Assembly (NCBI RefSeq): GCF_002162135.1 | Contig: NZ_CP021382.1 | Span: forward strand, 3,346,001-3,410,000 | Length of the DNA stretch: 64,000 nucleotides | Source: Cellvibrio sp. PSBB006 | Lineage (GTDB): Bacteria > Pseudomonadota > Gammaproteobacteria > Pseudomonadales > Cellvibrionaceae | Direction of reading: 5' to 3' | Shown here: in pieces, positions 1 through 64,000 of the stretch | How the letters are laid out: each line of letters opens with the position of its first letter | Position numbering within the stretch: position 1 is the first letter of the stretch | The notes under the pieces: generated by a model | Databases searched by the model: none | What the model was told of the DNA's origin: nothing | Seen by the model: the letters and a program-made list of their open reading frames with translations, nothing else | Made by a program: the position numbers and the translations under genes

Positions 1-171
1 GTGGTTATCGAGAATCCCGAGGATATTCAACAAGGTAGACTTGCCCGAACCGGACGAGCCCATGATCGATACCAGCTCGCCCTCGCGAATATGCTGGTCA
101 ATTCCTTTGAGCACGTGCAAGCGTTGCTCACCGGTGGAATAGTATTTATGGATGTTATGCAGTTTGATCAT
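1..171 (-). CDS. ABC transporter ATP-binding protein, MacB/LolD type (5' part only)
   Basis: The 57 N-terminal residues are present; the gene runs off the left edge. The start reads [11 protein letters not shown] and continues to a Walker A motif, GSSGSGKST, at about residues 39-47, followed by LLNILGILD. This spacing and wording are typical of the MacB/LolD/FtsE group of ATPases, which power export or lipoprotein release through FtsX-like permeases in the inner membrane. The partner permease and any adaptor would lie outside the window, so the substrate cannot be stated. Confidence 0.85.
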
Positions 172-513
172 TGTTTTCTGAATCCTTCGTGGAACCACGG
201 GCTTGCGCCAAGCTTAAACAGTTTTCCCGGTCGCCATCGGCAAAATGGCCAGGTTTTTACCGAAATTAACAAACTAATGACATCTGTCACCTACCCGTCT
301 GGCTCTCGACATGGTGCTCGCTACAAAGCCTTCTTGCCGTTTTGTTATCTGATTAGAAGTGGGAAATGCGCTTTCAGATTCACCTGATTAAAAATTTTTT
401 CAATTCGCTGAAAATGGACGACGTAAGTCAAAGCCGGAGGATAAGGAGAGTACAGCACAGAGGGAAATCGTCATCCTTACAACTTTGGAAAAAGCGTCCT
501 TTTAACAACAAAG
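172..513. other. intergenic stretch, no gene seen
   Basis: About 340 bases upstream of the ABC ATPase. No convincing reading frame. The only structure noticed is the imperfect palindrome TGACATCTGTCA at 278-289, about 110 bases upstream of the ABC start, which could be an operator for that gene. No promoter was assigned. Confidence 0.4.
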
Positions 514-762
514 TTAACCGCGACTGATACGCCGCCGCACACTGAAAAAACGATAACCGCCGATCGCCAACACCAGCGTACCCACCACCAACGCCGCCCA
601 GGCGAAAGGCATCAACACCGGGTCATTATTCAGGAATTTCAACACCATCGCACCCCCGGCCAACAAAGCCAGGGCCGTGCGGATATAAGACAAGAGCGTG
701 CGCTCATTGGCCAGGTGGGTACGTTCCACCGCTAATGCATCGCGCAGATCGGTTTCGCCCAT
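514..762 (-). CDS. DUF202 family small inner-membrane protein
   Basis: 82 residues. The N-terminal part has the family signature of DUF202: ALAVERTHLANERTLLSYIRT, with the conserved acidic and arginine residues, followed by two hydrophobic segments (about residues 27-45 and 49-68) and a basic tail. The start at 762 was chosen because AAGGAG lies about 8 bases upstream; the frame is open further upstream, but that part overlaps the ketosynthase-like gene and does not resemble the family. Function of DUF202 proteins is not established. The gene lies downstream of, and on the same strand as, the ketosynthase-like gene, with a gap of about 160 bases. Confidence 0.8.
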   Translation of the reverse strand: MGETDLRDALAVERTHLANERTLLSYIRTALALLAGGAMVLKFLNNDPVLMPFAWAALVVGTLVLAIGGYRFFSVRRRISRG

Positions 763-920
763 GCGTTTTGCTCCTTCGTTAATTAGTTTGTCTTCTCCAG
801 GTAAAATCATCGCCAACCAATACCTCAGGTTGCTGAACGCCTTGTTGAACAATTGACAGCTTGAATTTTTGGGCAATGCCGAATTTTCAGACGCTTTCCA
901 GACAGTTTTTTTAAGTGCGG

Positions 921-1988
921 TTATGGGTTTGCTTCTATATCCAGACGCACCGCCGAGCGATAGGCGGTATCGGACGAGCAGCAAAGCAAATGATGTTGCC
1001 CCGGTTTTTTTGGGCGTCGGGACAATTCGAAGATCAGACTGATCAGTGTCGGACCGATTGCCGCACCCACATCACCGAATCGATCCACCGGGTGATTCTG
1101 GCTGGCGGCCGGAGAAAAATGTGCGCTGTTGCGCGTGATGGCCACGCCAAATTCCTTTGCACCGTAGCTATCGTAAATCATGCTGGTCCAGACAGCATCG
1201 ATCTTCGCTGTCGGCGCTTGCGCGATAGCTTCACGGACAGCATTAGCCAGACCATCACCGCGATAAGCTTCGTCACTGTAACGATGGCCAGCCTCTTGTG
1301 CGATACCGGGGCGGTAAAGCGCCACGCGCGGTGCGGCTAATGACCCGGCAACCCGCTCGCTGGCCAGCAGCACAAAACAGGCGCCCTCGCCCGGCTGAAA
1401 GCCATCGAGACTGTTTTCCAGCAGCAGCCGGTCCTGCGCATCCAGCCGCGCTAACAGTTCCGCATCCCAATAGGTATCTAAACCGCCGAGCAGGACCCAA
1501 TCCTGGCCCTGTTCTATCAGTTGGAAAACATGCTTGAGCGCATGCAAGCCGCCGGCGCGCCCGATTTCAGCGGCCTTGCTGTTGCGCACGTCCAGAGGGA
1601 TGTCGCTCTGTATAGCCAGTTGCTCAATCGCATTACCGCGCCAGGGGTGACTGAGGTCGGCGATAACGTCCGGCAGGGCGAGCAGCATCGGCATCACAAC
1701 GCCTTGGGGTAACAGCGGTTGCAATTGTTGCAGCGCCGGCGCTGCCATTTGCAGCAATCGCACCTGTCGGGAAGGCAACCTGGCGGAGATCAAACGAGGA
1801 TCGAGGGGACTCAATACCGGTTCCGGTACCTGGGCCATCTTGATAGGAATGAGGTGCTTGCTCAGCAGCGCAGTTTCCTGCACGGCACTGATACCGGCGC
1901 TGACCGCCGCCGCCATAGCGGCGGATGTGGGGCCGAGAGGGCTGATGGTGCCGGCGCCGGCCACATAGACCTTGGTGTGCTGGGACAT
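921..1988 (-). CDS. beta-ketoacyl synthase-like protein lacking the catalytic cysteine
   Basis: 355 residues with a thiolase-fold ketosynthase layout: GAGTISPLG near residue 11, a GRAGGLHAL segment at 143-151 where active enzymes have ACxSGLHA, GEGA at 200-203, and GDVGAAIGP at 305-313 where active enzymes have GHxxGAAG. By this alignment the nucleophile cysteine is Arg144 and the second catalytic histidine is Asp306, so condensing activity is unlikely. It follows the DUF4150 gene on the same strand with a gap of 50 bases, a pairing I associate with type VI secretion effector loci; the role there is not known to me. Start at 1988 has GAAGGA upstream. Confidence 0.75.
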   Translation of the reverse strand: MSQHTKVYVAGAGTISPLGPTSAAMAAAVSAGISAVQETALLSKHLIPIKMAQVPEPVLSPLDPRLISARLPSRQVRLLQMAAPALQQLQPLLPQGVVMPMLLALPDVIADLSHPWRGNAIEQLAIQSDIPLDVRNSKAAEIGRAGGLHALKHVFQLIEQGQDWVLLGGLDTYWDAELLARLDAQDRLLLENSLDGFQPGEGACFVLLASERVAGSLAAPRVALYRPGIAQEAGHRYSDEAYRGDGLANAVREAIAQAPTAKIDAVWTSMIYDSYGAKEFGVAITRNSAHFSPAASQNHPVDRFGDVGAAIGPTLISLIFELSRRPKKPGQHHLLCCSSDTAYRSAVRLDIEANP

Positions 1989-2038
1989 CAACGCTTCCTT
2001 CGATTCTGCAGTCGGTAATGGGTTTTCGCTGGGCCTTA

Positions 2039-2419
2039 TCAGCCCATGATATTTTTCTTATTGTGAAACAGCGGGTCGCCCATGCGACAGACATTTTTGC
2101 CTTCGAATTTCACATCCGGTGAATACATCATAAATTCGCAGACACCCATTTGGTCGCTGCTGACAACGCCCTTCAGGGTACCCGGCTCGTCACCCATGCT
2201 GCGTGTGTACTGCGCGCCTTTAACCATGGGCATCTGGCCGTCGGTTTTTACGCTCTTGGGGCCTTTGGCAGTATCGGAGGATTTACCAATATTGGGATAA
2301 GGGATCGGCACAGGCCCACCCGGGGTGGGAGTCTTGCAGACATCGGGAAAAACTATGCTTATGCCGTTACTGCCTTTGTGGACGATACCGCGGCAGTTGG
2401 CAAAGGTGGTTTGAGCCAT
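2039..2419 (-). CDS. DUF4150 (PAAR-like) protein
   Basis: 126 residues with the DUF4150 pattern: a MAQTTFANC start, FPDVCKTPTPGGPVPIPYPN at about residues 24-43, and CRMGDPLFHNKKNI near the end. DUF4150 proteins resemble PAAR repeats, which sharpen the VgrG spike of the type VI secretion system and often carry or recruit effectors. Here there is no C-terminal toxin extension, so it would be a bare adaptor. No VgrG or T6SS structural gene lies in the window, so this would be an orphan effector locus. GGAG lies about 6 bases before the start. The next gene is the degenerate ketosynthase. Confidence 0.8.
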   Translation of the reverse strand: MAQTTFANCRGIVHKGSNGISIVFPDVCKTPTPGGPVPIPYPNIGKSSDTAKGPKSVKTDGQMPMVKGAQYTRSMGDEPGTLKGVVSSDQMGVCEFMMYSPDVKFEGKNVCRMGDPLFHNKKNIMG

Positions 2420-2582
2420 AAGCTACTCCTTGTGATTCGCCAGATTCTAACCGGATGGTGATGACAGCACGATGGCGGTGGTTAACTTTACACCAGTTTT
2501 CACCGCCGGTTTGTGCCAAAGGTTAGAAAATTTAGCGTTTCCGAATTCAATGGCCGACACGTTCAACACCGGCCATTGAATA

Positions 2583-4247
2583 TCAACTACGGGTTCTCTC
2601 GTGTCGATTCACGCCGTTCAGCAATGCCTTGATTGCCGCTGAAATAATGTTGCTGTCCTTACCCACGCCGAAGACCGGCTTGCCCTGCTCCACTTTTAAT
2701 TCCACATAGCAGATCGCCGCCACATCCGAGCCCTCACCGATAGCGTGTTCGTGGTAATCCACCACGCTAACTTCCTTACCAATCTGCTGACTCAGCGCGT
2801 GCGCGGCAGCATCAATGGGACCATTACCGCTGCCAGACAATGAAAGAGGGCTTTCCTGGTGCTGCGCATGGATGATGATATCCACATGCTCAGCATCCTC
2901 ACTCACCTTGCTGCTGTGATAACGGAACGGCGCATTAACGGCAAAATATTCCTGCTCAAACAATTGCGCGATCTCGCTGCTTCTGACTTCTTTACCGGTC
3001 TTGTCGCTGACCTTTTGCACGACGCTGCTGAACTCAATTTGTAACCGGCGCGGCAACTGCAAACCCGCTTCCTGCTGCAATAAAAAGCTCACGCCACCTT
3101 TACCGGATTGGCTGTTGACGCGCACCACCGCGTCGTAACTGCGATTCAAATCTGCGGGATCAACCGGCAAGTAAGGCACTTCCCAGAGTGCGTCTTTTTT
3201 CTGCACGGCGAAACCTTTTTTAATCGCATCCTGATGCGAACCAGAGAACGCGGTAAATACCAATTCACCCGCATAAGGATGACGCGGATGCACCGGCAAC
3301 TGGTTGCAGTCTTCCACCAGTTTGCGCACTCGATCGATATCGGAAAAATCCAGGCCGGGATGAACACCTTGTGAATATAAGTTCAACGCGAGCGTGACCA
3401 GATCAACGTTGCCGGTGCGCTCACCATTACCAAACAAACAACCCTCAACACGATCCGCACCGGCCATCACCGCTAACTCCGCCGCCGCCACGGCGGTACC
3501 GCGATCATTATGCGGGTGCACGCTGATGATGATGGCGTCGCGGTTGTTGATGTTGCGATGCATCCACTCAATTTGGTCGGCGTAGGTATTCGGCGTGCTC
3601 ATCTCCACGGTTGCCGGTAAATTGAGGATCATTTTTTTGCTCGGCGTCGGCTGCCAGATCGCCGCCACCGCGTCGGACACTTCTTTGACAAATTCAACCT
3701 CTGTGCTGGAAAACACCTCCGGAGAATATTGATAAGTCCAATCCACCTCGGGCGCCTGCGCCGTTAATTCTTTAACCCATTTGGTGCCCTGAATGGCGAT
3801 ATTTTTCACACCTTCTTTATCGGTGTTGTAAACGATCTTGCGAAACGCCGGCGCGAGCGGGTTGTACATATGCAAGATCGCGCGCTTGGCACCGCGCAAA
3901 CTCTGCACGGTTTTTTCGATCAGGTCGTATCGCGCCTGCACTAATACTTCGATGGTGACGTCGTCGGGGATATGATTTTCTTCGATCAATAAGCGGGTAA
4001 ATTCAAAATCAGTTTCCGAAGCGGAGGGAAAACCAATCTCGATTTCTTTAAAACCAATCGCCACCAGTTCTTTAAAGAAGCGCAACTTGGTCGCTACCGA
4101 CATAGGATCGATCAGCGCCTGGTTGCCATCGCGCAGGTCGGTGCTCATCCAGATCGGCGGCTTTTCAATAATCTTGTTCGGCCACTGGCGGTCGGGCAAA
4201 GCCACGCCGACAAAACGCTGATATTTGGTGGATGGGTTGGCAAGCAT
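2583..4247 (-). CDS. leuA: 2-isopropylmalate synthase
   Basis: 554 residues, the length of the long LeuA form. It condenses acetyl-CoA with 2-oxoisovalerate in the first committed step of leucine synthesis. The TIM-barrel domain begins with [11 protein letters not shown] (substrate and metal-binding Arg-Asp), includes the [11 protein letters not shown] metal-binding histidines, and is followed by the C-terminal regulatory domain that binds leucine ([14 protein letters not shown] region). ATG 4247 is preferred over an in-frame TTG at 4265 because CTGGAG sits 6 bases upstream of it. The gene is transcribed away from a divergent Lrp-family regulator, which may sense leucine and control it. Confidence 0.95.
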
Positions 4248-4766
4248 GATGGGCTCCAGGAACAAAGGTGGCTAAACGGCAAAAGCTGAGCAAAAACCTG
4301 TAGAAGAAACTTGCGGGTATGGCCTTAGGGAATACCCCTTGTGCCGCTGGCTTGTGGGCGATCCCGGTAAGAATTCAGGCAGCCAGCCCTGCAAACCGCT
4401 TGTGGCGGTGTGTTCTTCGCGAACAGGTTGGACACAGTATAATCGCGTTGCCGCGCCAGAATATTGCCAAAATTGCCTCGATAAAGTTTTTTGAGCAATT
4501 TTATTGCCAGAAAACGATATTTAAAGGCATAAATAGCTGATAGCATAGCTTCATGCCGTTTCAAACGGTCATGAAGGCAACACAAAACCAGCTTTAGCGA
4601 TCGCCTGATGAGTAAATACACCCGGCAGGAAAGGCCAGCCTTTTAGGGTATTTTTAGATTGAGAAGGTAATGACCGATGTGTCAGGCGAACGCTTGTTGA
4701 ATTTTCTTGAGCGGTTTTGGTAACGCCATACGTTTTTTTATTTCATCTATGCAGTGAGTCATCGCC
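4248..4766. promoter_or_regulatory. divergent leuA / Lrp-family intergenic region with a long leuA leader
   Basis: About 520 bases without a gene. On the minus strand TATACT at 4436-4441 is a good -10 candidate for leuA, though no -35 at standard spacing is convincing. A transcript from it would have a leader of about 180 bases. The leader contains the hairpin arms GGGTAT 4315-4320 and ATACCC 4332-4337. No leucine-rich leader peptide was found, so classical attenuation is not supported. Lrp binding in this region is plausible from context only. Confidence 0.4.
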
Positions 4767-5231
4767 ATGAACCTCGACCGTTACGACCGATTGATTCTGG
4801 AACAATTGCAACACAATGGCCGTATCTCCAACCAGGAATTGGCCGATGCGATCAGCCTGTCGCCCTCCCCTTGCCTGCGGCGGGTTCGTCAATTGGAAGA
4901 AGACGGTCTTATCGACGGTTATGTCGCGCTTCTCAATGCACGCAAGCTCGGCCTCACGCTCATGTCTTTTATCCAGATCAGCATGGATAAGCATACGCCG
5001 GAACGTTTTGACGCCTTCGAAAAAACCGTCGGCAGTTATCCGGAAGTGCTGGAGTGCCATTTAATCACCGGACAATCCGCCGACTATTTATTAAAAGTCA
5101 TCGTGAAAGACATGGACGCTTACCAGCAATTTCTATTACAGAAACTGACCCGTATCGAAGGCGTCAGCGGTGTGCATTCGTCGTTTGTGTTGAAGTCGCC
5201 GTTAAATAAAACGGCGCTGCCGGTCAGCTAA
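4767..5231 (+). CDS. Lrp/AsnC family transcriptional regulator
   Basis: 154 residues with the full Lrp layout: an N-terminal winged helix (LDRYDRLILEQLQHNGRISN, then the recognition helix SLSPSPCLRRVRQLEEDGLI) and a C-terminal RAM ligand-sensing domain (ECHLITGQSADYLLKVIVKD). Members form octamers and respond to amino acids. It diverges from leuA, which suggests control of leucine synthesis, but several Lrp paralogues usually exist in one genome and this one is not proven to be the global Lrp. The 3' end overlaps the convergent acyltransferase gene by 8 bases. Confidence 0.9.
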   Translation: MNLDRYDRLILEQLQHNGRISNQELADAISLSPSPCLRRVRQLEEDGLIDGYVALLNARKLGLTLMSFIQISMDKHTPERFDAFEKTVGSYPEVLECHLITGQSADYLLKVIVKDMDAYQQFLLQKLTRIEGVSGVHSSFVLKSPLNKTALPVS

Positions 5232-6429
5232 CTACCGCCTCGGTTTTGGTGGTCGTTTTCTTTCGCCCATTTAACATCCATCCAATCGGCGTCCAGCGGA
5301 CAAACGCAATATAACTCACGGCTCCAATTACCAATGTGATGCCAACTGACGCTGTGTATTTCGCCAGCAAGCCCCAATCCTGATCCAGTAACTGATACTG
5401 CACCGCAAACAACAGGGGCAAATGGATAATGTAGATCCAGTAAGAGCTATCCGAGAAAAAGCGCATAACCGAATTGTGAGTGTTTAAATAACGCTTACCG
5501 AAAACCAGACAGGCCAGCGTCATCCAGACCGAAATATAGGCCTCGCAACATTTCAATAGCAAGTTTAGCGGGAACGCATTGGGCACGGGCGGGTAGCTGA
5601 TTTGTTTGGGAATAGAATAATGATAAAGCGCATAAGCCAGAACGCTCGCTACCAACAAGGTCCAGCCGTAGGGTTGAAATTTTTCAATAAATCTCTCAGC
5701 GCGAAATATCCAATAGCCAAGGGCAAAGAATAAACCAAAGAAACCAAACGACCACAATTGCGGCAATAGTTGATCCGGTGCAGGAAATGGCGATGAAACC
5801 GACATGAGCGCTGGCAGTAACAGCAGTGGAAATAACAACATAAAGTACAAGGGCTTGATGTTATTAAACAGGTTAAATAGCCGCGTCCAGTTCAGGTAGC
5901 CAAGTACCCAGGTCAGGATGCAGAAAAACGTCAGGTTATATAAAAACCACAAATGCATGGTGGAAAACGGTGGTGGTGGCGAGCCCGGTGTTGCGATGGC
6001 TTGAGCAATCATCAGCAACATGGGCGATTTATTTTCCACTGTCGCTACCGCCGACATCAGCGATGCAACAATTGCCCACAAACACAACGGCAAGAAAATA
6101 ATAAACGGCAACAGGATGCGTTTGGCGCGATTGGCCAACATGCCGCCCATACCGCGTTTGCCAACCAGGTAGGCGACAAAAAATCCGGCAATCACAAAAA
6201 ACACCGGCATCCTGAACAAGTGTGAAAACCAACTGATAATATCGACCACCGCTGATTGATGGCTGTCCGCCGTCAACCAGAGATTGTGTAACACCGGGCT
6301 GTAGGCGAGCGCGGCGTGAAAAAATACTCCGCCGATCATGGCTAACGCACGCAAATTATCAAGATAGTGCAGACGCTGTGTAGTAGGACTTATCATTTCA
6401 TGGGCGCGCGGGGACTCTGTGGAGTTCAT
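5224..6429 (-). CDS. acyltransferase 3 family membrane protein (OpgC-like)
   Basis: 401 residues, about ten hydrophobic segments. The N-terminal motif YLDNLRALAMIGGVFFHAALAY carries the conserved arginine and histidine of the acyltransferase 3 family, which moves acyl groups (acetyl, succinyl) onto extracytoplasmic sugars or lipids. The opening and the middle resemble glucan-modifying OpgC/MdoC types. ATG 6429 is chosen because AAGGTGG lies 5 bases upstream. No glucan synthesis genes are nearby, so the acceptor is unknown. It lies on the same strand as, and downstream of, the ABC-2 exporter genes. Confidence 0.8.
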   Translation of the reverse strand: MNSTESPRAHEMISPTTQRLHYLDNLRALAMIGGVFFHAALAYSPVLHNLWLTADSHQSAVVDIISWFSHLFRMPVFFVIAGFFVAYLVGKRGMGGMLANRAKRILLPFIIFLPLCLWAIVASLMSAVATVENKSPMLLMIAQAIATPGSPPPPFSTMHLWFLYNLTFFCILTWVLGYLNWTRLFNLFNNIKPLYFMLLFPLLLLPALMSVSSPFPAPDQLLPQLWSFGFFGLFFALGYWIFRAERFIEKFQPYGWTLLVASVLAYALYHYSIPKQISYPPVPNAFPLNLLLKCCEAYISVWMTLACLVFGKRYLNTHNSVMRFFSDSSYWIYIIHLPLLFAVQYQLLDQDWGLLAKYTASVGITLVIGAVSYIAFVRWTPIGWMLNGRKKTTTKTEAVVS

Positions 6430-6487
6430 AATAGCCACCTTTTAAGGAAAATTTGGGAACCCTGATGACTCAGGGATGAGATCAGGA

Positions 6488-7222
6488 CTAGAAGAAAACT
6501 TTCTTACGCGATCGGAAATACAGGGTGCCGAATAACAGCAGGAGAATCGTTAAAATTTCGCCCGACAACACAAGCGTTGCCGTATCAGTCCAGATAAAAC
6601 TTTCACCTTGGCTAATACCGATATTCGGCGAACGTGCCAGGAAATATAAAGCCGGGTTTAGCAAACAGTTGAGACCAATCATCACCATCAGAAACGCAGC
6701 TTCTGTTTCAGTAAACATGGTGACACTCCAGCAGATGCAATGATTCACGGCAATCAACACACACACCAGCAGGGTAAAGGCCAGGAGTCCATCCGGTAAC
6801 GGTGTAAGCAAGATAACGCCCGTTGTCACCATGACCAACAATAGCCAAGGCACAAAAAAGAGCACCATATTCGCTAAAAATTTCGCCATCGCATAATCGG
6901 CGGGCGACACCGGCAAGCTCATTACAAACGCCAGGGTTTGTTCTTTTCGTTCATTGATCATGGTGACCGATAATTGGTGGTTGCCCAAGGCCACCAACAT
7001 GGTGATGAACATGATGGAACCCATAAAGAATTGCCATTCACCCAGGCTGAGAATACTCAAAGAGAAGATGCCGCCGCCGATATAGATGGCCAACAATTTT
7101 CGGTTCAAGTACCAATCTTTATAAACCAGTTGTTTGATCACCGGCATATTCAGCGCAGGGCGATTCGCTTGCGAATTGATACTTACCGGGTCGTTACTCG
7201 CCGTGTCGATTATTGGGTTCAT
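6488..7222 (-). CDS. ABC-2 type transporter permease
   Basis: 244 residues with about six transmembrane segments: a cytoplasmic N-terminus, DWYLNRKLLAIYIGGGIF, then repeated hydrophobic helices ending in RSRKKVFF. The start overlaps the stop of the ATPase gene by 4 bases (ATGA), so the two are translationally coupled and should form one exporter. Together with the GntR regulator upstream this is the YtrA-ABC type of arrangement, often linked to export of, or resistance to, antimicrobial peptides or cell-wall drugs; the actual substrate is not shown by the sequence. Confidence 0.8.
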   Translation of the reverse strand: MNPIIDTASNDPVSINSQANRPALNMPVIKQLVYKDWYLNRKLLAIYIGGGIFSLSILSLGEWQFFMGSIMFITMLVALGNHQLSVTMINERKEQTLAFVMSLPVSPADYAMAKFLANMVLFFVPWLLLVMVTTGVILLTPLPDGLLAFTLLVCVLIAVNHCICWSVTMFTETEAAFLMVMIGLNCLLNPALYFLARSPNIGISQGESFIWTDTATLVLSGEILTILLLLFGTLYFRSRKKVFF

Positions 7223-8100
7223 TGTTTCGCTACCTCCCTCACACTTGCGATAAAAATTTGCTCCAAGGTCATCCGCTCAACCTGTGACACCTGGAGCCCG
7301 TGCGCACTGAGTTTGGCAAGCATGGTCTCGTCAAATCCCCTGATTTTAATCTCATGCAGCGAACCATTACTTTTCAATTCTGCGATGCCGGGTAAATTCA
7401 GTGACTGATTGAGCGTGCCTGAACACAACACCCTGCGCCAACCTTCGATGTAGGTTTCCTTGTCCTGACAGGCCAGGGTTTTTCCCTTATGTAGAAAGGT
7501 AATCGAATCTGATAGCTGCTCGACATCCTGGGTACTGTGCGAGGAAAATAAAACGCTGCGATTTTCATCGCGCAGAATTTCGGCTAGCTCAGATAAGACT
7601 TCGTACCGTGATACCGGGTCCAGCCCGGTCGTAGGCTCATCCAGAATCACCAGACGCGGGCGCCGCGCCAGCAATAAAATCAAACTCGCTTTAACGCGCT
7701 GACCGTGTGAATAACCCCTGGTTTTTTGCTCGGCATTCATGTCGAATTTTTTTAATAGATGCTCTGCATAAAGTGGGTCCCACGAAGAGAAAATCGATTG
7801 GATAAAGCGCATGTGCCAACGCAGATTTTCCGCTCCGTACAAACGCATATCTTCGGCAGCGTAACCAATATTTTCCTTTGCCGATACTTGATGTTCCGGC
7901 AGGCGATATCCCAACACACTAACGCTGCCTGCATCCGGCTGGATTAAGCCCATCACCAAACGGAGCATCGTGGATTTACCGGCGCCGTTCACACCGACCA
8001 GTCCCATCACCTGACCAACAGGCAGGTGCAAATCGAGATGATCCAGATAAAACTCCGGATAACGTTTACAGACCTGATTAAATTCGATGGCGTTTTGCAT
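7219..8100 (-). CDS. ABC transporter ATP-binding protein (exporter, YtrB-like)
   Basis: 293 residues. Walker A GVNGAGKST at about 36-44, an ABC signature of the variant form YSHGQRVK, Walker B RLVILDEPTTGLDP, and the switch histidine in SSHSTQD. The variant signature with His in place of the second Gly is common in the YtrB/EcsA-like group. The C-terminal 80 residues form the extra domain seen in drug and peptide exporters. It is the second gene of the GntR-ATPase-permease operon and overlaps the permease start by 4 bases. Confidence 0.9.
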   Translation of the reverse strand: MQNAIEFNQVCKRYPEFYLDHLDLHLPVGQVMGLVGVNGAGKSTMLRLVMGLIQPDAGSVSVLGYRLPEHQVSAKENIGYAAEDMRLYGAENLRWHMRFIQSIFSSWDPLYAEHLLKKFDMNAEQKTRGYSHGQRVKASLILLLARRPRLVILDEPTTGLDPVSRYEVLSELAEILRDENRSVLFSSHSTQDVEQLSDSITFLHKGKTLACQDKETYIEGWRRVLCSGTLNQSLNLPGIAELKSNGSLHEIKIRGFDETMLAKLSAHGLQVSQVERMTLEQIFIASVREVAKQ

Positions 8101-8136
8101 AACCCTATCCCAATAAATCCATTAATCGTTGTTGTG

Positions 8137-8517
8137 CTAGCGAACTCTGCCTAACGCTTTTTTTAGCTGCGCCATGATTTCCGTATCGCTCAGACCCAAC
8201 CGCCTCATACCGCTAATAAAACTGTCCAAGGTCTTCTCCAGTTCGGCTTTCGTTAATTCGGTGGTTAAGTCGGCGCTGTCTGCCACAAACGATCCGCGCC
8301 CGGCCTGGGTCACTATCACACCTTCCTGTTCCAGCTCGGTATATGCACGCTTAACCGTAATCACACTCACCTTGGTGACAACACTCAGCTCCCGAATTGA
8401 AGGCAAGGGATGCCCTGCCGGCCAATCGCCCGCACGAACCTTTTGCTTTATTTGCTCCATGATCTGCAGATACATGGGCCGACTATCATTCTGCGAAAGA
8501 AATAATGCTTCGGTCAC
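8137..8517 (-). CDS. GntR family regulator, YtrA subfamily
   Basis: 126 residues from GTG 8517. The N-terminal winged helix is clear: PMYLQIMEQIKQKVRAGDW, PSIRELSVVTKVSVITVKRAYTELEQEG, then GRGSFV; only a short helical C-terminal tail follows, which is the YtrA subfamily layout. The frame is open up to 8577, but that stretch contains a good promoter and palindromic operator, so the shorter start (with GATGGGG upstream) is preferred and gives the usual subfamily length. It likely represses its own operon, which includes the downstream ABC exporter genes. Confidence 0.85.
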   Translation of the reverse strand: MTEALFLSQNDSRPMYLQIMEQIKQKVRAGDWPAGHPLPSIRELSVVTKVSVITVKRAYTELEQEGVIVTQAGRGSFVADSADLTTELTKAELEKTLDSFISGMRRLGLSDTEIMAQLKKALGRVR

Positions 8518-8528
8518 GCAAACCCCAT

Positions 8529-8577
8529 CTGTATATATACGATATGCACAGTATATACAGATATACACAGTTGGCAA
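8529..8577 (-). promoter_or_regulatory. promoter and palindromic operator of the GntR-ABC operon
   Basis: On the minus strand, TTGCCA (8572-8577) and TATACT (8550-8555) are separated by 16 bases, a near-consensus sigma-70 promoter. A perfect 9-base inverted repeat, CTGTATATA at 8529-8537 and TATATACAG at 8552-8560 with 14 bases between, covers the -10 and the start of transcription. This fits autorepression by the GntR protein encoded 12 bases downstream. A further half-site-like ATATACACAG lies at 8561-8570. Confidence 0.7.
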
Positions 8578-8747
8578 GTGATTTTATTGAGTTTGTTGAG
8601 GAGATGTCCGGAGCGGGGGCGTTTCACGTACAGCGTCCTGGAAAGATTGCAGAAGCGAGGTTAAACGAACGGGGGTTATTAAATGAGTTGATTTCTTATG
8701 CGGAACAAGGTGTTAGGCTCGAATTTTTCTCTTCGAGATTAAAACAA

Positions 8748-9848
8748 TTAGGGCCGGGGCGTCACCTTAAGCAACCGCCCTTCCCTACTATCCGTTAGTA
8801 AATAAATCGCCCCATCCGGACCGGTGCGCACGGCGCGGATACGTTCGTTCAAGTCGGCAAATACAATATCAATTTGCTCAGCGCCGCTATCCGTTAAGCG
8901 AACACGGTAAACGGCTTTGGCCGCGAGCGCGGCGACCAGCAAATCGCCTTGCCAGGCTGGAAATAATTCTCCCTGATACAAGGTCATATCCGCGGGCGCG
9001 ATTGACGGTGTCCAGTGAAGCAAGGGTGCTTCAAAGCCGGCGAGTTGTGTAAACGGCGTCACGCGCGCGCCAGTGTAGTCGATACCGTGACTCACCAACG
9101 GCCAGCCATAGTTATGCCCGGCGCGAATCCAGTTGATTTCATCGCCACCTTTGGGGCCGTGTTCATTCGCGAGGATGCGATTTTGTTGGGGGTCATATAC
9201 CAGACCCTGCACATTGCGATGACCGAGGCTAAATATTTCCGGTGCGGTATCGGCTTTATCAATGAAGGGATTATCAGCTGGCGCATTGCCATCTACATCT
9301 AACCGCAATATTTTACCCAGATGATTGCGTGGATTCTGTGCTTCCTCGCGATAATCAAAACCATCACCCAGGGTCAAAACCAACGTATTATCCGGCAGGA
9401 AAACCATGCGGCCACCGTAGTGGGCGGCGCCCTCGCGCATAGGTTTTGCAGCAAAGATCTGCTGAGTATTGTTCAAATTTTTGTTACCCAACACCGCGCG
9501 CGCCAAACACAGGGTATTCGCGTTGTGCGTACCGCAGGTGTAGCTGAGATAAACCTGCCCACTGCTGGCAAAATCCGGGGCGAGCAATACGTCAAACAAA
9601 CCGGATTGACCTTGTGCAAAAACCTCAGGCATGCCACTCACGAAATGCAGTTTGCCTTCCCGATCCAGTAATCGCAAACGCCCCGGTCGCTCGGTGATTA
9701 GCAGCCGGCCATCCGGTAAAAAAGCCAGGGACCAGGGAAGTTCCAAACCTTCGGCGAGTGTTTCGACGTGATAATTTTGCTGGCTATGCGCCATCAAACT
9801 GGCTACAAAAATCAGGCTGGCAACTACCGCACGAAGCGAGCTCAACAT
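8748..9848 (-). CDS. PQQ-dependent aldose sugar dehydrogenase (YliI/Asd-like), periplasmic
   Basis: 366 residues with a signal peptide (about residues 1-22, ending AHS-QQ). The body is the six-bladed beta-propeller of soluble glucose/sorbosone dehydrogenases: LPWSLAFLPDGRLLITERPGRLRL, the YGGRMVF segment, GHRNVQGL and NEHGPKGGDEINWI, which carry family residues for PQQ and calcium binding. It oxidises aldoses in the periplasm. The gene overlaps the upstream membrane-protein gene by 7 bases, suggesting one transcript. GAGGTGA lies just before the start. Confidence 0.88.
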   Translation of the reverse strand: MLSSLRAVVASLIFVASLMAHSQQNYHVETLAEGLELPWSLAFLPDGRLLITERPGRLRLLDREGKLHFVSGMPEVFAQGQSGLFDVLLAPDFASSGQVYLSYTCGTHNANTLCLARAVLGNKNLNNTQQIFAAKPMREGAAHYGGRMVFLPDNTLVLTLGDGFDYREEAQNPRNHLGKILRLDVDGNAPADNPFIDKADTAPEIFSLGHRNVQGLVYDPQQNRILANEHGPKGGDEINWIRAGHNYGWPLVSHGIDYTGARVTPFTQLAGFEAPLLHWTPSIAPADMTLYQGELFPAWQGDLLVAALAAKAVYRVRLTDSGAEQIDIVFADLNERIRAVRTGPDGAIYLLTDSREGRLLKVTPRP

Positions 9849-10318
9849 ACGTCACCTCGTCGATATCCCCGCGCGAAAAACCAACCTCCCAAGGCACCAC
9901 CGGCCATCATCAATAAAGTGCCGAAAATATCTCGCGTCGCAGCGATCAAGGTCGGCATAGGTGCAAAAGCATCGGCCAATTTGAAGGTTAATAACAACGA
10001 TAAAGCACCGGCGAAAACGAAAATTAGATAGCTAAGGTGCGGCCAACGTCGAGCAAGAAAATGCGCAAATAACAAGGCGGGGATAAATGCGGTAAACACC
10101 ATTGCGAAATATACGGGACCGAAACCCAGCAGATCCTGAATGGTGACATCCAGGCGTAACGCCGGTGGAATTTCTGCACCGAGGTTGATCAGCGCCGCCA
10201 GGTTAATTTGGGTTTGGGCGATGCAACCCATCACAGTGGCTATCAGTACAGCTTGCACAAAACACACAGAGGTTAGCATAAAAGATTTTTTATTAATGGA
10301 TGGTTCTATGTTCGGCAT
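9842..10318 (-). CDS. hypothetical four-helix membrane protein
   Basis: 158 residues from ATG 10318, with about four hydrophobic segments: LTSVCFVQAVLIATVMGCI, a FGPVYFAMVFTAFIPALLF stretch, YLIFVFAGALSLLLTF, and IFGTLLMMAGGALGGWFFARG. I do not recognise a named family. The start is uncertain: no good ribosome site precedes 10318, and the frame stays open to a GTG at 10369. The 3' end overlaps the sugar dehydrogenase gene by 7 bases, so the two are probably co-expressed. Confidence 0.65.
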   Translation of the reverse strand: MPNIEPSINKKSFMLTSVCFVQAVLIATVMGCIAQTQINLAALINLGAEIPPALRLDVTIQDLLGFGPVYFAMVFTAFIPALLFAHFLARRWPHLSYLIFVFAGALSLLLTFKLADAFAPMPTLIAATRDIFGTLLMMAGGALGGWFFARGYRRGDVC

Positions 10319-10386
10319 AAAGGATTTATCAGTCGTTGTTTCCCAGATGTTCACTTGGTAAAACAGCACAAAACAGTCCGGTTTTT

Positions 10387-11085
10387 TTATGTTGGAAGCG
10401 TAACAATATCGTTGATTCGTTCGAATATCAGGTGTATACGTCCAGCATCTCCCGCTCCACTAGACTGGACGGCGTATGCTATATCTGGCGAACCAAGCAA
10501 CATTTTAAATTCCATGGTTAAATAGCTTTTCACGTCCGCTGCTGCACTGCGTATTTCTTCGAGTAATTCAGCGCGACCATCAATCACACTGAGAATATCT
10601 TCAATATCACGACTGCCAAGCACATCATTTTTTCCACGACCTTTAAAGGCCTCAAATTTAGTTGCTAAAAAATAAACTGGTTTCACCAATCTAATAGTGA
10701 CCTTTTCGCTCATGGAAAAAGGCTGAGCGGTTTGCAGTGCTGCTTTGTACCAACGGTTGGTAAAGCCTAAAGCGCTGACATCATCCGGCATAAAATCAAC
10801 CTGCAAATCACCCAAGCGAAAACGGCAGTTTACTTCGTCATCCTTTGATATACGAAAACCACGCGCAATGAGTTGTTCGCTGAATGAATGCCAACCGGTA
10901 TATCCGAATACGTGAATAATAAGATCAACATCGTCGGTATACCGTACCGACTCTTTACTCATCTCATCGGTAATCAGTAGTCCAGTAGTACAGCCGCCCA
11001 CAAAAGCTACTTGCGGTAAAAGTTCACTGCCTAACGCATCGGCAACCATCAGTATCATTTCGCGATGTGTGTTGTAGATGCTCAT
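10387..11085 (-). CDS. AbiEii-like nucleotidyltransferase (putative toxin)
   Basis: 232 residues. The nucleotidyltransferase signature is visible: a GG pair at 30-31 in FVGGCTTGLLI, then TDDVDLI with the metal-binding acidic residues Asp52 and Asp54. This is the pattern of the AbiEii/MNT superfamily toxins, which modify tRNA or other targets in type IV or antiphage toxin-antitoxin systems. Its start overlaps the stop of the HTH partner gene by 4 bases, the usual tight coupling of such pairs. Toxicity is inferred, not shown. Confidence 0.75.
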   Translation of the reverse strand: MSIYNTHREMILMVADALGSELLPQVAFVGGCTTGLLITDEMSKESVRYTDDVDLIIHVFGYTGWHSFSEQLIARGFRISKDDEVNCRFRLGDLQVDFMPDDVSALGFTNRWYKAALQTAQPFSMSEKVTIRLVKPVYFLATKFEAFKGRGKNDVLGSRDIEDILSVIDGRAELLEEIRSAAADVKSYLTMEFKMLLGSPDIAYAVQSSGAGDAGRIHLIFERINDIVTLPT

Positions 11086-11618
11086 CGGGCGAATTCCTCT
11101 TCAAGCAACTGAGTAGCGAGCTTCAGTTCCCGAGCATTGCCAATGCGAATTGCATCGACCAAAGCAAGTAATTCATAGAGCTTGGCGTCGGCTTTTGCCG
11201 CCATAGGTGCAGATTTAAAGAGTGGTGAGATAGCTTGGCCTTTATGTTGCCCTGTTGCATCTGGCCAGACATTAATAATTTCACCTGCAGACATCAATCT
11301 GCCGGCCATAACCGGAGCAGCAAAAGCAGTGGGCATACCACGGACCAACTCGGCGGGTTTTGCTGGAAACACGTATTTAATACCGTGAAGCAAAAAGCCT
11401 AGCAGGGCTTTACGATTCACTTTGGGTATACCCGTTTGATGGTCACGCGCAGCCAGCCCCACTCGAATACAGCGATTAAGCGCCGCGCTCAACTCCGATT
11501 TGCTAATGCCGGTAGCAACCTCCAACTGACGCACACTGTATTGGGTTTCGCTTGCCGCGGATGCGGATTTTTCGATGCTCAGGAGTTTGAGCAGCAGCAC
11601 TATGTCCTGACCTTTCAT
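11082..11618 (-). CDS. winged-HTH partner of the AbiEii-like gene (putative antitoxin/repressor)
   Basis: 178 residues. The N-terminal 75 residues look like a winged helix-turn-helix (YSVRQLEVATGISKSELSAA, recognition helix, then wing). The C-terminal half has the segment KYVFPAKPAELVRGMPTAFA, seen in MarR-like partners of AbiEii-type nucleotidyltransferases. Start at ATG 11618 is preferred over a TTG at 11639. A 10-base perfect inverted repeat lies 34 bases upstream and is a natural autoregulatory operator. The two genes overlap by 4 bases. Confidence 0.72.
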   Translation of the reverse strand: MKGQDIVLLLKLLSIEKSASAASETQYSVRQLEVATGISKSELSAALNRCIRVGLAARDHQTGIPKVNRKALLGFLLHGIKYVFPAKPAELVRGMPTAFAAPVMAGRLMSAGEIINVWPDATGQHKGQAISPLFKSAPMAAKADAKLYELLALVDAIRIGNARELKLATQLLEEEFAR

Positions 11619-11651
11619 CTCTGATTCTCGTTTTAGCAAATTACGCCCGGA

Positions 11652-11679
11652 ATGTCCTTTGTTTCAGGACAAAGGACAT
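11652..11679. promoter_or_regulatory. palindromic operator upstream of the AbiE-like pair
   Basis: ATGTCCTTTG (11652-11661) and CAAAGGACAT (11670-11679) form a perfect 10-base inverted repeat around an 8-base centre. A nested GTCC/GGAC pair (11654-11657 with 11667-11670) also exists. Position and symmetry fit binding by the dimeric HTH protein encoded just downstream. Confidence 0.65.
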
Positions 11680-11753
11680 CCTAACCGGTTACGAGGTGAA
11701 AAGGCAATTTGAAAGTCGTTTGGGTTGTTCGACGATCAGAAAAATGAAGCCGG

Positions 11754-12668
11754 CTACTTGGTCAGATCAAAACCCGTTTTTTTCAGTCCACCTTGCACAT
11801 TCATCGGTCCGGCAAGGCTGGCGATGGTGCTGTCCATCTGCACTTTGAGGGGGGACATCATGCCCTTGAAGCAGTAGTTATCTTTCGTAAAGACGCAGTC
11901 CCAACCCAGGGATAGTGCCCAGCAATCTACAATAACGACATCATTGTTCCAGGTCGATGCGGAGGGTATGCGACCGTCAACAGCCGTAGTGCCTTTTCGG
12001 CCGACAAGAACGAATAGATGTTTTAATGTTCCCTCGCCTTCCCAGGACACGATTTCAATTCGCGGTTGCGGGGTTGTTTTGCCGGTGCCGAGAATATGCG
12101 CGGCGTAGTAAGCGAAGTTGGTGCATTCCGCCGCTTGTTTGCTATTAACAGAATCGAAGGCAACCTTCAGGCTTCGCGCTTTCCAACTTCTGTCCGGTGA
12201 GAGAATCGGTGCACCAACAAATTCGGGTTTGGCTTTTCTAATACGATCCTGTTCGGATTTAGGCAAACTTTTATTAACACAAGAAGAGAAAGTTCCTACA
12301 TCGTTGCAGGCATAGAGCTTACACTTTTCCAGTTCCGCTCTGACTTCGTTCACCAGGGTCATGGCGTTACTTGGGGTGACCAGCGGAGGTGGAGGAAGTG
12401 CTACGCTGACCGGTCTTCCGTAATTGAGCGATGTGCCCCAGACTTTTTTCAGTTCATTAAGTGCAGGCTCGTATTTATCGAGCCGTTTATCTTTGGGGTT
12501 TGCACATTTCATTTTTATTTCTTGCACGCTCATAAAGCGTTTTTCACTGTTTGCCGGAATTCGTAAATACACCAGCAATTTTTTCAAGCTACTGCGACTT
12601 TCGGTAAAACTCTTGTTGAACGTTTTGATATGCGCGATGAAAGCATTGATCTGTTCAGTTGCGTTCAT
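11754..12668 (-). CDS. putative papain-like or transglutaminase-like cysteine hydrolase
   Basis: 304 residues, no signal peptide or membrane segment, and no named family that I recognise. The C-terminal half shows a Cys-His-Asp order typical of papain-like and transglutaminase-like folds: Cys182 in ECTNFAYYAAHIL at a helix start, His217 in LKHLFVLVGR on a strand, and Asp248 in VVIVDCWAL on the next strand. Toxins and secreted effectors often use this layout. The N-terminal half is helical and ends in a proline-rich linker (ALPPPPLV, about 90-97). No immunity gene or secretion partner is adjacent. Function is inferred from the motif order only. Confidence 0.6.
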   Translation of the reverse strand: MNATEQINAFIAHIKTFNKSFTESRSSLKKLLVYLRIPANSEKRFMSVQEIKMKCANPKDKRLDKYEPALNELKKVWGTSLNYGRPVSVALPPPPLVTPSNAMTLVNEVRAELEKCKLYACNDVGTFSSCVNKSLPKSEQDRIRKAKPEFVGAPILSPDRSWKARSLKVAFDSVNSKQAAECTNFAYYAAHILGTGKTTPQPRIEIVSWEGEGTLKHLFVLVGRKGTTAVDGRIPSASTWNNDVVIVDCWALSLGWDCVFTKDNYCFKGMMSPLKVQMDSTIASLAGPMNVQGGLKKTGFDLTK

Positions 12669-12828
12669 GGTTACTTATACCTTTTCAGTCTTTCCATTGA
12701 TGGTGAGAACCTGTCACCGGAAGGGAGACAGGTTCCATAAGTTGCAGGAGCGGCTCACAGAAAGCAGCTTACAGTAGCAAGAACGCCACCAAATTCACAG
12801 CAGCCCATCAATGGCACCAAGGTTTTAG

Positions 12829-13827
12829 CTATCGTTTCAGCTGTTCAGATTGTTTGATTCTTTGCGGGAAATCACGCACACCCTCTGTGGTTCTTTCTAT
12901 TTTCTGGATGGTGCCGTCTTCATTGAAATGGATGTATTCGGCAGCGACGTGACGTTGTTTCTTGTCGCAGGCTAAACCCGGTGTCTGCAGCCAGCGGTGG
13001 TAGAACAGAATCCAATGGCCTTTGTATTCAACGATGGAGTGGTGATTATTTGCATTGGCTTCTTCATCCATAAACACGCCTTGATATTTCCACGGGCCTG
13101 TCGGTGACTTGGCCGTGTAGTAGGTGAGTACGCGATTATTTTCCGGCATGGTGAAGTAATAGATGCCTTCGCGTTTGAACACCCAGGGGCCTTCCATCTT
13201 GGGCTCGTAGCCGCCCATATCCATCTTGATGAAATCACCTTTCACGCTGAGTAAATCGTCTGCCATTTCAGCCACATAGTAATCGTGCTGCATGCCGTGA
13301 AAATACAAATAGGCCTTGCCGTCATCATCGATAAACAGACTGGGGTCATTGGCGTAGGGCTTTTTCCATAAGGGTTTGCCAATGGCATCTTTAAAGGGGC
13401 CGGTGGGGGAATCGCTGACGGCAATACCGATACCCATCCACTTGGTGCTTTTTTCCGGATTGACGCGATCTTTAAAGCCGGTGCCGGCGGGGAAGACCAG
13501 ATAGTATTTCCCGTTTTTGTAAGCCGCATCCGGCGCCCAGGCGAAGTCGTCGGCCCAGGTGAGGTCATCCACCGACAGACTGGGGCCGTGGTCGGTCCAG
13601 GTCACCAGGTCTGATGACGAGAAGGTGTGCCAGTCTTTCATGTGGAAATCTTGCTGGCATTCTTCGTCGTGAGAGGTGTAAAGGTACATTTTACCGTCGG
13701 CCCATACGTGGCCTGAGGGATCAGCGGTTTTTATATTGCTGCCGAAGTTCAGAGGGTTCTGTGCAAATGTCAGTGAAGAAGCAAGCACTGCGCAAAGCGC
13801 CGCTGCGGTAGTAAGTTGATTCATCAT
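12829..13827 (-). CDS. secreted glycoside hydrolase family 43
   Basis: 332 residues with a signal peptide (about 1-22, cleaved after TFA). The five-bladed propeller of GH43 shows its three acidic residues: the base Asp36 in KTADPSGHVW, the pKa modulator Asp161 in ANDPSLFIDDDG, and the acid Glu212 in PKMEGPWVFKR. Substrate is probably an arabinose- or xylose-containing plant polysaccharide or oligosaccharide; the subfamily cannot be fixed by eye. No accessory carbohydrate-binding module is attached. AGGA precedes the start by about 5 bases. It stands alone with gaps on both sides. Confidence 0.9.
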   Translation of the reverse strand: MMNQLTTAAALCAVLASSLTFAQNPLNFGSNIKTADPSGHVWADGKMYLYTSHDEECQQDFHMKDWHTFSSSDLVTWTDHGPSLSVDDLTWADDFAWAPDAAYKNGKYYLVFPAGTGFKDRVNPEKSTKWMGIGIAVSDSPTGPFKDAIGKPLWKKPYANDPSLFIDDDGKAYLYFHGMQHDYYVAEMADDLLSVKGDFIKMDMGGYEPKMEGPWVFKREGIYYFTMPENNRVLTYYTAKSPTGPWKYQGVFMDEEANANNHHSIVEYKGHWILFYHRWLQTPGLACDKKQRHVAAEYIHFNEDGTIQKIERTTEGVRDFPQRIKQSEQLKR

Positions 13828-13999
13828 TATTGTCCTAACGGTTGGAAGAATTGCAGACCCGTCACCATGCCGAATAGGTAAAGCGTTTGCCAGGTGGAGA
13901 AACCCCTGACAATTATTGGATTACCGGCAATCTTAACCTACTACGGAAGGAATTTCTGAACCAGGACTTCAGGATGTTGTAAAACCGTGGGCGCAAGTC

Positions 14000-14587
14000 T
14001 TACTCGCCGCTTGCGCCAAGTTTTTCCAGCTTAATCAGCCATTTTTGTGCATCAGGTTTTTTCATATTACCTGCCAGGCCAACCAAGGTTTCATTGATGG
14101 GGCTGAATCCGACAAAGCCGAGAATGTTACGCTCAAGCGACTTGACGCTGTGGGCGCGATAGAACCAGCGATAAACGACAGCGGGCATACCCATGGTAAC
14201 CACTACGCGTGCAGATCTGCCAGTGAGGCCTTTTTTGCCAAAGGGGTTTTTATCATCGTAGTTGAAAGCAAAACCGGGGCGCGCCACTTGCTCCAGAAAT
14301 CCTTTCACGAGCGCGGGCATATCGCCCAGCCACAACGGAAAAAACATTACCAGATGCTCGGCCCAGTGAATGTCCTGTTGTGCGGGTTGCAACACCGCGG
14401 GTAGTTTGCCGTGCTCCCAATCCTGTTGACTGCGCAATAAGGGAAAATCCAACGCCGCTATATTTATCTGTCGTATGTCATGGCCCGCATCGGCAGCGCC
14501 TTTCTGGTAGGCCCGCTCCAGCGCATGACACAGGTGATGGCCAGCTCCGTCGGGGTGACCTTGTAATAGCAAGATGCGTTTACCCAT
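14000..14587 (-). CDS. NAD(P)H quinone oxidoreductase, flavodoxin-fold (NQO1/KefF-like)
   Basis: 195 residues. RILLLQGHPDGAGHHLCHAL is the FMN/FAD-binding start of the flavodoxin_2 family, followed by FFPLWLGDMPALVKGFLEQV, the conserved strand and helix that contact the flavin and quinone. It would reduce quinones by two electrons in the cytosol. A CAGGAG site precedes the ATG. It is followed on the same strand by nothing closely spaced, so it is probably a single-gene unit. Confidence 0.85.
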   Translation of the reverse strand: MGKRILLLQGHPDGAGHHLCHALERAYQKGAADAGHDIRQINIAALDFPLLRSQQDWEHGKLPAVLQPAQQDIHWAEHLVMFFPLWLGDMPALVKGFLEQVARPGFAFNYDDKNPFGKKGLTGRSARVVVTMGMPAVVYRWFYRAHSVKSLERNILGFVGFSPINETLVGLAGNMKKPDAQKWLIKLEKLGASGE

Positions 14588-14770
14588 TTCTATGTACTCC
14601 TGGTTGATTCTCTCAACTTATAAAATAAGTCTGAAAGTGATCGTAGGAGTTGATTTGAAACAAGAATGGGTAAATCGCGTTTCATTTTGGCGGGAGAAGC
14701 ATTCTGTGACCCCGCGCGGATGCCTTCAGATGGTACAGACCAACCAAAGACTCTGCGCAGGATTCGGATA

Positions 14771-15211
14771 TTACCACGCTTTATAGGGCAAGAATTTCCC
14801 GTTTAAGTTGATAATGACGCGATCCCCTTTGGGATTTTCTTCCTTGCCAATCTCCATGGAAAAATCAATTGCACTCATGATGCCGTCACCAAATTTTTCG
14901 TGGATGATTTCTTTGATTGTCGGGCCGTAAACGCCGATCATTTCATAGAGGCGATAGATCAGTGGATCTTGCGGAATGGCGTCGCCCCAGGTTTTGGTAG
15001 GACATTCCATCAGCGCGGCTTTGGCACTTTCCGGCAGATCAAATACCTTGCACAAGGCTTCGGCTTTTTCGGCCGGTGCGCTGTTCATACCCAGGCACAC
15101 CGAGGTCGTCCACACGGGCGACATGCCGATACTTTCCGCGATGCCTTCCCAGGTCAGGTTCATCTTTTGTTTGGCGAGAACAATAGCTTCTACAACGTCT
15201 TGTTTTTTCAT
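14771..15211 (-). CDS. cynS: cyanate hydratase (cyanase)
   Basis: 146 residues against about 156 in E. coli. It converts cyanate and bicarbonate to ammonia and carbon dioxide. The catalytic triad of the family is present: Arg87 and Glu90 in YRLYEMIGVYGPTIKEIIHE, and Ser113 in DGIMSAIDF. The N-terminal HTH-like helical domain (MNLTWEGIAESIGMSPVW) is also intact. It is the last gene of a four-gene operon, 12 bases after the transporter ATPase, so imported cyanate is used as a nitrogen source. Confidence 0.97.
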   Translation of the reverse strand: MKKQDVVEAIVLAKQKMNLTWEGIAESIGMSPVWTTSVCLGMNSAPAEKAEALCKVFDLPESAKAALMECPTKTWGDAIPQDPLIYRLYEMIGVYGPTIKEIIHEKFGDGIMSAIDFSMEIGKEENPKGDRVIINLNGKFLPYKAW

Positions 15212-15223
15212 GGTGTGGTGCTC

Positions 15224-16126
15224 CTAGGCATTAACGGCGTGCGCAGAAACCTTGTACGTTTGCTGCGCATCCTCTGTTGGATTAACGGTTGTGGGGTTAA
15301 TGTTGATGGGAAAGTGTTGTACGCCGGGTTCAGCCTTGATGGTTTTTGAACGGTTGACCAAAAAATCCACCAGGTAATTGCGAATCTGGTAATAGCCAGG
15401 ATGGTGAATAATATCCGCACGTTTGCGCGGGCGCGGTAAATCCACCACGACTGATTCAGCAATGACCGCACCCGGTCCATTGCTCATCAAGAGGATACGA
15501 TCCGCGAGCAACATGGCTTCGTCAATATCATGCGTAATCATGAAAACGGTTTGCTGGGTCTTGTTGCAAATGTTCGTGAGTTCATCCTGAATCACACCGC
15601 GCGTCAGCGCATCCAGTGCACCAAAAGGTTCATCGAGTAACAGTAACTTCGGTTGCGTTGCAAAGGCGCGCGCGATAGAAACCCGTTGCCGCATACCACC
15701 GGAGAGTTGCGACGGTTTGCGATTTTCAACACCTTTTAAACCCACCATCTCCAGATAGTCGCGGCTGTGTTGTTTGATTTTTTCTTTCGACCATTGAGGC
15801 CAGCGTGCACGCACACCAAAGATCACATTGTCCAGTGCACTCAGCCAAGGCAAGAGTGAATAATTTTGAAACACAATGCCGCGTTCCAGGCTCGGTCCGC
15901 TGATCTCCTTTCCGTCCATGATCACGACACCCTCGCTGGGTTTATCCAGCCCGGACAGCGAATTCATGATGGTGGATTTACCACAGCCGGAGTGACCGAT
16001 GATGCAAACAAATTCACCTTTCTCGATAAAGAAGTTGGCGTTCTCAAAAACAGTAAGCGAATCGTTAGCGGTTTTTCCGCTGAAACGTTTGGCAAGGTTT
16101 TGAACTTGCAGAAAATGTTTATTCAT
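15224..16126 (-). CDS. cyanate/nitrate-type ABC transporter ATP-binding protein
   Basis: 300 residues. Walker [10 protein letters not shown] near 43-51, signature [14 protein letters not shown], Walker [17 protein letters not shown], and switch histidine in [14 protein letters not shown]. This is the NrtD/CynD/SsuB branch. The last 50 residues ([14 protein letters not shown] onward) extend past the usual end. It lies 3 bases after the permease gene and 12 before cynS, which points to cyanate as the cargo; nitrate, nitrite or taurine transporters of the same family cannot be told apart by sequence alone. Confidence 0.9.
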
Positions 16127-16129
16127 AAA

Positions 16130-16963
16130 TTACTCGTCGTACTGCACCAATTTTGTGGCGCCGGTTAACAACAGATCCAGGATCATGCCGACGATGCCGA
16201 TCATCAGGATCGAGAAAATCACACTGGTTAAATCCAGGTTGTTCCACTCATTCCACACGTAGTAACCAATGCCGGTGCCGCCCACAAGCATCTCGGCGGC
16301 GACAATCACCAACCAGGCAATACCGATGGAAATTCGCATACCGGTCAATATGGTCGGCGCTGCAGCGGGAAGGATGACGGTAAACGCGGTACGCAAGGGC
16401 GAAAGCTCATGGGTGCGTGCTACATTAATCCAATCCTCGCGTACATTAGCCACACCAAACGCCGTGTTGAGTAGCATCGGCCAGATGGAACAGATAAAGA
16501 TGACGAAGATCGCGGAGGTTTCAGAATCCTTGATGATAAACAGCGCAAGCGGCATCCACGCCAGCGGCGAAATCGGGCGCAATACTTGGATGTAGGGATT
16601 CAACGCGCAATACATCAGCGGCGACATCCCGATTAAAAAGCCGATCGGAATCGCCACTAACACAGCGAGAAAAAATCCACTCAATACACGGTAGATGGAG
16701 TAGCCCAATTGAATGCCGATGCCTTTATCATTGGGCCCGGCATCGTAAAATGGATTGCTCAATTCTTCCCACGCGCGCACCAGAATCGCTGAGGGTGGTG
16801 GCACACGCGCTTCCTGGTCGGCGCCACCCATCAGTAATTCATATTCCGATAAGGCTTCTGTTGCCGCCGGTGCTTGCGCACTGATTTCCCAGATGCCCAG
16901 CACCACCACAAGAAAGGTGAGCGATACGATGAGCGCGCGTAAGTTGATACTGCTCATGCTCAA
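16130..16963 (-). CDS. cyanate/nitrate-type ABC transporter permease
   Basis: 277 residues with six or so transmembrane segments. The EAA loop that docks the ATPase is visible around INVARTHELSPLRTAFTVILP. The early VPPPSAILVRAWEEL segment is common to the NrtB/SsuC/TauC family. It overlaps the substrate-binding protein gene by 4 bases at its start and is followed after 3 bases by the ATPase, so the three products should form one inner-membrane importer. Confidence 0.9.
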   Translation of the reverse strand: MSMSSINLRALIVSLTFLVVVLGIWEISAQAPAATEALSEYELLMGGADQEARVPPPSAILVRAWEELSNPFYDAGPNDKGIGIQLGYSIYRVLSGFFLAVLVAIPIGFLIGMSPLMYCALNPYIQVLRPISPLAWMPLALFIIKDSETSAIFVIFICSIWPMLLNTAFGVANVREDWINVARTHELSPLRTAFTVILPAAAPTILTGMRISIGIAWLVIVAAEMLVGGTGIGYYVWNEWNNLDLTSVIFSILMIGIVGMILDLLLTGATKLVQYDE

Positions 16964-18393
16964 CTTCTCCGGATGGCAAAACTGTCAACGTAGGCGTCGG
17001 GTTTGGTGTAATCAAATTCTTTGCCCATGATGAAATAATTTTTGTTGGTCGATGTCGGCACGGTATAACCCAGCTCTTTCATGACTTTTTCGCAATCGGT
17101 AGCCAGGTAAACTTCCTGGGCAATTTTTTGATAATCCAGATCACCTTTTACATAACCCCAACGCTTCATCTGGGTGAGAATCCACACCGCCATGGAATGC
17201 CAGGGGAAGGGATCGAAGTCGATACGGTCGGGTACATTTTTCACTTCACCCAAGCCGTCGGCATAGCGACCTAGCAAGACTTGCTCTATCACCGGTACCG
17301 GTTGGTTAAGATAATTCGCAGGAGCAATTGCGGCTGAGATTTCCTTGCGATTTTCGTGCTTGGCGGAGTAGTGCGTCGCCTCGACAATAGACTTCAACAA
17401 GGCGCCGTAGGTATTGGGATTGGTCAATGCAAATTCCTTGCTACACGCGAAGGCGCAACAGGGATGACCTTCCCAGATATCTTTGGTCAACGTGTGGATA
17501 AAACCTACTTTTTCCCACACGGCGCGTTGATTAAACGGATCGGGCGAGAGATAACCATCGAGATTCCCCGCACGTAAATTGGCGACCATCTCTGGCGGCG
17601 GTACAACACGAATCTGGATATCTTTATCAGGATCAAGGCCATGCTCGGCAACGTAATAACGCAATAAAAAGTTGTGCATGGAAAATTCAAACGGCACACC
17701 AAACTTGAAGCCCTTCCATTGTTTGGGGTCCCGTTTATCTTTGTGATCCACATGCAACACAATGGCCTGGCCATTAATATTTTCCACGGCGGGCATGATG
17801 AAAGGCTTCGCGGTTGAACCCACACCCATACTCATGGCAATCGGCATGGGCGTGAGCATGTGCGACGCATCGTATTCGCCCGCCAGGGATTTATCCCGGG
17901 CCACCGCCCAACCCGCCGTCTTGATCACTTCCACATCCAAACCATGCTTGGCATAAAAGCCCATGGGATGCGCCATGATGATGGGCGTTGCGCAGGTAAT
18001 GGGTACAAAACCGACTTTAAGGTTTTTCTTTTCCAACGGACCGCCCGCTTCTTTTGCAGCGGCTTTGATGGCGCCGAGCGGAATCACACTGGAGAGCGCA
18101 GCGGCCAAAGTTCCGCCGCCAATCGCTTGCAGGAAACGCCGGCGACCACCGTCATCCTGATTAAACACCGCACGCACAATCGCGTTTTCCACAGCGCGAT
18201 CCATGTAATCTTCGACGGAGTGTAAATCCGTTGTCTCGGCAGCAACCGGTTGAGTATGTTCTTTGTTTTGTTCGAGCGCCTGCGAATAACTTTTCTGATC
18301 GGTGGCAGCCTGGCAAGTGGAGCAGCTGCAGCCTTTGGTATGGATTAACGAGACATTGCTATCGTAAGGATTCCCCAAACTCTTGTTACTCAT
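16960..18393 (-). CDS. cyanate/nitrate-type ABC substrate-binding protein with a Tat signal
   Basis: 477 residues. The NrtA/CynA-type binding domain begins near KVGFVPITCATPIIMAHPMG and continues to the C-terminus. A twin-arginine signal, GRRRFLQAIGGG, lies at residues 83-94, unusually far from the start, after an 83-residue leader that has three close cysteines (22, 24, 27 in GCSCSTC). ATG 18393 is chosen because AAGGGGG precedes it. It is the first gene of the operon ending in cynS, behind a sigma-54-type promoter. The cysteine cluster could bind metal or be a chaperone recognition site; this is a guess. Confidence 0.88.
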   Translation of the reverse strand: MSNKSLGNPYDSNVSLIHTKGCSCSTCQAATDQKSYSQALEQNKEHTQPVAAETTDLHSVEDYMDRAVENAIVRAVFNQDDGGRRRFLQAIGGGTLAAALSSVIPLGAIKAAAKEAGGPLEKKNLKVGFVPITCATPIIMAHPMGFYAKHGLDVEVIKTAGWAVARDKSLAGEYDASHMLTPMPIAMSMGVGSTAKPFIMPAVENINGQAIVLHVDHKDKRDPKQWKGFKFGVPFEFSMHNFLLRYYVAEHGLDPDKDIQIRVVPPPEMVANLRAGNLDGYLSPDPFNQRAVWEKVGFIHTLTKDIWEGHPCCAFACSKEFALTNPNTYGALLKSIVEATHYSAKHENRKEISAAIAPANYLNQPVPVIEQVLLGRYADGLGEVKNVPDRIDFDPFPWHSMAVWILTQMKRWGYVKGDLDYQKIAQEVYLATDCEKVMKELGYTVPTSTNKNYFIMGKEFDYTKPDAYVDSFAIRRS

Positions 18394-18490
18394 AACGCCC
18401 CCTTTTAATGCGCAAGGCACCAAGTTGCGGCAGCCATTGCACGGAATGTATTAAGAAGTTGTTGTTGCTGTTTTACGGCTGAGAGGGCTA

Positions 18491-18508
18491 TTGCGAGCTT
18501 TGTGCCAA
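18491..18508 (-). promoter_or_regulatory. sigma-54 promoter of the cyanate operon
   Basis: Read on the minus strand the site is TTGGCACAAAGCTCGCAA: the -24 element TGGCAC and the -12 element with GC, separated so that GG and GC are 10 bases apart, exactly as RpoN requires. It lies about 98 bases upstream of the binding-protein start. A sigma-54 activator gene is divergent and adjacent, which supports it. Confidence 0.8.
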
Positions 18509-18574
18509 TCCTGTCTTTTCGCTCAACTCCCTGATTTCTATTCTGTTTTTATTTCCCTTTTGATATCTGATCAC

Positions 18575-18627
18575 CACGATTTTTCGTGATTAACGAAACT
18601 TCGTTGCACTTGGCACGATTTTTCGTT
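18575..18627. promoter_or_regulatory. three palindromic upstream activator sites for the sigma-54 activator
   Basis: Three 14-base sites share the pattern (C/A)ACGA-N4-TCGT(G/T): CACGATTTTTCGTG at 18575-18588, AACGAAACTTCGTT at 18592-18605 and CACGATTTTTCGTT at 18614-18627. They lie about 70-135 bases upstream of the sigma-54 promoter, the usual distance for enhancer sites that act by DNA looping. The likely binder is the Fis-type HTH of the adjacent PAS/AAA+ regulator. Confidence 0.72.
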
Positions 18628-18658
18628 GTTGTTCTTCGAAGTGAAGGTCGGCGGGAAA

Positions 18659-18760
18659 AGCACTCCGTTGCCGCTTGCGAGACCGTCATCGGCATGGATG
18701 CCGATGTCGAGCCTACAGGGATGTATTCACGGCGTGTCTCGCAAGCGGCAACGGAGTGCT
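18659..18760 (-). repeat. structured dispersed repeat, copy A
   Basis: Perfect 25-base inverted repeats at 18659-18683 and 18736-18760 enclose a 52-base core. Read on the minus strand the core starts ACGCCGTGAA and contains two inner hairpins, TACA-TCCC-TGTA and CATCGGCAT-CC-ATGCCGATG. The same core occurs in copies B and C with different outer arms. It sits 28 bases from copy B in the opposite orientation, between the activator sites and the regulator gene. Function unknown. Confidence 0.9.
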
Positions 18761-18788
18761 GCCACCTCTCTTCTTAAAGTGGGACTGT

Positions 18789-18896
18789 GGGCGCATTGGG
18801 TAGAGGTTTCCGATACACGCCGTGAACCCTTCCGTGGGGGCTCGGCGTCGGCATCCATGCCTCCGACGGTCTCGGAAACCTCTACCCAATGCGCCC
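18789..18896 (+). repeat. structured dispersed repeat, copy B
   Basis: Outer arms of 28 bases (18789-18816 and 18869-18896) pair with a single mismatch and enclose a 52-base core of the same layout as copy A. Arm sequence is unrelated to A and C apart from the six bases next to the core. In the first inner hairpin two T-A/A-T pairs of A and C are replaced by C-G pairs. The right arm ends 22 bases before the start of the sigma-54 activator gene, so it would lie in or at its 5' leader. Confidence 0.9.
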
Positions 18897-18918
18897 TGAC
18901 CATCTTCACAACAAATGT

Positions 18919-20784
18919 ATGACTATGAACGAAATCATGCTCGATCAAGCACCTGAAGCCATGGCGTTAATCAACCCCTGGCAAGACCGGTTTGTGTTTA
19001 TCAATCAATTAACCTGTGATTTGTTGGGATGGGATCGCGATGAGTTAATTAATCAGCGTGTCAGCAGTTGCTTTAAAAATTCACTTCCCAGTTTGCATGT
19101 GTTTACCCAAGCGGTGTTGCACAAAGGCAGCAGTTTGATTGATGACATCACCATCACCACTGCAGATGGTCGCGAAATTGAATTGGAGATCAATGCTTCG
19201 ATCACCAGCGTCGACAACCAGCAACTGATTTGTCTGTGCCTGCGCGACCGGGATTTTTATCAGCAGTGGCGCATGCACGCGAACGCGCAGCGCCATCACA
19301 AATTTGGTTTATTGCAGTGGCAACGCATCCACCAGGTTTTCCAGGATATTGAAAAGGAAAACCAGTTGATATTGAGCGCGGCCGGCGAAGGTATTTACGG
19401 CGTTGATGCCGAGGGTCGCGCGACGTTTGTGAACCCTGCGGCGGAGCGTATCCTGGGTTGGAAGGCGGAAGAATTAATCAGTCGTAATATTCATGTGGCA
19501 ATTCATCACAGTCATACCGACGGTTCAGATTATTGCGTGCACGATTGCCCGATCTTTGCCGCCTTTAAAGACGGTGCGATACGGCGCGTGGATGACGAAG
19601 TTTTTTGGCATCGTGATGGCCGGCCGATTCCGGTGGAATATACCAGTACACCTATTATGGACAATGGTCACCTGGTGGGTGCGGTGGTCATCTTTCGCGA
19701 TGTCTCGGATCGCAAACTGGCCGAAAGTAAATTGCGTAAGGCACTGGAAGAAGTTGAGCAGTTGAAGCATAAACTGGAATTGGAAAATGCTTATCTGCAA
19801 GAAGAGATCAGTGAAGGCTATAACCCGCATCATATCGTTGGCCGCAGTCCGGCGGTGCAACAAATTGCGTATCAAATTCAATTGGTCGCACCCACGGTTG
19901 CAACAGTTTTGATTACCGGCGAATCCGGGACCGGTAAAGAATTAATTGCTCGTGCCATTCATAGCGCGAGTGATCGTAATAGCCGACCCTTAATCCGCGT
20001 AAATTGCGCGGCAATTCCGCAGGATTTATTTGAGAGTGAATTTTTTGGTCACGTGCGTGGCGCTTTTTCCGGTGCGGTGACAGATCGCCTGGGTCGCTTT
20101 GAAGTGGCCGATGGCGGCACACTATTTCTCGATGAAGTGGGCGAGTTACCGCCGGGATTGCAGGGAAAATTGTTACGGGTGTTACAGGATGGCGAGTTTG
20201 AGCGGGTTGGTGAATCGGTAACACGCCGGGTAGATGTGCGCGTAATCGCTGCCACAAATCGTAATCTCAGGCAACTCGCCAAGGAAGGAAGGTTTCGCGA
20301 GGATTTATATTTCCGTTTAAATGTTTTCCCGATTCGCTCTGTGCCCTTGCGCGAGCGACTGGAAGATATTCCCTTGCTAACAGCTCACTTTCTGCAAAAA
20401 ACCTGTCAGCGTTTTCACAAACCGGAATTAAAAGTATCCATCGCACAAATACAGCGTCTGCAGCAGTACGATTGGCCCGGCAATATTCGTGAGTTGGAAA
20501 ACCTGATTGAACGGCAAGTGATTTTAAGTCGCGGCGATAAGCTGGTGCTCGATGATCTCGCTTTAACATATGAGCCAGCACAAGATATTTCGCCAACGAT
20601 ATCCGAAGCTATTACGGAGCAGGATTATCGGCATTTGCGTTACCAAACCACGATCGACGCCTTGCGACAAACAAAAGGAAAACTGTATGGCGATGATGGT
20701 GCTGCGAGTCTATTGGGTATAAAGCCAACTACCCTGGCGTCGCGTATGAAGAAAATGGGGATTGATAGATCTTTGTTTGCGTGA
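18919..20784 (+). CDS. PAS-domain sigma-54 dependent transcriptional activator
   Basis: 621 residues. Two PAS domains (about 5-110 and 140-265; second with EGIYGVDAEGRATFVNPAAER), a coiled-coil linker, a AAA+ domain with Walker A GESGTGKE near 334 and a GAFSGA loop near 381 (Ser instead of the usual Thr in GAFTGA), and a C-terminal Fis-type HTH (about 575-615). Such proteins remodel RNA polymerase-sigma-54. The divergent cyanate operon has a sigma-54 promoter and three palindromic sites, so it is the obvious target. The signal sensed by the PAS domains, perhaps cyanate or nitrogen state, is unknown. ATG 18919 or 18925 are both possible; neither has a strong ribosome site. Confidence 0.88.
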   Translation: MTMNEIMLDQAPEAMALINPWQDRFVFINQLTCDLLGWDRDELINQRVSSCFKNSLPSLHVFTQAVLHKGSSLIDDITITTADGREIELEINASITSVDNQQLICLCLRDRDFYQQWRMHANAQRHHKFGLLQWQRIHQVFQDIEKENQLILSAAGEGIYGVDAEGRATFVNPAAERILGWKAEELISRNIHVAIHHSHTDGSDYCVHDCPIFAAFKDGAIRRVDDEVFWHRDGRPIPVEYTSTPIMDNGHLVGAVVIFRDVSDRKLAESKLRKALEEVEQLKHKLELENAYLQEEISEGYNPHHIVGRSPAVQQIAYQIQLVAPTVATVLITGESGTGKELIARAIHSASDRNSRPLIRVNCAAIPQDLFESEFFGHVRGAFSGAVTDRLGRFEVADGGTLFLDEVGELPPGLQGKLLRVLQDGEFERVGESVTRRVDVRVIAATNRNLRQLAKEGRFREDLYFRLNVFPIRSVPLRERLEDIPLLTAHFLQKTCQRFHKPELKVSIAQIQRLQQYDWPGNIRELENLIERQVILSRGDKLVLDDLALTYEPAQDISPTISEAITEQDYRHLRYQTTIDALRQTKGKLYGDDGAASLLGIKPTTLASRMKKMGIDRSLFA

Positions 20785-20796
20785 AAGCTTTAAGAA

Positions 20797-22143
20797 CTAC
20801 AACGGAATTTCGTAATATTTTTCCTTATCCCCCCGAGCATCAAAGATTAGCTTTCTGTTCATTTGATCCCAGAGAAATGGTTTTTCGTCGTATGGGTTTC
20901 TCAACATGCTTGTAGAGATTCGCTTCTGCATTTTGTTCAACGAGCGAGAAGCACGCAACTGAATTGCTAAAATATGGAGCCGACGAATTCCCTCAAGATC
21001 ATGTGCTTTTTTTATGTATTCGGTATATTGCGAGAATCCCAAATTCAACAATATTTTTCCCATACCATTATAGATATAGTTAATCCACCCAAGGTTATTT
21101 GGATCGAAAGCTTTATCAGCAAGTTTTTGTGCGCTACTCACGTTGAGCTGAATTTCATTCAGCTCTCTTTCTGATTCTTTTGCCAAAGCTAACAAATAAG
21201 TGGCGTGGCGGTTCATCGAATCCTGAGGCTGAAATAATGGTGCAACGATAGTTTTCATTATTTTTTCGAATCTGGTTTCGTTGGAGGAAATATTTTCGTA
21301 GCCTTCGTTAATTAAACCTGCAACATATTGCCACTCACCTGCGAGAACTTTTCTTGACGATAGTTCTGCATGGGTAAAAGGAACTTGCCATGCACTTGGA
21401 AGAATCATTTCGGATTGATGATTTACATAGATTATCCAGCCTGCCGCCAAGTTTCGCTTGATAGCGTTCACAGCCACCATTCGTGTGATAAGAAGCTTGG
21501 AGTCTGCCATTACTTTGCGCCAGAAGACGAAATCCTGATCCAATAAATCAGCCAAGCCTTTACTCTCTCTGGCTTCCGCCAGCGCAAATGCGCGAAATAA
21601 CCACAAACGTTGTGCGTCGAGCAAAGGCGCATAAGAAGGAAATCGAATAGCTGATGCGGTTGTTTCATGAAAGAAAGGTTTATCTAGAAGCTCTTGATAA
21701 CGTTGAACAACCACTTCTTCGTTTTCAAACAGGATGTTGTCCGTCTTGTTTGCCTTGATTATTGATTCGTAACAGTGGTCATTCATTTCCTCGCAGTCAC
21801 GAAATAGCTTCAATGAAGCCTCTGACCACGTAGATTTAAAGTCTTGAGACTCCCATATAGTCCCAGCGCCATAATCATTTCTGTGATTTTCTTTTGCTCT
21901 GTCTTTACCCACTTGTTGCGCATCTTTTTCTAAGGGTGCATCAAATCCATAAAAAATATGAAATCCATTATCTTGGTCGTCACCGATAGCTGGAAGTGAA
22001 TTGATTCTCACCATTTCCAAAGCAGCAGCATTGGGCACTTGGTCACGCCAATTTATAGCGAGCAACAGCAGATAACAGAGTATGGAAAGACAGGCTATTG
22101 CCAACAAAATAAGCAATAGGAATCGGACAGATTTTTTTATCAT
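20797..22143 (-). CDS. hypothetical membrane-anchored protein
   Basis: 448 residues, one N-terminal transmembrane segment (about 7-29) and a long, mostly helical extracytoplasmic part with no motif I recognise. The C-terminal NPYDEKPFLWDQMNRKLIF resembles the PF(T)GKPF-like ends of some pseudopilin-related and secretion-linked proteins, but this is weak. It lies 20 bases after the orphan ParA-like gene on the same strand and converges on the sigma-54 activator gene with a gap of 12 bases. Base composition is AT-richer than its neighbours, which may reflect transfer. Confidence 0.6.
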   Translation of the reverse strand: MIKKSVRFLLLILLAIACLSILCYLLLLAINWRDQVPNAAALEMVRINSLPAIGDDQDNGFHIFYGFDAPLEKDAQQVGKDRAKENHRNDYGAGTIWESQDFKSTWSEASLKLFRDCEEMNDHCYESIIKANKTDNILFENEEVVVQRYQELLDKPFFHETTASAIRFPSYAPLLDAQRLWLFRAFALAEARESKGLADLLDQDFVFWRKVMADSKLLITRMVAVNAIKRNLAAGWIIYVNHQSEMILPSAWQVPFTHAELSSRKVLAGEWQYVAGLINEGYENISSNETRFEKIMKTIVAPLFQPQDSMNRHATYLLALAKESERELNEIQLNVSSAQKLADKAFDPNNLGWINYIYNGMGKILLNLGFSQYTEYIKKAHDLEGIRRLHILAIQLRASRSLNKMQKRISTSMLRNPYDEKPFLWDQMNRKLIFDARGDKEKYYEIPL

Positions 22144-22163
22144 TGAGGATACGGTGTCCGGTA

Positions 22164-22940
22164 TCAGGATGCGTTGGTAATGGTATTACTCGGTGATTCG
22201 TCTTTCAGCCATTCATGGGTCGAATTCTGCGCATCCAGCCAGCGAATTAAAATCTCCCAATCCTGGCGATCGCGCGCGTGGCTTTGAAACGGATAATCCA
22301 CGATGCCACGCCCTTCACTGTAAGCCCGCACATAATTCTGGGTATCGCGCAGCGTGGCGGGAAACGGAATGTTCAAACTCAGCAGGAATTTTTGCAGGCG
22401 CTCCCACGCGTTGGTTTGTTGCTTCACACGATTGGCAACCACAGCAATCGGCCGGCGTTTGCGGCGCATATTTTGCGTCAGCAGCAACTCACCGATGAAG
22501 CGCGCGCTCGCACGAATATCGATATCAGAAGGCTGTACGGGAACCACGATCAAATCGTGGTCCTGCACCAGATCGTCCAGCGCAGGGCCTGTCAGGCCCG
22601 GCGGAGCGTCGGTAATCAGCCAGCGAGTCGGCTTGGGGGCACGCCATTGGAAGCTGCGCGTTGTGCGCGAATTGGTTTCGATCTTGACGCTATATATAGA
22701 AGGCAACACAGGATCGCGATGCGTTACCCAGTAGTGGGAAGAAGCCTGCGGATCAGCATCGACCAATACCGTTCGCTCGCCACGGTGAGCAAGCCAGGCA
22801 GCGAGGTTGGTACTGACCGTTGTCTTTCCCGCACCTCCTTTGCCGTTGATCACCAGAATACGACAGGCATTCAATACCTGGATGGACACCATGGGCTCAG
22901 CGGATGATCGTTGTTTATTAGACTGTTCAGGTGTGTCCAT
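22164..22940 (-). CDS. orphan ParA/MinD-type ATPase
   Basis: 258 residues. Deviant Walker A VINGKGGAGKTTVSTNLA at about 32-49 with the signature lysine, followed by VLVDADPQASSHYW (Walker A') and TDAPPG (Walker B region). No ParB partner is next to it, and the true chromosomal parAB pair lies 15 kb away, so this is a second family member. Such orphans position chemoreceptor arrays, pili, carboxysomes or other cargo. The downstream membrane-anchored gene could be its cargo or partner; this is only context. Confidence 0.85.
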   Translation of the reverse strand: MDTPEQSNKQRSSAEPMVSIQVLNACRILVINGKGGAGKTTVSTNLAAWLAHRGERTVLVDADPQASSHYWVTHRDPVLPSIYSVKIETNSRTTRSFQWRAPKPTRWLITDAPPGLTGPALDDLVQDHDLIVVPVQPSDIDIRASARFIGELLLTQNMRRKRRPIAVVANRVKQQTNAWERLQKFLLSLNIPFPATLRDTQNYVRAYSEGRGIVDYPFQSHARDRQDWEILIRWLDAQNSTHEWLKDESPSNTITNAS

Positions 22941-23093
22941 AACCCTCTCACAAGGTTGAGCCCGGTCGACAAGCCGATGATGCTGTTGGAATAATACGTC
23001 GTCTTTTAGTAAAAAAATGTATCAAAGCGATATATATCGATTCTCATCCGCTAATGCAAACTTGATGCGTAGATTTCTGTGATGACCAAAAAG

Positions 23094-23121
23094 AAAAGCC
23101 AATCTGTACAGATTGGCTTTT
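23094..23121 (-). terminator. rho-independent terminator
   Basis: AAAAGCCAATCTG and CAGATTGGCTTTT pair over 13 bases around a 2-base centre, with T-rich sequence on both sides in the proper strand (TTTTCTTTTT on the minus strand). It lies 18 bases after the stop of the 54-residue gene and would end gyrB-side minus-strand transcription. Confidence 0.85.
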
Positions 23122-23139
23122 TTGCGAAAACGTTACCGG

Positions 23140-23304
23140 TTACTTGCTTTCACTTTTAAGGTTACGTCTATCACCTTTGCGGCGCTCATTGACGACTCCT
23201 TCCGGAAGCTCCTCACTCTTCTTGCGCCGATCGGGCGTCTGGCGTTCTTCCAACGCCTCAGCGATCTGGCTAAGCGTTACTACCTTGAGTTTTTCTTCAC
23301 TCAT
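23140..23304 (-). CDS. small conserved-looking charged protein, 54 residues
   Basis: The frame starts MSEEKLKVVTLSQIAEALEE and ends RRKGDRRNLKSESK. It is rich in Lys, Arg and Glu, has one predicted amphipathic helix (about 8-22) and no cysteine or membrane segment. It has AGAGG 8 bases before the ATG and a strong terminator 18 bases after the stop, both supporting a real gene. It follows gyrB on the same strand by 85 bases. I do not recognise the family. Confidence 0.7.
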   Translation of the reverse strand: MSEEKLKVVTLSQIAEALEERQTPDRRKKSEELPEGVVNERRKGDRRNLKSESK

Positions 23305-23389
23305 TGATATTGCCTCTTGCTACACGGTTACTGATTGAACTGACTGCGATGCAGCCATACAACCAGTATAGACCATGGCGGCAGCAACA

Positions 23390-25828
<2,439 letters not shown>

Positions 25829-25846
25829 CTACTTTATCTGTCGCGT

Positions 25847-26950
25847 TTATCGTGAATTGATAACCGCTTGAATTTTACCCTGTTCCACGTGAAACAGTTT
25901 TATCTCCGTTCCCGGCAGTTGCCGCCAGGCATCTATCAAAATCTGTTGCTCTACACCGGTTACGAATGTTTGCGTACCCATACTGTCCAGCCATCTTACG
26001 AGCAAGTAACGGTGCTGCTCGTCCAACTCCGCTGGCAAATCATCTATCAAGTAGATGCAACGACGTTCTGTAAGTCGAGAAAACACATAGCCTTGAGCAA
26101 TCTTAAGGGCACATACCAGGAGCTTTTGTTGACCTCTGGACAATACTTCAGCTGCCGGAAACCCCTTTACTGCTATGCGCAGATCTGCCCTATGACTACC
26201 TATCTGGGTGAAACCCTGCCGCCGATCTTTTTCCGCACTGTCTGCGAGAATGCTGGCGTAGTCTTTATTCTGGTCCCACCCGCAATAATAGGTGAGCTCA
26301 ATCCCTTCTATGGCAATGAATTCCTGAATCAATGAATAAAAGGTTTCGAAAAATTTGGTCATGCAAACCTGTCGGTAAGCGTGAATCTGCTCGCTATACT
26401 GAGCCAGTTCTTTATCCCAGGTCGCGAGTTCAAAGCGGTCCATTCTATCACGCCGGAGCAGGCTATTGCGGTGTTTGAGGCACCGCTGCGCATCTTTCCA
26501 GACCTGGAAAAAACCCGGTTCCACGTGAAACACCAACCAATCCATAAACTGGCGCCTCACCTTAGGGCTTCCCTCTAAAAGCTGAAACGTATCCGAGTTG
26601 ATCACCTGAATCGGTAGATAGGATGCCAGCGCTGCGGCTGAAGGCACCAAAGCTCCGTTGGCTTTAAAAGTGGCTGTTCCATTGGCTTGACGATTGATTC
26701 CGACCGGTATCTCTGTGCCCTCAGCACTCACCTTACCGAATACAGTAAAGGAATCCTGTTGGTGATTAATAAGCGGTTTGTGTTTATGACTACGGAAGGA
26801 ACGGCCGACACCCAAGACATTGATGGCTTCAAGAATGCTAGTCTTGCCGGAGCCATTCTCCCCAAAAATAAGGTTAACCTGCTCTGATGGGGAAATGTCG
26901 ATGGAATCGAGATTGCGGAGATGCTGGATAAAGAGACGCTTCAAGGTCAT
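25847..26950 (-). CDS. recF: DNA replication and repair protein RecF
   Basis: 367 residues. Walker A FGENGSGKTS near residue 30, signature LSRGQQKLLVCALKIAQ and Walker B LIDDLPAELDE mark it as the SMC-like ATPase that loads RecA at gaps with RecO and RecR. The gene contains two parS-type sites, both in the same frame, so each encodes Phe-His-Val-Glu. It lies between dnaN and gyrB, with 57 and 36 bases of spacing, as in other gammaproteobacteria. Confidence 0.98.
   Translation of the reverse strand: MTLKRLFIQHLRNLDSIDISPSEQVNLIFGENGSGKTSILEAINVLGVGRSFRSHKHKPLINHQQDSFTVFGKVSAEGTEIPVGINRQANGTATFKANGALVPSAAALASYLPIQVINSDTFQLLEGSPKVRRQFMDWLVFHVEPGFFQVWKDAQRCLKHRNSLLRRDRMDRFELATWDKELAQYSEQIHAYRQVCMTKFFETFYSLIQEFIAIEGIELTYYCGWDQNKDYASILADSAEKDRRQGFTQIGSHRADLRIAVKGFPAAEVLSRGQQKLLVCALKIAQGYVFSRLTERRCIYLIDDLPAELDEQHRYLLVRWLDSMGTQTFVTGVEQQILIDAWRQLPGTEIKLFHVEQGKIQAVINSR
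25881..25896. promoter_or_regulatory. parS centromere site 1 (inside recF)
   Basis: TGTTCCACGTGAAACA matches the ParB-binding consensus TGTTNCACGTGAAACA at every fixed position. It lies near the 3' end of recF, about 12 kb from parAB and 4 kb from dnaA. Confidence 0.9.
26517..26532. promoter_or_regulatory. parS-like centromere site 2 (inside recF)
   Basis: GGTTCCACGTGAAACA differs from the consensus TGTTNCACGTGAAACA only at the first base. It lies 636 bases from site 1, with the same orientation. Confidence 0.78.
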
Positions 26951-27007
26951 AAGAAGGTCTCTTAATGGAAATCAGGGATTGAGATGAGGCCGCTACACCG
27001 ACGCGTC

Positions 27008-28111
27008 TTACAGACGCATCGGCATAACAACATAAAGCGAATCACTGTTCTCAGGCTCTTCAATCAAGGCACTGCTGTTAGCATCAGAAAGGGTAATCTT
27101 GATGTTCTCGTGGTTGATGACATTCGCTACATCCTGCAAATAACTCACGTTAAAACCCACCTCCAAAGAATCGCCAGAATAATCTACAGTAACCTGCTCT
27201 TCTGCTTCTTCCTGTTCCGGGTTATTAGCCACAATCGTCAGCACACCATCGCTTAACAACAAGCGCACGCCCCGGTATTTTTCATTCGATAGAATAGCGG
27301 TGCGACCAAACGCCTGTTTAAGTTCAAGACGCGAGCCAATCACCACCTTGTTACCACCACGGGGCAGCACTCGTTCATATTCAGGGAACTTGCCATCCAC
27401 CAACTTGGAGGTAAAGGTGTACTCAGCTGAAGTGACGCGAATATGATTGGCACTGAGAGTAATTTCTACTTGAGCAGTAGAGTCATCCAGTAATCTGGAT
27501 AACTCCAATACCCCTTTACGCGGCAGGATCGCCTGGATAATTTCAGCGGTATTGACGGCAACTGCCCTGGTACACATCGCCATGCGGTGTCCATCGGTGG
27601 CAACTACACGTAGCTGATCCTGACGAACTTCCCATAGCATCCCGTTCAGGTAGTAACGGACATCCTGTTGTGCCATGGCAAAAGCCGTGCGTTCAATCAG
27701 GCGTTTAATCTCCTGTTGGGCACAGCTGAATTGCAAATTGCCCGGGCTGTCTTCAACATTGGGGAAATCACTCGCGGCGAGCGTAGACAAGGTAAAACGG
27801 CTGCGTCCGCTCTTGACAATAATGCGCTGCTCTTCCTGAAAAAACTCGATATTGGAGCCATCAGGAAGGGATCTGCAGATATCTACCAGCTTACGTGCAG
27901 GAACAGTTATCTCACCACTCTCCCCTGCCTGCTCCAGTTGTACGCGCCCGACAATCTCCACTTCCAGATCTGTACCGGTCAACGACAGTTGATCACCATT
28001 CAGGACCAGCAGCACATTAGACAGTACTGGCAGGGTTTGACGGCGCTCTACCACACCGGCAACCAATTGTAAGGGTTTAAGCAGAGCCTCGCGGGAAACG
28101 ACAAATTTCAT
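27008..28111 (-). CDS. dnaN: DNA polymerase III beta subunit (sliding clamp)
   Basis: 367 residues, E. coli length. Starts MKFVVSREALLKPLQLVAGVVERR and ends YVVMPMRL, both hallmarks of the clamp; three topologically alike domains follow each other. It tethers polymerase III to DNA and is a hub for many replication proteins. It lies 114 bases after dnaA. Confidence 0.99.
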   Translation of the reverse strand: MKFVVSREALLKPLQLVAGVVERRQTLPVLSNVLLVLNGDQLSLTGTDLEVEIVGRVQLEQAGESGEITVPARKLVDICRSLPDGSNIEFFQEEQRIIVKSGRSRFTLSTLAASDFPNVEDSPGNLQFSCAQQEIKRLIERTAFAMAQQDVRYYLNGMLWEVRQDQLRVVATDGHRMAMCTRAVAVNTAEIIQAILPRKGVLELSRLLDDSTAQVEITLSANHIRVTSAEYTFTSKLVDGKFPEYERVLPRGGNKVVIGSRLELKQAFGRTAILSNEKYRGVRLLLSDGVLTIVANNPEQEEAEEQVTVDYSGDSLEVGFNVSYLQDVANVINHENIKITLSDANSSALIEEPENSDSLYVVMPMRL

Positions 28112-28225
28112 GTGTTGGTCTCTTTAAATGTCCTGATAAAAGTGCTTCAACAGAAGGTATAGGAATTCTGGTGTGCGATAACCCTGCACGGCTTGCGCAT
28201 CATAAACCGAATCAGTGTGTCTGGA

Positions 28226-29761
28226 TCAAGTTGTGAGGGAACGCAGCAAATTTTTCATGTCTTCACGAATGTCCGCACTCTCTTCCTGCAGCTCCTTGAT
28301 CTTGCGGCAAGCGTGCAAAACCGTTGTATGATCTCGTCCACCAAAAGCCTCACCGATCTCCGGCAGGCTGTGATTGGTTAATTCTTTTGCCAGCGCCATG
28401 GCCACCTGCCGCGGACGTGCAACTGAGCGACTGCGACGCTTGGAAAGCAAGTCGTTGATCTTGATCTTGTAATACTCGCCTACAACGCGTTGGATATTAT
28501 CTATCCCCACCTGTTTATCCTGTAGGGCCAAGAGGTCTTTCAAAGCTTCGCGCACCAGGTCCACATCAATGGCGCGACCCGTAAAATTAGCACTGGCAAT
28601 CACCCGCTTTAACGCACCTTCCAGATCGCGCACATTGGCGCGAATACGCTGGGCAATAAAGAAGGCGGCTTCGTGGGGTAGATCTATACCGACCTGTTCA
28701 GCCTTCTTCATTAATATAGCGACGCGAGTTTCCAGCTCCGGCGGTTCAATGGCCACCGTTAGCCCCCAACCAAAACGGGACTTCAAGCGCTCCTCAAGGC
28801 CATTAATTTCCTTGGGATAACGATCACAGGTGAGAATGATCTGCCGACCGCCTTCAAGAAGGGAATTAAAGGTATGAAAAAATTCTTCCTGGGACCGCTC
28901 TTTGCCAGCGAAGAACTGAATATCGTCAATCAACAAAGCATCCATGGAACGGTAGTAGCGTTTGAAGTCGTTGATCGCGTTCAGCTGCAACGCCTTAACC
29001 ATATCTGCCACAAAACGCTCGGAGTGCAGATACACCACCTTGGCATTCGGATTACGGGCCACCATGGCATTACCAACTGCCTGCATCAAGTGGGTCTTAC
29101 CCAAGCCTACCCCGCCGTAAATAAATAACGGATTGTATGCACCGCCGGGATTTTCAGCCACCTGACGTGCCGCCGCCAGGCCCAGCTGGTTGGACTTACC
29201 TTCAACAAAGGTAGCGAAGGTTGAGGACACATTCAGATAGTTACTATGCTTAAGCGCTCCCTCAACTTCCGCCTCCTGCGTGTTACGCGAACCAGACTCA
29301 AAACCGGTCTCCACCGCTGCGGCGTCTTTTATCGGCGTAGCCATCGAGGTAACCCCTGAGACCACGCCATCAATAGAAGACAAAGCAGGAGCGCGGGATT
29401 CCGATGATAAGTTGCCATTGTGTTGAGGTTGCTGGGTCGCAAACGAGGATACGGGAACTGATTCAACAGCAGGCGATACCGGCACGCGATTGTATTGGAA
29501 CGCTGCCTGGGGTCTGGGAAGAATCCCGATCACCACTGTCAAACTGCTTCCCTGCTGGTAACTGCCGACCAACTCACGAATGCGAGTCAGAAATTTTTCG
29601 GACACCCAATCGCAAATAAATCGATTAGGTGCTAATAAACGTAATTCGTTGGGGCCGGCCGACTCATCGATCTGCAACGGTTTAATCCAGGTGTTGAACT
29701 GCTGTTGGGGCAATTCACCCTGTAAACTCGATGCGCATAATTTCCAAAGTGACTGCGGCAA
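28226..29761 (-). CDS. dnaA: chromosomal replication initiator protein DnaA
   Basis: 511 residues, longer than the 467 of E. coli because of an extended linker (domain II, about 90-175). Domain I starts [21 protein letters not shown]; domain III has Walker [10 protein letters not shown] and Walker [14 protein letters not shown]; domain IV has the DnaA-box binding helix-turn-helix with the signature [15 protein letters not shown]. The start is TTG 29761, which is rarer than the usual ATG or GTG; GGAG lies upstream and no other start fits. DnaA boxes lie just upstream. Confidence 0.98.
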
Positions 29762-30069
29762 AACCCCTACTCCAGGCTGAAAGTTATTATTTCAAAATGA
29801 GCCGGCTAGTGTACTCTCCCACCTCTTTGTTATCCACAGTTGACACAAAAAAATAATGTCATAAGAAATTTTTTACTCATTTAAATTCAATAAGTTAACA
29901 ACCACTCACCAGAAAATTTATACACAGAGCTGGCACAAAAAATTGTTCATTTTTTAATCTTATCTGTTAATAAATCTGTGGATATCCTCGTAATAAATTG
30001 GTGAAAAACCGGTATATCGAAAAATAACAACAAAATGCACTCAAGCCTGCAGCATTTCGACAAAATACA
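29762..30069. other. dnaA upstream region with DnaA boxes, candidate origin
   Basis: AT-rich. Three boxes: TTATCCACA at 29830-29838 (perfect), TTATACACA at 29918-29926 (fits TTATNCACA), and TGTGGATAT at 29977-29985 (reverse orientation, one mismatch). Long A/T tracts lie at 29845-29890 and 29938-29960. In pseudomonads the functional origin lies between dnaA and rpmH, so this is a candidate oriC; it must also contain the dnaA promoter and could simply be its autoregulatory site. Confidence 0.6.
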
Positions 30070-30124
30070 TTGATTTACCTTTGGGCTTTCTTTAGAATCC
30101 CGCGTCTTTTCACACGCCGTGTGA
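30070..30124 (+). promoter_or_regulatory. rpmH promoter and palindromic leader element
   Basis: TTGATT (30070-30075) and TAGAAT (30093-30098) are separated by 17 bases. Just downstream TCACACG-C-CGTGTGA (30110-30124) is a perfect 7-base inverted repeat with a 1-base centre, in the leader of rpmH; its role is unknown. Confidence 0.6.
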
Positions 30125-30175
30125 TCTCCGCTACGGTTGCATCAACAGCAGCTCTTAAACAACAGGTTCAGTTTC

Positions 30176-30310
30176 ATGAAAAGAACATTCCAGCCCAGCA
30201 ATCTGAAGCGCGTCCGCAATCACGGTTTCCGTGCCCGCATGGCTACCAAGAACGGTCGTTTGGTATTGGCTCGTCGTCGCGCTAAAGGTCGCAAGCAATT
30301 AACTATCTAA
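30176..30310 (+). CDS. rpmH: 50S ribosomal protein L34
   Basis: 44 residues, [18 protein letters not shown] start and [12 protein letters not shown] end, essentially the universal L34 sequence. It is basic and binds 23S rRNA. It is followed by rnpA after 32 bases, the standard pairing. Confidence 0.99.
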
Positions 30311-30342
30311 TTGCTGCTTCCGCAAGAAAATGAGTCGCTAGA

Positions 30343-30729
30343 GTGAAGCAGGCGTTCGGGAAGTCGCTCCGCCTTCTTTCCTCTAGTGATTTTCAAAGCG
30401 TCTTCGATGGCGCCACTGCTCGTATATCCCACCAGCACTTCCTTATCCTCGCGCGCGCCAATCAATTGGATCATCCCCGTTTAGGTTTGGTGATAGCCAA
30501 GAAACACATTCGTCTTGCCGTGGCTCGCAATCGCATAAAACGTTTGATTCGCGAAAGTTTTCGTCAACAACAGCAATCTTTGGCGGGTATAGATGTTATT
30601 GTACTGGCCCGCAAAGGGATGGATGACCTGGCGAATCCGGTCGTTGCGAAACAACTCCAGCAACAGTGGCAGCGGGTAGTACGCAAACTCAATCAGACGC
30701 CGCAACCTGCCCGCAATGAACAGAGGTAA
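30343..30729 (+). CDS. rnpA: ribonuclease P protein component
   Basis: 128 residues from GTG 30343. The RNR signature is clear in AVARNRIKRLIRESFR; the LGLVIAKKHIRLAV strand precedes it. The protein helps RNase P RNA bind pre-tRNA leaders. It sits between rpmH and yidD with the usual close spacing. Confidence 0.97.
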   Translation: MKQAFGKSLRLLSSSDFQSVFDGATARISHQHFLILARANQLDHPRLGLVIAKKHIRLAVARNRIKRLIRESFRQQQQSLAGIDVIVLARKGMDDLANPVVAKQLQQQWQRVVRKLNQTPQPARNEQR

Positions 30730-30734
30730 CACGC

Positions 30735-30983
30735 ATGCGTCGGCTGGCCATTAAATGTATACATGGCTATCGCTACCTGCTGAGTCCGTGGATCGGCAAT
30801 CAATGCCGCTTTTACCCGAGCTGTTCGCATTACGCTGAGGAAGCAATTGAAAAACACGGTTTTATAAAAGGGGGTTATTTAACGTTCCGTCGCCTTATAA
30901 AATGCCACCCCTGGCATGCGGGCGGAATTGATCTGGTCCCGGAGAAAACCACTCATACTCAACCAACAGATGGCACTCGATAA
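30735..30983 (+). CDS. yidD: membrane insertion efficiency factor YidD
   Basis: 82 residues. The conserved core is YRYLLSPWIGNQCRFYPSCSHYAEEAIEKHG with paired cysteines, then KCHPWHAGGIDLVP. YidD helps insertion of membrane proteins with YidC. It starts 5 bases after rnpA and its stop lies 1 base before the yidC start. Confidence 0.96.
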   Translation: MRRLAIKCIHGYRYLLSPWIGNQCRFYPSCSHYAEEAIEKHGFIKGGYLTFRRLIKCHPWHAGGIDLVPEKTTHTQPTDGTR

Positions 30984-30984
30984 G

Positions 30985-32652
30985 ATGGATTGGCAAAAGA
31001 ACCTGTTAATCGCGGCGATGATCGCCGTTCTTTTTATGCTGGTGATTCGCTGGAATGACTTTCAGGAAAACCTCCCCGACTCACAAGTACCCGTAGCAAG
31101 CTCCACTACTGAAGGTTCAGGTTTCGAGACCCCGGATCAAAGTGCCAGTGATATCCCGAGCCTGCCGGCTAATGAGGATGTACCGGCCGAACCCAATCAG
31201 GCACCAACCCCCACCAATCAGACCATCAAGGTATTCACCGACAGTCTGCAGCTGGAGATCAGCACCCTCGGCGGCGATATCACCTCTGTTGCCCTGCCGC
31301 GCCATTACGCTGAGTTGAATACGCCCGATGTTCCCTTCGTACTGCTGGATAATCGCAATAACCACACTTATGTTGCACAGAGCGGTTTGATTGGCGCTAA
31401 CGGCACCGACAGTGCGGCAGGACGGCCGACCTTCAGCGCGACTCAACGCGAATACCGCATGGCAGATGACCAGGACAGCCTGATCGTAGACCTGGTTTAT
31501 CAACAAGGTGAGGTGTCCATCACCAAGCGCTTCACTTTCACCCGCGAAGAATACCTGGTCAAGGTGGAATACCTGATCAACAACCAGAGCGACACAGCCT
31601 GGAGCGCCAACCTCTATGGTCAGATCAAGCGCGACGGTCAGAACTTCCATAAAGTCAGCGCGTTGGAGATGAACCCTTTCCTCGGTGCAGCCATCACCAC
31701 GCTGGATGAAAACTACAAGAAATTGAGTTTTGATGACCTGAGCGAGAAAGACTTTAAAACCACGCGCGACGGTGGTTGGGTCGCGATGGTGCAACACTAC
31801 TTTATCAGCGCCTGGATTCCCGCCGCACAACAACAAAACACCTACCACCTGCGCAAGGTTGCCGGACAGGATTTGTATCTGCTGGGTTTTACCAGTCAAC
31901 GGGTAGAGGTTGCGCCGGGTAGCGAGGGCAGTTTGCAGGCCCAGTTCTACGCCGGCCCGAAAGATACCGAACGGCTTGAAGAGATATCTCCCTACCTTGA
32001 CCTGACCGTGGATTACGGCTGGCTATGGTGGATTGCCAAACCTCTGTTCTGGTTATTGAAATTTATCCACAGCTTCGTGGGTAACTGGGGTCTGGCGATT
32101 ATCGGTTTAACGATCCTGGTGAAAGCCGCTTTCTTCAAATTGAGTGCTACCAGTTATCGATCCATGGCCAAGATGCGCAAGCTGGCGCCAAAGATGCAGG
32201 ACCTGAAAGAGCGGTGTGGCGATGATCGCCAGAAGATGTCGCAGGAAATGATGAAGCTTTATAAGGAAGAAAAAGTGAACCCGCTCGGCGGGTGCCTGCC
32301 GATCCTGGTGCAAATGCCGGTGTTCCTGGCCTTGTACTGGACCTTGATGGAGAGCGTCGAGTTACGTCATTCACCTTTCTTCTTCTGGATTCAGGATCTG
32401 TCCGTTAAAGATCCATTCTTTGTGTTGCCGCTGATTATGGGCCTCACCATGTTTATCCAGATGAAATTGAACCCGACACCACCGGACCCGATGCAAGCGC
32501 GGGTTATGCAGTTGATGCCGGTCGTGTTTACGTTTATGTTCCTGTGGTTCCCGGCCGGTCTGGTACTTTACTGGGTTACCAACAACACACTGGGTATCTT
32601 GCAACAATGGTTGATTACCCGCCAGATAGAGAACGCCGATAAAAAGGCTTAA
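30985..32652 (+). CDS. yidC: membrane protein insertase YidC
   Basis: 555 residues. The start MDWQKNLLIAAMIAVLFML matches the family N-terminal helix, so ATG 30985 is chosen over an earlier in-frame ATG. A large periplasmic domain (about 60-345) precedes the conserved five-helix insertase core (WGLAIIGLTILVKAAFF, then NPLGGCLPILVQMPVFLALYW). It inserts F0 subunits such as AtpE, encoded 10 kb downstream. Confidence 0.98.
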   Translation: MDWQKNLLIAAMIAVLFMLVIRWNDFQENLPDSQVPVASSTTEGSGFETPDQSASDIPSLPANEDVPAEPNQAPTPTNQTIKVFTDSLQLEISTLGGDITSVALPRHYAELNTPDVPFVLLDNRNNHTYVAQSGLIGANGTDSAAGRPTFSATQREYRMADDQDSLIVDLVYQQGEVSITKRFTFTREEYLVKVEYLINNQSDTAWSANLYGQIKRDGQNFHKVSALEMNPFLGAAITTLDENYKKLSFDDLSEKDFKTTRDGGWVAMVQHYFISAWIPAAQQQNTYHLRKVAGQDLYLLGFTSQRVEVAPGSEGSLQAQFYAGPKDTERLEEISPYLDLTVDYGWLWWIAKPLFWLLKFIHSFVGNWGLAIIGLTILVKAAFFKLSATSYRSMAKMRKLAPKMQDLKERCGDDRQKMSQEMMKLYKEEKVNPLGGCLPILVQMPVFLALYWTLMESVELRHSPFFFWIQDLSVKDPFFVLPLIMGLTMFIQMKLNPTPPDPMQARVMQLMPVVFTFMFLWFPAGLVLYWVTNNTLGILQQWLITRQIENADKKA

Positions 32653-32661
32653 GCCCTTATC

Positions 32662-34023
32662 GTGAATCCCAATACCGACACTATTGCCGCCATCGCCACC
32701 GCCACCGGGCGCGGTGGTGTCGGTATCCTGCGGGTCTCAGGCCCTAAAGCCCGCATAGTGGCGGATGCATTACTCAAGCAACCCTTGCAACCGCGCCATG
32801 CGCACTATTGCAGCTTCCACACTCAAGCTGGCGAAGTCCTCGACCAGGGTATTGCGTTGTTTTTCCCCGGTCCCCATTCCTTCACCGGCGAAGATGTCCT
32901 CGAACTGCAGGGCCACGGTGGCCCGGTTATCCTGGACTTACTGCTGCGCGAAATTACCCGACTGGGTGTACGACTTGCGCGTCCCGGCGAATTCTCGGAG
33001 CGCGCCTTCCTCAATGACAAACTGGACCTCGCCCAAGCCGAAGCCATCGCTGACCTGATTGATGCCACTACCGAACAGGCCGCTCGCAATGCCCTACATT
33101 CTTTGCAGGGTGCCTTCTCAGTGAAGATCAATGAACTGGTGGAAGCGCTGATCCAGTTACGCATCTATGTTGAAGCGGCTATCGATTTTCCCGAAGAGGA
33201 GATCGATTTCCTGAGCGACGGCCACGTTGCAAAAGAATTTGCACACATAGAGCAGCGTCTTGAAGCGGTATTTCGCGAAGCCAAACAAGGCGTCTTGATG
33301 CGTGACGGCATGCGGGTGGTGATTGCCGGTCGTCCCAATGCCGGTAAATCCAGCTTGTTAAATGCCTTGAGCGGACGGGACAGCGCCATTGTCACCAGCA
33401 TCGAAGGCACTACTCGCGATGTGTTGCGCGAACATATCCACATTGACGGCATGCCGCTGCATATCATCGATACCGCCGGATTACGCGACAGTCCCGATGA
33501 AGTCGAACAGATCGGTATCCAGCGCGCCTGGCAGGAGATCCGCCAGGCTGACCGTATCCTCTTATTAGTCGATGCGCGCAGCAGTGACGAGCAACAACCG
33601 GAGATCCTCTGGCCGGAATTTGTTTCCCAGCTGCCGGACCCGGACAAGCTGACTCTGGTACGCAACAAGATCGATTTAACCAACGAGGCCTGTGGATTCC
33701 TTAATAAAGAACACAGTGCTATAGGCATCAGTGCCGCTACCGGAGCCGGGATCGATATCCTCAAGCAACACCTTAAAGACATCATGGGTTATCAACAGAC
33801 CGGTGAAGGCGGCTTCACCGCCCGTCGACGCCATCTGGATGCACTGGAACGTGCCCAGATCTATCTCAATGCCGGCAAAGCCCAGCTTCATGGCTATGCT
33901 GCGGGCGAATTATTCGCCGAGGATCTACGCCAGGCTCAGAACGCACTGAGTGAAATTACGGGTCAATTTACCTCTGATGATCTCCTCGGCCGTATCTTCA
34001 GCAGTTTCTGCATCGGCAAATAA
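32662..34023 (+). CDS. mnmE: tRNA uridine-5-carboxymethylaminomethyl modification GTPase MnmE
   Basis: 453 residues from GTG 32662. N-terminal tetrahydrofolate-binding domain ([20 protein letters not shown]), a G domain with Walker [10 protein letters not shown] and [14 protein letters not shown], and the C-terminal FCIGK with its conserved cysteine. With MnmG it modifies the wobble uridine of several tRNAs. mnmG follows after a 600-base gap that contains DnaA boxes. Confidence 0.98.
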
Positions 34024-34528
34024 ACACCCCATCCACGTCAATAACGAGCAAAAACCTTCCCCTGCGAGTAACCTTTTCCTCGTTATTAACCCTGATTCCA
34101 CCAGCAGTTACACAAGTTATCCACATTTATTCACAGGTTTATTCAATAAACTTCTGTTTTCCTTCATATTTTGATCCAGCTATCTGCGTTATGTGGGTAA
34201 GTCTGTTGGCTTGTGGGCTTAAAAACTGCCAATAGTTTTGGGGATAACCTGAAAAATCAGCTCTGGCTGTATAACTAACACTTTTACCACCAGCTTTGCG
34301 GCAGCTTTCTGCCAGCTTATGAGGATCTTTCCCTTGGACTTATTATTAAACTAATTTATTGAAATTAAAGGATATTTTTGTCTTATCCACAGAATGCCGG
34401 TCTCATATTAGTAGTAACAGCATTTATCCTTTCATTAAATAACTCTATATATTTTTAATTAATAAATTTTCCACTGTTGTAACGTGAAGAACTAAAAACA
34501 TTGAAACTAAAAATAGTTTGCGCAAGTT
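34024..34528. other. mnmE-mnmG intergenic DnaA-box cluster, second candidate origin
   Basis: About 500 bases without a gene. Perfect boxes TTATCCACA at 34117-34125 and 34383-34391; TTATTCACA at 34127-34135; near matches in reverse at 34192-34200 (TGTGGGTAA) and 34239-34247 (TGGGGATAA). An AT-rich stretch (34340-34380 and 34425-34500) could be the unwinding element. The position next to mnmG is where enteric and Vibrio origins lie. It holds more boxes than the dnaA side. Confidence 0.6.
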
Positions 34529-34557
34529 TTGTACAAGTGAGCGCGCCGCTCTATAAT
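34529..34557 (+). promoter_or_regulatory. mnmG promoter
   Basis: TTGTAC (34529-34534), 17 bases, then TATAAT (34552-34557). The predicted start is about 60 bases before the mnmG ATG. In enteric bacteria, transcription from this gene affects origin firing, which adds interest to its place beside the box cluster. Confidence 0.7.
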
Positions 34558-34623
34558 GGCGCCCCTTTTGAATTTGCCTGATCCCCTTTTTCCAACCGGC
34601 TGACTTGTGAGGCCTTTAAAACC

Positions 34624-36534
34624 ATGATCTTTCCTGAACGTTTTGATGTCATCGTAATTGGCGGCGGCCACGCAGGGACCGAGGCTTGCCTGGCGGCGGC
34701 GCGGATGGGTAGTAAAACCCTGTTGTTGACCCACAATATCGAGACCTTGGGGCAGATGTCGTGTAATCCGGCTATTGGCGGTATCGGAAAAAGCCATCTG
34801 GTGAAAGAAATCGATGCCCTGGGCGGTGCGATGGCGTTGGCCACCGACAAAGGCGGCATCCAGTTTCGGGTACTCAACGCTCGTAAAGGCCCGGCCGTGC
34901 GGGCTACCCGTGCCCAGGCTGACCGGATTCTTTACAAAGCAGCGGTTCGCCACATGCTGGAAAACCAGCCTAACCTGTGGATCTTCCAGCAAGCCGCCGA
35001 TGACCTGATCGTGGAAAATGATCAGGTACGTGGTGTGGTGACACAGATGGGATTAAAGTTTTACGCCAGTTCGGTGGTGTTGACCGCCGGCACTTTTCTC
35101 GGTGGTTTGATCCATATCGGTTTGCAAAATCATTCCGGTGGTCGTGCCGGTGATCCACCGTCCATTGCACTTTCCAAACGTCTGCGCGAGTTGCCTTTGC
35201 GCGTTGATCGCTTGAAAACCGGTACACCGCCGCGTATTGATGCGCGTACCGTTAATTTTGATGGTCTGGAAAAACAATGGGGCGATGAGCCACGCCCGGT
35301 GATGTCAGTGCGCGGCAATCGCGCGATGCACCCGGAGCAAATGTGTTGCTGGATCACCCACACCAACGAAAAAACCCACGAGATTATTCGCGGCGGTCTG
35401 GATCGTTCGCCGATGTACTCCGGCGTCATCGAAGGCATCGGTCCACGCTACTGTCCATCCATCGAAGACAAGATTCACCGCTTCGCGGATAAAGACTCTC
35501 ACCAGGTATTTATCGAGCCGGAGGGTTTAACCACCCACGAACTGTATCCCAATGGTATTTCGACCAGCCTGCCGTTTGATGTGCAGATGAGCCTGGTGCG
35601 ATCCATCAAAGGTTTTGAAAACGCGCATATCGTTCGCCCCGGCTACGCGATTGAATACGACTTTTTTAATCCACAGGATTTGAAACACAGTCTTGAAACC
35701 AAAGTCATTGGCGGATTGTTTTTTGCTGGCCAGATTAACGGCACCACGGGCTACGAAGAAGCGGGCGCCCAAGGCTTGCTCGCCGGTTTAAATGCATCGC
35801 TGCGCGCGCAGGACAAAGACACCTGGTGTCCGCGTCGCGATGAAGCCTATCTCGGTGTATTGGTTGACGACCTGATTACCCTCGGTACCAAAGAACCCTA
35901 TCGCATGTTCACCAGCCGCGCGGAATACCGGTTGATGCTGCGCGAAGACAATGCCGATTTACGGCTCACAGAAAAAGGGCGCGAACTGGGATTAGTCGGC
36001 GAAGAACAGTGGCGCGCCTTCTGCGAAAAACGCGAAGCCATCGCGCGCGAACAGGAACGCCTGAAAGCCACCTGGATTCAAGCCGGATCACCTGAAGCCG
36101 AAAAAATCGAAGCGAAAGTGCAGACGAAATTATTACGCGAATACAATCTTTACGACTTATTAAAACGTCCGGAACTGGAATATGCAGATCTTGCCGATTT
36201 AAAAGGCGAAGGCGTTGCTGATGAGTTTGTGGCGGAACAAATTGAAATCGAGGCGAAGTACTCAGGTTACATTGATCGCCAGCAGGAAGAGATCGAGCGC
36301 ATGCGCGCGTATGAAAACACCTTGATTCCGACGGATTTTGATTTTACCCAAGTGGAAGGTTTGTCCAACGAGGTAAAACAAAAACTCGCCAACGCCAAAC
36401 CGGAAACTCTTGCACGGGCTTCACGAATTTCCGGCGTAACCCCGGCAGCGATTTCACAACTCATGATGTACATGAAAAAACGTGGCTTGTTAAAAAAAGC
36501 AAAATCAGCCGAGAGTCTTGAACAAGCTTCTTGA
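34624..36534 (+). CDS. mnmG: tRNA uridine-5-carboxymethylaminomethyl modification enzyme MnmG (GidA)
   Basis: 636 residues. FAD-binding [17 protein letters not shown] at the start, the [21 protein letters not shown] segment with the catalytic cysteine upstream (MSCNPAIGG), and the C-terminal helical domain that binds MnmE ([20 protein letters not shown]). It acts with MnmE. A structured repeat (copy C) separates it from rsmG, where other genomes usually have short spacing. Confidence 0.98.
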
Positions 36535-36584
36535 TAAATTGCGAAAAAGAAAATTTTAATTTCAGAGTTTTAGCTCTGAGAGAC

Positions 36585-36684
36585 GGATTCCATAGTGACT
36601 TCCGAGACACGCCGTGAATACATCCCTGTAGGCTCAGCACCCGCATCCATGCGGGTGATGGTCTCGGAAGTCACTATGGAATCC
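36585..36684 (+). repeat. structured dispersed repeat, copy C
   Basis: Perfect 24-base arms at 36585-36608 and 36661-36684 enclose a 52-base core (36609-36660). The first inner hairpin equals that of copy A. In the second, the stem reads CACCCGCAT-CC-ATGCGGGTG where copy A has CATCGGCAT-CC-ATGCCGATG, so base pairs changed together. It sits between mnmG (51 bases after its stop) and rsmG (26 bases before its start), and might affect expression of rsmG. Confidence 0.9.
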
Positions 36685-36710
36685 TCGCGAACATCTTTCC
36701 TTACGAGTAT

Positions 36711-37376
36711 TTGGTTTTGACTGATCTACAAAAAAAACTACAACAACAATTGATTGATGGTGCTGATCAATTGTCTGTGTCATTAAATGAAACGCAGATA
36801 GAAAAATTACTGGCTTACCTCAACGAATTTGATAAATGGAACAAGGCTTACAATCTTTCAGCCATTCGTAATATTGAACAAATGGTTGCACGGCATATTC
36901 TGGATAGCTTGAGTGTGGTGCCCTACTTTCAGCAGTCGACCTATTCCCATCTTGAAAATATTATCGATGTAGGAACTGGCGGAGGTTTGCCGGGTATTCC
37001 CCTAGCCATCATGTTTCCCGAAAAACGGTTTACCTTGCTCGACAGTAACGGTAAAAAAACCCGCTTTTTATTTCACGTAAAAACCTTACTCGATTTGGAT
37101 AACGTCACCGTGGAAAACCGTCGTGTTGAACAATTTCAGCCGACCGAAAAATTCCAGGTGGTGATCAGCCGCGCCTTTGCCAGTTTGCAGGATATGACCG
37201 AAGGTTGTATCCATCTGCTGGCGGACGAAGGTATCTTTATGGCGATGAAGGGCCTGTATCCCGATGATGAACTGCTGCCGTTGCAAGGCAAGGTCAGCCT
37301 TGAGGCGAGTTATCCACTCAATGTCCCCGAAACGGACGGGGAACGACACTTGCTGATTCTCAAACCCGTCGACTAA
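36711..37376 (+). CDS. rsmG: 16S rRNA (guanine527-N7) methyltransferase RsmG (GidB)
   Basis: 221 residues. SAM-binding IIDVGTGGGLPGIPLAI, then KRFTLLDSNGKKTRFL, both family signatures, and VISRAFASLQDM. It methylates G527 of 16S rRNA; loss gives low-level streptomycin resistance. The start is a TTG at 36711 or 36717; ACGAG lies just upstream. The structured repeat C ends 26 bases before the first of these. Confidence 0.95.
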   Translation: MVLTDLQKKLQQQLIDGADQLSVSLNETQIEKLLAYLNEFDKWNKAYNLSAIRNIEQMVARHILDSLSVVPYFQQSTYSHLENIIDVGTGGGLPGIPLAIMFPEKRFTLLDSNGKKTRFLFHVKTLLDLDNVTVENRRVEQFQPTEKFQVVISRAFASLQDMTEGCIHLLADEGIFMAMKGLYPDDELLPLQGKVSLEASYPLNVPETDGERHLLILKPVD

Positions 37377-37489
37377 GCCTTGGCAACCTCTGGTTGCGGT
37401 GGTAAAAATCCCATCTTCCCGGTTGCCCTGAAAAAATAACTGCCACACAATAGCCCGCTGTCTCATCCGGGCCCGTTAAGGAACATCAC

Positions 37490-38305
37490 TTGACCAAGAT
37501 ATACGCTGTAGCCAACCAAAAAGGCGGAGTAGGTAAAACCACTACCTGCGTCAATCTGGCCGCTTCGCTGGTGGCAACCAAAAAGCGTGTCCTGCTGGTG
37601 GATCTCGATCCGCAAGGTAATGCCACCATGGGCAGTGGTATCGACAAAGATGATGTTGAGCGCAGTGTCTATGATGTACTGACCCAGCGCGCGGCAGCGG
37701 TCGACTGTATCCTCACCTCGGAAAGTGGCGGCTATCAGGTGTTGCCTGCCAACAGCGATCTTACGGCGGCGGAAGTGGAGATGCTTTCCCTGGCGAACAA
37801 AGAGCGCCTGCTGCAACAGGGTTTGCAACAGATTCGCGAACAATACGATTACGTCATCATCGATTGTCCGCCGTCGCTGAACATGTTGACGGTGAATGCA
37901 CTGACGGCCTGCGATGGCGTCATCATTGCCATGCAGTGTGAGTATTACGCCCTTGAGGGTTTGTCGGCCCTGGTCAATACCATCAACCAGATTCAGCAAT
38001 TGCTAAACCCGCAATTGAAGATCGAAGGCTTACTGCGCACCATGTACGATCCGCGCAACAGTTTGACCAATGATGTTTCGGCCCAATTGACCCAGCATTT
38101 TGGCGATCGCGTTTATCGCACCTGCATCCCGCGCAATGTCCGCCTTGCGGAAGCGCCCAGTTTCGGTCAACCCGTGCTGGCGTTCGATCGGGTATCCAAG
38201 GGTGCGATTGCTTACCTGGCTCTGGCCGGGGAAATCATTCGCCGCAACGATCCCAATTACAAACCCTCAGAATTCGTCGCTGCGGCGGAAGACCCGATTC
38301 ACTAG
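37490..38305 (+). CDS. parA: chromosome partitioning ATPase ParA (Soj)
   Basis: 271 residues from TTG 37490, with AAGGA upstream. KGGVGKTTTCVNLAASL is the deviant Walker A, followed by VDLDPQGNATMGSG and IIDCPPSLNMLT. It drives segregation of the origin with ParB bound at parS sites (two found in recF). It lies 50 bases before parB. Confidence 0.97.
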   Translation: MTKIYAVANQKGGVGKTTTCVNLAASLVATKKRVLLVDLDPQGNATMGSGIDKDDVERSVYDVLTQRAAAVDCILTSESGGYQVLPANSDLTAAEVEMLSLANKERLLQQGLQQIREQYDYVIIDCPPSLNMLTVNALTACDGVIIAMQCEYYALEGLSALVNTINQIQQLLNPQLKIEGLLRTMYDPRNSLTNDVSAQLTQHFGDRVYRTCIPRNVRLAEAPSFGQPVLAFDRVSKGAIAYLALAGEIIRRNDPNYKPSEFVAAAEDPIH

Positions 38306-38355
38306 GATTCAAGCCCGCTCCGAATAGCGGAGCTCAGAACACAGGCTCGCAAGAT

Positions 38356-39273
38356 ATGTCGTCAAAACGCAAAGGTTTAGGTAAGGGACTGGATGCACTC
38401 CTGAGTGCCGGGTTGGGAATGTCACCGCCACAGGTTGCCACCACATCTCCCACCGGAGAAACCGTTTCAACAGCTGAACAGTTACCCGCTGATGGCAAAC
38501 TGGCGCATATTCCCGTGGAATTTTGTCAGCGCGGTAAATATCAGCCGCGTCGCGACATGCACCCGGAACAACTAGAAGAACTGGCGGAATCCATCAAAGC
38601 CCAAGGCGTGATGCAGCCGATTGTGGTGCGGCAGATAGGTCCGGATAAGTACGAAATTATTGCCGGCGAACGGCGCTGGCGCGCTACTCAATTGGCCGGA
38701 CTGGACAAGATTCCAGCGGTAATCCGCGATGTGCCCGACGAAGCGGCAATCGCTATGGCGCTGATCGAAAATATCCAGCGCGAAGACCTCAACCCTATCG
38801 AAGAGGCGGTTGCGCTCAAGCGTCTGCAGGATGAATTTGAATTAACGCACCAGGAAGTGGCACAAGCGGTGGGTAAGTCGCGCACGACAGTGACCAACCT
38901 GTTGCGCTTGATTGCCCTGACTGATGAAGTCAAAACCCTGCTGGAACACGGCGACCTGGAGATGGGTCACGCCCGCGCGCTCTTGACGCTGGATGCACCA
39001 GACCAACGCGATATCGGCCGGCAGATCGTGGCGAAGGGCTTATCGGTTCGCCAAACGGAAACCCTGGTACGCAACTTTCAGGAAAATAAACACAAGGACA
39101 AGATCAAGGCGCCAGCTGCACCCTCCGCTGATATTCGGCGCCTGCAAGAACAATTGTCCGATACGCTGGGCGCGGGTGTGGAGATCCAGCATACGGCCAA
39201 AGGCAAAGGCAAACTGGTGATTAACTACAACACCCTTGATGAACTGGATGGCATTCTCGCCCATATCAAGTGA
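38356..39273 (+). CDS. parB: chromosome partitioning protein ParB (Spo0J)
   Basis: 305 residues. CTP-binding motifs GERRWRATQLAG and ENIQREDLNPIEEA, an HTH (LTHQEVAQAVGKSRTTVTNLLRL) that reads parS, and a C-terminal dimer domain. The N-terminal KRKGLGKGLDALLS is the usual ParA-contacting start. Confidence 0.97.
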   Translation: MSSKRKGLGKGLDALLSAGLGMSPPQVATTSPTGETVSTAEQLPADGKLAHIPVEFCQRGKYQPRRDMHPEQLEELAESIKAQGVMQPIVVRQIGPDKYEIIAGERRWRATQLAGLDKIPAVIRDVPDEAAIAMALIENIQREDLNPIEEAVALKRLQDEFELTHQEVAQAVGKSRTTVTNLLRLIALTDEVKTLLEHGDLEMGHARALLTLDAPDQRDIGRQIVAKGLSVRQTETLVRNFQENKHKDKIKAPAAPSADIRRLQEQLSDTLGAGVEIQHTAKGKGKLVINYNTLDELDGILAHIK

Positions 39274-39331
39274 GATAGTGGATTTAGTAAGTTATTTAAC
39301 GTAGAGAGCCACGGGCGCGGCGGATTTAAAC

Positions 39332-39360
39332 TTGCTGCGCCTATTTAATGTCCCTATAAT
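39332..39360 (+). promoter_or_regulatory. atp operon promoter
   Basis: TTGCTG (39332-39337), a 17-base spacer and TATAAT (39355-39360): a near-consensus sigma-70 promoter about 45 bases before the predicted atpI start, fitting constitutive high expression. Confidence 0.75.
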
Positions 39361-39410
39361 GCGGCGGCCCAATCAGGTAGCACAAAGGTTGCACCAACTT
39401 GGGCTGTTAG

Positions 39411-39854
39411 TTGATAAGAAGCGGCAAAAACGTCGAAGAATTGAGAAAAACAAAGCCTGAGATAGGTCGACTCCGTCCAAGCACCATAGCCAGACCACCA
39501 GTTGTGCAGCGATTGTTTATGTTGTGGCTGGCGGCGGTTGTACTGGCAGTGGCGGTAATGCCGATAGATTCCAAATGGGGTCTATCACTTTTATGGGGTT
39601 TTTCGGTTTGCTTGTTACCTGCCATCTGCTTCTCCTGGTATTCGTTTAAATACCGGGGCGCACGTGCGGCTGTAACAGCGGTAAGTGCATTTTACCGCGC
39701 CGAGGCTATAAAGTTTTTTCTCACGGCATTGCTGTTTGCTGCGGTTTTCCATCGCGCAGACAAGGTCAATCTGCTCGTATTCTTCCTCGCGTTCATCGCC
39801 GCACAGATTTTTTCGTGGTTGCTTACAGCCCTGACGCTGAAGCAGCCCCGTTGA
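39411..39854 (+). CDS. atpI: ATP synthase assembly protein AtpI (subunit I)
   Basis: 147 residues with four hydrophobic segments: LFMLWLAAVVLAVAVMPI, SLLWGFSVCLLPAICFSW, then FFLTALLFAAVF and LVFFLAFIAAQIFSWLLTAL. It helps assemble the c-ring and is non-essential. The start is uncertain (TTG 39411, or TTG 39441); neither has a strong ribosome site. It is the first gene of the operon. Confidence 0.85.
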   Translation: MIRSGKNVEELRKTKPEIGRLRPSTIARPPVVQRLFMLWLAAVVLAVAVMPIDSKWGLSLLWGFSVCLLPAICFSWYSFKYRGARAAVTAVSAFYRAEAIKFFLTALLFAAVFHRADKVNLLVFFLAFIAAQIFSWLLTALTLKQPR

Positions 39855-39881
39855 TCCATATTCATCCAACTTGCAACGTGA

Positions 39882-40835
<954 letters not shown>

Positions 40836-40855
40836 TTTTTTCATTCACTGTTTAG

Positions 40856-41131
<276 letters not shown>

Positions 41132-41227
41132 TTTGAAACGCTTGTGCTTTTAACAGAAATTTTTTGAGGGTTTCTCTCGAAGGTTTCTACCAACAGCCAA
41201 AAGCTTTCCACAACAGGGGTTATCGGC

Positions 41228-41698
41228 GTGAACATTAATTTGACCTTAATCGGACAGTCCATCACGTTTTTATTCTTCGTGCTTTTCTGCATGAAGTTCG
41301 TGTGGCCGTTCATCACCGCTGCGATGGCCGAACGCCAGAAGTTAATCGCAGACGGCCTTGCTGCCGCAGATCGTGCGAGCAAGGATCTCGAGTTAGCCCA
41401 GGAAAAAGCCACCCACACCCTGCGCGACGCCAAGCAAGAAGCTGCTGCCATCCTTGAATCCGCCAACAAACGCGCTACGCAAATTGTTGAGGAAGCCAAA
41501 GAACAGGCACGCGCTGAAGCTGATCGCATCAAAGCTGCCGCCGAGGCAGAAGTTGAGCAGGAAGTGAATCGCGCGAAAGAAAAACTGCGCTCACAAGTCG
41601 CCGTTCTGGCGCTGGCCGGTGCCGAGAAAGTCTTGCAAGCTTCAGTCAATGAAGCCACACACAAGACCATGCTCGACAAACTGGCTGCCAGTCTATAA
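41228..41698 (+). CDS. atpF: ATP synthase F0 subunit b
   Basis: 156 residues from GTG 41228. One N-terminal membrane helix ([21 protein letters not shown]) then a long, charged coiled-coil that forms the peripheral stalk. Length equals that of E. coli. Located between atpE and atpH. Confidence 0.97.
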
Positions 41699-41710
41699 GC
41701 GAGGTGAACC

Positions 41711-42247
41711 GTGGCTGAACTGACTACACTCGCCCGGCCATACGCGAAAGCCGCGTTTCAGTACGCGCTGGAAGCGAAGGACCTGGCAGGCTGGGGCAAG
41801 CAATTGGCAACACTTGCTGCCGTCAGCCGTTATGGCGTAATGCAGAAAAAGGTCGCATCGCCGTCATTGTCTGCTCAGCAACAAGCACAGCTGTTGATCG
41901 ATGCATGTGGTGACGAGTTAAGCGCACCCGTGCGTAATTTCATTGTGTTATTGGCGCAAAACAAGCGCCTGCTGTTGCTGCCGGAGATCTATCAATTATT
42001 TGATGCTCTCAAGACTGCACAAGAGCAAGCAATCGACGTTGAATTGACCACCGCCATCGCCCTGGACGATGCGAGTCAAGCCAATCTTGCAGAAGCACTG
42101 AGTAGCAAGTTGGCGCGCAAGGTAAATGTCCAGACGGTTGTCGACCAGCATTTGCTGGCAGGCGTAATTATCAAAGCAGGTGATTTGGTCATCGACGGCT
42201 CGATGCGCGGTCGGTTAGAGAAACTCGCCAAAGCAATCAATTCGTAG
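41711..42247 (+). CDS. atpH: ATP synthase F1 subunit delta
   Basis: 178 residues from GTG 41711. TLARPYAKAAFQYALEAKDL and the C-terminal GDLVIDGSMRGRLEKLAKAI are family hallmarks. It joins the peripheral stalk to the top of F1. 12 bases after atpF. Confidence 0.97.
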   Translation: MAELTTLARPYAKAAFQYALEAKDLAGWGKQLATLAAVSRYGVMQKKVASPSLSAQQQAQLLIDACGDELSAPVRNFIVLLAQNKRLLLLPEIYQLFDALKTAQEQAIDVELTTAIALDDASQANLAEALSSKLARKVNVQTVVDQHLLAGVIIKAGDLVIDGSMRGRLEKLAKAINS

Positions 42248-42263
42248 GATTGAGGAATAGAGC

Positions 42264-43808
42264 ATGCAGCAGCTGAATCCATCCGAGATTAGCGAAATAA
42301 TCAAGCAGCGCATCGACCAGCTCGATGTGTCTTCTGAAGCCCGTAATGTGGGCACCGTAGTATCTGTATCCGACGGTATCGTCCGTATTCACGGCTTGAT
42401 GGACGTGATGTACGGTGAAATGATCGAGTTCGACGGCGGTCGTTTCGGTATGGCCCTGAACCTGGAGCGCGACTCTGTCGGTGCGGTAATCCTGGGTGAC
42501 TATATCGGCATCGCCGAGGGCCAAACCTGTAAATGTACTGGCCGTATCCTTGAAGTGCCGGTTGGTCCGGAGCTGGAAGGTCGCGTAATCGATGCACTGG
42601 GTAACCCTATCGACGGTAAAGGCCCTGTCAACGCCAAGTTGACTGACGCCATCGAAAAAGTTGCACCCGGCGTAATCTGGCGTAAGTCGGTCGACCAACC
42701 GGTGCAAATCGGTTTGAAAGCCATCGACGCCATGGTGCCGATTGGTCGTGGTCAGCGTGAGCTGATCATTGGTGACCGTCAGATCGGTAAGACCGCTATC
42801 GCGATCGACGCCATTATCAACCAGAAAGATTCCGGCATTAAATGTATTTATGTCGCTATCGGCCAAAAAGCCTCTTCTATTGCTGCCGTTGTGCGCAAAC
42901 TGGAAGAGCACGGCGCTATGGAGCACACCGTAGTGGTAGCGGCTACGGCCTCTGACCCGGCGGCGATGCAATTCCTGGCTCCTTTTGCCGGTTGCACCAT
43001 TGGTGAGTACTACCGCGACCGCGGTCAGGATGCGTTGATCATTTATGACGACCTGACCAAACAAGCTTGGGCTTACCGTCAAATCTCCCTGTTGTTACGT
43101 CGTCCGCCAGGCCGTGAAGCCTACCCTGGTGACGTATTCTATTTGCACTCCCGTCTGCTGGAGCGCGCTTCGCGTGTGAGCGAAGCTTGGGTGGAGAAAT
43201 TCACCAAGGGCGAAGTAACCGGCAAAACCGGTTCCTTGACGGCGCTGCCAATGATTGAAACCCAGGCGGGTGACGTGTCGGCGTTCGTTCCGACCAACGT
43301 GATTTCGATCACCGATGGTCAGATCTTCCTGGAAGCCTCCATGTTTAACTCCGGTATCCGTCCGGCGATGAACGCCGGTATTTCGGTATCGCGGGTAGGT
43401 GGTGCGGCGCAAACCAAGGTCATCAAGAAGTTGTCCGGTGGTATCCGTACCGCTCTGGCACAGTACCGTGAATTGGCCGCCTTCTCCCAGTTTGCCTCTG
43501 ATCTGGATGAAGCGACCAAGTCACAGCTGGATCACGGCCAACGCGTGACAGAACTCATGAAGCAGAAGCAATTCTCGCCCATGAGCATCGCGCAGATGGC
43601 ATTGGTTCTGTATGCGGCCAACGAAGGTCACCTGAAAGATGTGCCGGTAAACAAGGTGCTGGATTTTGAAGCTGCCATCCTCTCTTACGCTAACAGTGAA
43701 TACGCCGATGTGATGAAGACCATCAACACCACCGGCGACTGGAACGCGGAACTGGAAGGCAAATTCAAAGAACTGATCACCAAGTTCAAGGCGAGCCAAA
43801 CCTGGTAA
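42264..43808 (+). CDS. atpA: ATP synthase F1 subunit alpha
   Basis: 514 residues. P-loop GDRQIGKTA near residue 170, the signature [17 protein letters not shown], and the N-terminal [14 protein letters not shown] that binds delta. It carries the non-catalytic nucleotide sites. A terminator-like hairpin lies 8 bases after the stop. Confidence 0.99.
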
Positions 43809-43816
43809 GACATTGC

Positions 43817-43840
43817 AGGCCCGCGATTATGCGGGCCTTT
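43817..43840 (+). terminator. terminator-like hairpin between atpA and atpG
   Basis: AGGCCCGC (43817-43824), a 6-base loop, GCGGGCCT (43831-43838) and a short TTT. It is GC-rich with a weak T tail, so it is more likely an attenuator or an mRNA processing and stability element that tunes subunit ratios than a full stop. Confidence 0.55.
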
Positions 43841-43875
43841 CCATGTCGTAACGCACATCTTGAGGGCCTTTGAGA

Positions 43876-44742
43876 ATGGCAGGCACAAAAGAAATACGGA
43901 CCCAGATGCTCAGCATCAAGAGCACGCAAAAGATTACCAGCGCGATGGAAATGGTCGCCGCCAGTAAGATGCGCCGTGCTCAGGAGCGGATGCAGTTGGG
44001 TAAGCCTTACGCCAAGCGTATGCGTGAGGTGATCGGGCATCTGGCCAACGCCAATCCCGAGTACAAGCACAGTTTTATGCAACAGCGCGACGTTAAACGC
44101 GTCGGTTTTATCCTGGTATCCAGTGACCGCGGTCTCTGCGGCGGCTTGAACATTAACGTGTTCAAAACCGCTATCAGAAATATGAAACCCTGGTCGGATC
44201 AGGGCGTGGATATCGATCTTTGCCTGATTGGTGCAAAAGCCTCGGCATTCTTTAAAAGCTTTGGTGGCAATGTGGTTGCCGCTACCCGCGACCTGGGTGA
44301 AGCACCCAGCGTGGCCGACCTGATCGGTAGCGTTAAAGTGATGCTCGACGCATACGCCGACGGCAAGATTGATCGTCTCTTTCTGGTGAGTAACGAATTC
44401 GTCAACACCATGACCCAGAGCCCTACCCTGCGTCAGTTATTGCCGCTGGAACCGGAAGAAAACAAAAAGCTGAAACACCATTGGGATTACATCTACGAGC
44501 CCAACGCCGAAGTGTTACTCGACGGCCTCTTGACTCGCTACATCGAATCCCAGGTGTATCAAGCGGTAGTGGAAAATGCGGCGGCTGAACAAGCTGCGCG
44601 CATGATCGCCATGAAAAGCGCCACTGATAACGCCGGTGAGCTGATCGATAGCCTCAAGTTGATCTACAACAAGGCCCGTCAATCAGCGATTACCCAGGAG
44701 TTGTCCGAGATCGTGGGTGGCGCAGCGGCGGTCGCTTCCTAA
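43876..44742 (+). CDS. atpG: ATP synthase F1 subunit gamma
   Basis: 288 residues, E. coli length. [20 protein letters not shown] start and the C-terminal coiled coil ([21 protein letters not shown]) form the rotating shaft. ATG 43876 is the standard start. Confidence 0.98.
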
Positions 44743-44803
44743 GCTGATGCAACAATTTTGAGTTTAAACCTTCAGGTCCGCGCTAACAGATTAGCCAGCC
44801 TGA

Positions 44804-46201
<1,398 letters not shown>

Positions 46202-46268
46202 TGACCATACCCGGTAGCGCCTCTTATTAAGAGCCTGCCGGGTTGTTCTCAGCATGAGAGACAGAGAC

Positions 46269-46694
46269 ATGGCTATGACTGTTCAATGCGATATCGTCAG
46301 TGCAGAGCGCGAGATTTTCTCCGGTCTGGTCGAGATGGTAGTGGCCAACGGTTCGCTGGGTGATCTGGGTATTAACTACGGCCACGCGCCCTTGTTAACT
46401 GGCCTTGAGCCAGGCCCGGTGCGCATCAAGAAGCAAGGTGGCGAGGAAGAGATCTTCTACGTCTCCGGTGGCTATCTTGAAGTGCAGCCTTACCATGTGA
46501 CGGTGCTGGCTGATACCGCCCTGCGCGCCGGTGACATGGACGAAGCGGCAGCGCAACAAGCCAAAGAGCACGCTGCGCAACAACTGGCAAATCAATCGGG
46601 TGAAGTGGATTATTCCCGCGCGGCTATCCAGTTGGCAGAAGCCTCTGCCCAGTTACGCACATTGCAATCGATTCGTAAGAAACTCGGTAAATAA
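46269..46694 (+). CDS. atpC: ATP synthase F1 subunit epsilon
   Basis: 141 residues. [19 protein letters not shown] start, beta-sandwich domain ([19 protein letters not shown]), then the C-terminal helical hairpin that can inhibit ATP hydrolysis. It is the last gene of the operon, followed by a strong terminator. Confidence 0.98.
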
Positions 46695-46723
46695 ACACAA
46701 CTCTTGTGTGGATTCACCAAACT

Positions 46724-46752
46724 AAAAAAGGGTAGCTCAGGCTACCCTTTTT
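46724..46752. terminator. bidirectional rho-independent terminator after atpC
   Basis: AAAAAA then GGGTAGC-TCAG-GCTACCC then TTTTT: a 7-base stem with a 4-base loop and A/T tracts on both sides. It serves the atp operon on the plus strand and the convergent GH43 gene on the minus strand. Confidence 0.9.
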
Positions 46753-46783
46753 ACTTTCCTGCACCGCAGCGATTTCAGAGCTT

Positions 46784-47839
46784 CTATAAAGGCACCGGTG
46801 CAACCCCTTCGTTGGTCATCACGACCGGTTTGATGGAACCATCTTCATTGAAATACAAGTGCTCAATCGCCATCAGCCGATGGTTGCCGTCATTAGTGTC
46901 CAAAGGGCGGCGATGGTAAACAATGTACCAATTATCTGTACCCGGAATATTCACCACGGAATGATGGCCGGCGCCCTTGGCGATCCTGGTATCCTGTTGC
47001 AGGATTTTGCCGATGCGCTTGAACGGCCCCAGCGGCGATGAAGCCATGGCGTAGGCCACGCTGTAATCCGGCCCCGTCCACTCTCCTTCGGACCACATCA
47101 GATAATACATCCCCTTGCGTTTCACCATAAACGAGCCTTCAACATAGTCTTCACTCGGTGTGATGTCTTTGTAGAACTCGCCATCAGCAAAGGGCTCCAG
47201 GCTGAGTAAATCCTTACTTAGCTTGACGACATTGCAGCGCTTCCAGCCACCGTAATAGAGGTAGAACTGGCCATCGTCGTCCTTGAATACCATCTGATCG
47301 ATGGGCTGCGCGCCCTTGTGAATCTGGCCGATCAGCGGTTTGCCCAAGGCATCGCGATAAGGGCCTTCGGGTTTATCGGCGACCGCCACACCGATGCCGC
47401 CGAGCTGTTCGTTGTCCAGGATATTGTTGGCGCTGAAGAACAGGTAGTACTTACCGTTAGCCGCGATCGCGGAGGGCGCCCAGACGGCATAGGCAGCCCA
47501 ACTTACATCCTTGATATCCAATACCCGATGATGTCTGGTCCAGTTGACGAGGTCCGGGGAAGAAAAGGCATCGAGAAACGTCTGTTTCAGGAACGGCGAC
47601 CAGATACCAGGCTGGTTGCGTTGTTCGCGCTGGCTTTCGCTCAGGGTGACCGGTAGGTCGGGCGTGGTTTCGCCGGCAGAATAAGTTGGATAAATCCAGA
47701 ACTGGTCGTTGAAGATCCGTATCTCCGGATCGGCATACCAACCCGGATCAATGGGATTGGCAGCAAGGCTCTGAGCACCGTATTGGCTACCGACGAGCAG
47801 ACACAAAACCTTGATAAAAGATGTCAGGAACCTATTCAT
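46784..47839 (-). CDS. secreted glycoside hydrolase family 43
   Basis: 351 residues with a signal peptide (about 1-27, cleaved near SLA-AN). The GH43 acidic residues are Asp37 in WYADPEIRIF, Asp181 in PIDQMVFKDDDG, and Glu234 in DYVEGSFMVKR. It should act on arabinose or xylose side chains of plant polysaccharides; exact specificity cannot be read by eye. ATG 47839 with GGGTGA upstream is preferred over earlier in-frame starts, because a signal peptide follows at once. It is inserted between atpC and glmU, which are neighbours in many gammaproteobacteria. Confidence 0.88.
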   Translation of the reverse strand: MNRFLTSFIKVLCLLVGSQYGAQSLAANPIDPGWYADPEIRIFNDQFWIYPTYSAGETTPDLPVTLSESQREQRNQPGIWSPFLKQTFLDAFSSPDLVNWTRHHRVLDIKDVSWAAYAVWAPSAIAANGKYYLFFSANNILDNEQLGGIGVAVADKPEGPYRDALGKPLIGQIHKGAQPIDQMVFKDDDGQFYLYYGGWKRCNVVKLSKDLLSLEPFADGEFYKDITPSEDYVEGSFMVKRKGMYYLMWSEGEWTGPDYSVAYAMASSPLGPFKRIGKILQQDTRIAKGAGHHSVVNIPGTDNWYIVYHRRPLDTNDGNHRLMAIEHLYFNEDGSIKPVVMTNEGVAPVPL

Positions 47840-48020
47840 AATGTCACCCGGTAATTGATGACATTGATAGTGTTTGTGCCTCGCAGTGAAGTCAAAATAT
47901 TTAACAAAGCTTATGACATATCCGTAACCGCCGGCTTGTCGTAACGGCAGCATCAACGGTCATAAACCGTTAGAATGTGCACCGATTTATCCCATCCACA
48001 TCCACCGAAAAGGAATCATC

Positions 48021-49382
48021 ATGCTCGATATTCTTGTTCTCGCCGCCGGTAAAGGCACACGCATGCGCTCTGATTTACCCAAAGTCCTGCACCCTGTGGG
48101 CGGCAAAGCGTTGGTGCAGCATGTGGTGGATACCGCGCGCCAGGTGGGAAGTGAGCGCATCCTGATTATCACTGGCCATGGTGCGGAAAAGGTGGAAGAG
48201 AAGATGGCCGCACCGGATGTGAGCTTCATCTTGCAGGCCCAACAACTGGGGACCGGTCACGCGGTACAACAGGCCCTGCCGCAACTGCGCGACGAGGCTA
48301 CCGTCCTGATCCTGTACGGTGACGTTCCTTTGACGCGCGCTGAAACCCTGCAAAAACTGATCGCCCATGTGAACGATCATCAAATGGGATTATTGACCGT
48401 CAACCTCCCCGACCCCACCGGTTACGGGCGTATCTTGCGTGACGGCGATGGTGCGGTGAGCGCGATCGTCGAACACAAAGATGCCACTGACGCGCAACGC
48501 CAGATCAACGAAATCAATACCGGCATCATGGCGGTGAAGGCAAAGCATCTACAACAATGGTTGCCGCAACTGACCAATAACAATGCGCAAGGCGAATATT
48601 ATCTGACGGACATCATCGCTCTCGCCCGCCAGAACGGTGTGGCGATCCAGGTTGAACAGCCCAACGCTATCGAAGAAGTGGAAGGCATCAACAATCGTCA
48701 GCAACAGGCCGCACTGGAACGTTTCTATCAAAAACAAAAAGCCAACGAACTCATGGTTGCTGGAGTGACGTTATTGGACCCGGCGCGGTTTGACTGCCGT
48801 GGCACTATTGAGGTTGGCCGCGATGTCGTGATCGACATCAACTGTGTGTTTGAAGGCGAGGTCGTGCTCGGCGACGGCGTTACCATCGAACCCAACTGCG
48901 TGATCATCAACAGCCGCATCGGCAATAACACGCATATCAAAGCCAATAGCCACATTGAAGATACGGTCACTGCAGGCGACTGCGATATTGGACCTTTTGC
49001 CCGTCTGCGCCCCGGCACGCAATTGGCGCAGGGCGCGAAGATCGGCAACTTTGTCGAAACCAAAAAGGCCGTGATCGGTGAAGGCAGCAAAGTGAATCAC
49101 CTGAGTTATATCGGTGATACCACCATCGGGAAAAAAGCCAACATCGGCGCGGGCACCATCACCTGTAATTACGATGGCGTGAACAAATTCAAAACCGAGA
49201 TTGGTGACAACGCCTTTATCGGCTCCAACTCGGCCCTGGTCGCGCCGGTCAAGGTCGGCGCCAATGCGACCGTCGGGGCCGGCTCGATTATCACCAAGGA
49301 TGTTGCGGATGAAGAGTTGGCCATTGCACGCGGCAAGCAGCGCAATATTCAGGGCTGGGAGCGGCCGAAGAAGAAATCCTGA
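48021..49382 (+). CDS. glmU: bifunctional N-acetylglucosamine-1-phosphate uridyltransferase / glucosamine-1-phosphate acetyltransferase
   Basis: 453 residues. N-terminal pyrophosphorylase with [20 protein letters not shown], then the left-handed beta-helix acetyltransferase with hexapeptide repeats and the [17 protein letters not shown] segment. It makes UDP-GlcNAc for peptidoglycan and lipopolysaccharide, two steps after GlmS, encoded 5 kb downstream. Confidence 0.98.
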
Positions 49383-49444
49383 TGCTTGCCGTGGGAATTG
49401 AAATTTACGATATGCACTGAAATCGAAACGACGTTTTTATGCAT

Positions 49445-49476
49445 AAAAAATCCTGGGCAGGTCACCCTGCCCAGGA
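49445..49476 (-). terminator. hairpin after glmU with its T tract on the minus strand
   Basis: TCCTGGGCAGG (49451-49461) and CCTGCCCAGGA (49466-49476) pair over 11 bases with a 4-base loop. An A6 tract precedes it on the plus strand, so the T tract is on the minus strand; on the plus strand no T run follows. No minus-strand gene lies upstream. It may still act as a stabilising 3' hairpin for glmU mRNA or stop antisense transcription. Confidence 0.6.
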
Positions 49477-49576
49477 TGTAAAGAATCAAAATAATGCGAT
49501 GCATTAGCTGTTAGTCAAGTGTGAAACCGGTATCATCAGCGCCATCTATCCAACAATAATAACGAGGCCCCGGTTT

Positions 49577-51598
49577 ATGAATAACTATAAACTCACGTTG
49601 ATCCTGCTGTTTGGCGGACTTATTTCAGCTTGCGGTGGTGGCGGAAGCGACTCCCCCGATCCCACTCCCAATCCCTCCAGTTCCAGTGCCGCGAATTCGA
49701 GTGAAGCATCCAGTTCGGTTAGCTCGGCAACAAGCAGTGAAGCTTCCAGCTCTTCCGCTGCCACAATTCCTACAACGGTCAGCTCATTTATTGTGGTGGA
49801 CCAATTCGGATATTTACCCTCAGCGGAAAAAGTTGCGGTTATCCGTGATCCTCAAACTGGTTACGACGCCGCCGAAAGTTTTGTCCCCGGTGCCACCTAT
49901 AACGTAGTCAATATGGATACCGGAGCAATCGTGTATAGCGGCGCTGTACAGATGTGGAATGCAGGAGCTACGCATACGACTTCCGGTGATAAAGCCTGGT
50001 GGTTCGATTTCAGTTCGATCATCGCGCAAGGCAACTATGCTGTTGTGGATGCGGAGAATAATGTTCGGTCAGCGGGTTTTAAAATTCATGCGGACGTTTA
50101 TAAACCCGTTTTGAAACACGCCGTGCGCACCTTCTTTTATCAACGTGCAGGTTTTTCCAAACAGGAGCCTTACGCTGAAGCTGGATGGACTGACACGGCC
50201 AGTCATATCGGTGCAGGTCAGGATACAAATGCGCGCTTGTACAACGATACCGGCAATGCTGCAACAGAGCGGGATTTATCCGGCGGTTGGTACGATGCCG
50301 GTGACTACAACAAGTACACCAACTGGCATGCGGATTACTTGATCGTTCTGCTTCACGCCTACCTGGAAAACCCGACGATATGGACTGACGACTTTAATAT
50401 TCCCGAGTCTGGTAATGGTATTCCAGATTTAATCGATGAAATTAAATGGGGTTTCGACTGGCTGATCAAGATGCAAGAAGACAATGGCTCAGTGCTGTCG
50501 GTGATGGGTTTATCCCATGCCAGTCCACCGTCCAGCGCGAACGGTCCAAGTTTGTACGGCCCAGCAAGTACCTCTGCAACTCTCACCAGTGCTTCAGCTC
50601 TTGCGATGGGAAGCAAAGTTCTCGGATCATTAGGTATTGCATCGCTTAATACTTATGCAGAAGATCTTGGCAATCGTGCGGAAGAAGCCTGGGCCTGGGC
50701 GAATGCCAATCCAAACGTAACCTTCTCCAACAATGTGTCAGAAAATGGCTCGCTGGGCCTGGCCGCCGGCCAACAGGAAGTTGATGACGCCGGTCGCGCC
50801 GCCAAAAAACTTGCCGCCGCTATCTACCTGTTTGCCGCTACCGGCAATACCAGCTATCGCGATTTTGTAGATACACAATACAACGCTGCTCCTATCGATT
50901 GGGTATCCCCCTGGAACGAGCCGCAACTGACCAACTTCCTTTATTACGCCTCACTACCCAACGCTACTTCGTCGGTTGCCAACAGCATCAAAACCAACTA
51001 CGCGACAGCGATGAATACTGATGAAAACTGGGGCGCTGTGCGCAATAACGCCGACGCTTATCTCGCTTTCCTTGGCGACGGTAATTTCACTTGGGGCAGC
51101 AATCGCACCATGTCCCGCAAAGGCACCACCTTTTATAACTTGCTGAGCTTTGACCTCGGCGATGCGGACGAAGCAGAAGTGCGCAACGCGGCGCTTGGCT
51201 ACATCAACTACATCCATGGCGTAAATCCCCAGGCCATGACCTACCTCTCCAATATGGGCAGCGTCGGCGCGCACAGTTCGGTGAATGAGTTCTACCATTC
51301 CTGGTTCGCCAACGGCAGCGATTTATGGGACAGAGTTGGTGAGTCCGTTTACGGCCCGGCGCCCGGCTTTTTGGTTGGCGGGCCGAACCCGAATTACGAT
51401 TGGGACGGCAACTGCACCTCGCCTAATCCCAACCCCGGTTGTGGCACCGCCGCACCAACGCCACCCAAAGGCCAACCGCCAATGAAGTCCTACCTCGACT
51501 TCAACACCAGCTGGCCGCTCAATTCCTGGCAGGTCACCGAAAACCACAACGACTATCAAGTCGCCTACATCCGCCTGCTCTCCAAGTTCGTGCAGTAA
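49577..51598 (+). CDS. glycoside hydrolase family 9 lipoprotein (endoglucanase-type)
   Basis: 673 residues. A lipobox LISAC places Cys19 as the lipid anchor. A Ser-rich linker (about 33-64), a style common in Cellvibrio, joins it to an Ig-like N-terminal domain (about 70-170) and the GH9 barrel. Catalytic residues are visible: Asp240 and Asp243 in GGWYDAGDYNKY, and the acid Glu655 in TENHNDY near the end. It should cut beta-1,4-glucans or related oligosaccharides at the cell surface. It lies between glmU and glmR, an unusual place, and ends in its own terminator. Confidence 0.92.
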   Translation: MNNYKLTLILLFGGLISACGGGGSDSPDPTPNPSSSSAANSSEASSSVSSATSSEASSSSAATIPTTVSSFIVVDQFGYLPSAEKVAVIRDPQTGYDAAESFVPGATYNVVNMDTGAIVYSGAVQMWNAGATHTTSGDKAWWFDFSSIIAQGNYAVVDAENNVRSAGFKIHADVYKPVLKHAVRTFFYQRAGFSKQEPYAEAGWTDTASHIGAGQDTNARLYNDTGNAATERDLSGGWYDAGDYNKYTNWHADYLIVLLHAYLENPTIWTDDFNIPESGNGIPDLIDEIKWGFDWLIKMQEDNGSVLSVMGLSHASPPSSANGPSLYGPASTSATLTSASALAMGSKVLGSLGIASLNTYAEDLGNRAEEAWAWANANPNVTFSNNVSENGSLGLAAGQQEVDDAGRAAKKLAAAIYLFAATGNTSYRDFVDTQYNAAPIDWVSPWNEPQLTNFLYYASLPNATSSVANSIKTNYATAMNTDENWGAVRNNADAYLAFLGDGNFTWGSNRTMSRKGTTFYNLLSFDLGDADEAEVRNAALGYINYIHGVNPQAMTYLSNMGSVGAHSSVNEFYHSWFANGSDLWDRVGESVYGPAPGFLVGGPNPNYDWDGNCTSPNPNPGCGTAAPTPPKGQPPMKSYLDFNTSWPLNSWQVTENHNDYQVAYIRLLSKFVQ

Positions 51599-51603
51599 CC
51601 CCA

Positions 51604-51628
51604 AGGCCCGGTTCAACCGGGCCTCTTT
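51604..51628 (+). terminator. rho-independent terminator after the GH9 gene
   Basis: AGGCCCGG-TTCAA-CCGGGCCT followed by CTTTC: 8-base GC-rich stem, 5-base loop, T-rich tail, starting 5 bases after the stop codon. Confidence 0.85.
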
Positions 51629-51635
51629 CTTCCAT

Positions 51636-51720
51636 GTAGGTCGGATTAGCCAAAGGCGTAATCCGACAATGCCCTTCATAAGCATATCGCGTCGGCTTAC
51701 GCTGTACTAAGCCGACCTAC
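51636..51720. repeat. pair of inverted REP-like palindromes
   Basis: Two related palindromes lie head to head. The first (51636-51668) reads GTAGGTCGGATTAG, a short loop and GCGTAATCCGACA; the second (51691-51720), in the opposite strand, has GTAGGTCGGCTTAG and GCGTAAGCCGAC. This GTAGGTCGGATTAGC / GCGTAATCCGAC type is a widespread REP-like element. A third copy is at 52586-52616. Confidence 0.85.
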
Positions 51721-51757
51721 GGGAGCGGCGGTGTCCGGCGTTTCCCACTTGCATAAA

Positions 51758-51793
51758 AGTTTCGAAGGCGTAGAATGCCTTTCGTTTCGAAAC
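51758..51793. promoter_or_regulatory. probable DeoR-family operator upstream of glmR
   Basis: GTTTCGAA occurs at 51759-51766 and 51784-51791, 25 bases apart. The second is part of the perfect palindrome GTTTCGAAAC (51784-51793), preceded by CTTTC. Repeated TTTCG units are typical of DeoR-family operators. The site ends 23 bases before the glmR start, so autoregulation is likely. Confidence 0.55.
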
Positions 51794-51816
51794 TTACGGC
51801 ACGGAGCCGCCCGCAA

Positions 51817-52599
51817 ATGACCAAACGCAATACCCAGCAGCGCCGTCGCGCCATCATTGATTTGCTCAACAGCGAAGGCGAAGTCAGCGTTGAAGCGCTG
51901 GCAGCGCGCTTTGAGACGTCTGAAGTTACTATCCGTAAAGATCTGTCCGCCCTTGAAAGTAATGGCTTACTTCTGCGTCGCTATGGCGGTGCGGTTCCTG
52001 TGCCGCAAGAACTTATTGCCGACCCTTCTATCGAAAAAGTTTCGGTTCGTAAGCAGACACTGGCCAAAGCCGCCGCTGAACTCATCCGCGATCACAACCG
52101 CATCATCCTCGACAGTGGCAGCACAACTACGGCTGCCCTGCTGCCGGAGTTGTCCCACAAGCAAGGCCTGGTGGTGATGACCAACTCCCTCAGTGTCGCC
52201 AACGCCCTGCGCGAGCTGGAAAACGAACCCACGATCCTGATGACCGGCGGTACCTGGGACCCGAAATCCGAAGGCTTTCAAGGCCAACTAGCGGAACAGA
52301 TTCTGCGTTCCTACAACTTTGATCAATTTTTTATCGGCGCCGACGGGCTGGACCTGGAGCGCGGCACCACCACCTTCAACGAACTCTACAGCCTTAGCCG
52401 CGTGATGGCCGAGGTCGCGCGCGAAGTGATCGTCATGGCCGAATCCGACAAGATCGGCCGCAAGATACACAACCTGGAATTACCCTGGTCGGCGGTTAGT
52501 GTGCTCGTCACTGACGACGGCATCAGCCCCGTTGCCAAAAAACACATCGAACAACACGGCGTACAAGTCATTTGCACCGCAACCCGTAGGTCGGATTAG
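51817..52599 (+). CDS. glmR: DeoR-family regulator GlmR
   Basis: 260 residues. The N-terminal HTH is DeoR-like (RRRAIIDLLNSEGEVSVEALAARFETSEVTIRKDLSALE) and the C-terminal DeoR sensor has DSGSTTTALL and TNSLSVANAL, which bind a sugar phosphate. In Pseudomonas the DeoR-type gene between glmU and glmS is called glmR and controls glmS. The last four residues (Arg-Arg-Ser-Asp) and stop codon are supplied by a REP-like palindrome that begins at 52586. Confidence 0.85.
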   Translation: MTKRNTQQRRRAIIDLLNSEGEVSVEALAARFETSEVTIRKDLSALESNGLLLRRYGGAVPVPQELIADPSIEKVSVRKQTLAKAAAELIRDHNRIILDSGSTTTAALLPELSHKQGLVVMTNSLSVANALRELENEPTILMTGGTWDPKSEGFQGQLAEQILRSYNFDQFFIGADGLDLERGTTTFNELYSLSRVMAEVAREVIVMAESDKIGRKIHNLELPWSAVSVLVTDDGISPVAKKHIEQHGVQVICTATRRSD

Positions 52600-52616
52600 C
52601 GCAGCGTAATCCGACA
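52586..52616. repeat. REP-like palindrome overlapping the glmR stop
   Basis: GTAGGTCGGATTAG (52586-52599), then GCGCAGCGTAATCCGACA. It belongs to the same family as 51636-51720. The TAG inside it is the glmR stop codon. It thus sits in the glmR-glmS intergenic region and may form a hairpin in the mRNA. Confidence 0.85.
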
Positions 52617-52743
52617 GAAAACCAAACAAAAAAACAACAGCGTCATCAGACGCACGAGCCAAAAAAATCCGGCACAGCACCGGCTCTCCCACGCAGGAGA
52701 GAACCAACAACTGAACAGCAACAAACAATCATTGGAGAACAAC

Positions 52744-54576
52744 ATGTGTGGAATTGTCGGCGCGGTAGCGCAAAGGGATGTGGTGGATATTCTGGTGGAA
52801 GGATTACGTCGCCTCGAATATCGCGGCTATGACTCAGCCGGTGTGGCGGTGATCAACAACAACGGCGAACTGCAACGCCTGCGCCGCCTTGGCAAAGTAA
52901 AAGAATTGGCAGACGCTGTAGCCGCCAGCCCAACGCCCGGCGGTACTGGCATCGCACATACCCGCTGGGCCACCCACGGCGAGCCGAGCGAACGCAATGC
53001 CCACCCGCACGTTTCACCGGATAACATCGCGGTGGTGCATAACGGCATCATCGAAAATCACGCGCGTCTGCGCAGTGAATTGCAAGCGCAGGGTTACATC
53101 TTTAATTCCGATACCGACACCGAAGTTATCGCGCACTTGGTGCACCGCGAATTAAAAACCGCCAGTTCTTTACTCGACGCCGTACAGCGTACGGTTAAAC
53201 AATTGGACGGTGCTTATGGCACGGTACTGATGGACCGCAGCGACAGTTCGCGTTTGGTTGTTGCGCGCTCCGGCAGCCCCTTGGTTATTGGTCTGGGCAT
53301 CGGTGAAAACTTTATCGCGTCCGATCAACTGGCGTTGCTGCCGGTCACTCGCCGGTTTATTTTTCTTGAAGAAGGTGACGTTGCAGAAATCACCCGACAA
53401 ACCATCAGTATCTTTGACAAAGACGGCAATCCCGTGGAGCGTCAGGCCCACGAATCGACGGCCAGTTACGACGCGGGCGATAAAGGCCAATATCGCCACT
53501 TCATGCTGAAAGAAATTCACGAGCAACCGCAAGCGGTGATGAACACGCTTGAGGGCCGTTTAAGCAACGCCAGCGTGCTTGACGAAACTTTCGGTAACGG
53601 CGCGGCGGAATTATTCAAAAAAGTAAAACACATCCAGATCGTCGCCTGCGGCACCAGCTATCACTCCGCCATGGTCGCGCGCTATTGGCTGGAATCCCTT
53701 GCAGGCATTTCCTGCAACGTCGAAATCGCCAGCGAATTTCGCTATCGCAAATCGTTTGTGCAACCCAACAGTTTGATCGTCACCATCAGCCAATCCGGCG
53801 AAACCGCTGACACACTCGCGGCTTTGCGTTTGGCAAAAGAATTGGGTTACCTCGGCAGCCTGACGATTTGTAACGTTGCCGGCTCGTCGCTGGTACGCGA
53901 ATCCGACCTCGCGTTTATGACACGCGCCGGAGCCGAAATAGGCGTAGCCTCTACCAAAGCGTTTACCACGCAATTGGTTGGTTTGGCGATGCTGGTGTTA
54001 GCTGTGGGTAAATACAATGGTTTAACCGCCGAACAACAAGCCGACATGGTTGCCGCGCTAAAAAGCCTGCCAGCCAAACTCGAAGAATCCCTCGCGTTGG
54101 CCAATCGCATCGAAGCCCTCGCCGAGGAATTTGCGGATAAACACCACGCGTTATTTTTAGGTCGCGGCGATCAATACCCCATCGCAATGGAAGGCGCGTT
54201 AAAGCTAAAAGAAATTTCATATATTCATGCCGAAGCCTACGCCGCCGGCGAATTAAAACACGGCCCGCTCGCATTAATCGACGCGCAGATGCCCATCATC
54301 GTCGTCGCGCCGAATAATGATTTGCTGGAAAAATTAAAGTCCAACGTCGAAGAAGTCCGCGCCCGCGGCGGTATCCTTTACGTGTTCGCCGATGTGGATG
54401 CGCACTTTGAATCGGATGACACCATGCGCGTAATCAACGTGCCTCACGCCCACCCCTGGCTCGCGCCGATTCTCTACACCCTGCCCTTGCAGTTGCTGAG
54501 TTATTACGTGGCGATTATCAAGGGAACGGATGTGGATCAGCCGAGGAATTTGGCGAAGAGTGTGACGGTGGAGTGA
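52744..54576 (+). CDS. glmS: glutamine-fructose-6-phosphate aminotransferase
   Basis: 610 residues, E. coli length. The N-terminal nucleophile Cys2 follows Met in [13 protein letters not shown]; the glutaminase and two SIS isomerase domains are complete ([16 protein letters not shown]), and the end [13 protein letters not shown] is the conserved Tn7 target-coding sequence. GGAG lies 6 bases before the ATG. No glmS ribozyme fold was seen in the 144-base leader, which instead has a 6-base hairpin at 52684-52701. A Tn7-like end lies about 25 bases after the stop. Confidence 0.98.
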
Positions 54577-54598
54577 GGAGGGTTTCTTGAGAAAAGAT

Positions 54599-54667
54599 TG
54601 TTGTCGATTTTAAATAATTAGTGATACGTTAAAATAAATGCCGATACTTTAAAATAATTGGTGATAC
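54599..54667 (+). mobile_element. Tn7-like transposon end at the glmS attachment site
   Basis: The sequence starts TGTTGTCG about 22-25 bases after the glmS stop, the position where Tn7 inserts. It then shows direct repeats with a period of 20 bases: units at 54621, 54641 and 54661 share TGATAC or CGATAC, and the first two also share TTAAAATAA; a shorter related unit lies at 54604. Tandem repeats of this size are TnsB-binding sites in Tn7-family ends. No tns genes and no opposite end were found in the window, so it is probably a decayed remnant. Confidence 0.6.
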
Positions 54668-55228
54668 TAACCCAGCCGTGATCAACATTAAGCCACTGCT
54701 GGGTTTTAAGAGCTGGCGACTCAAGGGACTTACTACCTCGATTGGCTTCGCGGTGAGCTCCGGGCATTCGAATTTGTTCCCCAACGACTGAAGCAGCTTA
54801 TCGAATCAATTTAAAATGCGATTGAAGGATTCGTCTCCATTAGGCGCTATACCGTGCGTACTTACAGCAGTTTGTGATAGCGGTACAAAAGCCGTCATCT
54901 ACAGGGGCGGTTCTTAATCTGGACGGTATTAAAGCCGCACAAAAAAACTGCATGCTGCCTCAGCAGTAACCCCGAAGTTAGGAATCCACGAGCGAGGAAA
55001 CCCTCAGAAGGGGGCTGTGTACTCAATGCAGTCCGGGCAATTGACGCCATAGTCTCGATCTCGGCTGTCGCGGTCACGGCTCCCACCAGAGGATGATAAA
55101 AGAGTTGGTGATGATTCCGAGGCAGCCGAAATTTACGCAACAGACCCAAAGTCTAAAGATCCGCCTGTTCTTTGCGAAATGAAAATGGTAGCGTTGTTTA
55201 GAGTAAATCACGAGAGGGAGAATCTAGC
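54668..55228. other. gene-poor stretch inside the presumed Tn7-like island
   Basis: About 560 bases with no frame I can support. A hairpin AACCCAGC (54669-54676) and GCTGGGTT (54698-54705) followed by TTAAG lies next to the transposon end and could stop glmS transcription, though its 21-base loop is large. A minus-strand frame of 84 codons (54895-55149) has no recognisable product. The rest looks like decayed sequence. Confidence 0.4.
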
Positions 55229-55822
55229 ATGACGACAGGATTGGCATTGGTAGAGGCAATTTCAAAAAATAAATCTTTACAAGAACTTGCTGATTGCGGT
55301 TCGGTACCAGCCGAGATCGGCAGAGCGGTCTACACGAAATACCAAACGGATCGCGACGACATATCGATTACGTTGAAGGAGTCAGAAGAGGAAATTAGAA
55401 ATGCCATAGCAAACGCAATAGCACTGCCGGAAAATCTGAATCGAATAGGAACGGCGGTCTGGCACTTTCAAACCCTTCCTGGCTGTCATCACTTTGTAGC
55501 GATTCCATGGCAAACCCAAGAAGGAACACCGACGTGGGTGTACTCGATATTCATGGCGTACGTAAACATGTATACCTTGGGCGATTACATTAATGGTAAG
55601 AATCCAGCTCCAAGTCTCCCTCCTGCTGGAAATGGATTCCGGACGTACTGGACTCAAGCTGAGTTCGAGACAATGCTGTTGGATCTCCTGAGGCATGGTG
55701 ATTCGTGGCAGCGGTACTTTGGCAAAGTTGAGACACGAAAAGCACTTAGTATCAAAATCAATAAATACCCGTTTATACGTCTAGATATCGCAATACAGCG
55801 CGTGAAGACGTTCGTAAAATAA
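55229..55822 (+). CDS. hypothetical protein in the glmS-adjacent island
   Basis: 197 residues, soluble, no signal peptide and no family that I recognise. The GGGAG site 8 bases before the ATG and the full-length open frame support a real gene. Visible features are an N-terminal helical part (LVEAISKNKSLQELAD), the His-rich LPGCHHFVAIPW near residue 90, and a Trp-rich YWTQAEFETMLLDLLRHGDSWQRYF region. Composition is AT-richer than the neighbouring core genes, consistent with cargo of the Tn7-like element. Confidence 0.6.
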   Translation: MTTGLALVEAISKNKSLQELADCGSVPAEIGRAVYTKYQTDRDDISITLKESEEEIRNAIANAIALPENLNRIGTAVWHFQTLPGCHHFVAIPWQTQEGTPTWVYSIFMAYVNMYTLGDYINGKNPAPSLPPAGNGFRTYWTQAEFETMLLDLLRHGDSWQRYFGKVETRKALSIKINKYPFIRLDIAIQRVKTFVK

Positions 55823-55910
55823 TCCCGCAAGACTAGGTGTCAGCATCCAAGTATTCAGTTTCCGCCAATGCCCCGCCCTCCAAAAATGGGGCAGAACACT
55901 CGATAGATAA

Positions 55911-56231
55911 AGATTAAAGGGGCTGGTATATAAAGCGCGTCCTCTCAATGGCATCTGGGCGACAGCGCCTTATTTACACAACGGCTCCGTGCCTAACTTG
56001 TGGGAATTGCTGCAGAAGCCTGAAAAACGGGTCGTCAGGTTTTGGGTTGGAAGTCGAAAATTTGACCCTGTCAATGTTGGTTTCGTTACCACGGAAGGTC
56101 TCAATGAGTTCCAGGTATTGACTCCCGCCGGTGCAATCCAGGCCGGCAACTCCAACCGCGGCCATGAGGCGGGAACAGATCTTTCGGATGACGAGAAAAG
56201 ACAACTGATTGAGTATATGAAGACGCTTTGA
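55911..56231 (+). pseudogene. 3' remnant of a di-haem c-type cytochrome (peroxidase/RoxA-like)
   Basis: The open frame begins directly after a stop at 55908 with no start codon or ribosome site, and encodes the end of a known type of protein: KARPLNGIWATAPYLHNGSV, VPNLWELL, FWVGSRKFDPVNVGF, then DLSDDEKRQLIEYMKTL. These are C-terminal signatures of large di-haem cytochromes. The haem-binding CxxCH motifs and most of the protein are missing. The 5' part was probably lost with the insertion or decay of the glmS-side island. Confidence 0.75.
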
Positions 56232-56255
56232 GTGCGTTTATGATGCCCCAATAAA

Positions 56256-56274
56256 AATGAGATTGATTAGCATT
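56256..56274. promoter_or_regulatory. putative Fur box
   Basis: AATGAGATTGATTAGCATT agrees at 15 of 19 positions with the common Fur site AATGAGAATCATTCTCATT. It is 74 bases upstream of the TonB-dependent receptor start, where iron repression would be expected. Confidence 0.6.
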
Positions 56275-56348
56275 TGCGTTAATGGTTAAATGCGCCAATT
56301 TCAACGCTCCGGCTATTCCGCCGGGTTCAGCAGCATTGGGGAGTTGTT

Positions 56349-58433
56349 ATGCATACATTTATTCGCAGCGTTTTGGCTCTGTCAGTGGCAGGCGCTATGT
56401 GGGGCGGTAGTGCCTTTGCCCAGACCAGTCAGCAACCGGGCAGCAAAGGTGAAATTGAGACTATCCATATTTACGGCGAGGCCGATAAAACCAGAACGGC
56501 CACCAAGCTGAGCCTGACGGTGCTGGAAACGCCCCAGGTGGTGTCAGTGATTTCCCGGGACCAGATCGACGACTTTTCTCTGCTGGAGATCAACGCCGTG
56601 TTGGCCCAGGTTCCCGGTGTGACGGTGGAGCAGGTGGAAACCGGTCGTACTTATTACACGGCGCGCGGTTTTGACATTGTTAACTTTCAATACGACGGCG
56701 TGGGTGTTCCTTTCTCTTACGGTTTAGGCCACGGCCATGACGACACCGCTATGTACGAGCAGGTGGAAGTCGTCAAAGGCGCGACCGGTTTGATTACCGG
56801 GTTGGCTAACCCTTCGGCGACCATTAACTATTTGCGCAAACGTCCCACTGAAGACCTGCAAGCCTCAGCGACAGCCGCCGCCGGAAGCTGGAATCAATAC
56901 CGCGTGGACGGGGATATTTCCGGGCCAATTATTGCGGACAAACTCAATGGTCGTTTAGTGGTGGTCAAGCAGGATGGGGATTCCTATCTGGATCGTTACG
57001 GCAAAGAGCTGGATGTCGTGTACGGGATTGTCAGTGGCGGCATCACCGATACCACGCGCTTTACCCTGGGACACAGTCTCAATGACAGCCACAGCGATGC
57101 TAATTCATCCGGCGCCTTGCCGGTGTTCTACAGCGATGGCTCCCTGACGGATTACGATGTGTCCACCAACACCGCGCCGGGTTGGGCCTATCAGGATGTA
57201 GAACAAACCCGCACCTTCGTCGAACTGGAACAGGACTTGAGCGAGAACTGGATGGCAAAGGCCATCTTCACCCGCAATGACCTGGACAGTGAGTGGACCT
57301 CGCTCTATTTGTCGGGTGCTCCCGACCCGATCACCGAAGAAGGTTTGTTAGCGCACGCGAGTCTTTATCAGGCAGCGGACAAAGAAGAAATTGTGGACCT
57401 CTTTATCAGCGGTTCTTTTTCGCTGTGGGGCCAGGAGCACGAGTTGGTAGCCGGCTTTAACATGGCGGACATCAAACTGACCGGGCGCTCCATCTACACC
57501 GACGAATGGAATTACGATCCCGTGGATGCTGATTGGGCCGAGGGAAATACACCGCTGCCAGAATTCGATGTCTACGATGCAACAACGCAATCCACCGACA
57601 TCGATCAAAAACAGGATTCCTTTTACCTTTCCACACGCTTGAGTTTGACCGATGCGCTGTCCGTTCTGCTGGGCGCCCGCACCGTTGATATTGAACAAGA
57701 CGGCATCAGTTACGGTGCACCCCAAATTGCGTCCGACAAAGAAACCGTTCCCTATGCGGGCGTCACTTACGAAGTGCTTCCGGGCACTATGATCTATGCC
57801 AGCTACAGCGAAGTGTTTAATCCGCAAACCTGGGTCGATGCTGACCTTTTGCCATTGGGCGCGGTGCGCGGAGAAAGTTCGGAGGTCGGTTTCAAGCAGG
57901 AAGTCTTTGCGGGGAATGCGGTTCTTACCCTGGCATTGTTTGAGTCCAGCCAGGAAAATTTCGGTGAATGGGTAACTCGCGATACCGAATCCGGTTTGAA
58001 TATTTATCGGGGCGTTGGATTTGAAAGCGATGGTTTTGAAGTGGAACTCGCTGGCGAAATATTTTCTGGCCTGAATATCAGTGGCGGTTATACACAAGTC
58101 GAGGTCGACGATGACAACGGCAATGACACGCGTCGCTTTATTCCGACCCAACAATTCAAACTGGCCTCGGCCTACAACCTGTCATCAATCTCAGGCTTGC
58201 GTGTAGGTGCGAGTATTAATTGGCAAAATGAAATTTATTACGGTGATACCGAGGTGCAAGGCGGTTATGCCTTGGTGGATATCTTTGCTCGATACACGTT
58301 GACCAAAAACCTGACGGTCGCGTTGAACGTTAACAACATCGGCGATGAAAAATACCGTTTGAGTCCGCAGTGGGGGCAAGCCAACTTCGGTGCTCCGCGT
58401 AATCTGATTGGCTCTGTTACCTGGCGCTATTGA
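56349..58433 (+). CDS. TonB-dependent siderophore-type outer-membrane receptor
   Basis: 694 residues. Signal peptide (about 1-25, ends AFA-QT); plug domain with KLSLTVLETPQVVSVISRDQIDD and ARGFDIVNFQYDGVGVP; a 22-strand barrel ending in LIGSVTWRY with the terminal aromatic needed for outer-membrane assembly. No N-terminal signalling extension is present, so it does not drive its own sigma factor. The plug wording is of the FpvA/FhuE/catecholate type. A Fur box upstream fits iron uptake. The ligand cannot be told from sequence. Confidence 0.92.
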   Translation: MHTFIRSVLALSVAGAMWGGSAFAQTSQQPGSKGEIETIHIYGEADKTRTATKLSLTVLETPQVVSVISRDQIDDFSLLEINAVLAQVPGVTVEQVETGRTYYTARGFDIVNFQYDGVGVPFSYGLGHGHDDTAMYEQVEVVKGATGLITGLANPSATINYLRKRPTEDLQASATAAAGSWNQYRVDGDISGPIIADKLNGRLVVVKQDGDSYLDRYGKELDVVYGIVSGGITDTTRFTLGHSLNDSHSDANSSGALPVFYSDGSLTDYDVSTNTAPGWAYQDVEQTRTFVELEQDLSENWMAKAIFTRNDLDSEWTSLYLSGAPDPITEEGLLAHASLYQAADKEEIVDLFISGSFSLWGQEHELVAGFNMADIKLTGRSIYTDEWNYDPVDADWAEGNTPLPEFDVYDATTQSTDIDQKQDSFYLSTRLSLTDALSVLLGARTVDIEQDGISYGAPQIASDKETVPYAGVTYEVLPGTMIYASYSEVFNPQTWVDADLLPLGAVRGESSEVGFKQEVFAGNAVLTLALFESSQENFGEWVTRDTESGLNIYRGVGFESDGFEVELAGEIFSGLNISGGYTQVEVDDDNGNDTRRFIPTQQFKLASAYNLSSISGLRVGASINWQNEIYYGDTEVQGGYALVDIFARYTLTKNLTVALNVNNIGDEKYRLSPQWGQANFGAPRNLIGSVTWRY

Positions 58434-58486
58434 TTAAAGGATTACCGATGTGCGTGGATGACTGAATCGAAGCACCTCCGATGCAG

Positions 58487-59875
58487 TCATCCGCGCCTCA
58501 CGTTAAAACACAAACCCGGTTCCATCCTATGCGCGGACAATGTCCAGTCATGCGCTTGGGCGATTTCCTTACAAATGGCCAGGCCGAGTCCTGCGCCGTA
58601 ATCACGCCGGTGGGCGCCGCGCCAGAATCGGTTGAATATCAGCGGGAGTTGTTCTTCCGTGACGCCCGGCCCCTGATCCCTTACTTCCACGGTTGTTGCA
58701 TCAAGGGTAACTCTGATTTCGGTTCCTTGAGGCGCATGCTGAATAGCGTTTTCAATGAGATTTTTCAGCAAGGTAAACAGCGCACTTTTATCCGCTTTCC
58801 AGGTCGATCCGCGCGCATTGTCGAGTATCACCAGCCGCACGCCTGCCGCGTCTGTCATGCGCAGTAAATAGGTGGCCGTTTCCTTTGCAACGTCATATAC
58901 ATTCACCTCGGTGAAGCGATAGTTTTGCGCTTCAATGGTTTCGGCCAATATCAGCAGTTGCTGGACCTGGCGGGTCATATGTTCGATATCGAGTAGCAGC
59001 GCATCGCGATGACTGCTTGTGCTTTCCAGTTCAATTTGCGCGCGGATCAGCAGCAATGGTGTTTTCAATTCATGGGCGGCGGTGGCGAGAAATTCCTTTT
59101 GCACACGGTAACCCTGTTCGAGCCGGTCAAGTACATGATTGAAGCTGGTGACCAGCGGTACGATCTCACGCGGTACCGAATCCGCAGCCAAACGTGCATG
59201 AAGAGAATGCGGTGAAATTTTTGCAGCGGACGTCGACACTTTGCGTAAAGGTTTGAGTGTGTATTTCAGGGTGACGTAGCCGCAAATGCCGAAGATAAAA
59301 AGCAAGACCAAACCGAATAGTGCGACGCCTTTGACCATAAATGGGACGGCAATATGATCATTGATAAGATTCAGGAACCGGTTGCTGATGCCAATTTGTA
59401 CAAACCAGGTTTGTCCCTGATGTTCAATGGATTTGGTAGCACCCTGGATGGTTATGCCATTGCGGTCGAATTCAAATTGTTCTTGCCGGAGTTCTTGAAT
59501 GGCGGGGATTGAGGACCAGAATGCCGTGCCGGCGGAGGAAGACATCACTGTGTGACCAGAAGAATCCAGCACACGGTAAGCGGCCTCCTCATTCAGGCTA
59601 TCAAAGAAAAACCATGCATCCTCCATGTCATTGTCTTCCTCTTCCATACCGACAGGAATGCCCTGATCGTCAAACACGAGTTCCCCGGCCAGCCCATCGG
59701 CGACTTCTGCGAGATTGGTGGGCGAAAACATATCGCTTTCCTGGGCAATCATTAATGCTATTGCCACAAGCCCGATGCAAAGCGTGCTCAACAACACGCC
59801 GACCACATAGGCCAGCAACACTTTGACGCTGAGACTATTCAACGGCAGTTGTCGTATCTGTTTCACGAAGCGCAT
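58487..59875 (-). CDS. sensor histidine kinase (OmpR-partner class)
   Basis: 462 residues. Membrane helices at about 18-43 and 179-203 flank a periplasmic sensor rich in Asp and Glu (EEEDNDMEDAW near 78-88), which could bind metals or cationic compounds. Then HAMP, HisKA with His268 in TAAHELKTPLLL, and HATPase_c with NAIQHAP, DQGPGV and GAGLGLAICKE. The gene start lies 41 bases inside the response regulator gene, in another frame, so the two are coupled. ATG 59875 is preferred over TTG 59881. Confidence 0.92.
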   Translation of the reverse strand: MRFVKQIRQLPLNSLSVKVLLAYVVGVLLSTLCIGLVAIALMIAQESDMFSPTNLAEVADGLAGELVFDDQGIPVGMEEEDNDMEDAWFFFDSLNEEAAYRVLDSSGHTVMSSSAGTAFWSSIPAIQELRQEQFEFDRNGITIQGATKSIEHQGQTWFVQIGISNRFLNLINDHIAVPFMVKGVALFGLVLLFIFGICGYVTLKYTLKPLRKVSTSAAKISPHSLHARLAADSVPREIVPLVTSFNHVLDRLEQGYRVQKEFLATAAHELKTPLLLIRAQIELESTSSHRDALLLDIEHMTRQVQQLLILAETIEAQNYRFTEVNVYDVAKETATYLLRMTDAAGVRLVILDNARGSTWKADKSALFTLLKNLIENAIQHAPQGTEIRVTLDATTVEVRDQGPGVTEEQLPLIFNRFWRGAHRRDYGAGLGLAICKEIAQAHDWTLSAHRMEPGLCFNVRRG

Positions 59876-60530
59876 AGCCAAGGTTTCTCAGGTTAACGAT
59901 CTGTTGGTTTGAGCCAATACCAAGCAACTTGCGGCGGAGACGATGCAACGCCACATCCAGGGCGTTGGGTGTGACGGCTTCACTCAGTCCCCAACCGGCA
60001 GCTTCCAGCGCACTGCGCCGTACGACGCTTCCCTTCTTGCTCACCAGAAGCAACATAATCTGTAGTTCGGCAGGCGCCAGGGTCACGTTGTCGTCCTTGC
60101 AGCACATGATGCCGATAGCGGGTTTTATCAGTAGATCGCCATGGACGGGATCGAGTGCGATGTTGTGAACGGGACGGCGGAGCAACGCGCGAACGCGGGC
60201 CACCATCTCGTCCATGGCAAACGGCTTGGGCAGGTAATCATCGGCGCCTGCTTCGAGTCCTTCTACACGATCATGCAAGGCATCTCGTGCGGTCAGAATA
60301 AGGCAGGGAATACTGAGGCCGGTGTTGCGCAATCGCTGGAGGAAATTGATTCCATCGCCGTCGGGTAATCCCCGATCAAGGACCAGCGCCTGGTAAGGCA
60401 CTTGTTGAACAGCCGCCATCGCCGAATCCATACGGTCAAACACATCAACGGCTATGCCGGCTGCTGCCAGCTTTTTGCTGATTAACTCAGCCAGGCGCTC
60501 ATGATCCTCAACCAGAAGAATGCGATTCAT
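59835..60530 (-). CDS. OmpR-family response regulator
   Basis: 231 residues. Receiver with acidic pocket (VEDH), phospho-acceptor Asp52 in LVLDRGLPDGDG and conserved Thr/Lys (LTARDA, KPFAMDE); C-terminal winged HTH (ALDVALHRLRRKLLG). Shares one base with the stop of the MipA gene (TGATG) and overlaps the kinase start, so mipA-regulator-kinase is one transcript. It may control the divergent efflux genes. Confidence 0.94.
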   Translation of the reverse strand: MNRILLVEDHERLAELISKKLAAAGIAVDVFDRMDSAMAAVQQVPYQALVLDRGLPDGDGINFLQRLRNTGLSIPCLILTARDALHDRVEGLEAGADDYLPKPFAMDEMVARVRALLRRPVHNIALDPVHGDLLIKPAIGIMCCKDDNVTLAPAELQIMLLLVSKKGSVVRRSALEAAGWGLSEAVTPNALDVALHRLRRKLLGIGSNQQIVNLRNLGYALRETDTTTAVE

Positions 60531-61366
60531 CAGAACTGATACCGGTAACCAACAATCATCCGGCTATCGGTGGAGCTGTCTACCAATGGGCTGTCCTTGA
60601 TTTCCTGGGCGAGGCTGGTTGCGCCAAGATCAAGGAAGAGTGCGTTGTGCCTGTCGAACATATAGATACCTCGTAAACCGTATTCAATATTAACGGCCGA
60701 CTCTCCGATAAAGGCTGGCCGATCAACGCGAACTTCGTGGGTGCGGACGCCGTAGTGATAATCAACGTATTTGTCGTCTTGCCAGCTCGCCACCACGCGT
60801 GGAGTAAGGATGAGCCGTTGGCCGAACACCCAGGTTCTTTCCAGGCCGAGATTGAACTGCTGCCCTTCGCTGTTACCCGAGATGTCACTCAGCCACTCTG
60901 CACTGACATCGACTAACGGATTGCGCCATTCTATCTTGGCACCGGCCCAAAACCCGCCCTTGCGCTCGTCCATGCCATTCAGTATGGGCGTTTCATCCGC
61001 TTCATCTTCATCGTAGCCGCCAAAGCTGTATTGGGTAACTGCTCTGAAGCTAAATTGCTGGGATTCGCTGAGTTCAAGGTTTGCCAATTTGAACTCAATG
61101 CCGGCCCCGACCAGTTCTACATATTTACCTTCGTAGAAGATCAGCGGGATTACCTTGTTGTCGCGGTCAATATCTTTAAAAGGTTTCTGGCTGCTGATGG
61201 CAGCGATACCCAGGCTCCAGCTTGATTCTCTCTCGCTTTCTAACTCGCTTCCTGACTCGTTTTCTGATTCCTGAGCGGTGGCTGTAAGTACTGAGCCCAG
61301 ACCCAGCGTTGAAATAGCGATCATGCGCATGATGATAGGTGAACGTAGTAATACCGCTAAGTGCAT
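60530..61366 (-). CDS. MipA/OmpV family outer-membrane protein
   Basis: 278 residues with signal peptide (about 1-32, ends ATA-QE). The mature start is a run of Glu and Ser (ESENESGSELESERESSWS), then beta-strands of the MipA/OmpV barrel (VIPLIFYEGKYVELVGAGIEFKL, GLERTWVFGQRLILTPRVV) and the final MIVGYRYQF. MipA-type genes sit next to two-component systems in several bacteria and answer to antibiotics or osmotic stress. GGAG precedes ATG 61366. It is the first gene of the operon with the regulator and kinase. Confidence 0.85.
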   Translation of the reverse strand: MHLAVLLRSPIIMRMIAISTLGLGSVLTATAQESENESGSELESERESSWSLGIAAISSQKPFKDIDRDNKVIPLIFYEGKYVELVGAGIEFKLANLELSESQQFSFRAVTQYSFGGYDEDEADETPILNGMDERKGGFWAGAKIEWRNPLVDVSAEWLSDISGNSEGQQFNLGLERTWVFGQRLILTPRVVASWQDDKYVDYHYGVRTHEVRVDRPAFIGESAVNIEYGLRGIYMFDRHNALFLDLGATSLAQEIKDSPLVDSSTDSRMIVGYRYQF

Positions 61367-61518
61367 AGGGTTTCTCCAAATAGGTTTGATGGCAGCTTCA
61401 GTATTACCTGTGTCGTCTTACTGCTTCCTTACGGCGGTTTCTTTTCCAGTAAGCATCAGGAAAGTTTTCGTGGTGGATAGTGGTGTTCGACATCACACCG
61501 CTCATTTGCTGGAACTGA

Positions 61519-62685
61519 ATGAATATGCAGAGAAAAACCCGTAGGACTGTATTTATCTTCGCTAGTGTCATCTTCCTCATTGCTGCTCTGACGGCAGCAA
61601 TGACATTTATGCCTTTTAAAAAAGAATCGGTGAATGACTCACCGACAGTCGCGGCGCGGCCCGTACTGACGGTGGCTGTTACCTCACCGCAGACAACCGC
61701 ATTGACGGTCCGGGTTTCCGCTAATGGCGACATCATGGCGTGGCAGGAAGCCAACATTGGTACGGAAGCCGATGGTCTTCGCCTGATAGAGGTACTGGCC
61801 AATGTCGGGGACAGGGTGAAGCGCGGCCAACGACTGGCGACCTTTGCCAGCGATATTATCGAAGCCGAGTTGGCGCAGAGTCGTGCGATGGTTGCCGAGG
61901 CAGATGTCGCGTTGGTTGAAGCGGCGGCCAATGCCCAACGCGCCCGAAGCTTGCAGGGTAGCGGCGCCTTATCGGTCCAGCAGATCCAGCAATACGAGCA
62001 TGCTGAACGCGCCGCCCAAGCCAGACTGGATGCAGCCAAAGCGGTGGAAAAGACGCAACAGTCACGCCTGGCGCAAACCCGGGTTCTGGCCCCGGATGAC
62101 GGTGTGATCTCCGCACGCGCCGCCGCCGTGGGTGCTGTAGTGCCGGCCGGGCAGGAACTCTTCCGCCTGATCCGCCAGGGCCGGCTTGAGTGGCGAGCCG
62201 AGGTAGCGGCCTCAGATCTGGCGAAGCTTAAACCCGGCCTGCTGGCGGAGATTACGCCGACTGGCGGACAACCTATCCTGGGCAGACTGCGGATGGTCAG
62301 TCCAATGGTCGATGTGCAAACCCGCAACGGTGTGGTGTATGTCGACCTGCCACCGGACGACAGGGTGCTCGCCGGCATGTTTGCGCGGGGTGAGTTTGAG
62401 ATCGAGCAGGTGCAAACCCTGACGCTGCCCCAGAGCGCGATATTGCTGCGCGATGGTTTCAGCTATGCATTGCGCGTCGGTCCTGATTCCAGGGTGGTGC
62501 AAACCAAGTTGGTGACCGGGCGGCGTACGGGAGATCGCGTTGAAATCCTTGATGGCCTTGATGCATCTGCCAGAGTTGTGGCCGCCGGTGGGGGTTTTCT
62601 CGGTGATGGGGATCTGGTCCGGGTGGTTGAGAACCACGCTCAATCCACTAGCGCGGCGCAACCTCCACAGGGTGACCTATTGTGA
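61519..62685 (+). CDS. RND efflux periplasmic adaptor (membrane fusion protein)
   Basis: 388 residues with one N-terminal membrane anchor (about 10-31). Order of domains: lipoyl halves around a coiled-coil hairpin (VGDRVKRGQRLATF, SRAMVAEADVALVEAAANAQRARSL to RVLAPDDGVISAR), beta-barrel (RLEWRAEVAASDLAKLKPG) and membrane-proximal domain. It links the inner-membrane pump to a TolC-type channel. It overlaps the pump gene by 4 bases and is divergent from the MipA/two-component operon. Confidence 0.92.
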   Translation: MNMQRKTRRTVFIFASVIFLIAALTAAMTFMPFKKESVNDSPTVAARPVLTVAVTSPQTTALTVRVSANGDIMAWQEANIGTEADGLRLIEVLANVGDRVKRGQRLATFASDIIEAELAQSRAMVAEADVALVEAAANAQRARSLQGSGALSVQQIQQYEHAERAAQARLDAAKAVEKTQQSRLAQTRVLAPDDGVISARAAAVGAVVPAGQELFRLIRQGRLEWRAEVAASDLAKLKPGLLAEITPTGGQPILGRLRMVSPMVDVQTRNGVVYVDLPPDDRVLAGMFARGEFEIEQVQTLTLPQSAILLRDGFSYALRVGPDSRVVQTKLVTGRRTGDRVEILDGLDASARVVAAGGGFLGDGDLVRVVENHAQSTSAAQPPQGDLL

Positions 62686-64000
62686 ATATATCGTCCTGGT
62701 CTATCCGCAATCCCACACCCGCCATCATGCTGTTCCTGATGCTCACTTTTTTCGGCCTGATGGGATTTCAGGCAATGAAGGTCCAGAATTTTCCTGATGT
62801 TGATCTGCCTGGCATCATCGTGACGGCAGAGCTGCCCGGCGCTTCACCGGTGCAACTGGAAAACGATGTTGCGCGCAAGATCGAGGACTCGATCGCCACC
62901 TTGCAGGGCGTCAAGCATATCGAGAGCGTTCTGACTGACGGCAGCGCCCGGATTTCGGTGGAGTTTCATCTGGAAAAATCGGTTCAGGACGCGGTCGACG
63001 ACGTGCGCGACGCGGTAGCGCGTGTGCGTTCAGATTTACCGGCGGATCTGCGTGATCCGGTGATTGAAAAAATTGAAATCGCCGGCAGCCCTATTCTCAC
63101 CTACACGGTTGCCTCGCCGAGGCTGGATGACGAAGCACTCTCCTGGTTTGTCGACAATCAGATCGCTCGCACCCTGTTATCGATACCCGGCGTCGGCGCG
63201 GTAGCGCGAGTCGGCGGTGCGACGCGCGAGGTGCGCGTCGAACTTGATCCGGCCCGCTTGCTGGCGATGAACGCGACCGCTGCTGATCTCTCGCGCCAGT
63301 TGCGCCTGACGCAACAGGAAGCCGCCGGTGGGCGTGCCAGCCTGGGTGGCGCCGAACAATCGATTCGCACGATCGCGACGGTACAGACGGCGGAAGAACT
63401 GGCCCGTATGGACATCACCCTGGCTGACGGTCGGCGTGTCAGTCTCGATCAGATTGCCCGGGTACAGGACACGGTGGCCGAGCCGCGCTCCATGGCGTTG
63501 CTCGACGGACAACCGGTGGTCGGCTTCGAAATTATGCGCTCGCGCGGCGCCAGCGAGATTGATGTTATGCAGGCGGTGCGGGCTGCCGTAGCGCAGCTGC
63601 AGGCAAGGCATCCCGATATCACCTTTACCGAGGCCCTCAATTTCGTTGATCCGGTGGAAGAAAATTACAACGGTTCCATGACGCTGCTCTACGAAGGCGC
63701 AGCACTCGCCGTCTTGGTAGTCTTCCTGTTTTTGCGCGACTGGCGCGCCACCGTTGTTGCTGCCGTTGCCTTGCCCTTGTCGGCAATTCCCACCTTCGCG
63801 GTTATGCACTGGATGGGTTTTTCCATCAATACCATCACGCTGCTGTCCCTGTCGCTGGTGGTGGGGGTGTTGGTTGATGACGCCATCGTCGAGATCGAAA
63901 ACATCATGCGTCACCTCCGTATGGGCAAGACGCCCTACCAGGCGGCAATGGAAGCGGCCGACGAGATCGGCCCGGCGGTCGTCGCGACAACATTTACCTT
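62682..64000 (+). CDS. RND efflux transporter, AcrB/MexF-like HAE1 class (5' part)
   Basis: From GTG 62682; 439 codons are present and the gene runs off the right edge. The N-terminal helix NPTPAIMLFLMLTFFGLMGF, PDVDLPGIIVTAELPGASP, and the first transmembrane block with VGVLVDDAIVEIENIMRH (the proton-relay Asp pair) are RND hallmarks. A proton-driven export of drugs or other toxic compounds is expected. Overlap with the adaptor gene (GTGA) shows coupled translation. Confidence 0.93.
   Translation, partial: MNISSWSIRNPTPAIMLFLMLTFFGLMGFQAMKVQNFPDVDLPGIIVTAELPGASPVQLENDVARKIEDSIATLQGVKHIESVLTDGSARISVEFHLEKSVQDAVDDVRDAVARVRSDLPADLRDPVIEKIEIAGSPILTYTVASPRLDDEALSWFVDNQIARTLLSIPGVGAVARVGGATREVRVELDPARLLAMNATAADLSRQLRLTQQEAAGGRASLGGAEQSIRTIATVQTAEELARMDITLADGRRVSLDQIARVQDTVAEPRSMALLDGQPVVGFEIMRSRGASEIDVMQAVRAAVAQLQARHPDITFTEALNFVDPVEENYNGSMTLLYEGAALAVLVVFLFLRDWRATVVAAVALPLSAIPTFAVMHWMGFSINTITLLSLSLVVGVLVDDAIVEIENIMRHLRMGKTPYQAAMEAADEIGPAVVATTFT

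Follow-up and report, generated by a model that had tools for sequence, protein, structure and literature searches.

A dispersed, structured repeat family of Cellvibrio and other Gammaproteobacteria, probably a divergent relative of TwoAYGGAY RNA

Introduction

TwoAYGGAY RNA (RF01731) was listed for gamma-Proteobacteria by Weinberg et al. 2010 (PMC2864571), and its role as a CsrA-binding RNA was already proposed in 2014 (PMC4333381), according to the available sections of these papers. In the same kind of excerpt, CsrB, RsmY and RsmZ, the CsrA/RsmA-binding RNAs, are described with ANGGAN hexaloops that generally come in pairs (PMC7652899, PMC4333381). The CsrA SELEX consensus is given as RUACARGGAUGU with an ANGGAN hexaloop, and most of the selected hairpins as having four or fewer contiguous pairs (accessible part of PMC7652899).

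Another group of related appearance is formed by the REP/RAYT palindromes (REPIN, BIME), which are likewise dispersed and intergenic and often stand as inverted pairs, but the element described here differs from them in its twin-hairpin core. A GTAG head defines the REP of the REP/RAYT type.

Here we analyse a window of 64,000 nucleotides of Cellvibrio sp. PSBB006 (NZ_CP021382.1, positions 3,346,001 to 3,410,000), which holds three copies of such an element, A, B and C, and we follow the family through this and other genomes.

Results

The three inverted repeats reported in an earlier note on this DNA are present, each with 52 nt between its arms (Table 1). Copy A is the top match of the genome for the family model R1, which was built on the opposite, TCC strand. 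The exchange of T-A/A-T for C-G/C-G in hairpin 1 and the re-pairing of hairpin 2 between copies, both described earlier, are read directly in the sequence. The stem of hairpin 2 in copy B carries a tandem G.A/A.G mismatch (sequence and alignment). The mnmG-rsmG loci of 20 other genomes of the genus show only 68-76% identity to the locus of copy C.

Table 1. Copies of the element in the window and their hexaloops; the strand is that of GGA, the proposed RNA strand
Feature	Position	Strand	Details
Copy A	18659..18760	+	arms 18659-18683 and 18736-18760; 25 bp, 100% paired identity; R1 115.8 bits
Copy A, hairpin 2 hexaloop AUGGAU	18694..18699	+	from sequence
Copy A, hairpin 1 UAC-AGGGAU-GUA	18714..18725	+	from sequence
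Copy B	18789..18896	-	arms 18789-18816 and 18869-18896; 28 bp, 96% (one mismatch); R1 100.7 bits
Copy B, hairpin 1 hexaloop ACGGAA	18830..18835	-	from sequence
Copy B, hairpin 2 hexaloop AUGGAU	18853..18858	-	from sequence
Copy C	36585..36684	-	arms 36585-36608 and 36661-36684; 24 bp, 100%; R1 109.1 bits; flanked by frames taken as mnmG and rsmG
Copy C, hairpin 1 hexaloop AGGGAU	36622..36627	-	from sequence
Copy C, hairpin 2 hexaloop AUGGAU	36645..36650	-	from sequence

That the folded shape is kept, as the earlier note held, is borne out. A, B and C are each much more stably folded than their 200 dinucleotide shuffles (z -11.5, -9.1 and -10.6; no shuffle is equal), and paired changes lie well above both controls. 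In the own genome (17 copies), two-sided changes occupy 165 pair cells vs 46.8 +/- 5.1 in shuffled sets (0/500), and sliding the partner by 1-3 columns leaves only 28-38. With 66 diverse copies, obtained by thinning 84 eligible ones by similarity, there are 787 two-sided cells vs 216.5 +/- 14.0 shuffled and 155-195 slid. RNAalifold returns for this set the same 35-pair structure as the one named for the family, and 30 of the pairs have two-sided changes. These results demonstrate the fold, not which strand acts. Read along the GGA strand, the core forms a three-way junction whose two hairpins end in ANGGAY hexaloops, the loop starts lying 22-24 nt apart.

The strand is indicated by departures from pairing. 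In the arms of all groups, read on the GGA strand, G.U outnumbers A.C by 182 to 19; the same mismatches on the TCC strand give A.C:G.T ratios of 22:1 in the own genome, 17:0 in relatives, 112:11 in named genomes and 31:7 in later loci (elements with a loop outside 50-54 nt are omitted from the pair-state counts). The bias is similar for both orientations of the element at its locus (96:8 and 86:11, TCC strand). The arms of the 66 diverse copies contain 27 G.U and 4 A.C on the GGA strand; 13 of these copies have tandem G.A/A.G in hairpin 2, and 6 of those without it are mismatched in a different way at the first of these pairs. The strand folded originally is thus the less telling one, since GGA loops, G.U pairs and tandem G.A sit on its complement. 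The G.U asymmetry could partly reflect C-to-T mutation on the transcribed strand, but even then GGA-sense transcription would be implied. Between the structured RNA and the DNA element left open before, the G.U bias and the GGA loops make a structured RNA most likely.

The loops resemble CsrA/RsmA sites. ANGGAY is found in hairpin 2 of 54/66 and hairpin 1 of 61/66 diverse copies, the strict AYGGAY in 35/66 and 30/66, respectively (summed), and TCC lies within the hairpin 2 loop of 276/282 elements, orthologues counted in. GGA stands in the hexaloop of a C-G-closed hairpin, a feature expected of CsrA/RsmA-binding RNAs. In copy A the first part of hairpin 1 with the preceding C (CUACAGGGAUGU) agrees with the SELEX consensus at 11/12 letters. 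Against binding by CsrA counts that hairpin 2 is longer than most SELEX hairpins (PMC7652899, available part). Unlike CsrB, RsmY and RsmZ, which are single sRNA genes, the present elements are dispersed and repetitive, with stems of some 20 bp or more and CsrA binding as a prediction. CsrA is present in 36/37 relatives, and its co-occurrence is uninformative because element-free genomes are among them.

The earlier note recognised no named family; at E<=10, however, the RF01731 model picks up nine of these elements in the own genome, though below the cut-off. All 9 matches coincide with R1 places and lie on the GGA strand, with none elsewhere, and the top score is 37.8 bits vs a gathering score of 43 bits. 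Among the four genomes searched the top score is 42.4 bits (genome G041), the gathering score is reached in 0/4, and one genome has no match at E<=10. One Microbulbifer copy scores 35.9 bits (E 1.8e-4, GGA strand); the model does not match copy A, B or C, even with the limit at E<=10. At the gathering score RF01731 is absent from 20 loci, and Rfam as a whole yields no match in the window and a single RNase P RNA across the 20 loci. A control search of 14 well-known genomes gave a sub-cut-off match in one. Both families have two GGA-centred terminal loops and two hairpins on one stem, and the tandem G.A seen here in some copies is also reported for one TwoAYGGAY stem (excerpt of PMC4333381). 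The present elements differ in scoring below gathering, in loops that follow the looser ANGGAY, with strict AYGGAY in part of the copies, in long, variable, nearly perfect arms and in numbers of up to 150 matches per genome; the available parts of PMC4333381 and PMC2864571 do not mention high copy number or arm turnover. The family is probably a divergent relative of TwoAYGGAY rather than a filed member.

The arms were earlier called unrelated between copies. They are indeed very different, but this was overstated: in 29 of 35 own-genome copies of family 1 (arms of at least 24 nt) the mean share of common arm positions is 42.5% vs 28.1% shuffled (0/500). The divergence of the arms would suit the earlier model that each copy acquires arms by copying the flank of its target at insertion, as would locus L388, whose flanks hold a single arm-like sequence and could be an unfilled site. 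Deletion between the 8-bp direct repeats present there explains L388 equally, and no clean empty site was found, L388, L372, L342, L343 and L346 resembling deletions or being ambiguous. In one genome a subfamily, family 2, has outer arms common to many copies, mostly with the same two mismatches (24/38 read, 14/38 left out), and paired changes arise between alleles at fixed sites. With a faint consensus, sharing within the subfamily and paired changes between alleles, the arms probably do not derive from the target, and we regard the flank-copying model as highly improbable.

The other part of that proposal, the copying of one arm from the other, fares better. At L369 and L371 the core is inverted inside nearly identical arms, and L089 is a 35-bp perfect snap-back copy. 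In the allele comparison, which omits the off-register L376 and L343 (false paired changes) and L399 (left-arm length change), 29/60 paired changes are of transversion type, which G.U steps cannot yield; about half thus lie outside the G.U route. Flipped core, snap-back copies and paired changes at one site fit what template switching would give. A template-switch footprint is also seen by eye at L147.

The genome-wide search with the family model gives 97 places at >=55 bits in the window's genome, and 20/21 genomes of the genus are positive, as are many other Gammaproteobacteria; carriers include Cellvibrio, Stenotrophomonas, Xanthomonas, Marinobacter and Microbulbifer. From the pattern matches, 27 that lacked arms were set aside. 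Searches with 62-nt or short exact-pattern queries yielded no element in phages and viral contigs and one Shewanella record among plasmids. Close element pairs are inverted in 14/14 cases. Tails outside the arms recur between copies (by eye).

Such dispersal, the inverted pairs, the recurring tails, the inverted core and snap-back products and the transversion-type changes would all be expected of a mobile MITE- or REP-like palindrome devoid of RNA function, whose folded DNA serves some transposase and whose arms are paired by template-switch correction only. This reading is opposed by the mismatch asymmetry, which appears in every group independently of locus strand, and by the GGA loops, tandem G.A and own-genome RF01731 similarity, all on the GGA strand; we consider it rather unlikely. 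A REP/RAYT link was rejected: the only Y1_Tnp transposase gene found in the own genome adjoins a different, GTAG repeat, and its 3.3-kb locus contains no element.

Neighbouring genes were compared for 193 elements, leaving out 64 that overlap a called reading frame (4/36 own, 6/26 relatives, 54/131 named) and 15 more with one side lacking a neighbour. Convergent sites number 29 vs 9 divergent, which would suit a transcription terminator or 3'-end stabiliser working through the long stem alone, as would a Stenotrophomonas series (S1) where the hairpin follows an apparent intrinsic terminator (by eye). However, that series already has a terminator-like stem upstream, the flanks of A, B and C, inspected by eye, show no T tract after the stem, and the conserved loops and junction are left unexplained, so that we give this function little credence. 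Co-directional sites comprise 43 TCC-sense and 33 GGA-sense elements, a near balance that we count against the RNA reading.

The family is not described in the publications listed by searches on dispersed CsrA repeats, on such repeats generally or in Cellvibrio, Stenotrophomonas and Xanthomonas, nor in the available parts of PMC4666352 and PMC9788540; a search with the core letters gave one unrelated match.

Discussion

On balance we favour a dispersed, multi-copy structured RNA on the GGA strand, probably related to TwoAYGGAY and putatively bound by CsrA/RsmA, with arms kept paired by selection together with template switching. Structure, strand asymmetry, loop motif, RF01731 similarity and dispersal are features of the sequence itself; transcription, CsrA binding and an effect on genes are its predicted consequences.

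In the suggested RNA form a long, nearly perfect stem would lead to the three-way junction and two hairpins with an ANGGAY hexaloop each. A CsrA/RsmA dimer would bridge the two GGA loops, and the element would most likely act as a decoy or a 3'-end mark. At the RNA level, selection would keep the arms paired but let G.U pass on the GGA strand; at the level of the DNA palindrome, template switching could copy one arm anew from its partner, turn the core round or yield snap-back copies. The arms would be part of the element itself, drifting after insertion as copies spread.

More tentatively, the elements may be self-spreading CsrA decoys, whose copy number sets the free pool of the global regulator and whose stems template switching keeps paired yet distinct. 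Richer genomes would then hold dozens to 150 chromosomal copies, each offering a paired CsrA site.

If the RNA reading is true, candidate CsrA sites may number up to 150 per genome in many Gammaproteobacteria, and the Rfam cut-off missed candidate sites in every genome and locus tested. The family also offers a natural test of RNA stem evolution, with many alleles per site and countable paired and one-sided changes, where the strand-specific G.U signal would separate RNA selection from DNA template switching.

Hairpin copies in the window

The earlier note described three hairpin copies, A, B and C, and its sequence description, including the positions, is correct at all three places; the arms measure 24–28 bp around a 52-nt core. 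The fold of each copy outscores its own shuffles by 9 to 11 standard deviations. The window (3346001–3410000 of the 5.26-Mb genome, a single contig) lies near the replication origin, judging by frames that were named by eye (dnaA, dnaN, recF, gyrB, mnmE, mnmG, rsmG and parAB). The 13-nt direct repeat CACGATTTTTCGT is present beside copy A at window positions 18575–18587 and 18614–18626, at a spacing of 39 nt.

Hairpin copies, window coordinates
Copy	Position	Architecture
A	18659–18760	perfect arms around core
B	18789–18896	arms with one mismatch around core
C	36585–36684	perfect arms around core

Family size and spread

In the own genome 20 places match a strict core pattern exactly, and 16 of them have the clean architecture, with a loop of 51 or 52 nt on a long helix. 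R1, a covariance model built from 17 own-genome copies, returns 108 rows at E<=1e-3 in the own genome, with no more than 150 candidates scored; some rows are one place matched on both strands, and the working set comprises the 97 places at >=55 bits. Eleven R1 places fall within about 45 kb (G000:C1 309461–354847), compared with 97 in 5.26 Mb overall.

The search of own and related genomes with a covariance model, named as a check in the earlier note, finds the family in 25 of 37 genomes with the own counted (20/21 of the genus and 5/16 others). In a phylum sample at least 12 of 200 genomes, again including the own and all of one class, match at E<=1e-8, which is a lower bound because of stricter filters. 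In named genomes a DNA pattern has at least 120 matching stretches, with Xanthomonas, Stenotrophomonas, Marinobacter, Microbulbifer, Zobellella, Alcanivorax and Halopseudomonas among the matches listed, and 12 named genomes picked from them carry from 12 to at least 150 R1 matches each. The viral contigs and phages searched have no match, and the plasmids searched have one. Locus L067 (a same-genus genome) and locus L156 (uncultured Cellvibrio) have the element and its near flanks in common. Six R1 matches form a tandem array with a spacing of about 227 bp in another genome of the order (G298:C1:94419–95646).

Folded structure and informative strand

On the strand with GGA in the hairpin loops, RNAalifold on a 66-copy alignment reproduces the structure named beforehand. 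It has an outer stem of 20 bp and the two hairpins, 2 and 1; the GCC/GGC helix on which hairpin 1 sits is invariant and has a bulge of five bases. The loops are ANGGAY in 54/66 copies (hairpin 2) and 61/66 (hairpin 1), and their starts are 22–24 nt apart in the 66 copies. Extra modules occur in the tip of one core hairpin at L006, L008 and L011 (own) and at L133, L176, L186, L341 and L394; some, such as L176 and L006, bear further TCC/GGA-loop hairpins, elements as if nested (by eye).

The strand chosen in the earlier note, with TCC loops, proved the less informative one, since arm mismatches favour the GGA-strand reading. Counted as departures from Watson-Crick pairing over distinct elements, A.C:G.T on the TCC strand is 22:1 in the own genome, 17:0 in relatives, 112:11 in named genomes and 31:7 in later loci (by element 19:1, 11:0, 62:5 and 25:6), and these A.C mismatches are G.U pairs on the GGA strand. 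Hairpin 2, read outward from the loop on the TCC strand, agrees with the arms (20 A.C cells vs 3 G.T). GGA-strand arm mismatches in the 66 copies are 27 G.U, 4 A.C and 21 other. Tandem G.A/A.G occurs in hairpin 2 of 13/66 diverse copies on this strand, and likewise in copy B.

Replication strand hardly explains the asymmetry, because the ratio is alike for either locus strand (96:8 and 86:11). We suggest that selection on a GGA-strand RNA, a proposed transcript, accounts for it; C-to-T mutation of a transcribed GGA-sense strand would do so too, and both explanations point to the GGA strand.

Inheritance and upkeep of the arms

In the second own-genome subfamily, whose core is slightly shorter than that of family 1, 24 of the 38 copies read have constant outer and inner arm sequence, hence the arms are an inherited part of the element. 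Two recurrent mismatches lie near the outer arm end (14/19 and 16/19 distinct arms), and the variable 7-bp block between the constant parts is complementary except for three cells. Family 1 arms retain a faint consensus, with mean identity of 42.5% vs 28.1% shuffled (29 copies).

Three Stenotrophomonas sites were traced through 61 genomes of the genus, and their alleles have conserved flanks and arms which differ yet are mostly paired. On minimum spanning trees of the alleles for four hairpins, paired changes number 60 and one-sided ones 47, with 5 others. The one-sided type predominates between close alleles, whereas the seven edges of distance >=9 hold 47 paired vs 10 one-sided changes; thus arm mismatches are frequent in origin and do not accumulate. 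The preference for G.U on the GGA strand recurs in the one-sided changes (33 vs 5, with 8 other). Of the 60 paired changes, 29 are of transversion type, beyond the reach of stepwise G.U intermediates.

Template switching has been proposed as the origin and upkeep of RNA hairpins (PMC8794818). Three cases look like its footprints: L369 and L371 have nearly identical arms and flanks around an inverted core, L089 is a perfect 35-bp hairpin from one element half, and L147 has a reversed near-copy of half its core (by eye). Part of the allele differences may come from between-strain recombination. As near flanks are also divergent in some alleles, we do not claim that arms change faster than neutral intergenic DNA.

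Genomic setting

All 14 close own-genome pairs (<=600 bp) are inverted, ten in plus-then-minus order, and spacers are 145–238 nt in 16 Stenotrophomonas pairs, a sample picked for closeness. In S1, one Stenotrophomonas site series, the left element follows a terminator-like stem (by eye). Element sites lie in 29 convergent vs 9 divergent gene intervals; in co-directional intervals the orientation is hardly biased (43 TCC-sense vs 33 GGA-sense). The locus G000:C1:2609388 (L099) holds a lone Y1 transposase gene that resembles RAYT by eye, and the GTAGGTCGGGTTA palindromes adjoining the gene are a separate repeat family.

Probable relation to TwoAYGGAY, possible relation to CsrA

TwoAYGGAY was listed in 2010 as a probable RNA of human gut, gamma-Proteobacteria and Clostridiales (PMC2864571). 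Its Rfam model, RF01731, has no match at gathering score (43 bits) in the window or in 20 loci, no match at E<=10 in A, B or C, and no place reaching 43 bits in the own genome, G037, G040 or G041; membership by the Rfam cut-off is thereby ruled out. At relaxed score a Microbulbifer copy reaches 35.9 bits on the GGA strand, and whole-genome places number 9 in the own genome, 12 in G037, 0 in G040 and 56 in G041, with one of 14 control genomes matching, below the cut-off. Each of the nine own-genome places falls on an R1 place and lies on the other strand from the better R1 match there. The element is probably a divergent relative of TwoAYGGAY, for which tandem G.A is also mentioned (PMC4333381).

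That paper, of December 2014, proposed that TwoAYGGAY binds CsrA; the portions seen of the literature under this name hold no experimental test of the binding. CsrA is present in 36/37 relatives, with or without the element, so its presence does not track the element. In the own genome a csrA-like frame free of stops lies at G000:C1 1775935–1776090, and another, at G000:C1:4202171–4202329, is interrupted by a single in-frame stop. In copies A and C hairpin 1 reads CUACAGGGAUGU and fits the CsrA SELEX consensus RUACARGGAUGU (PMC7652899) at 11/12 letters, and the ANGGAY hexaloop is that of CsrA/RsmA sites. The element may be mobile, transcribed and bound by CsrA.
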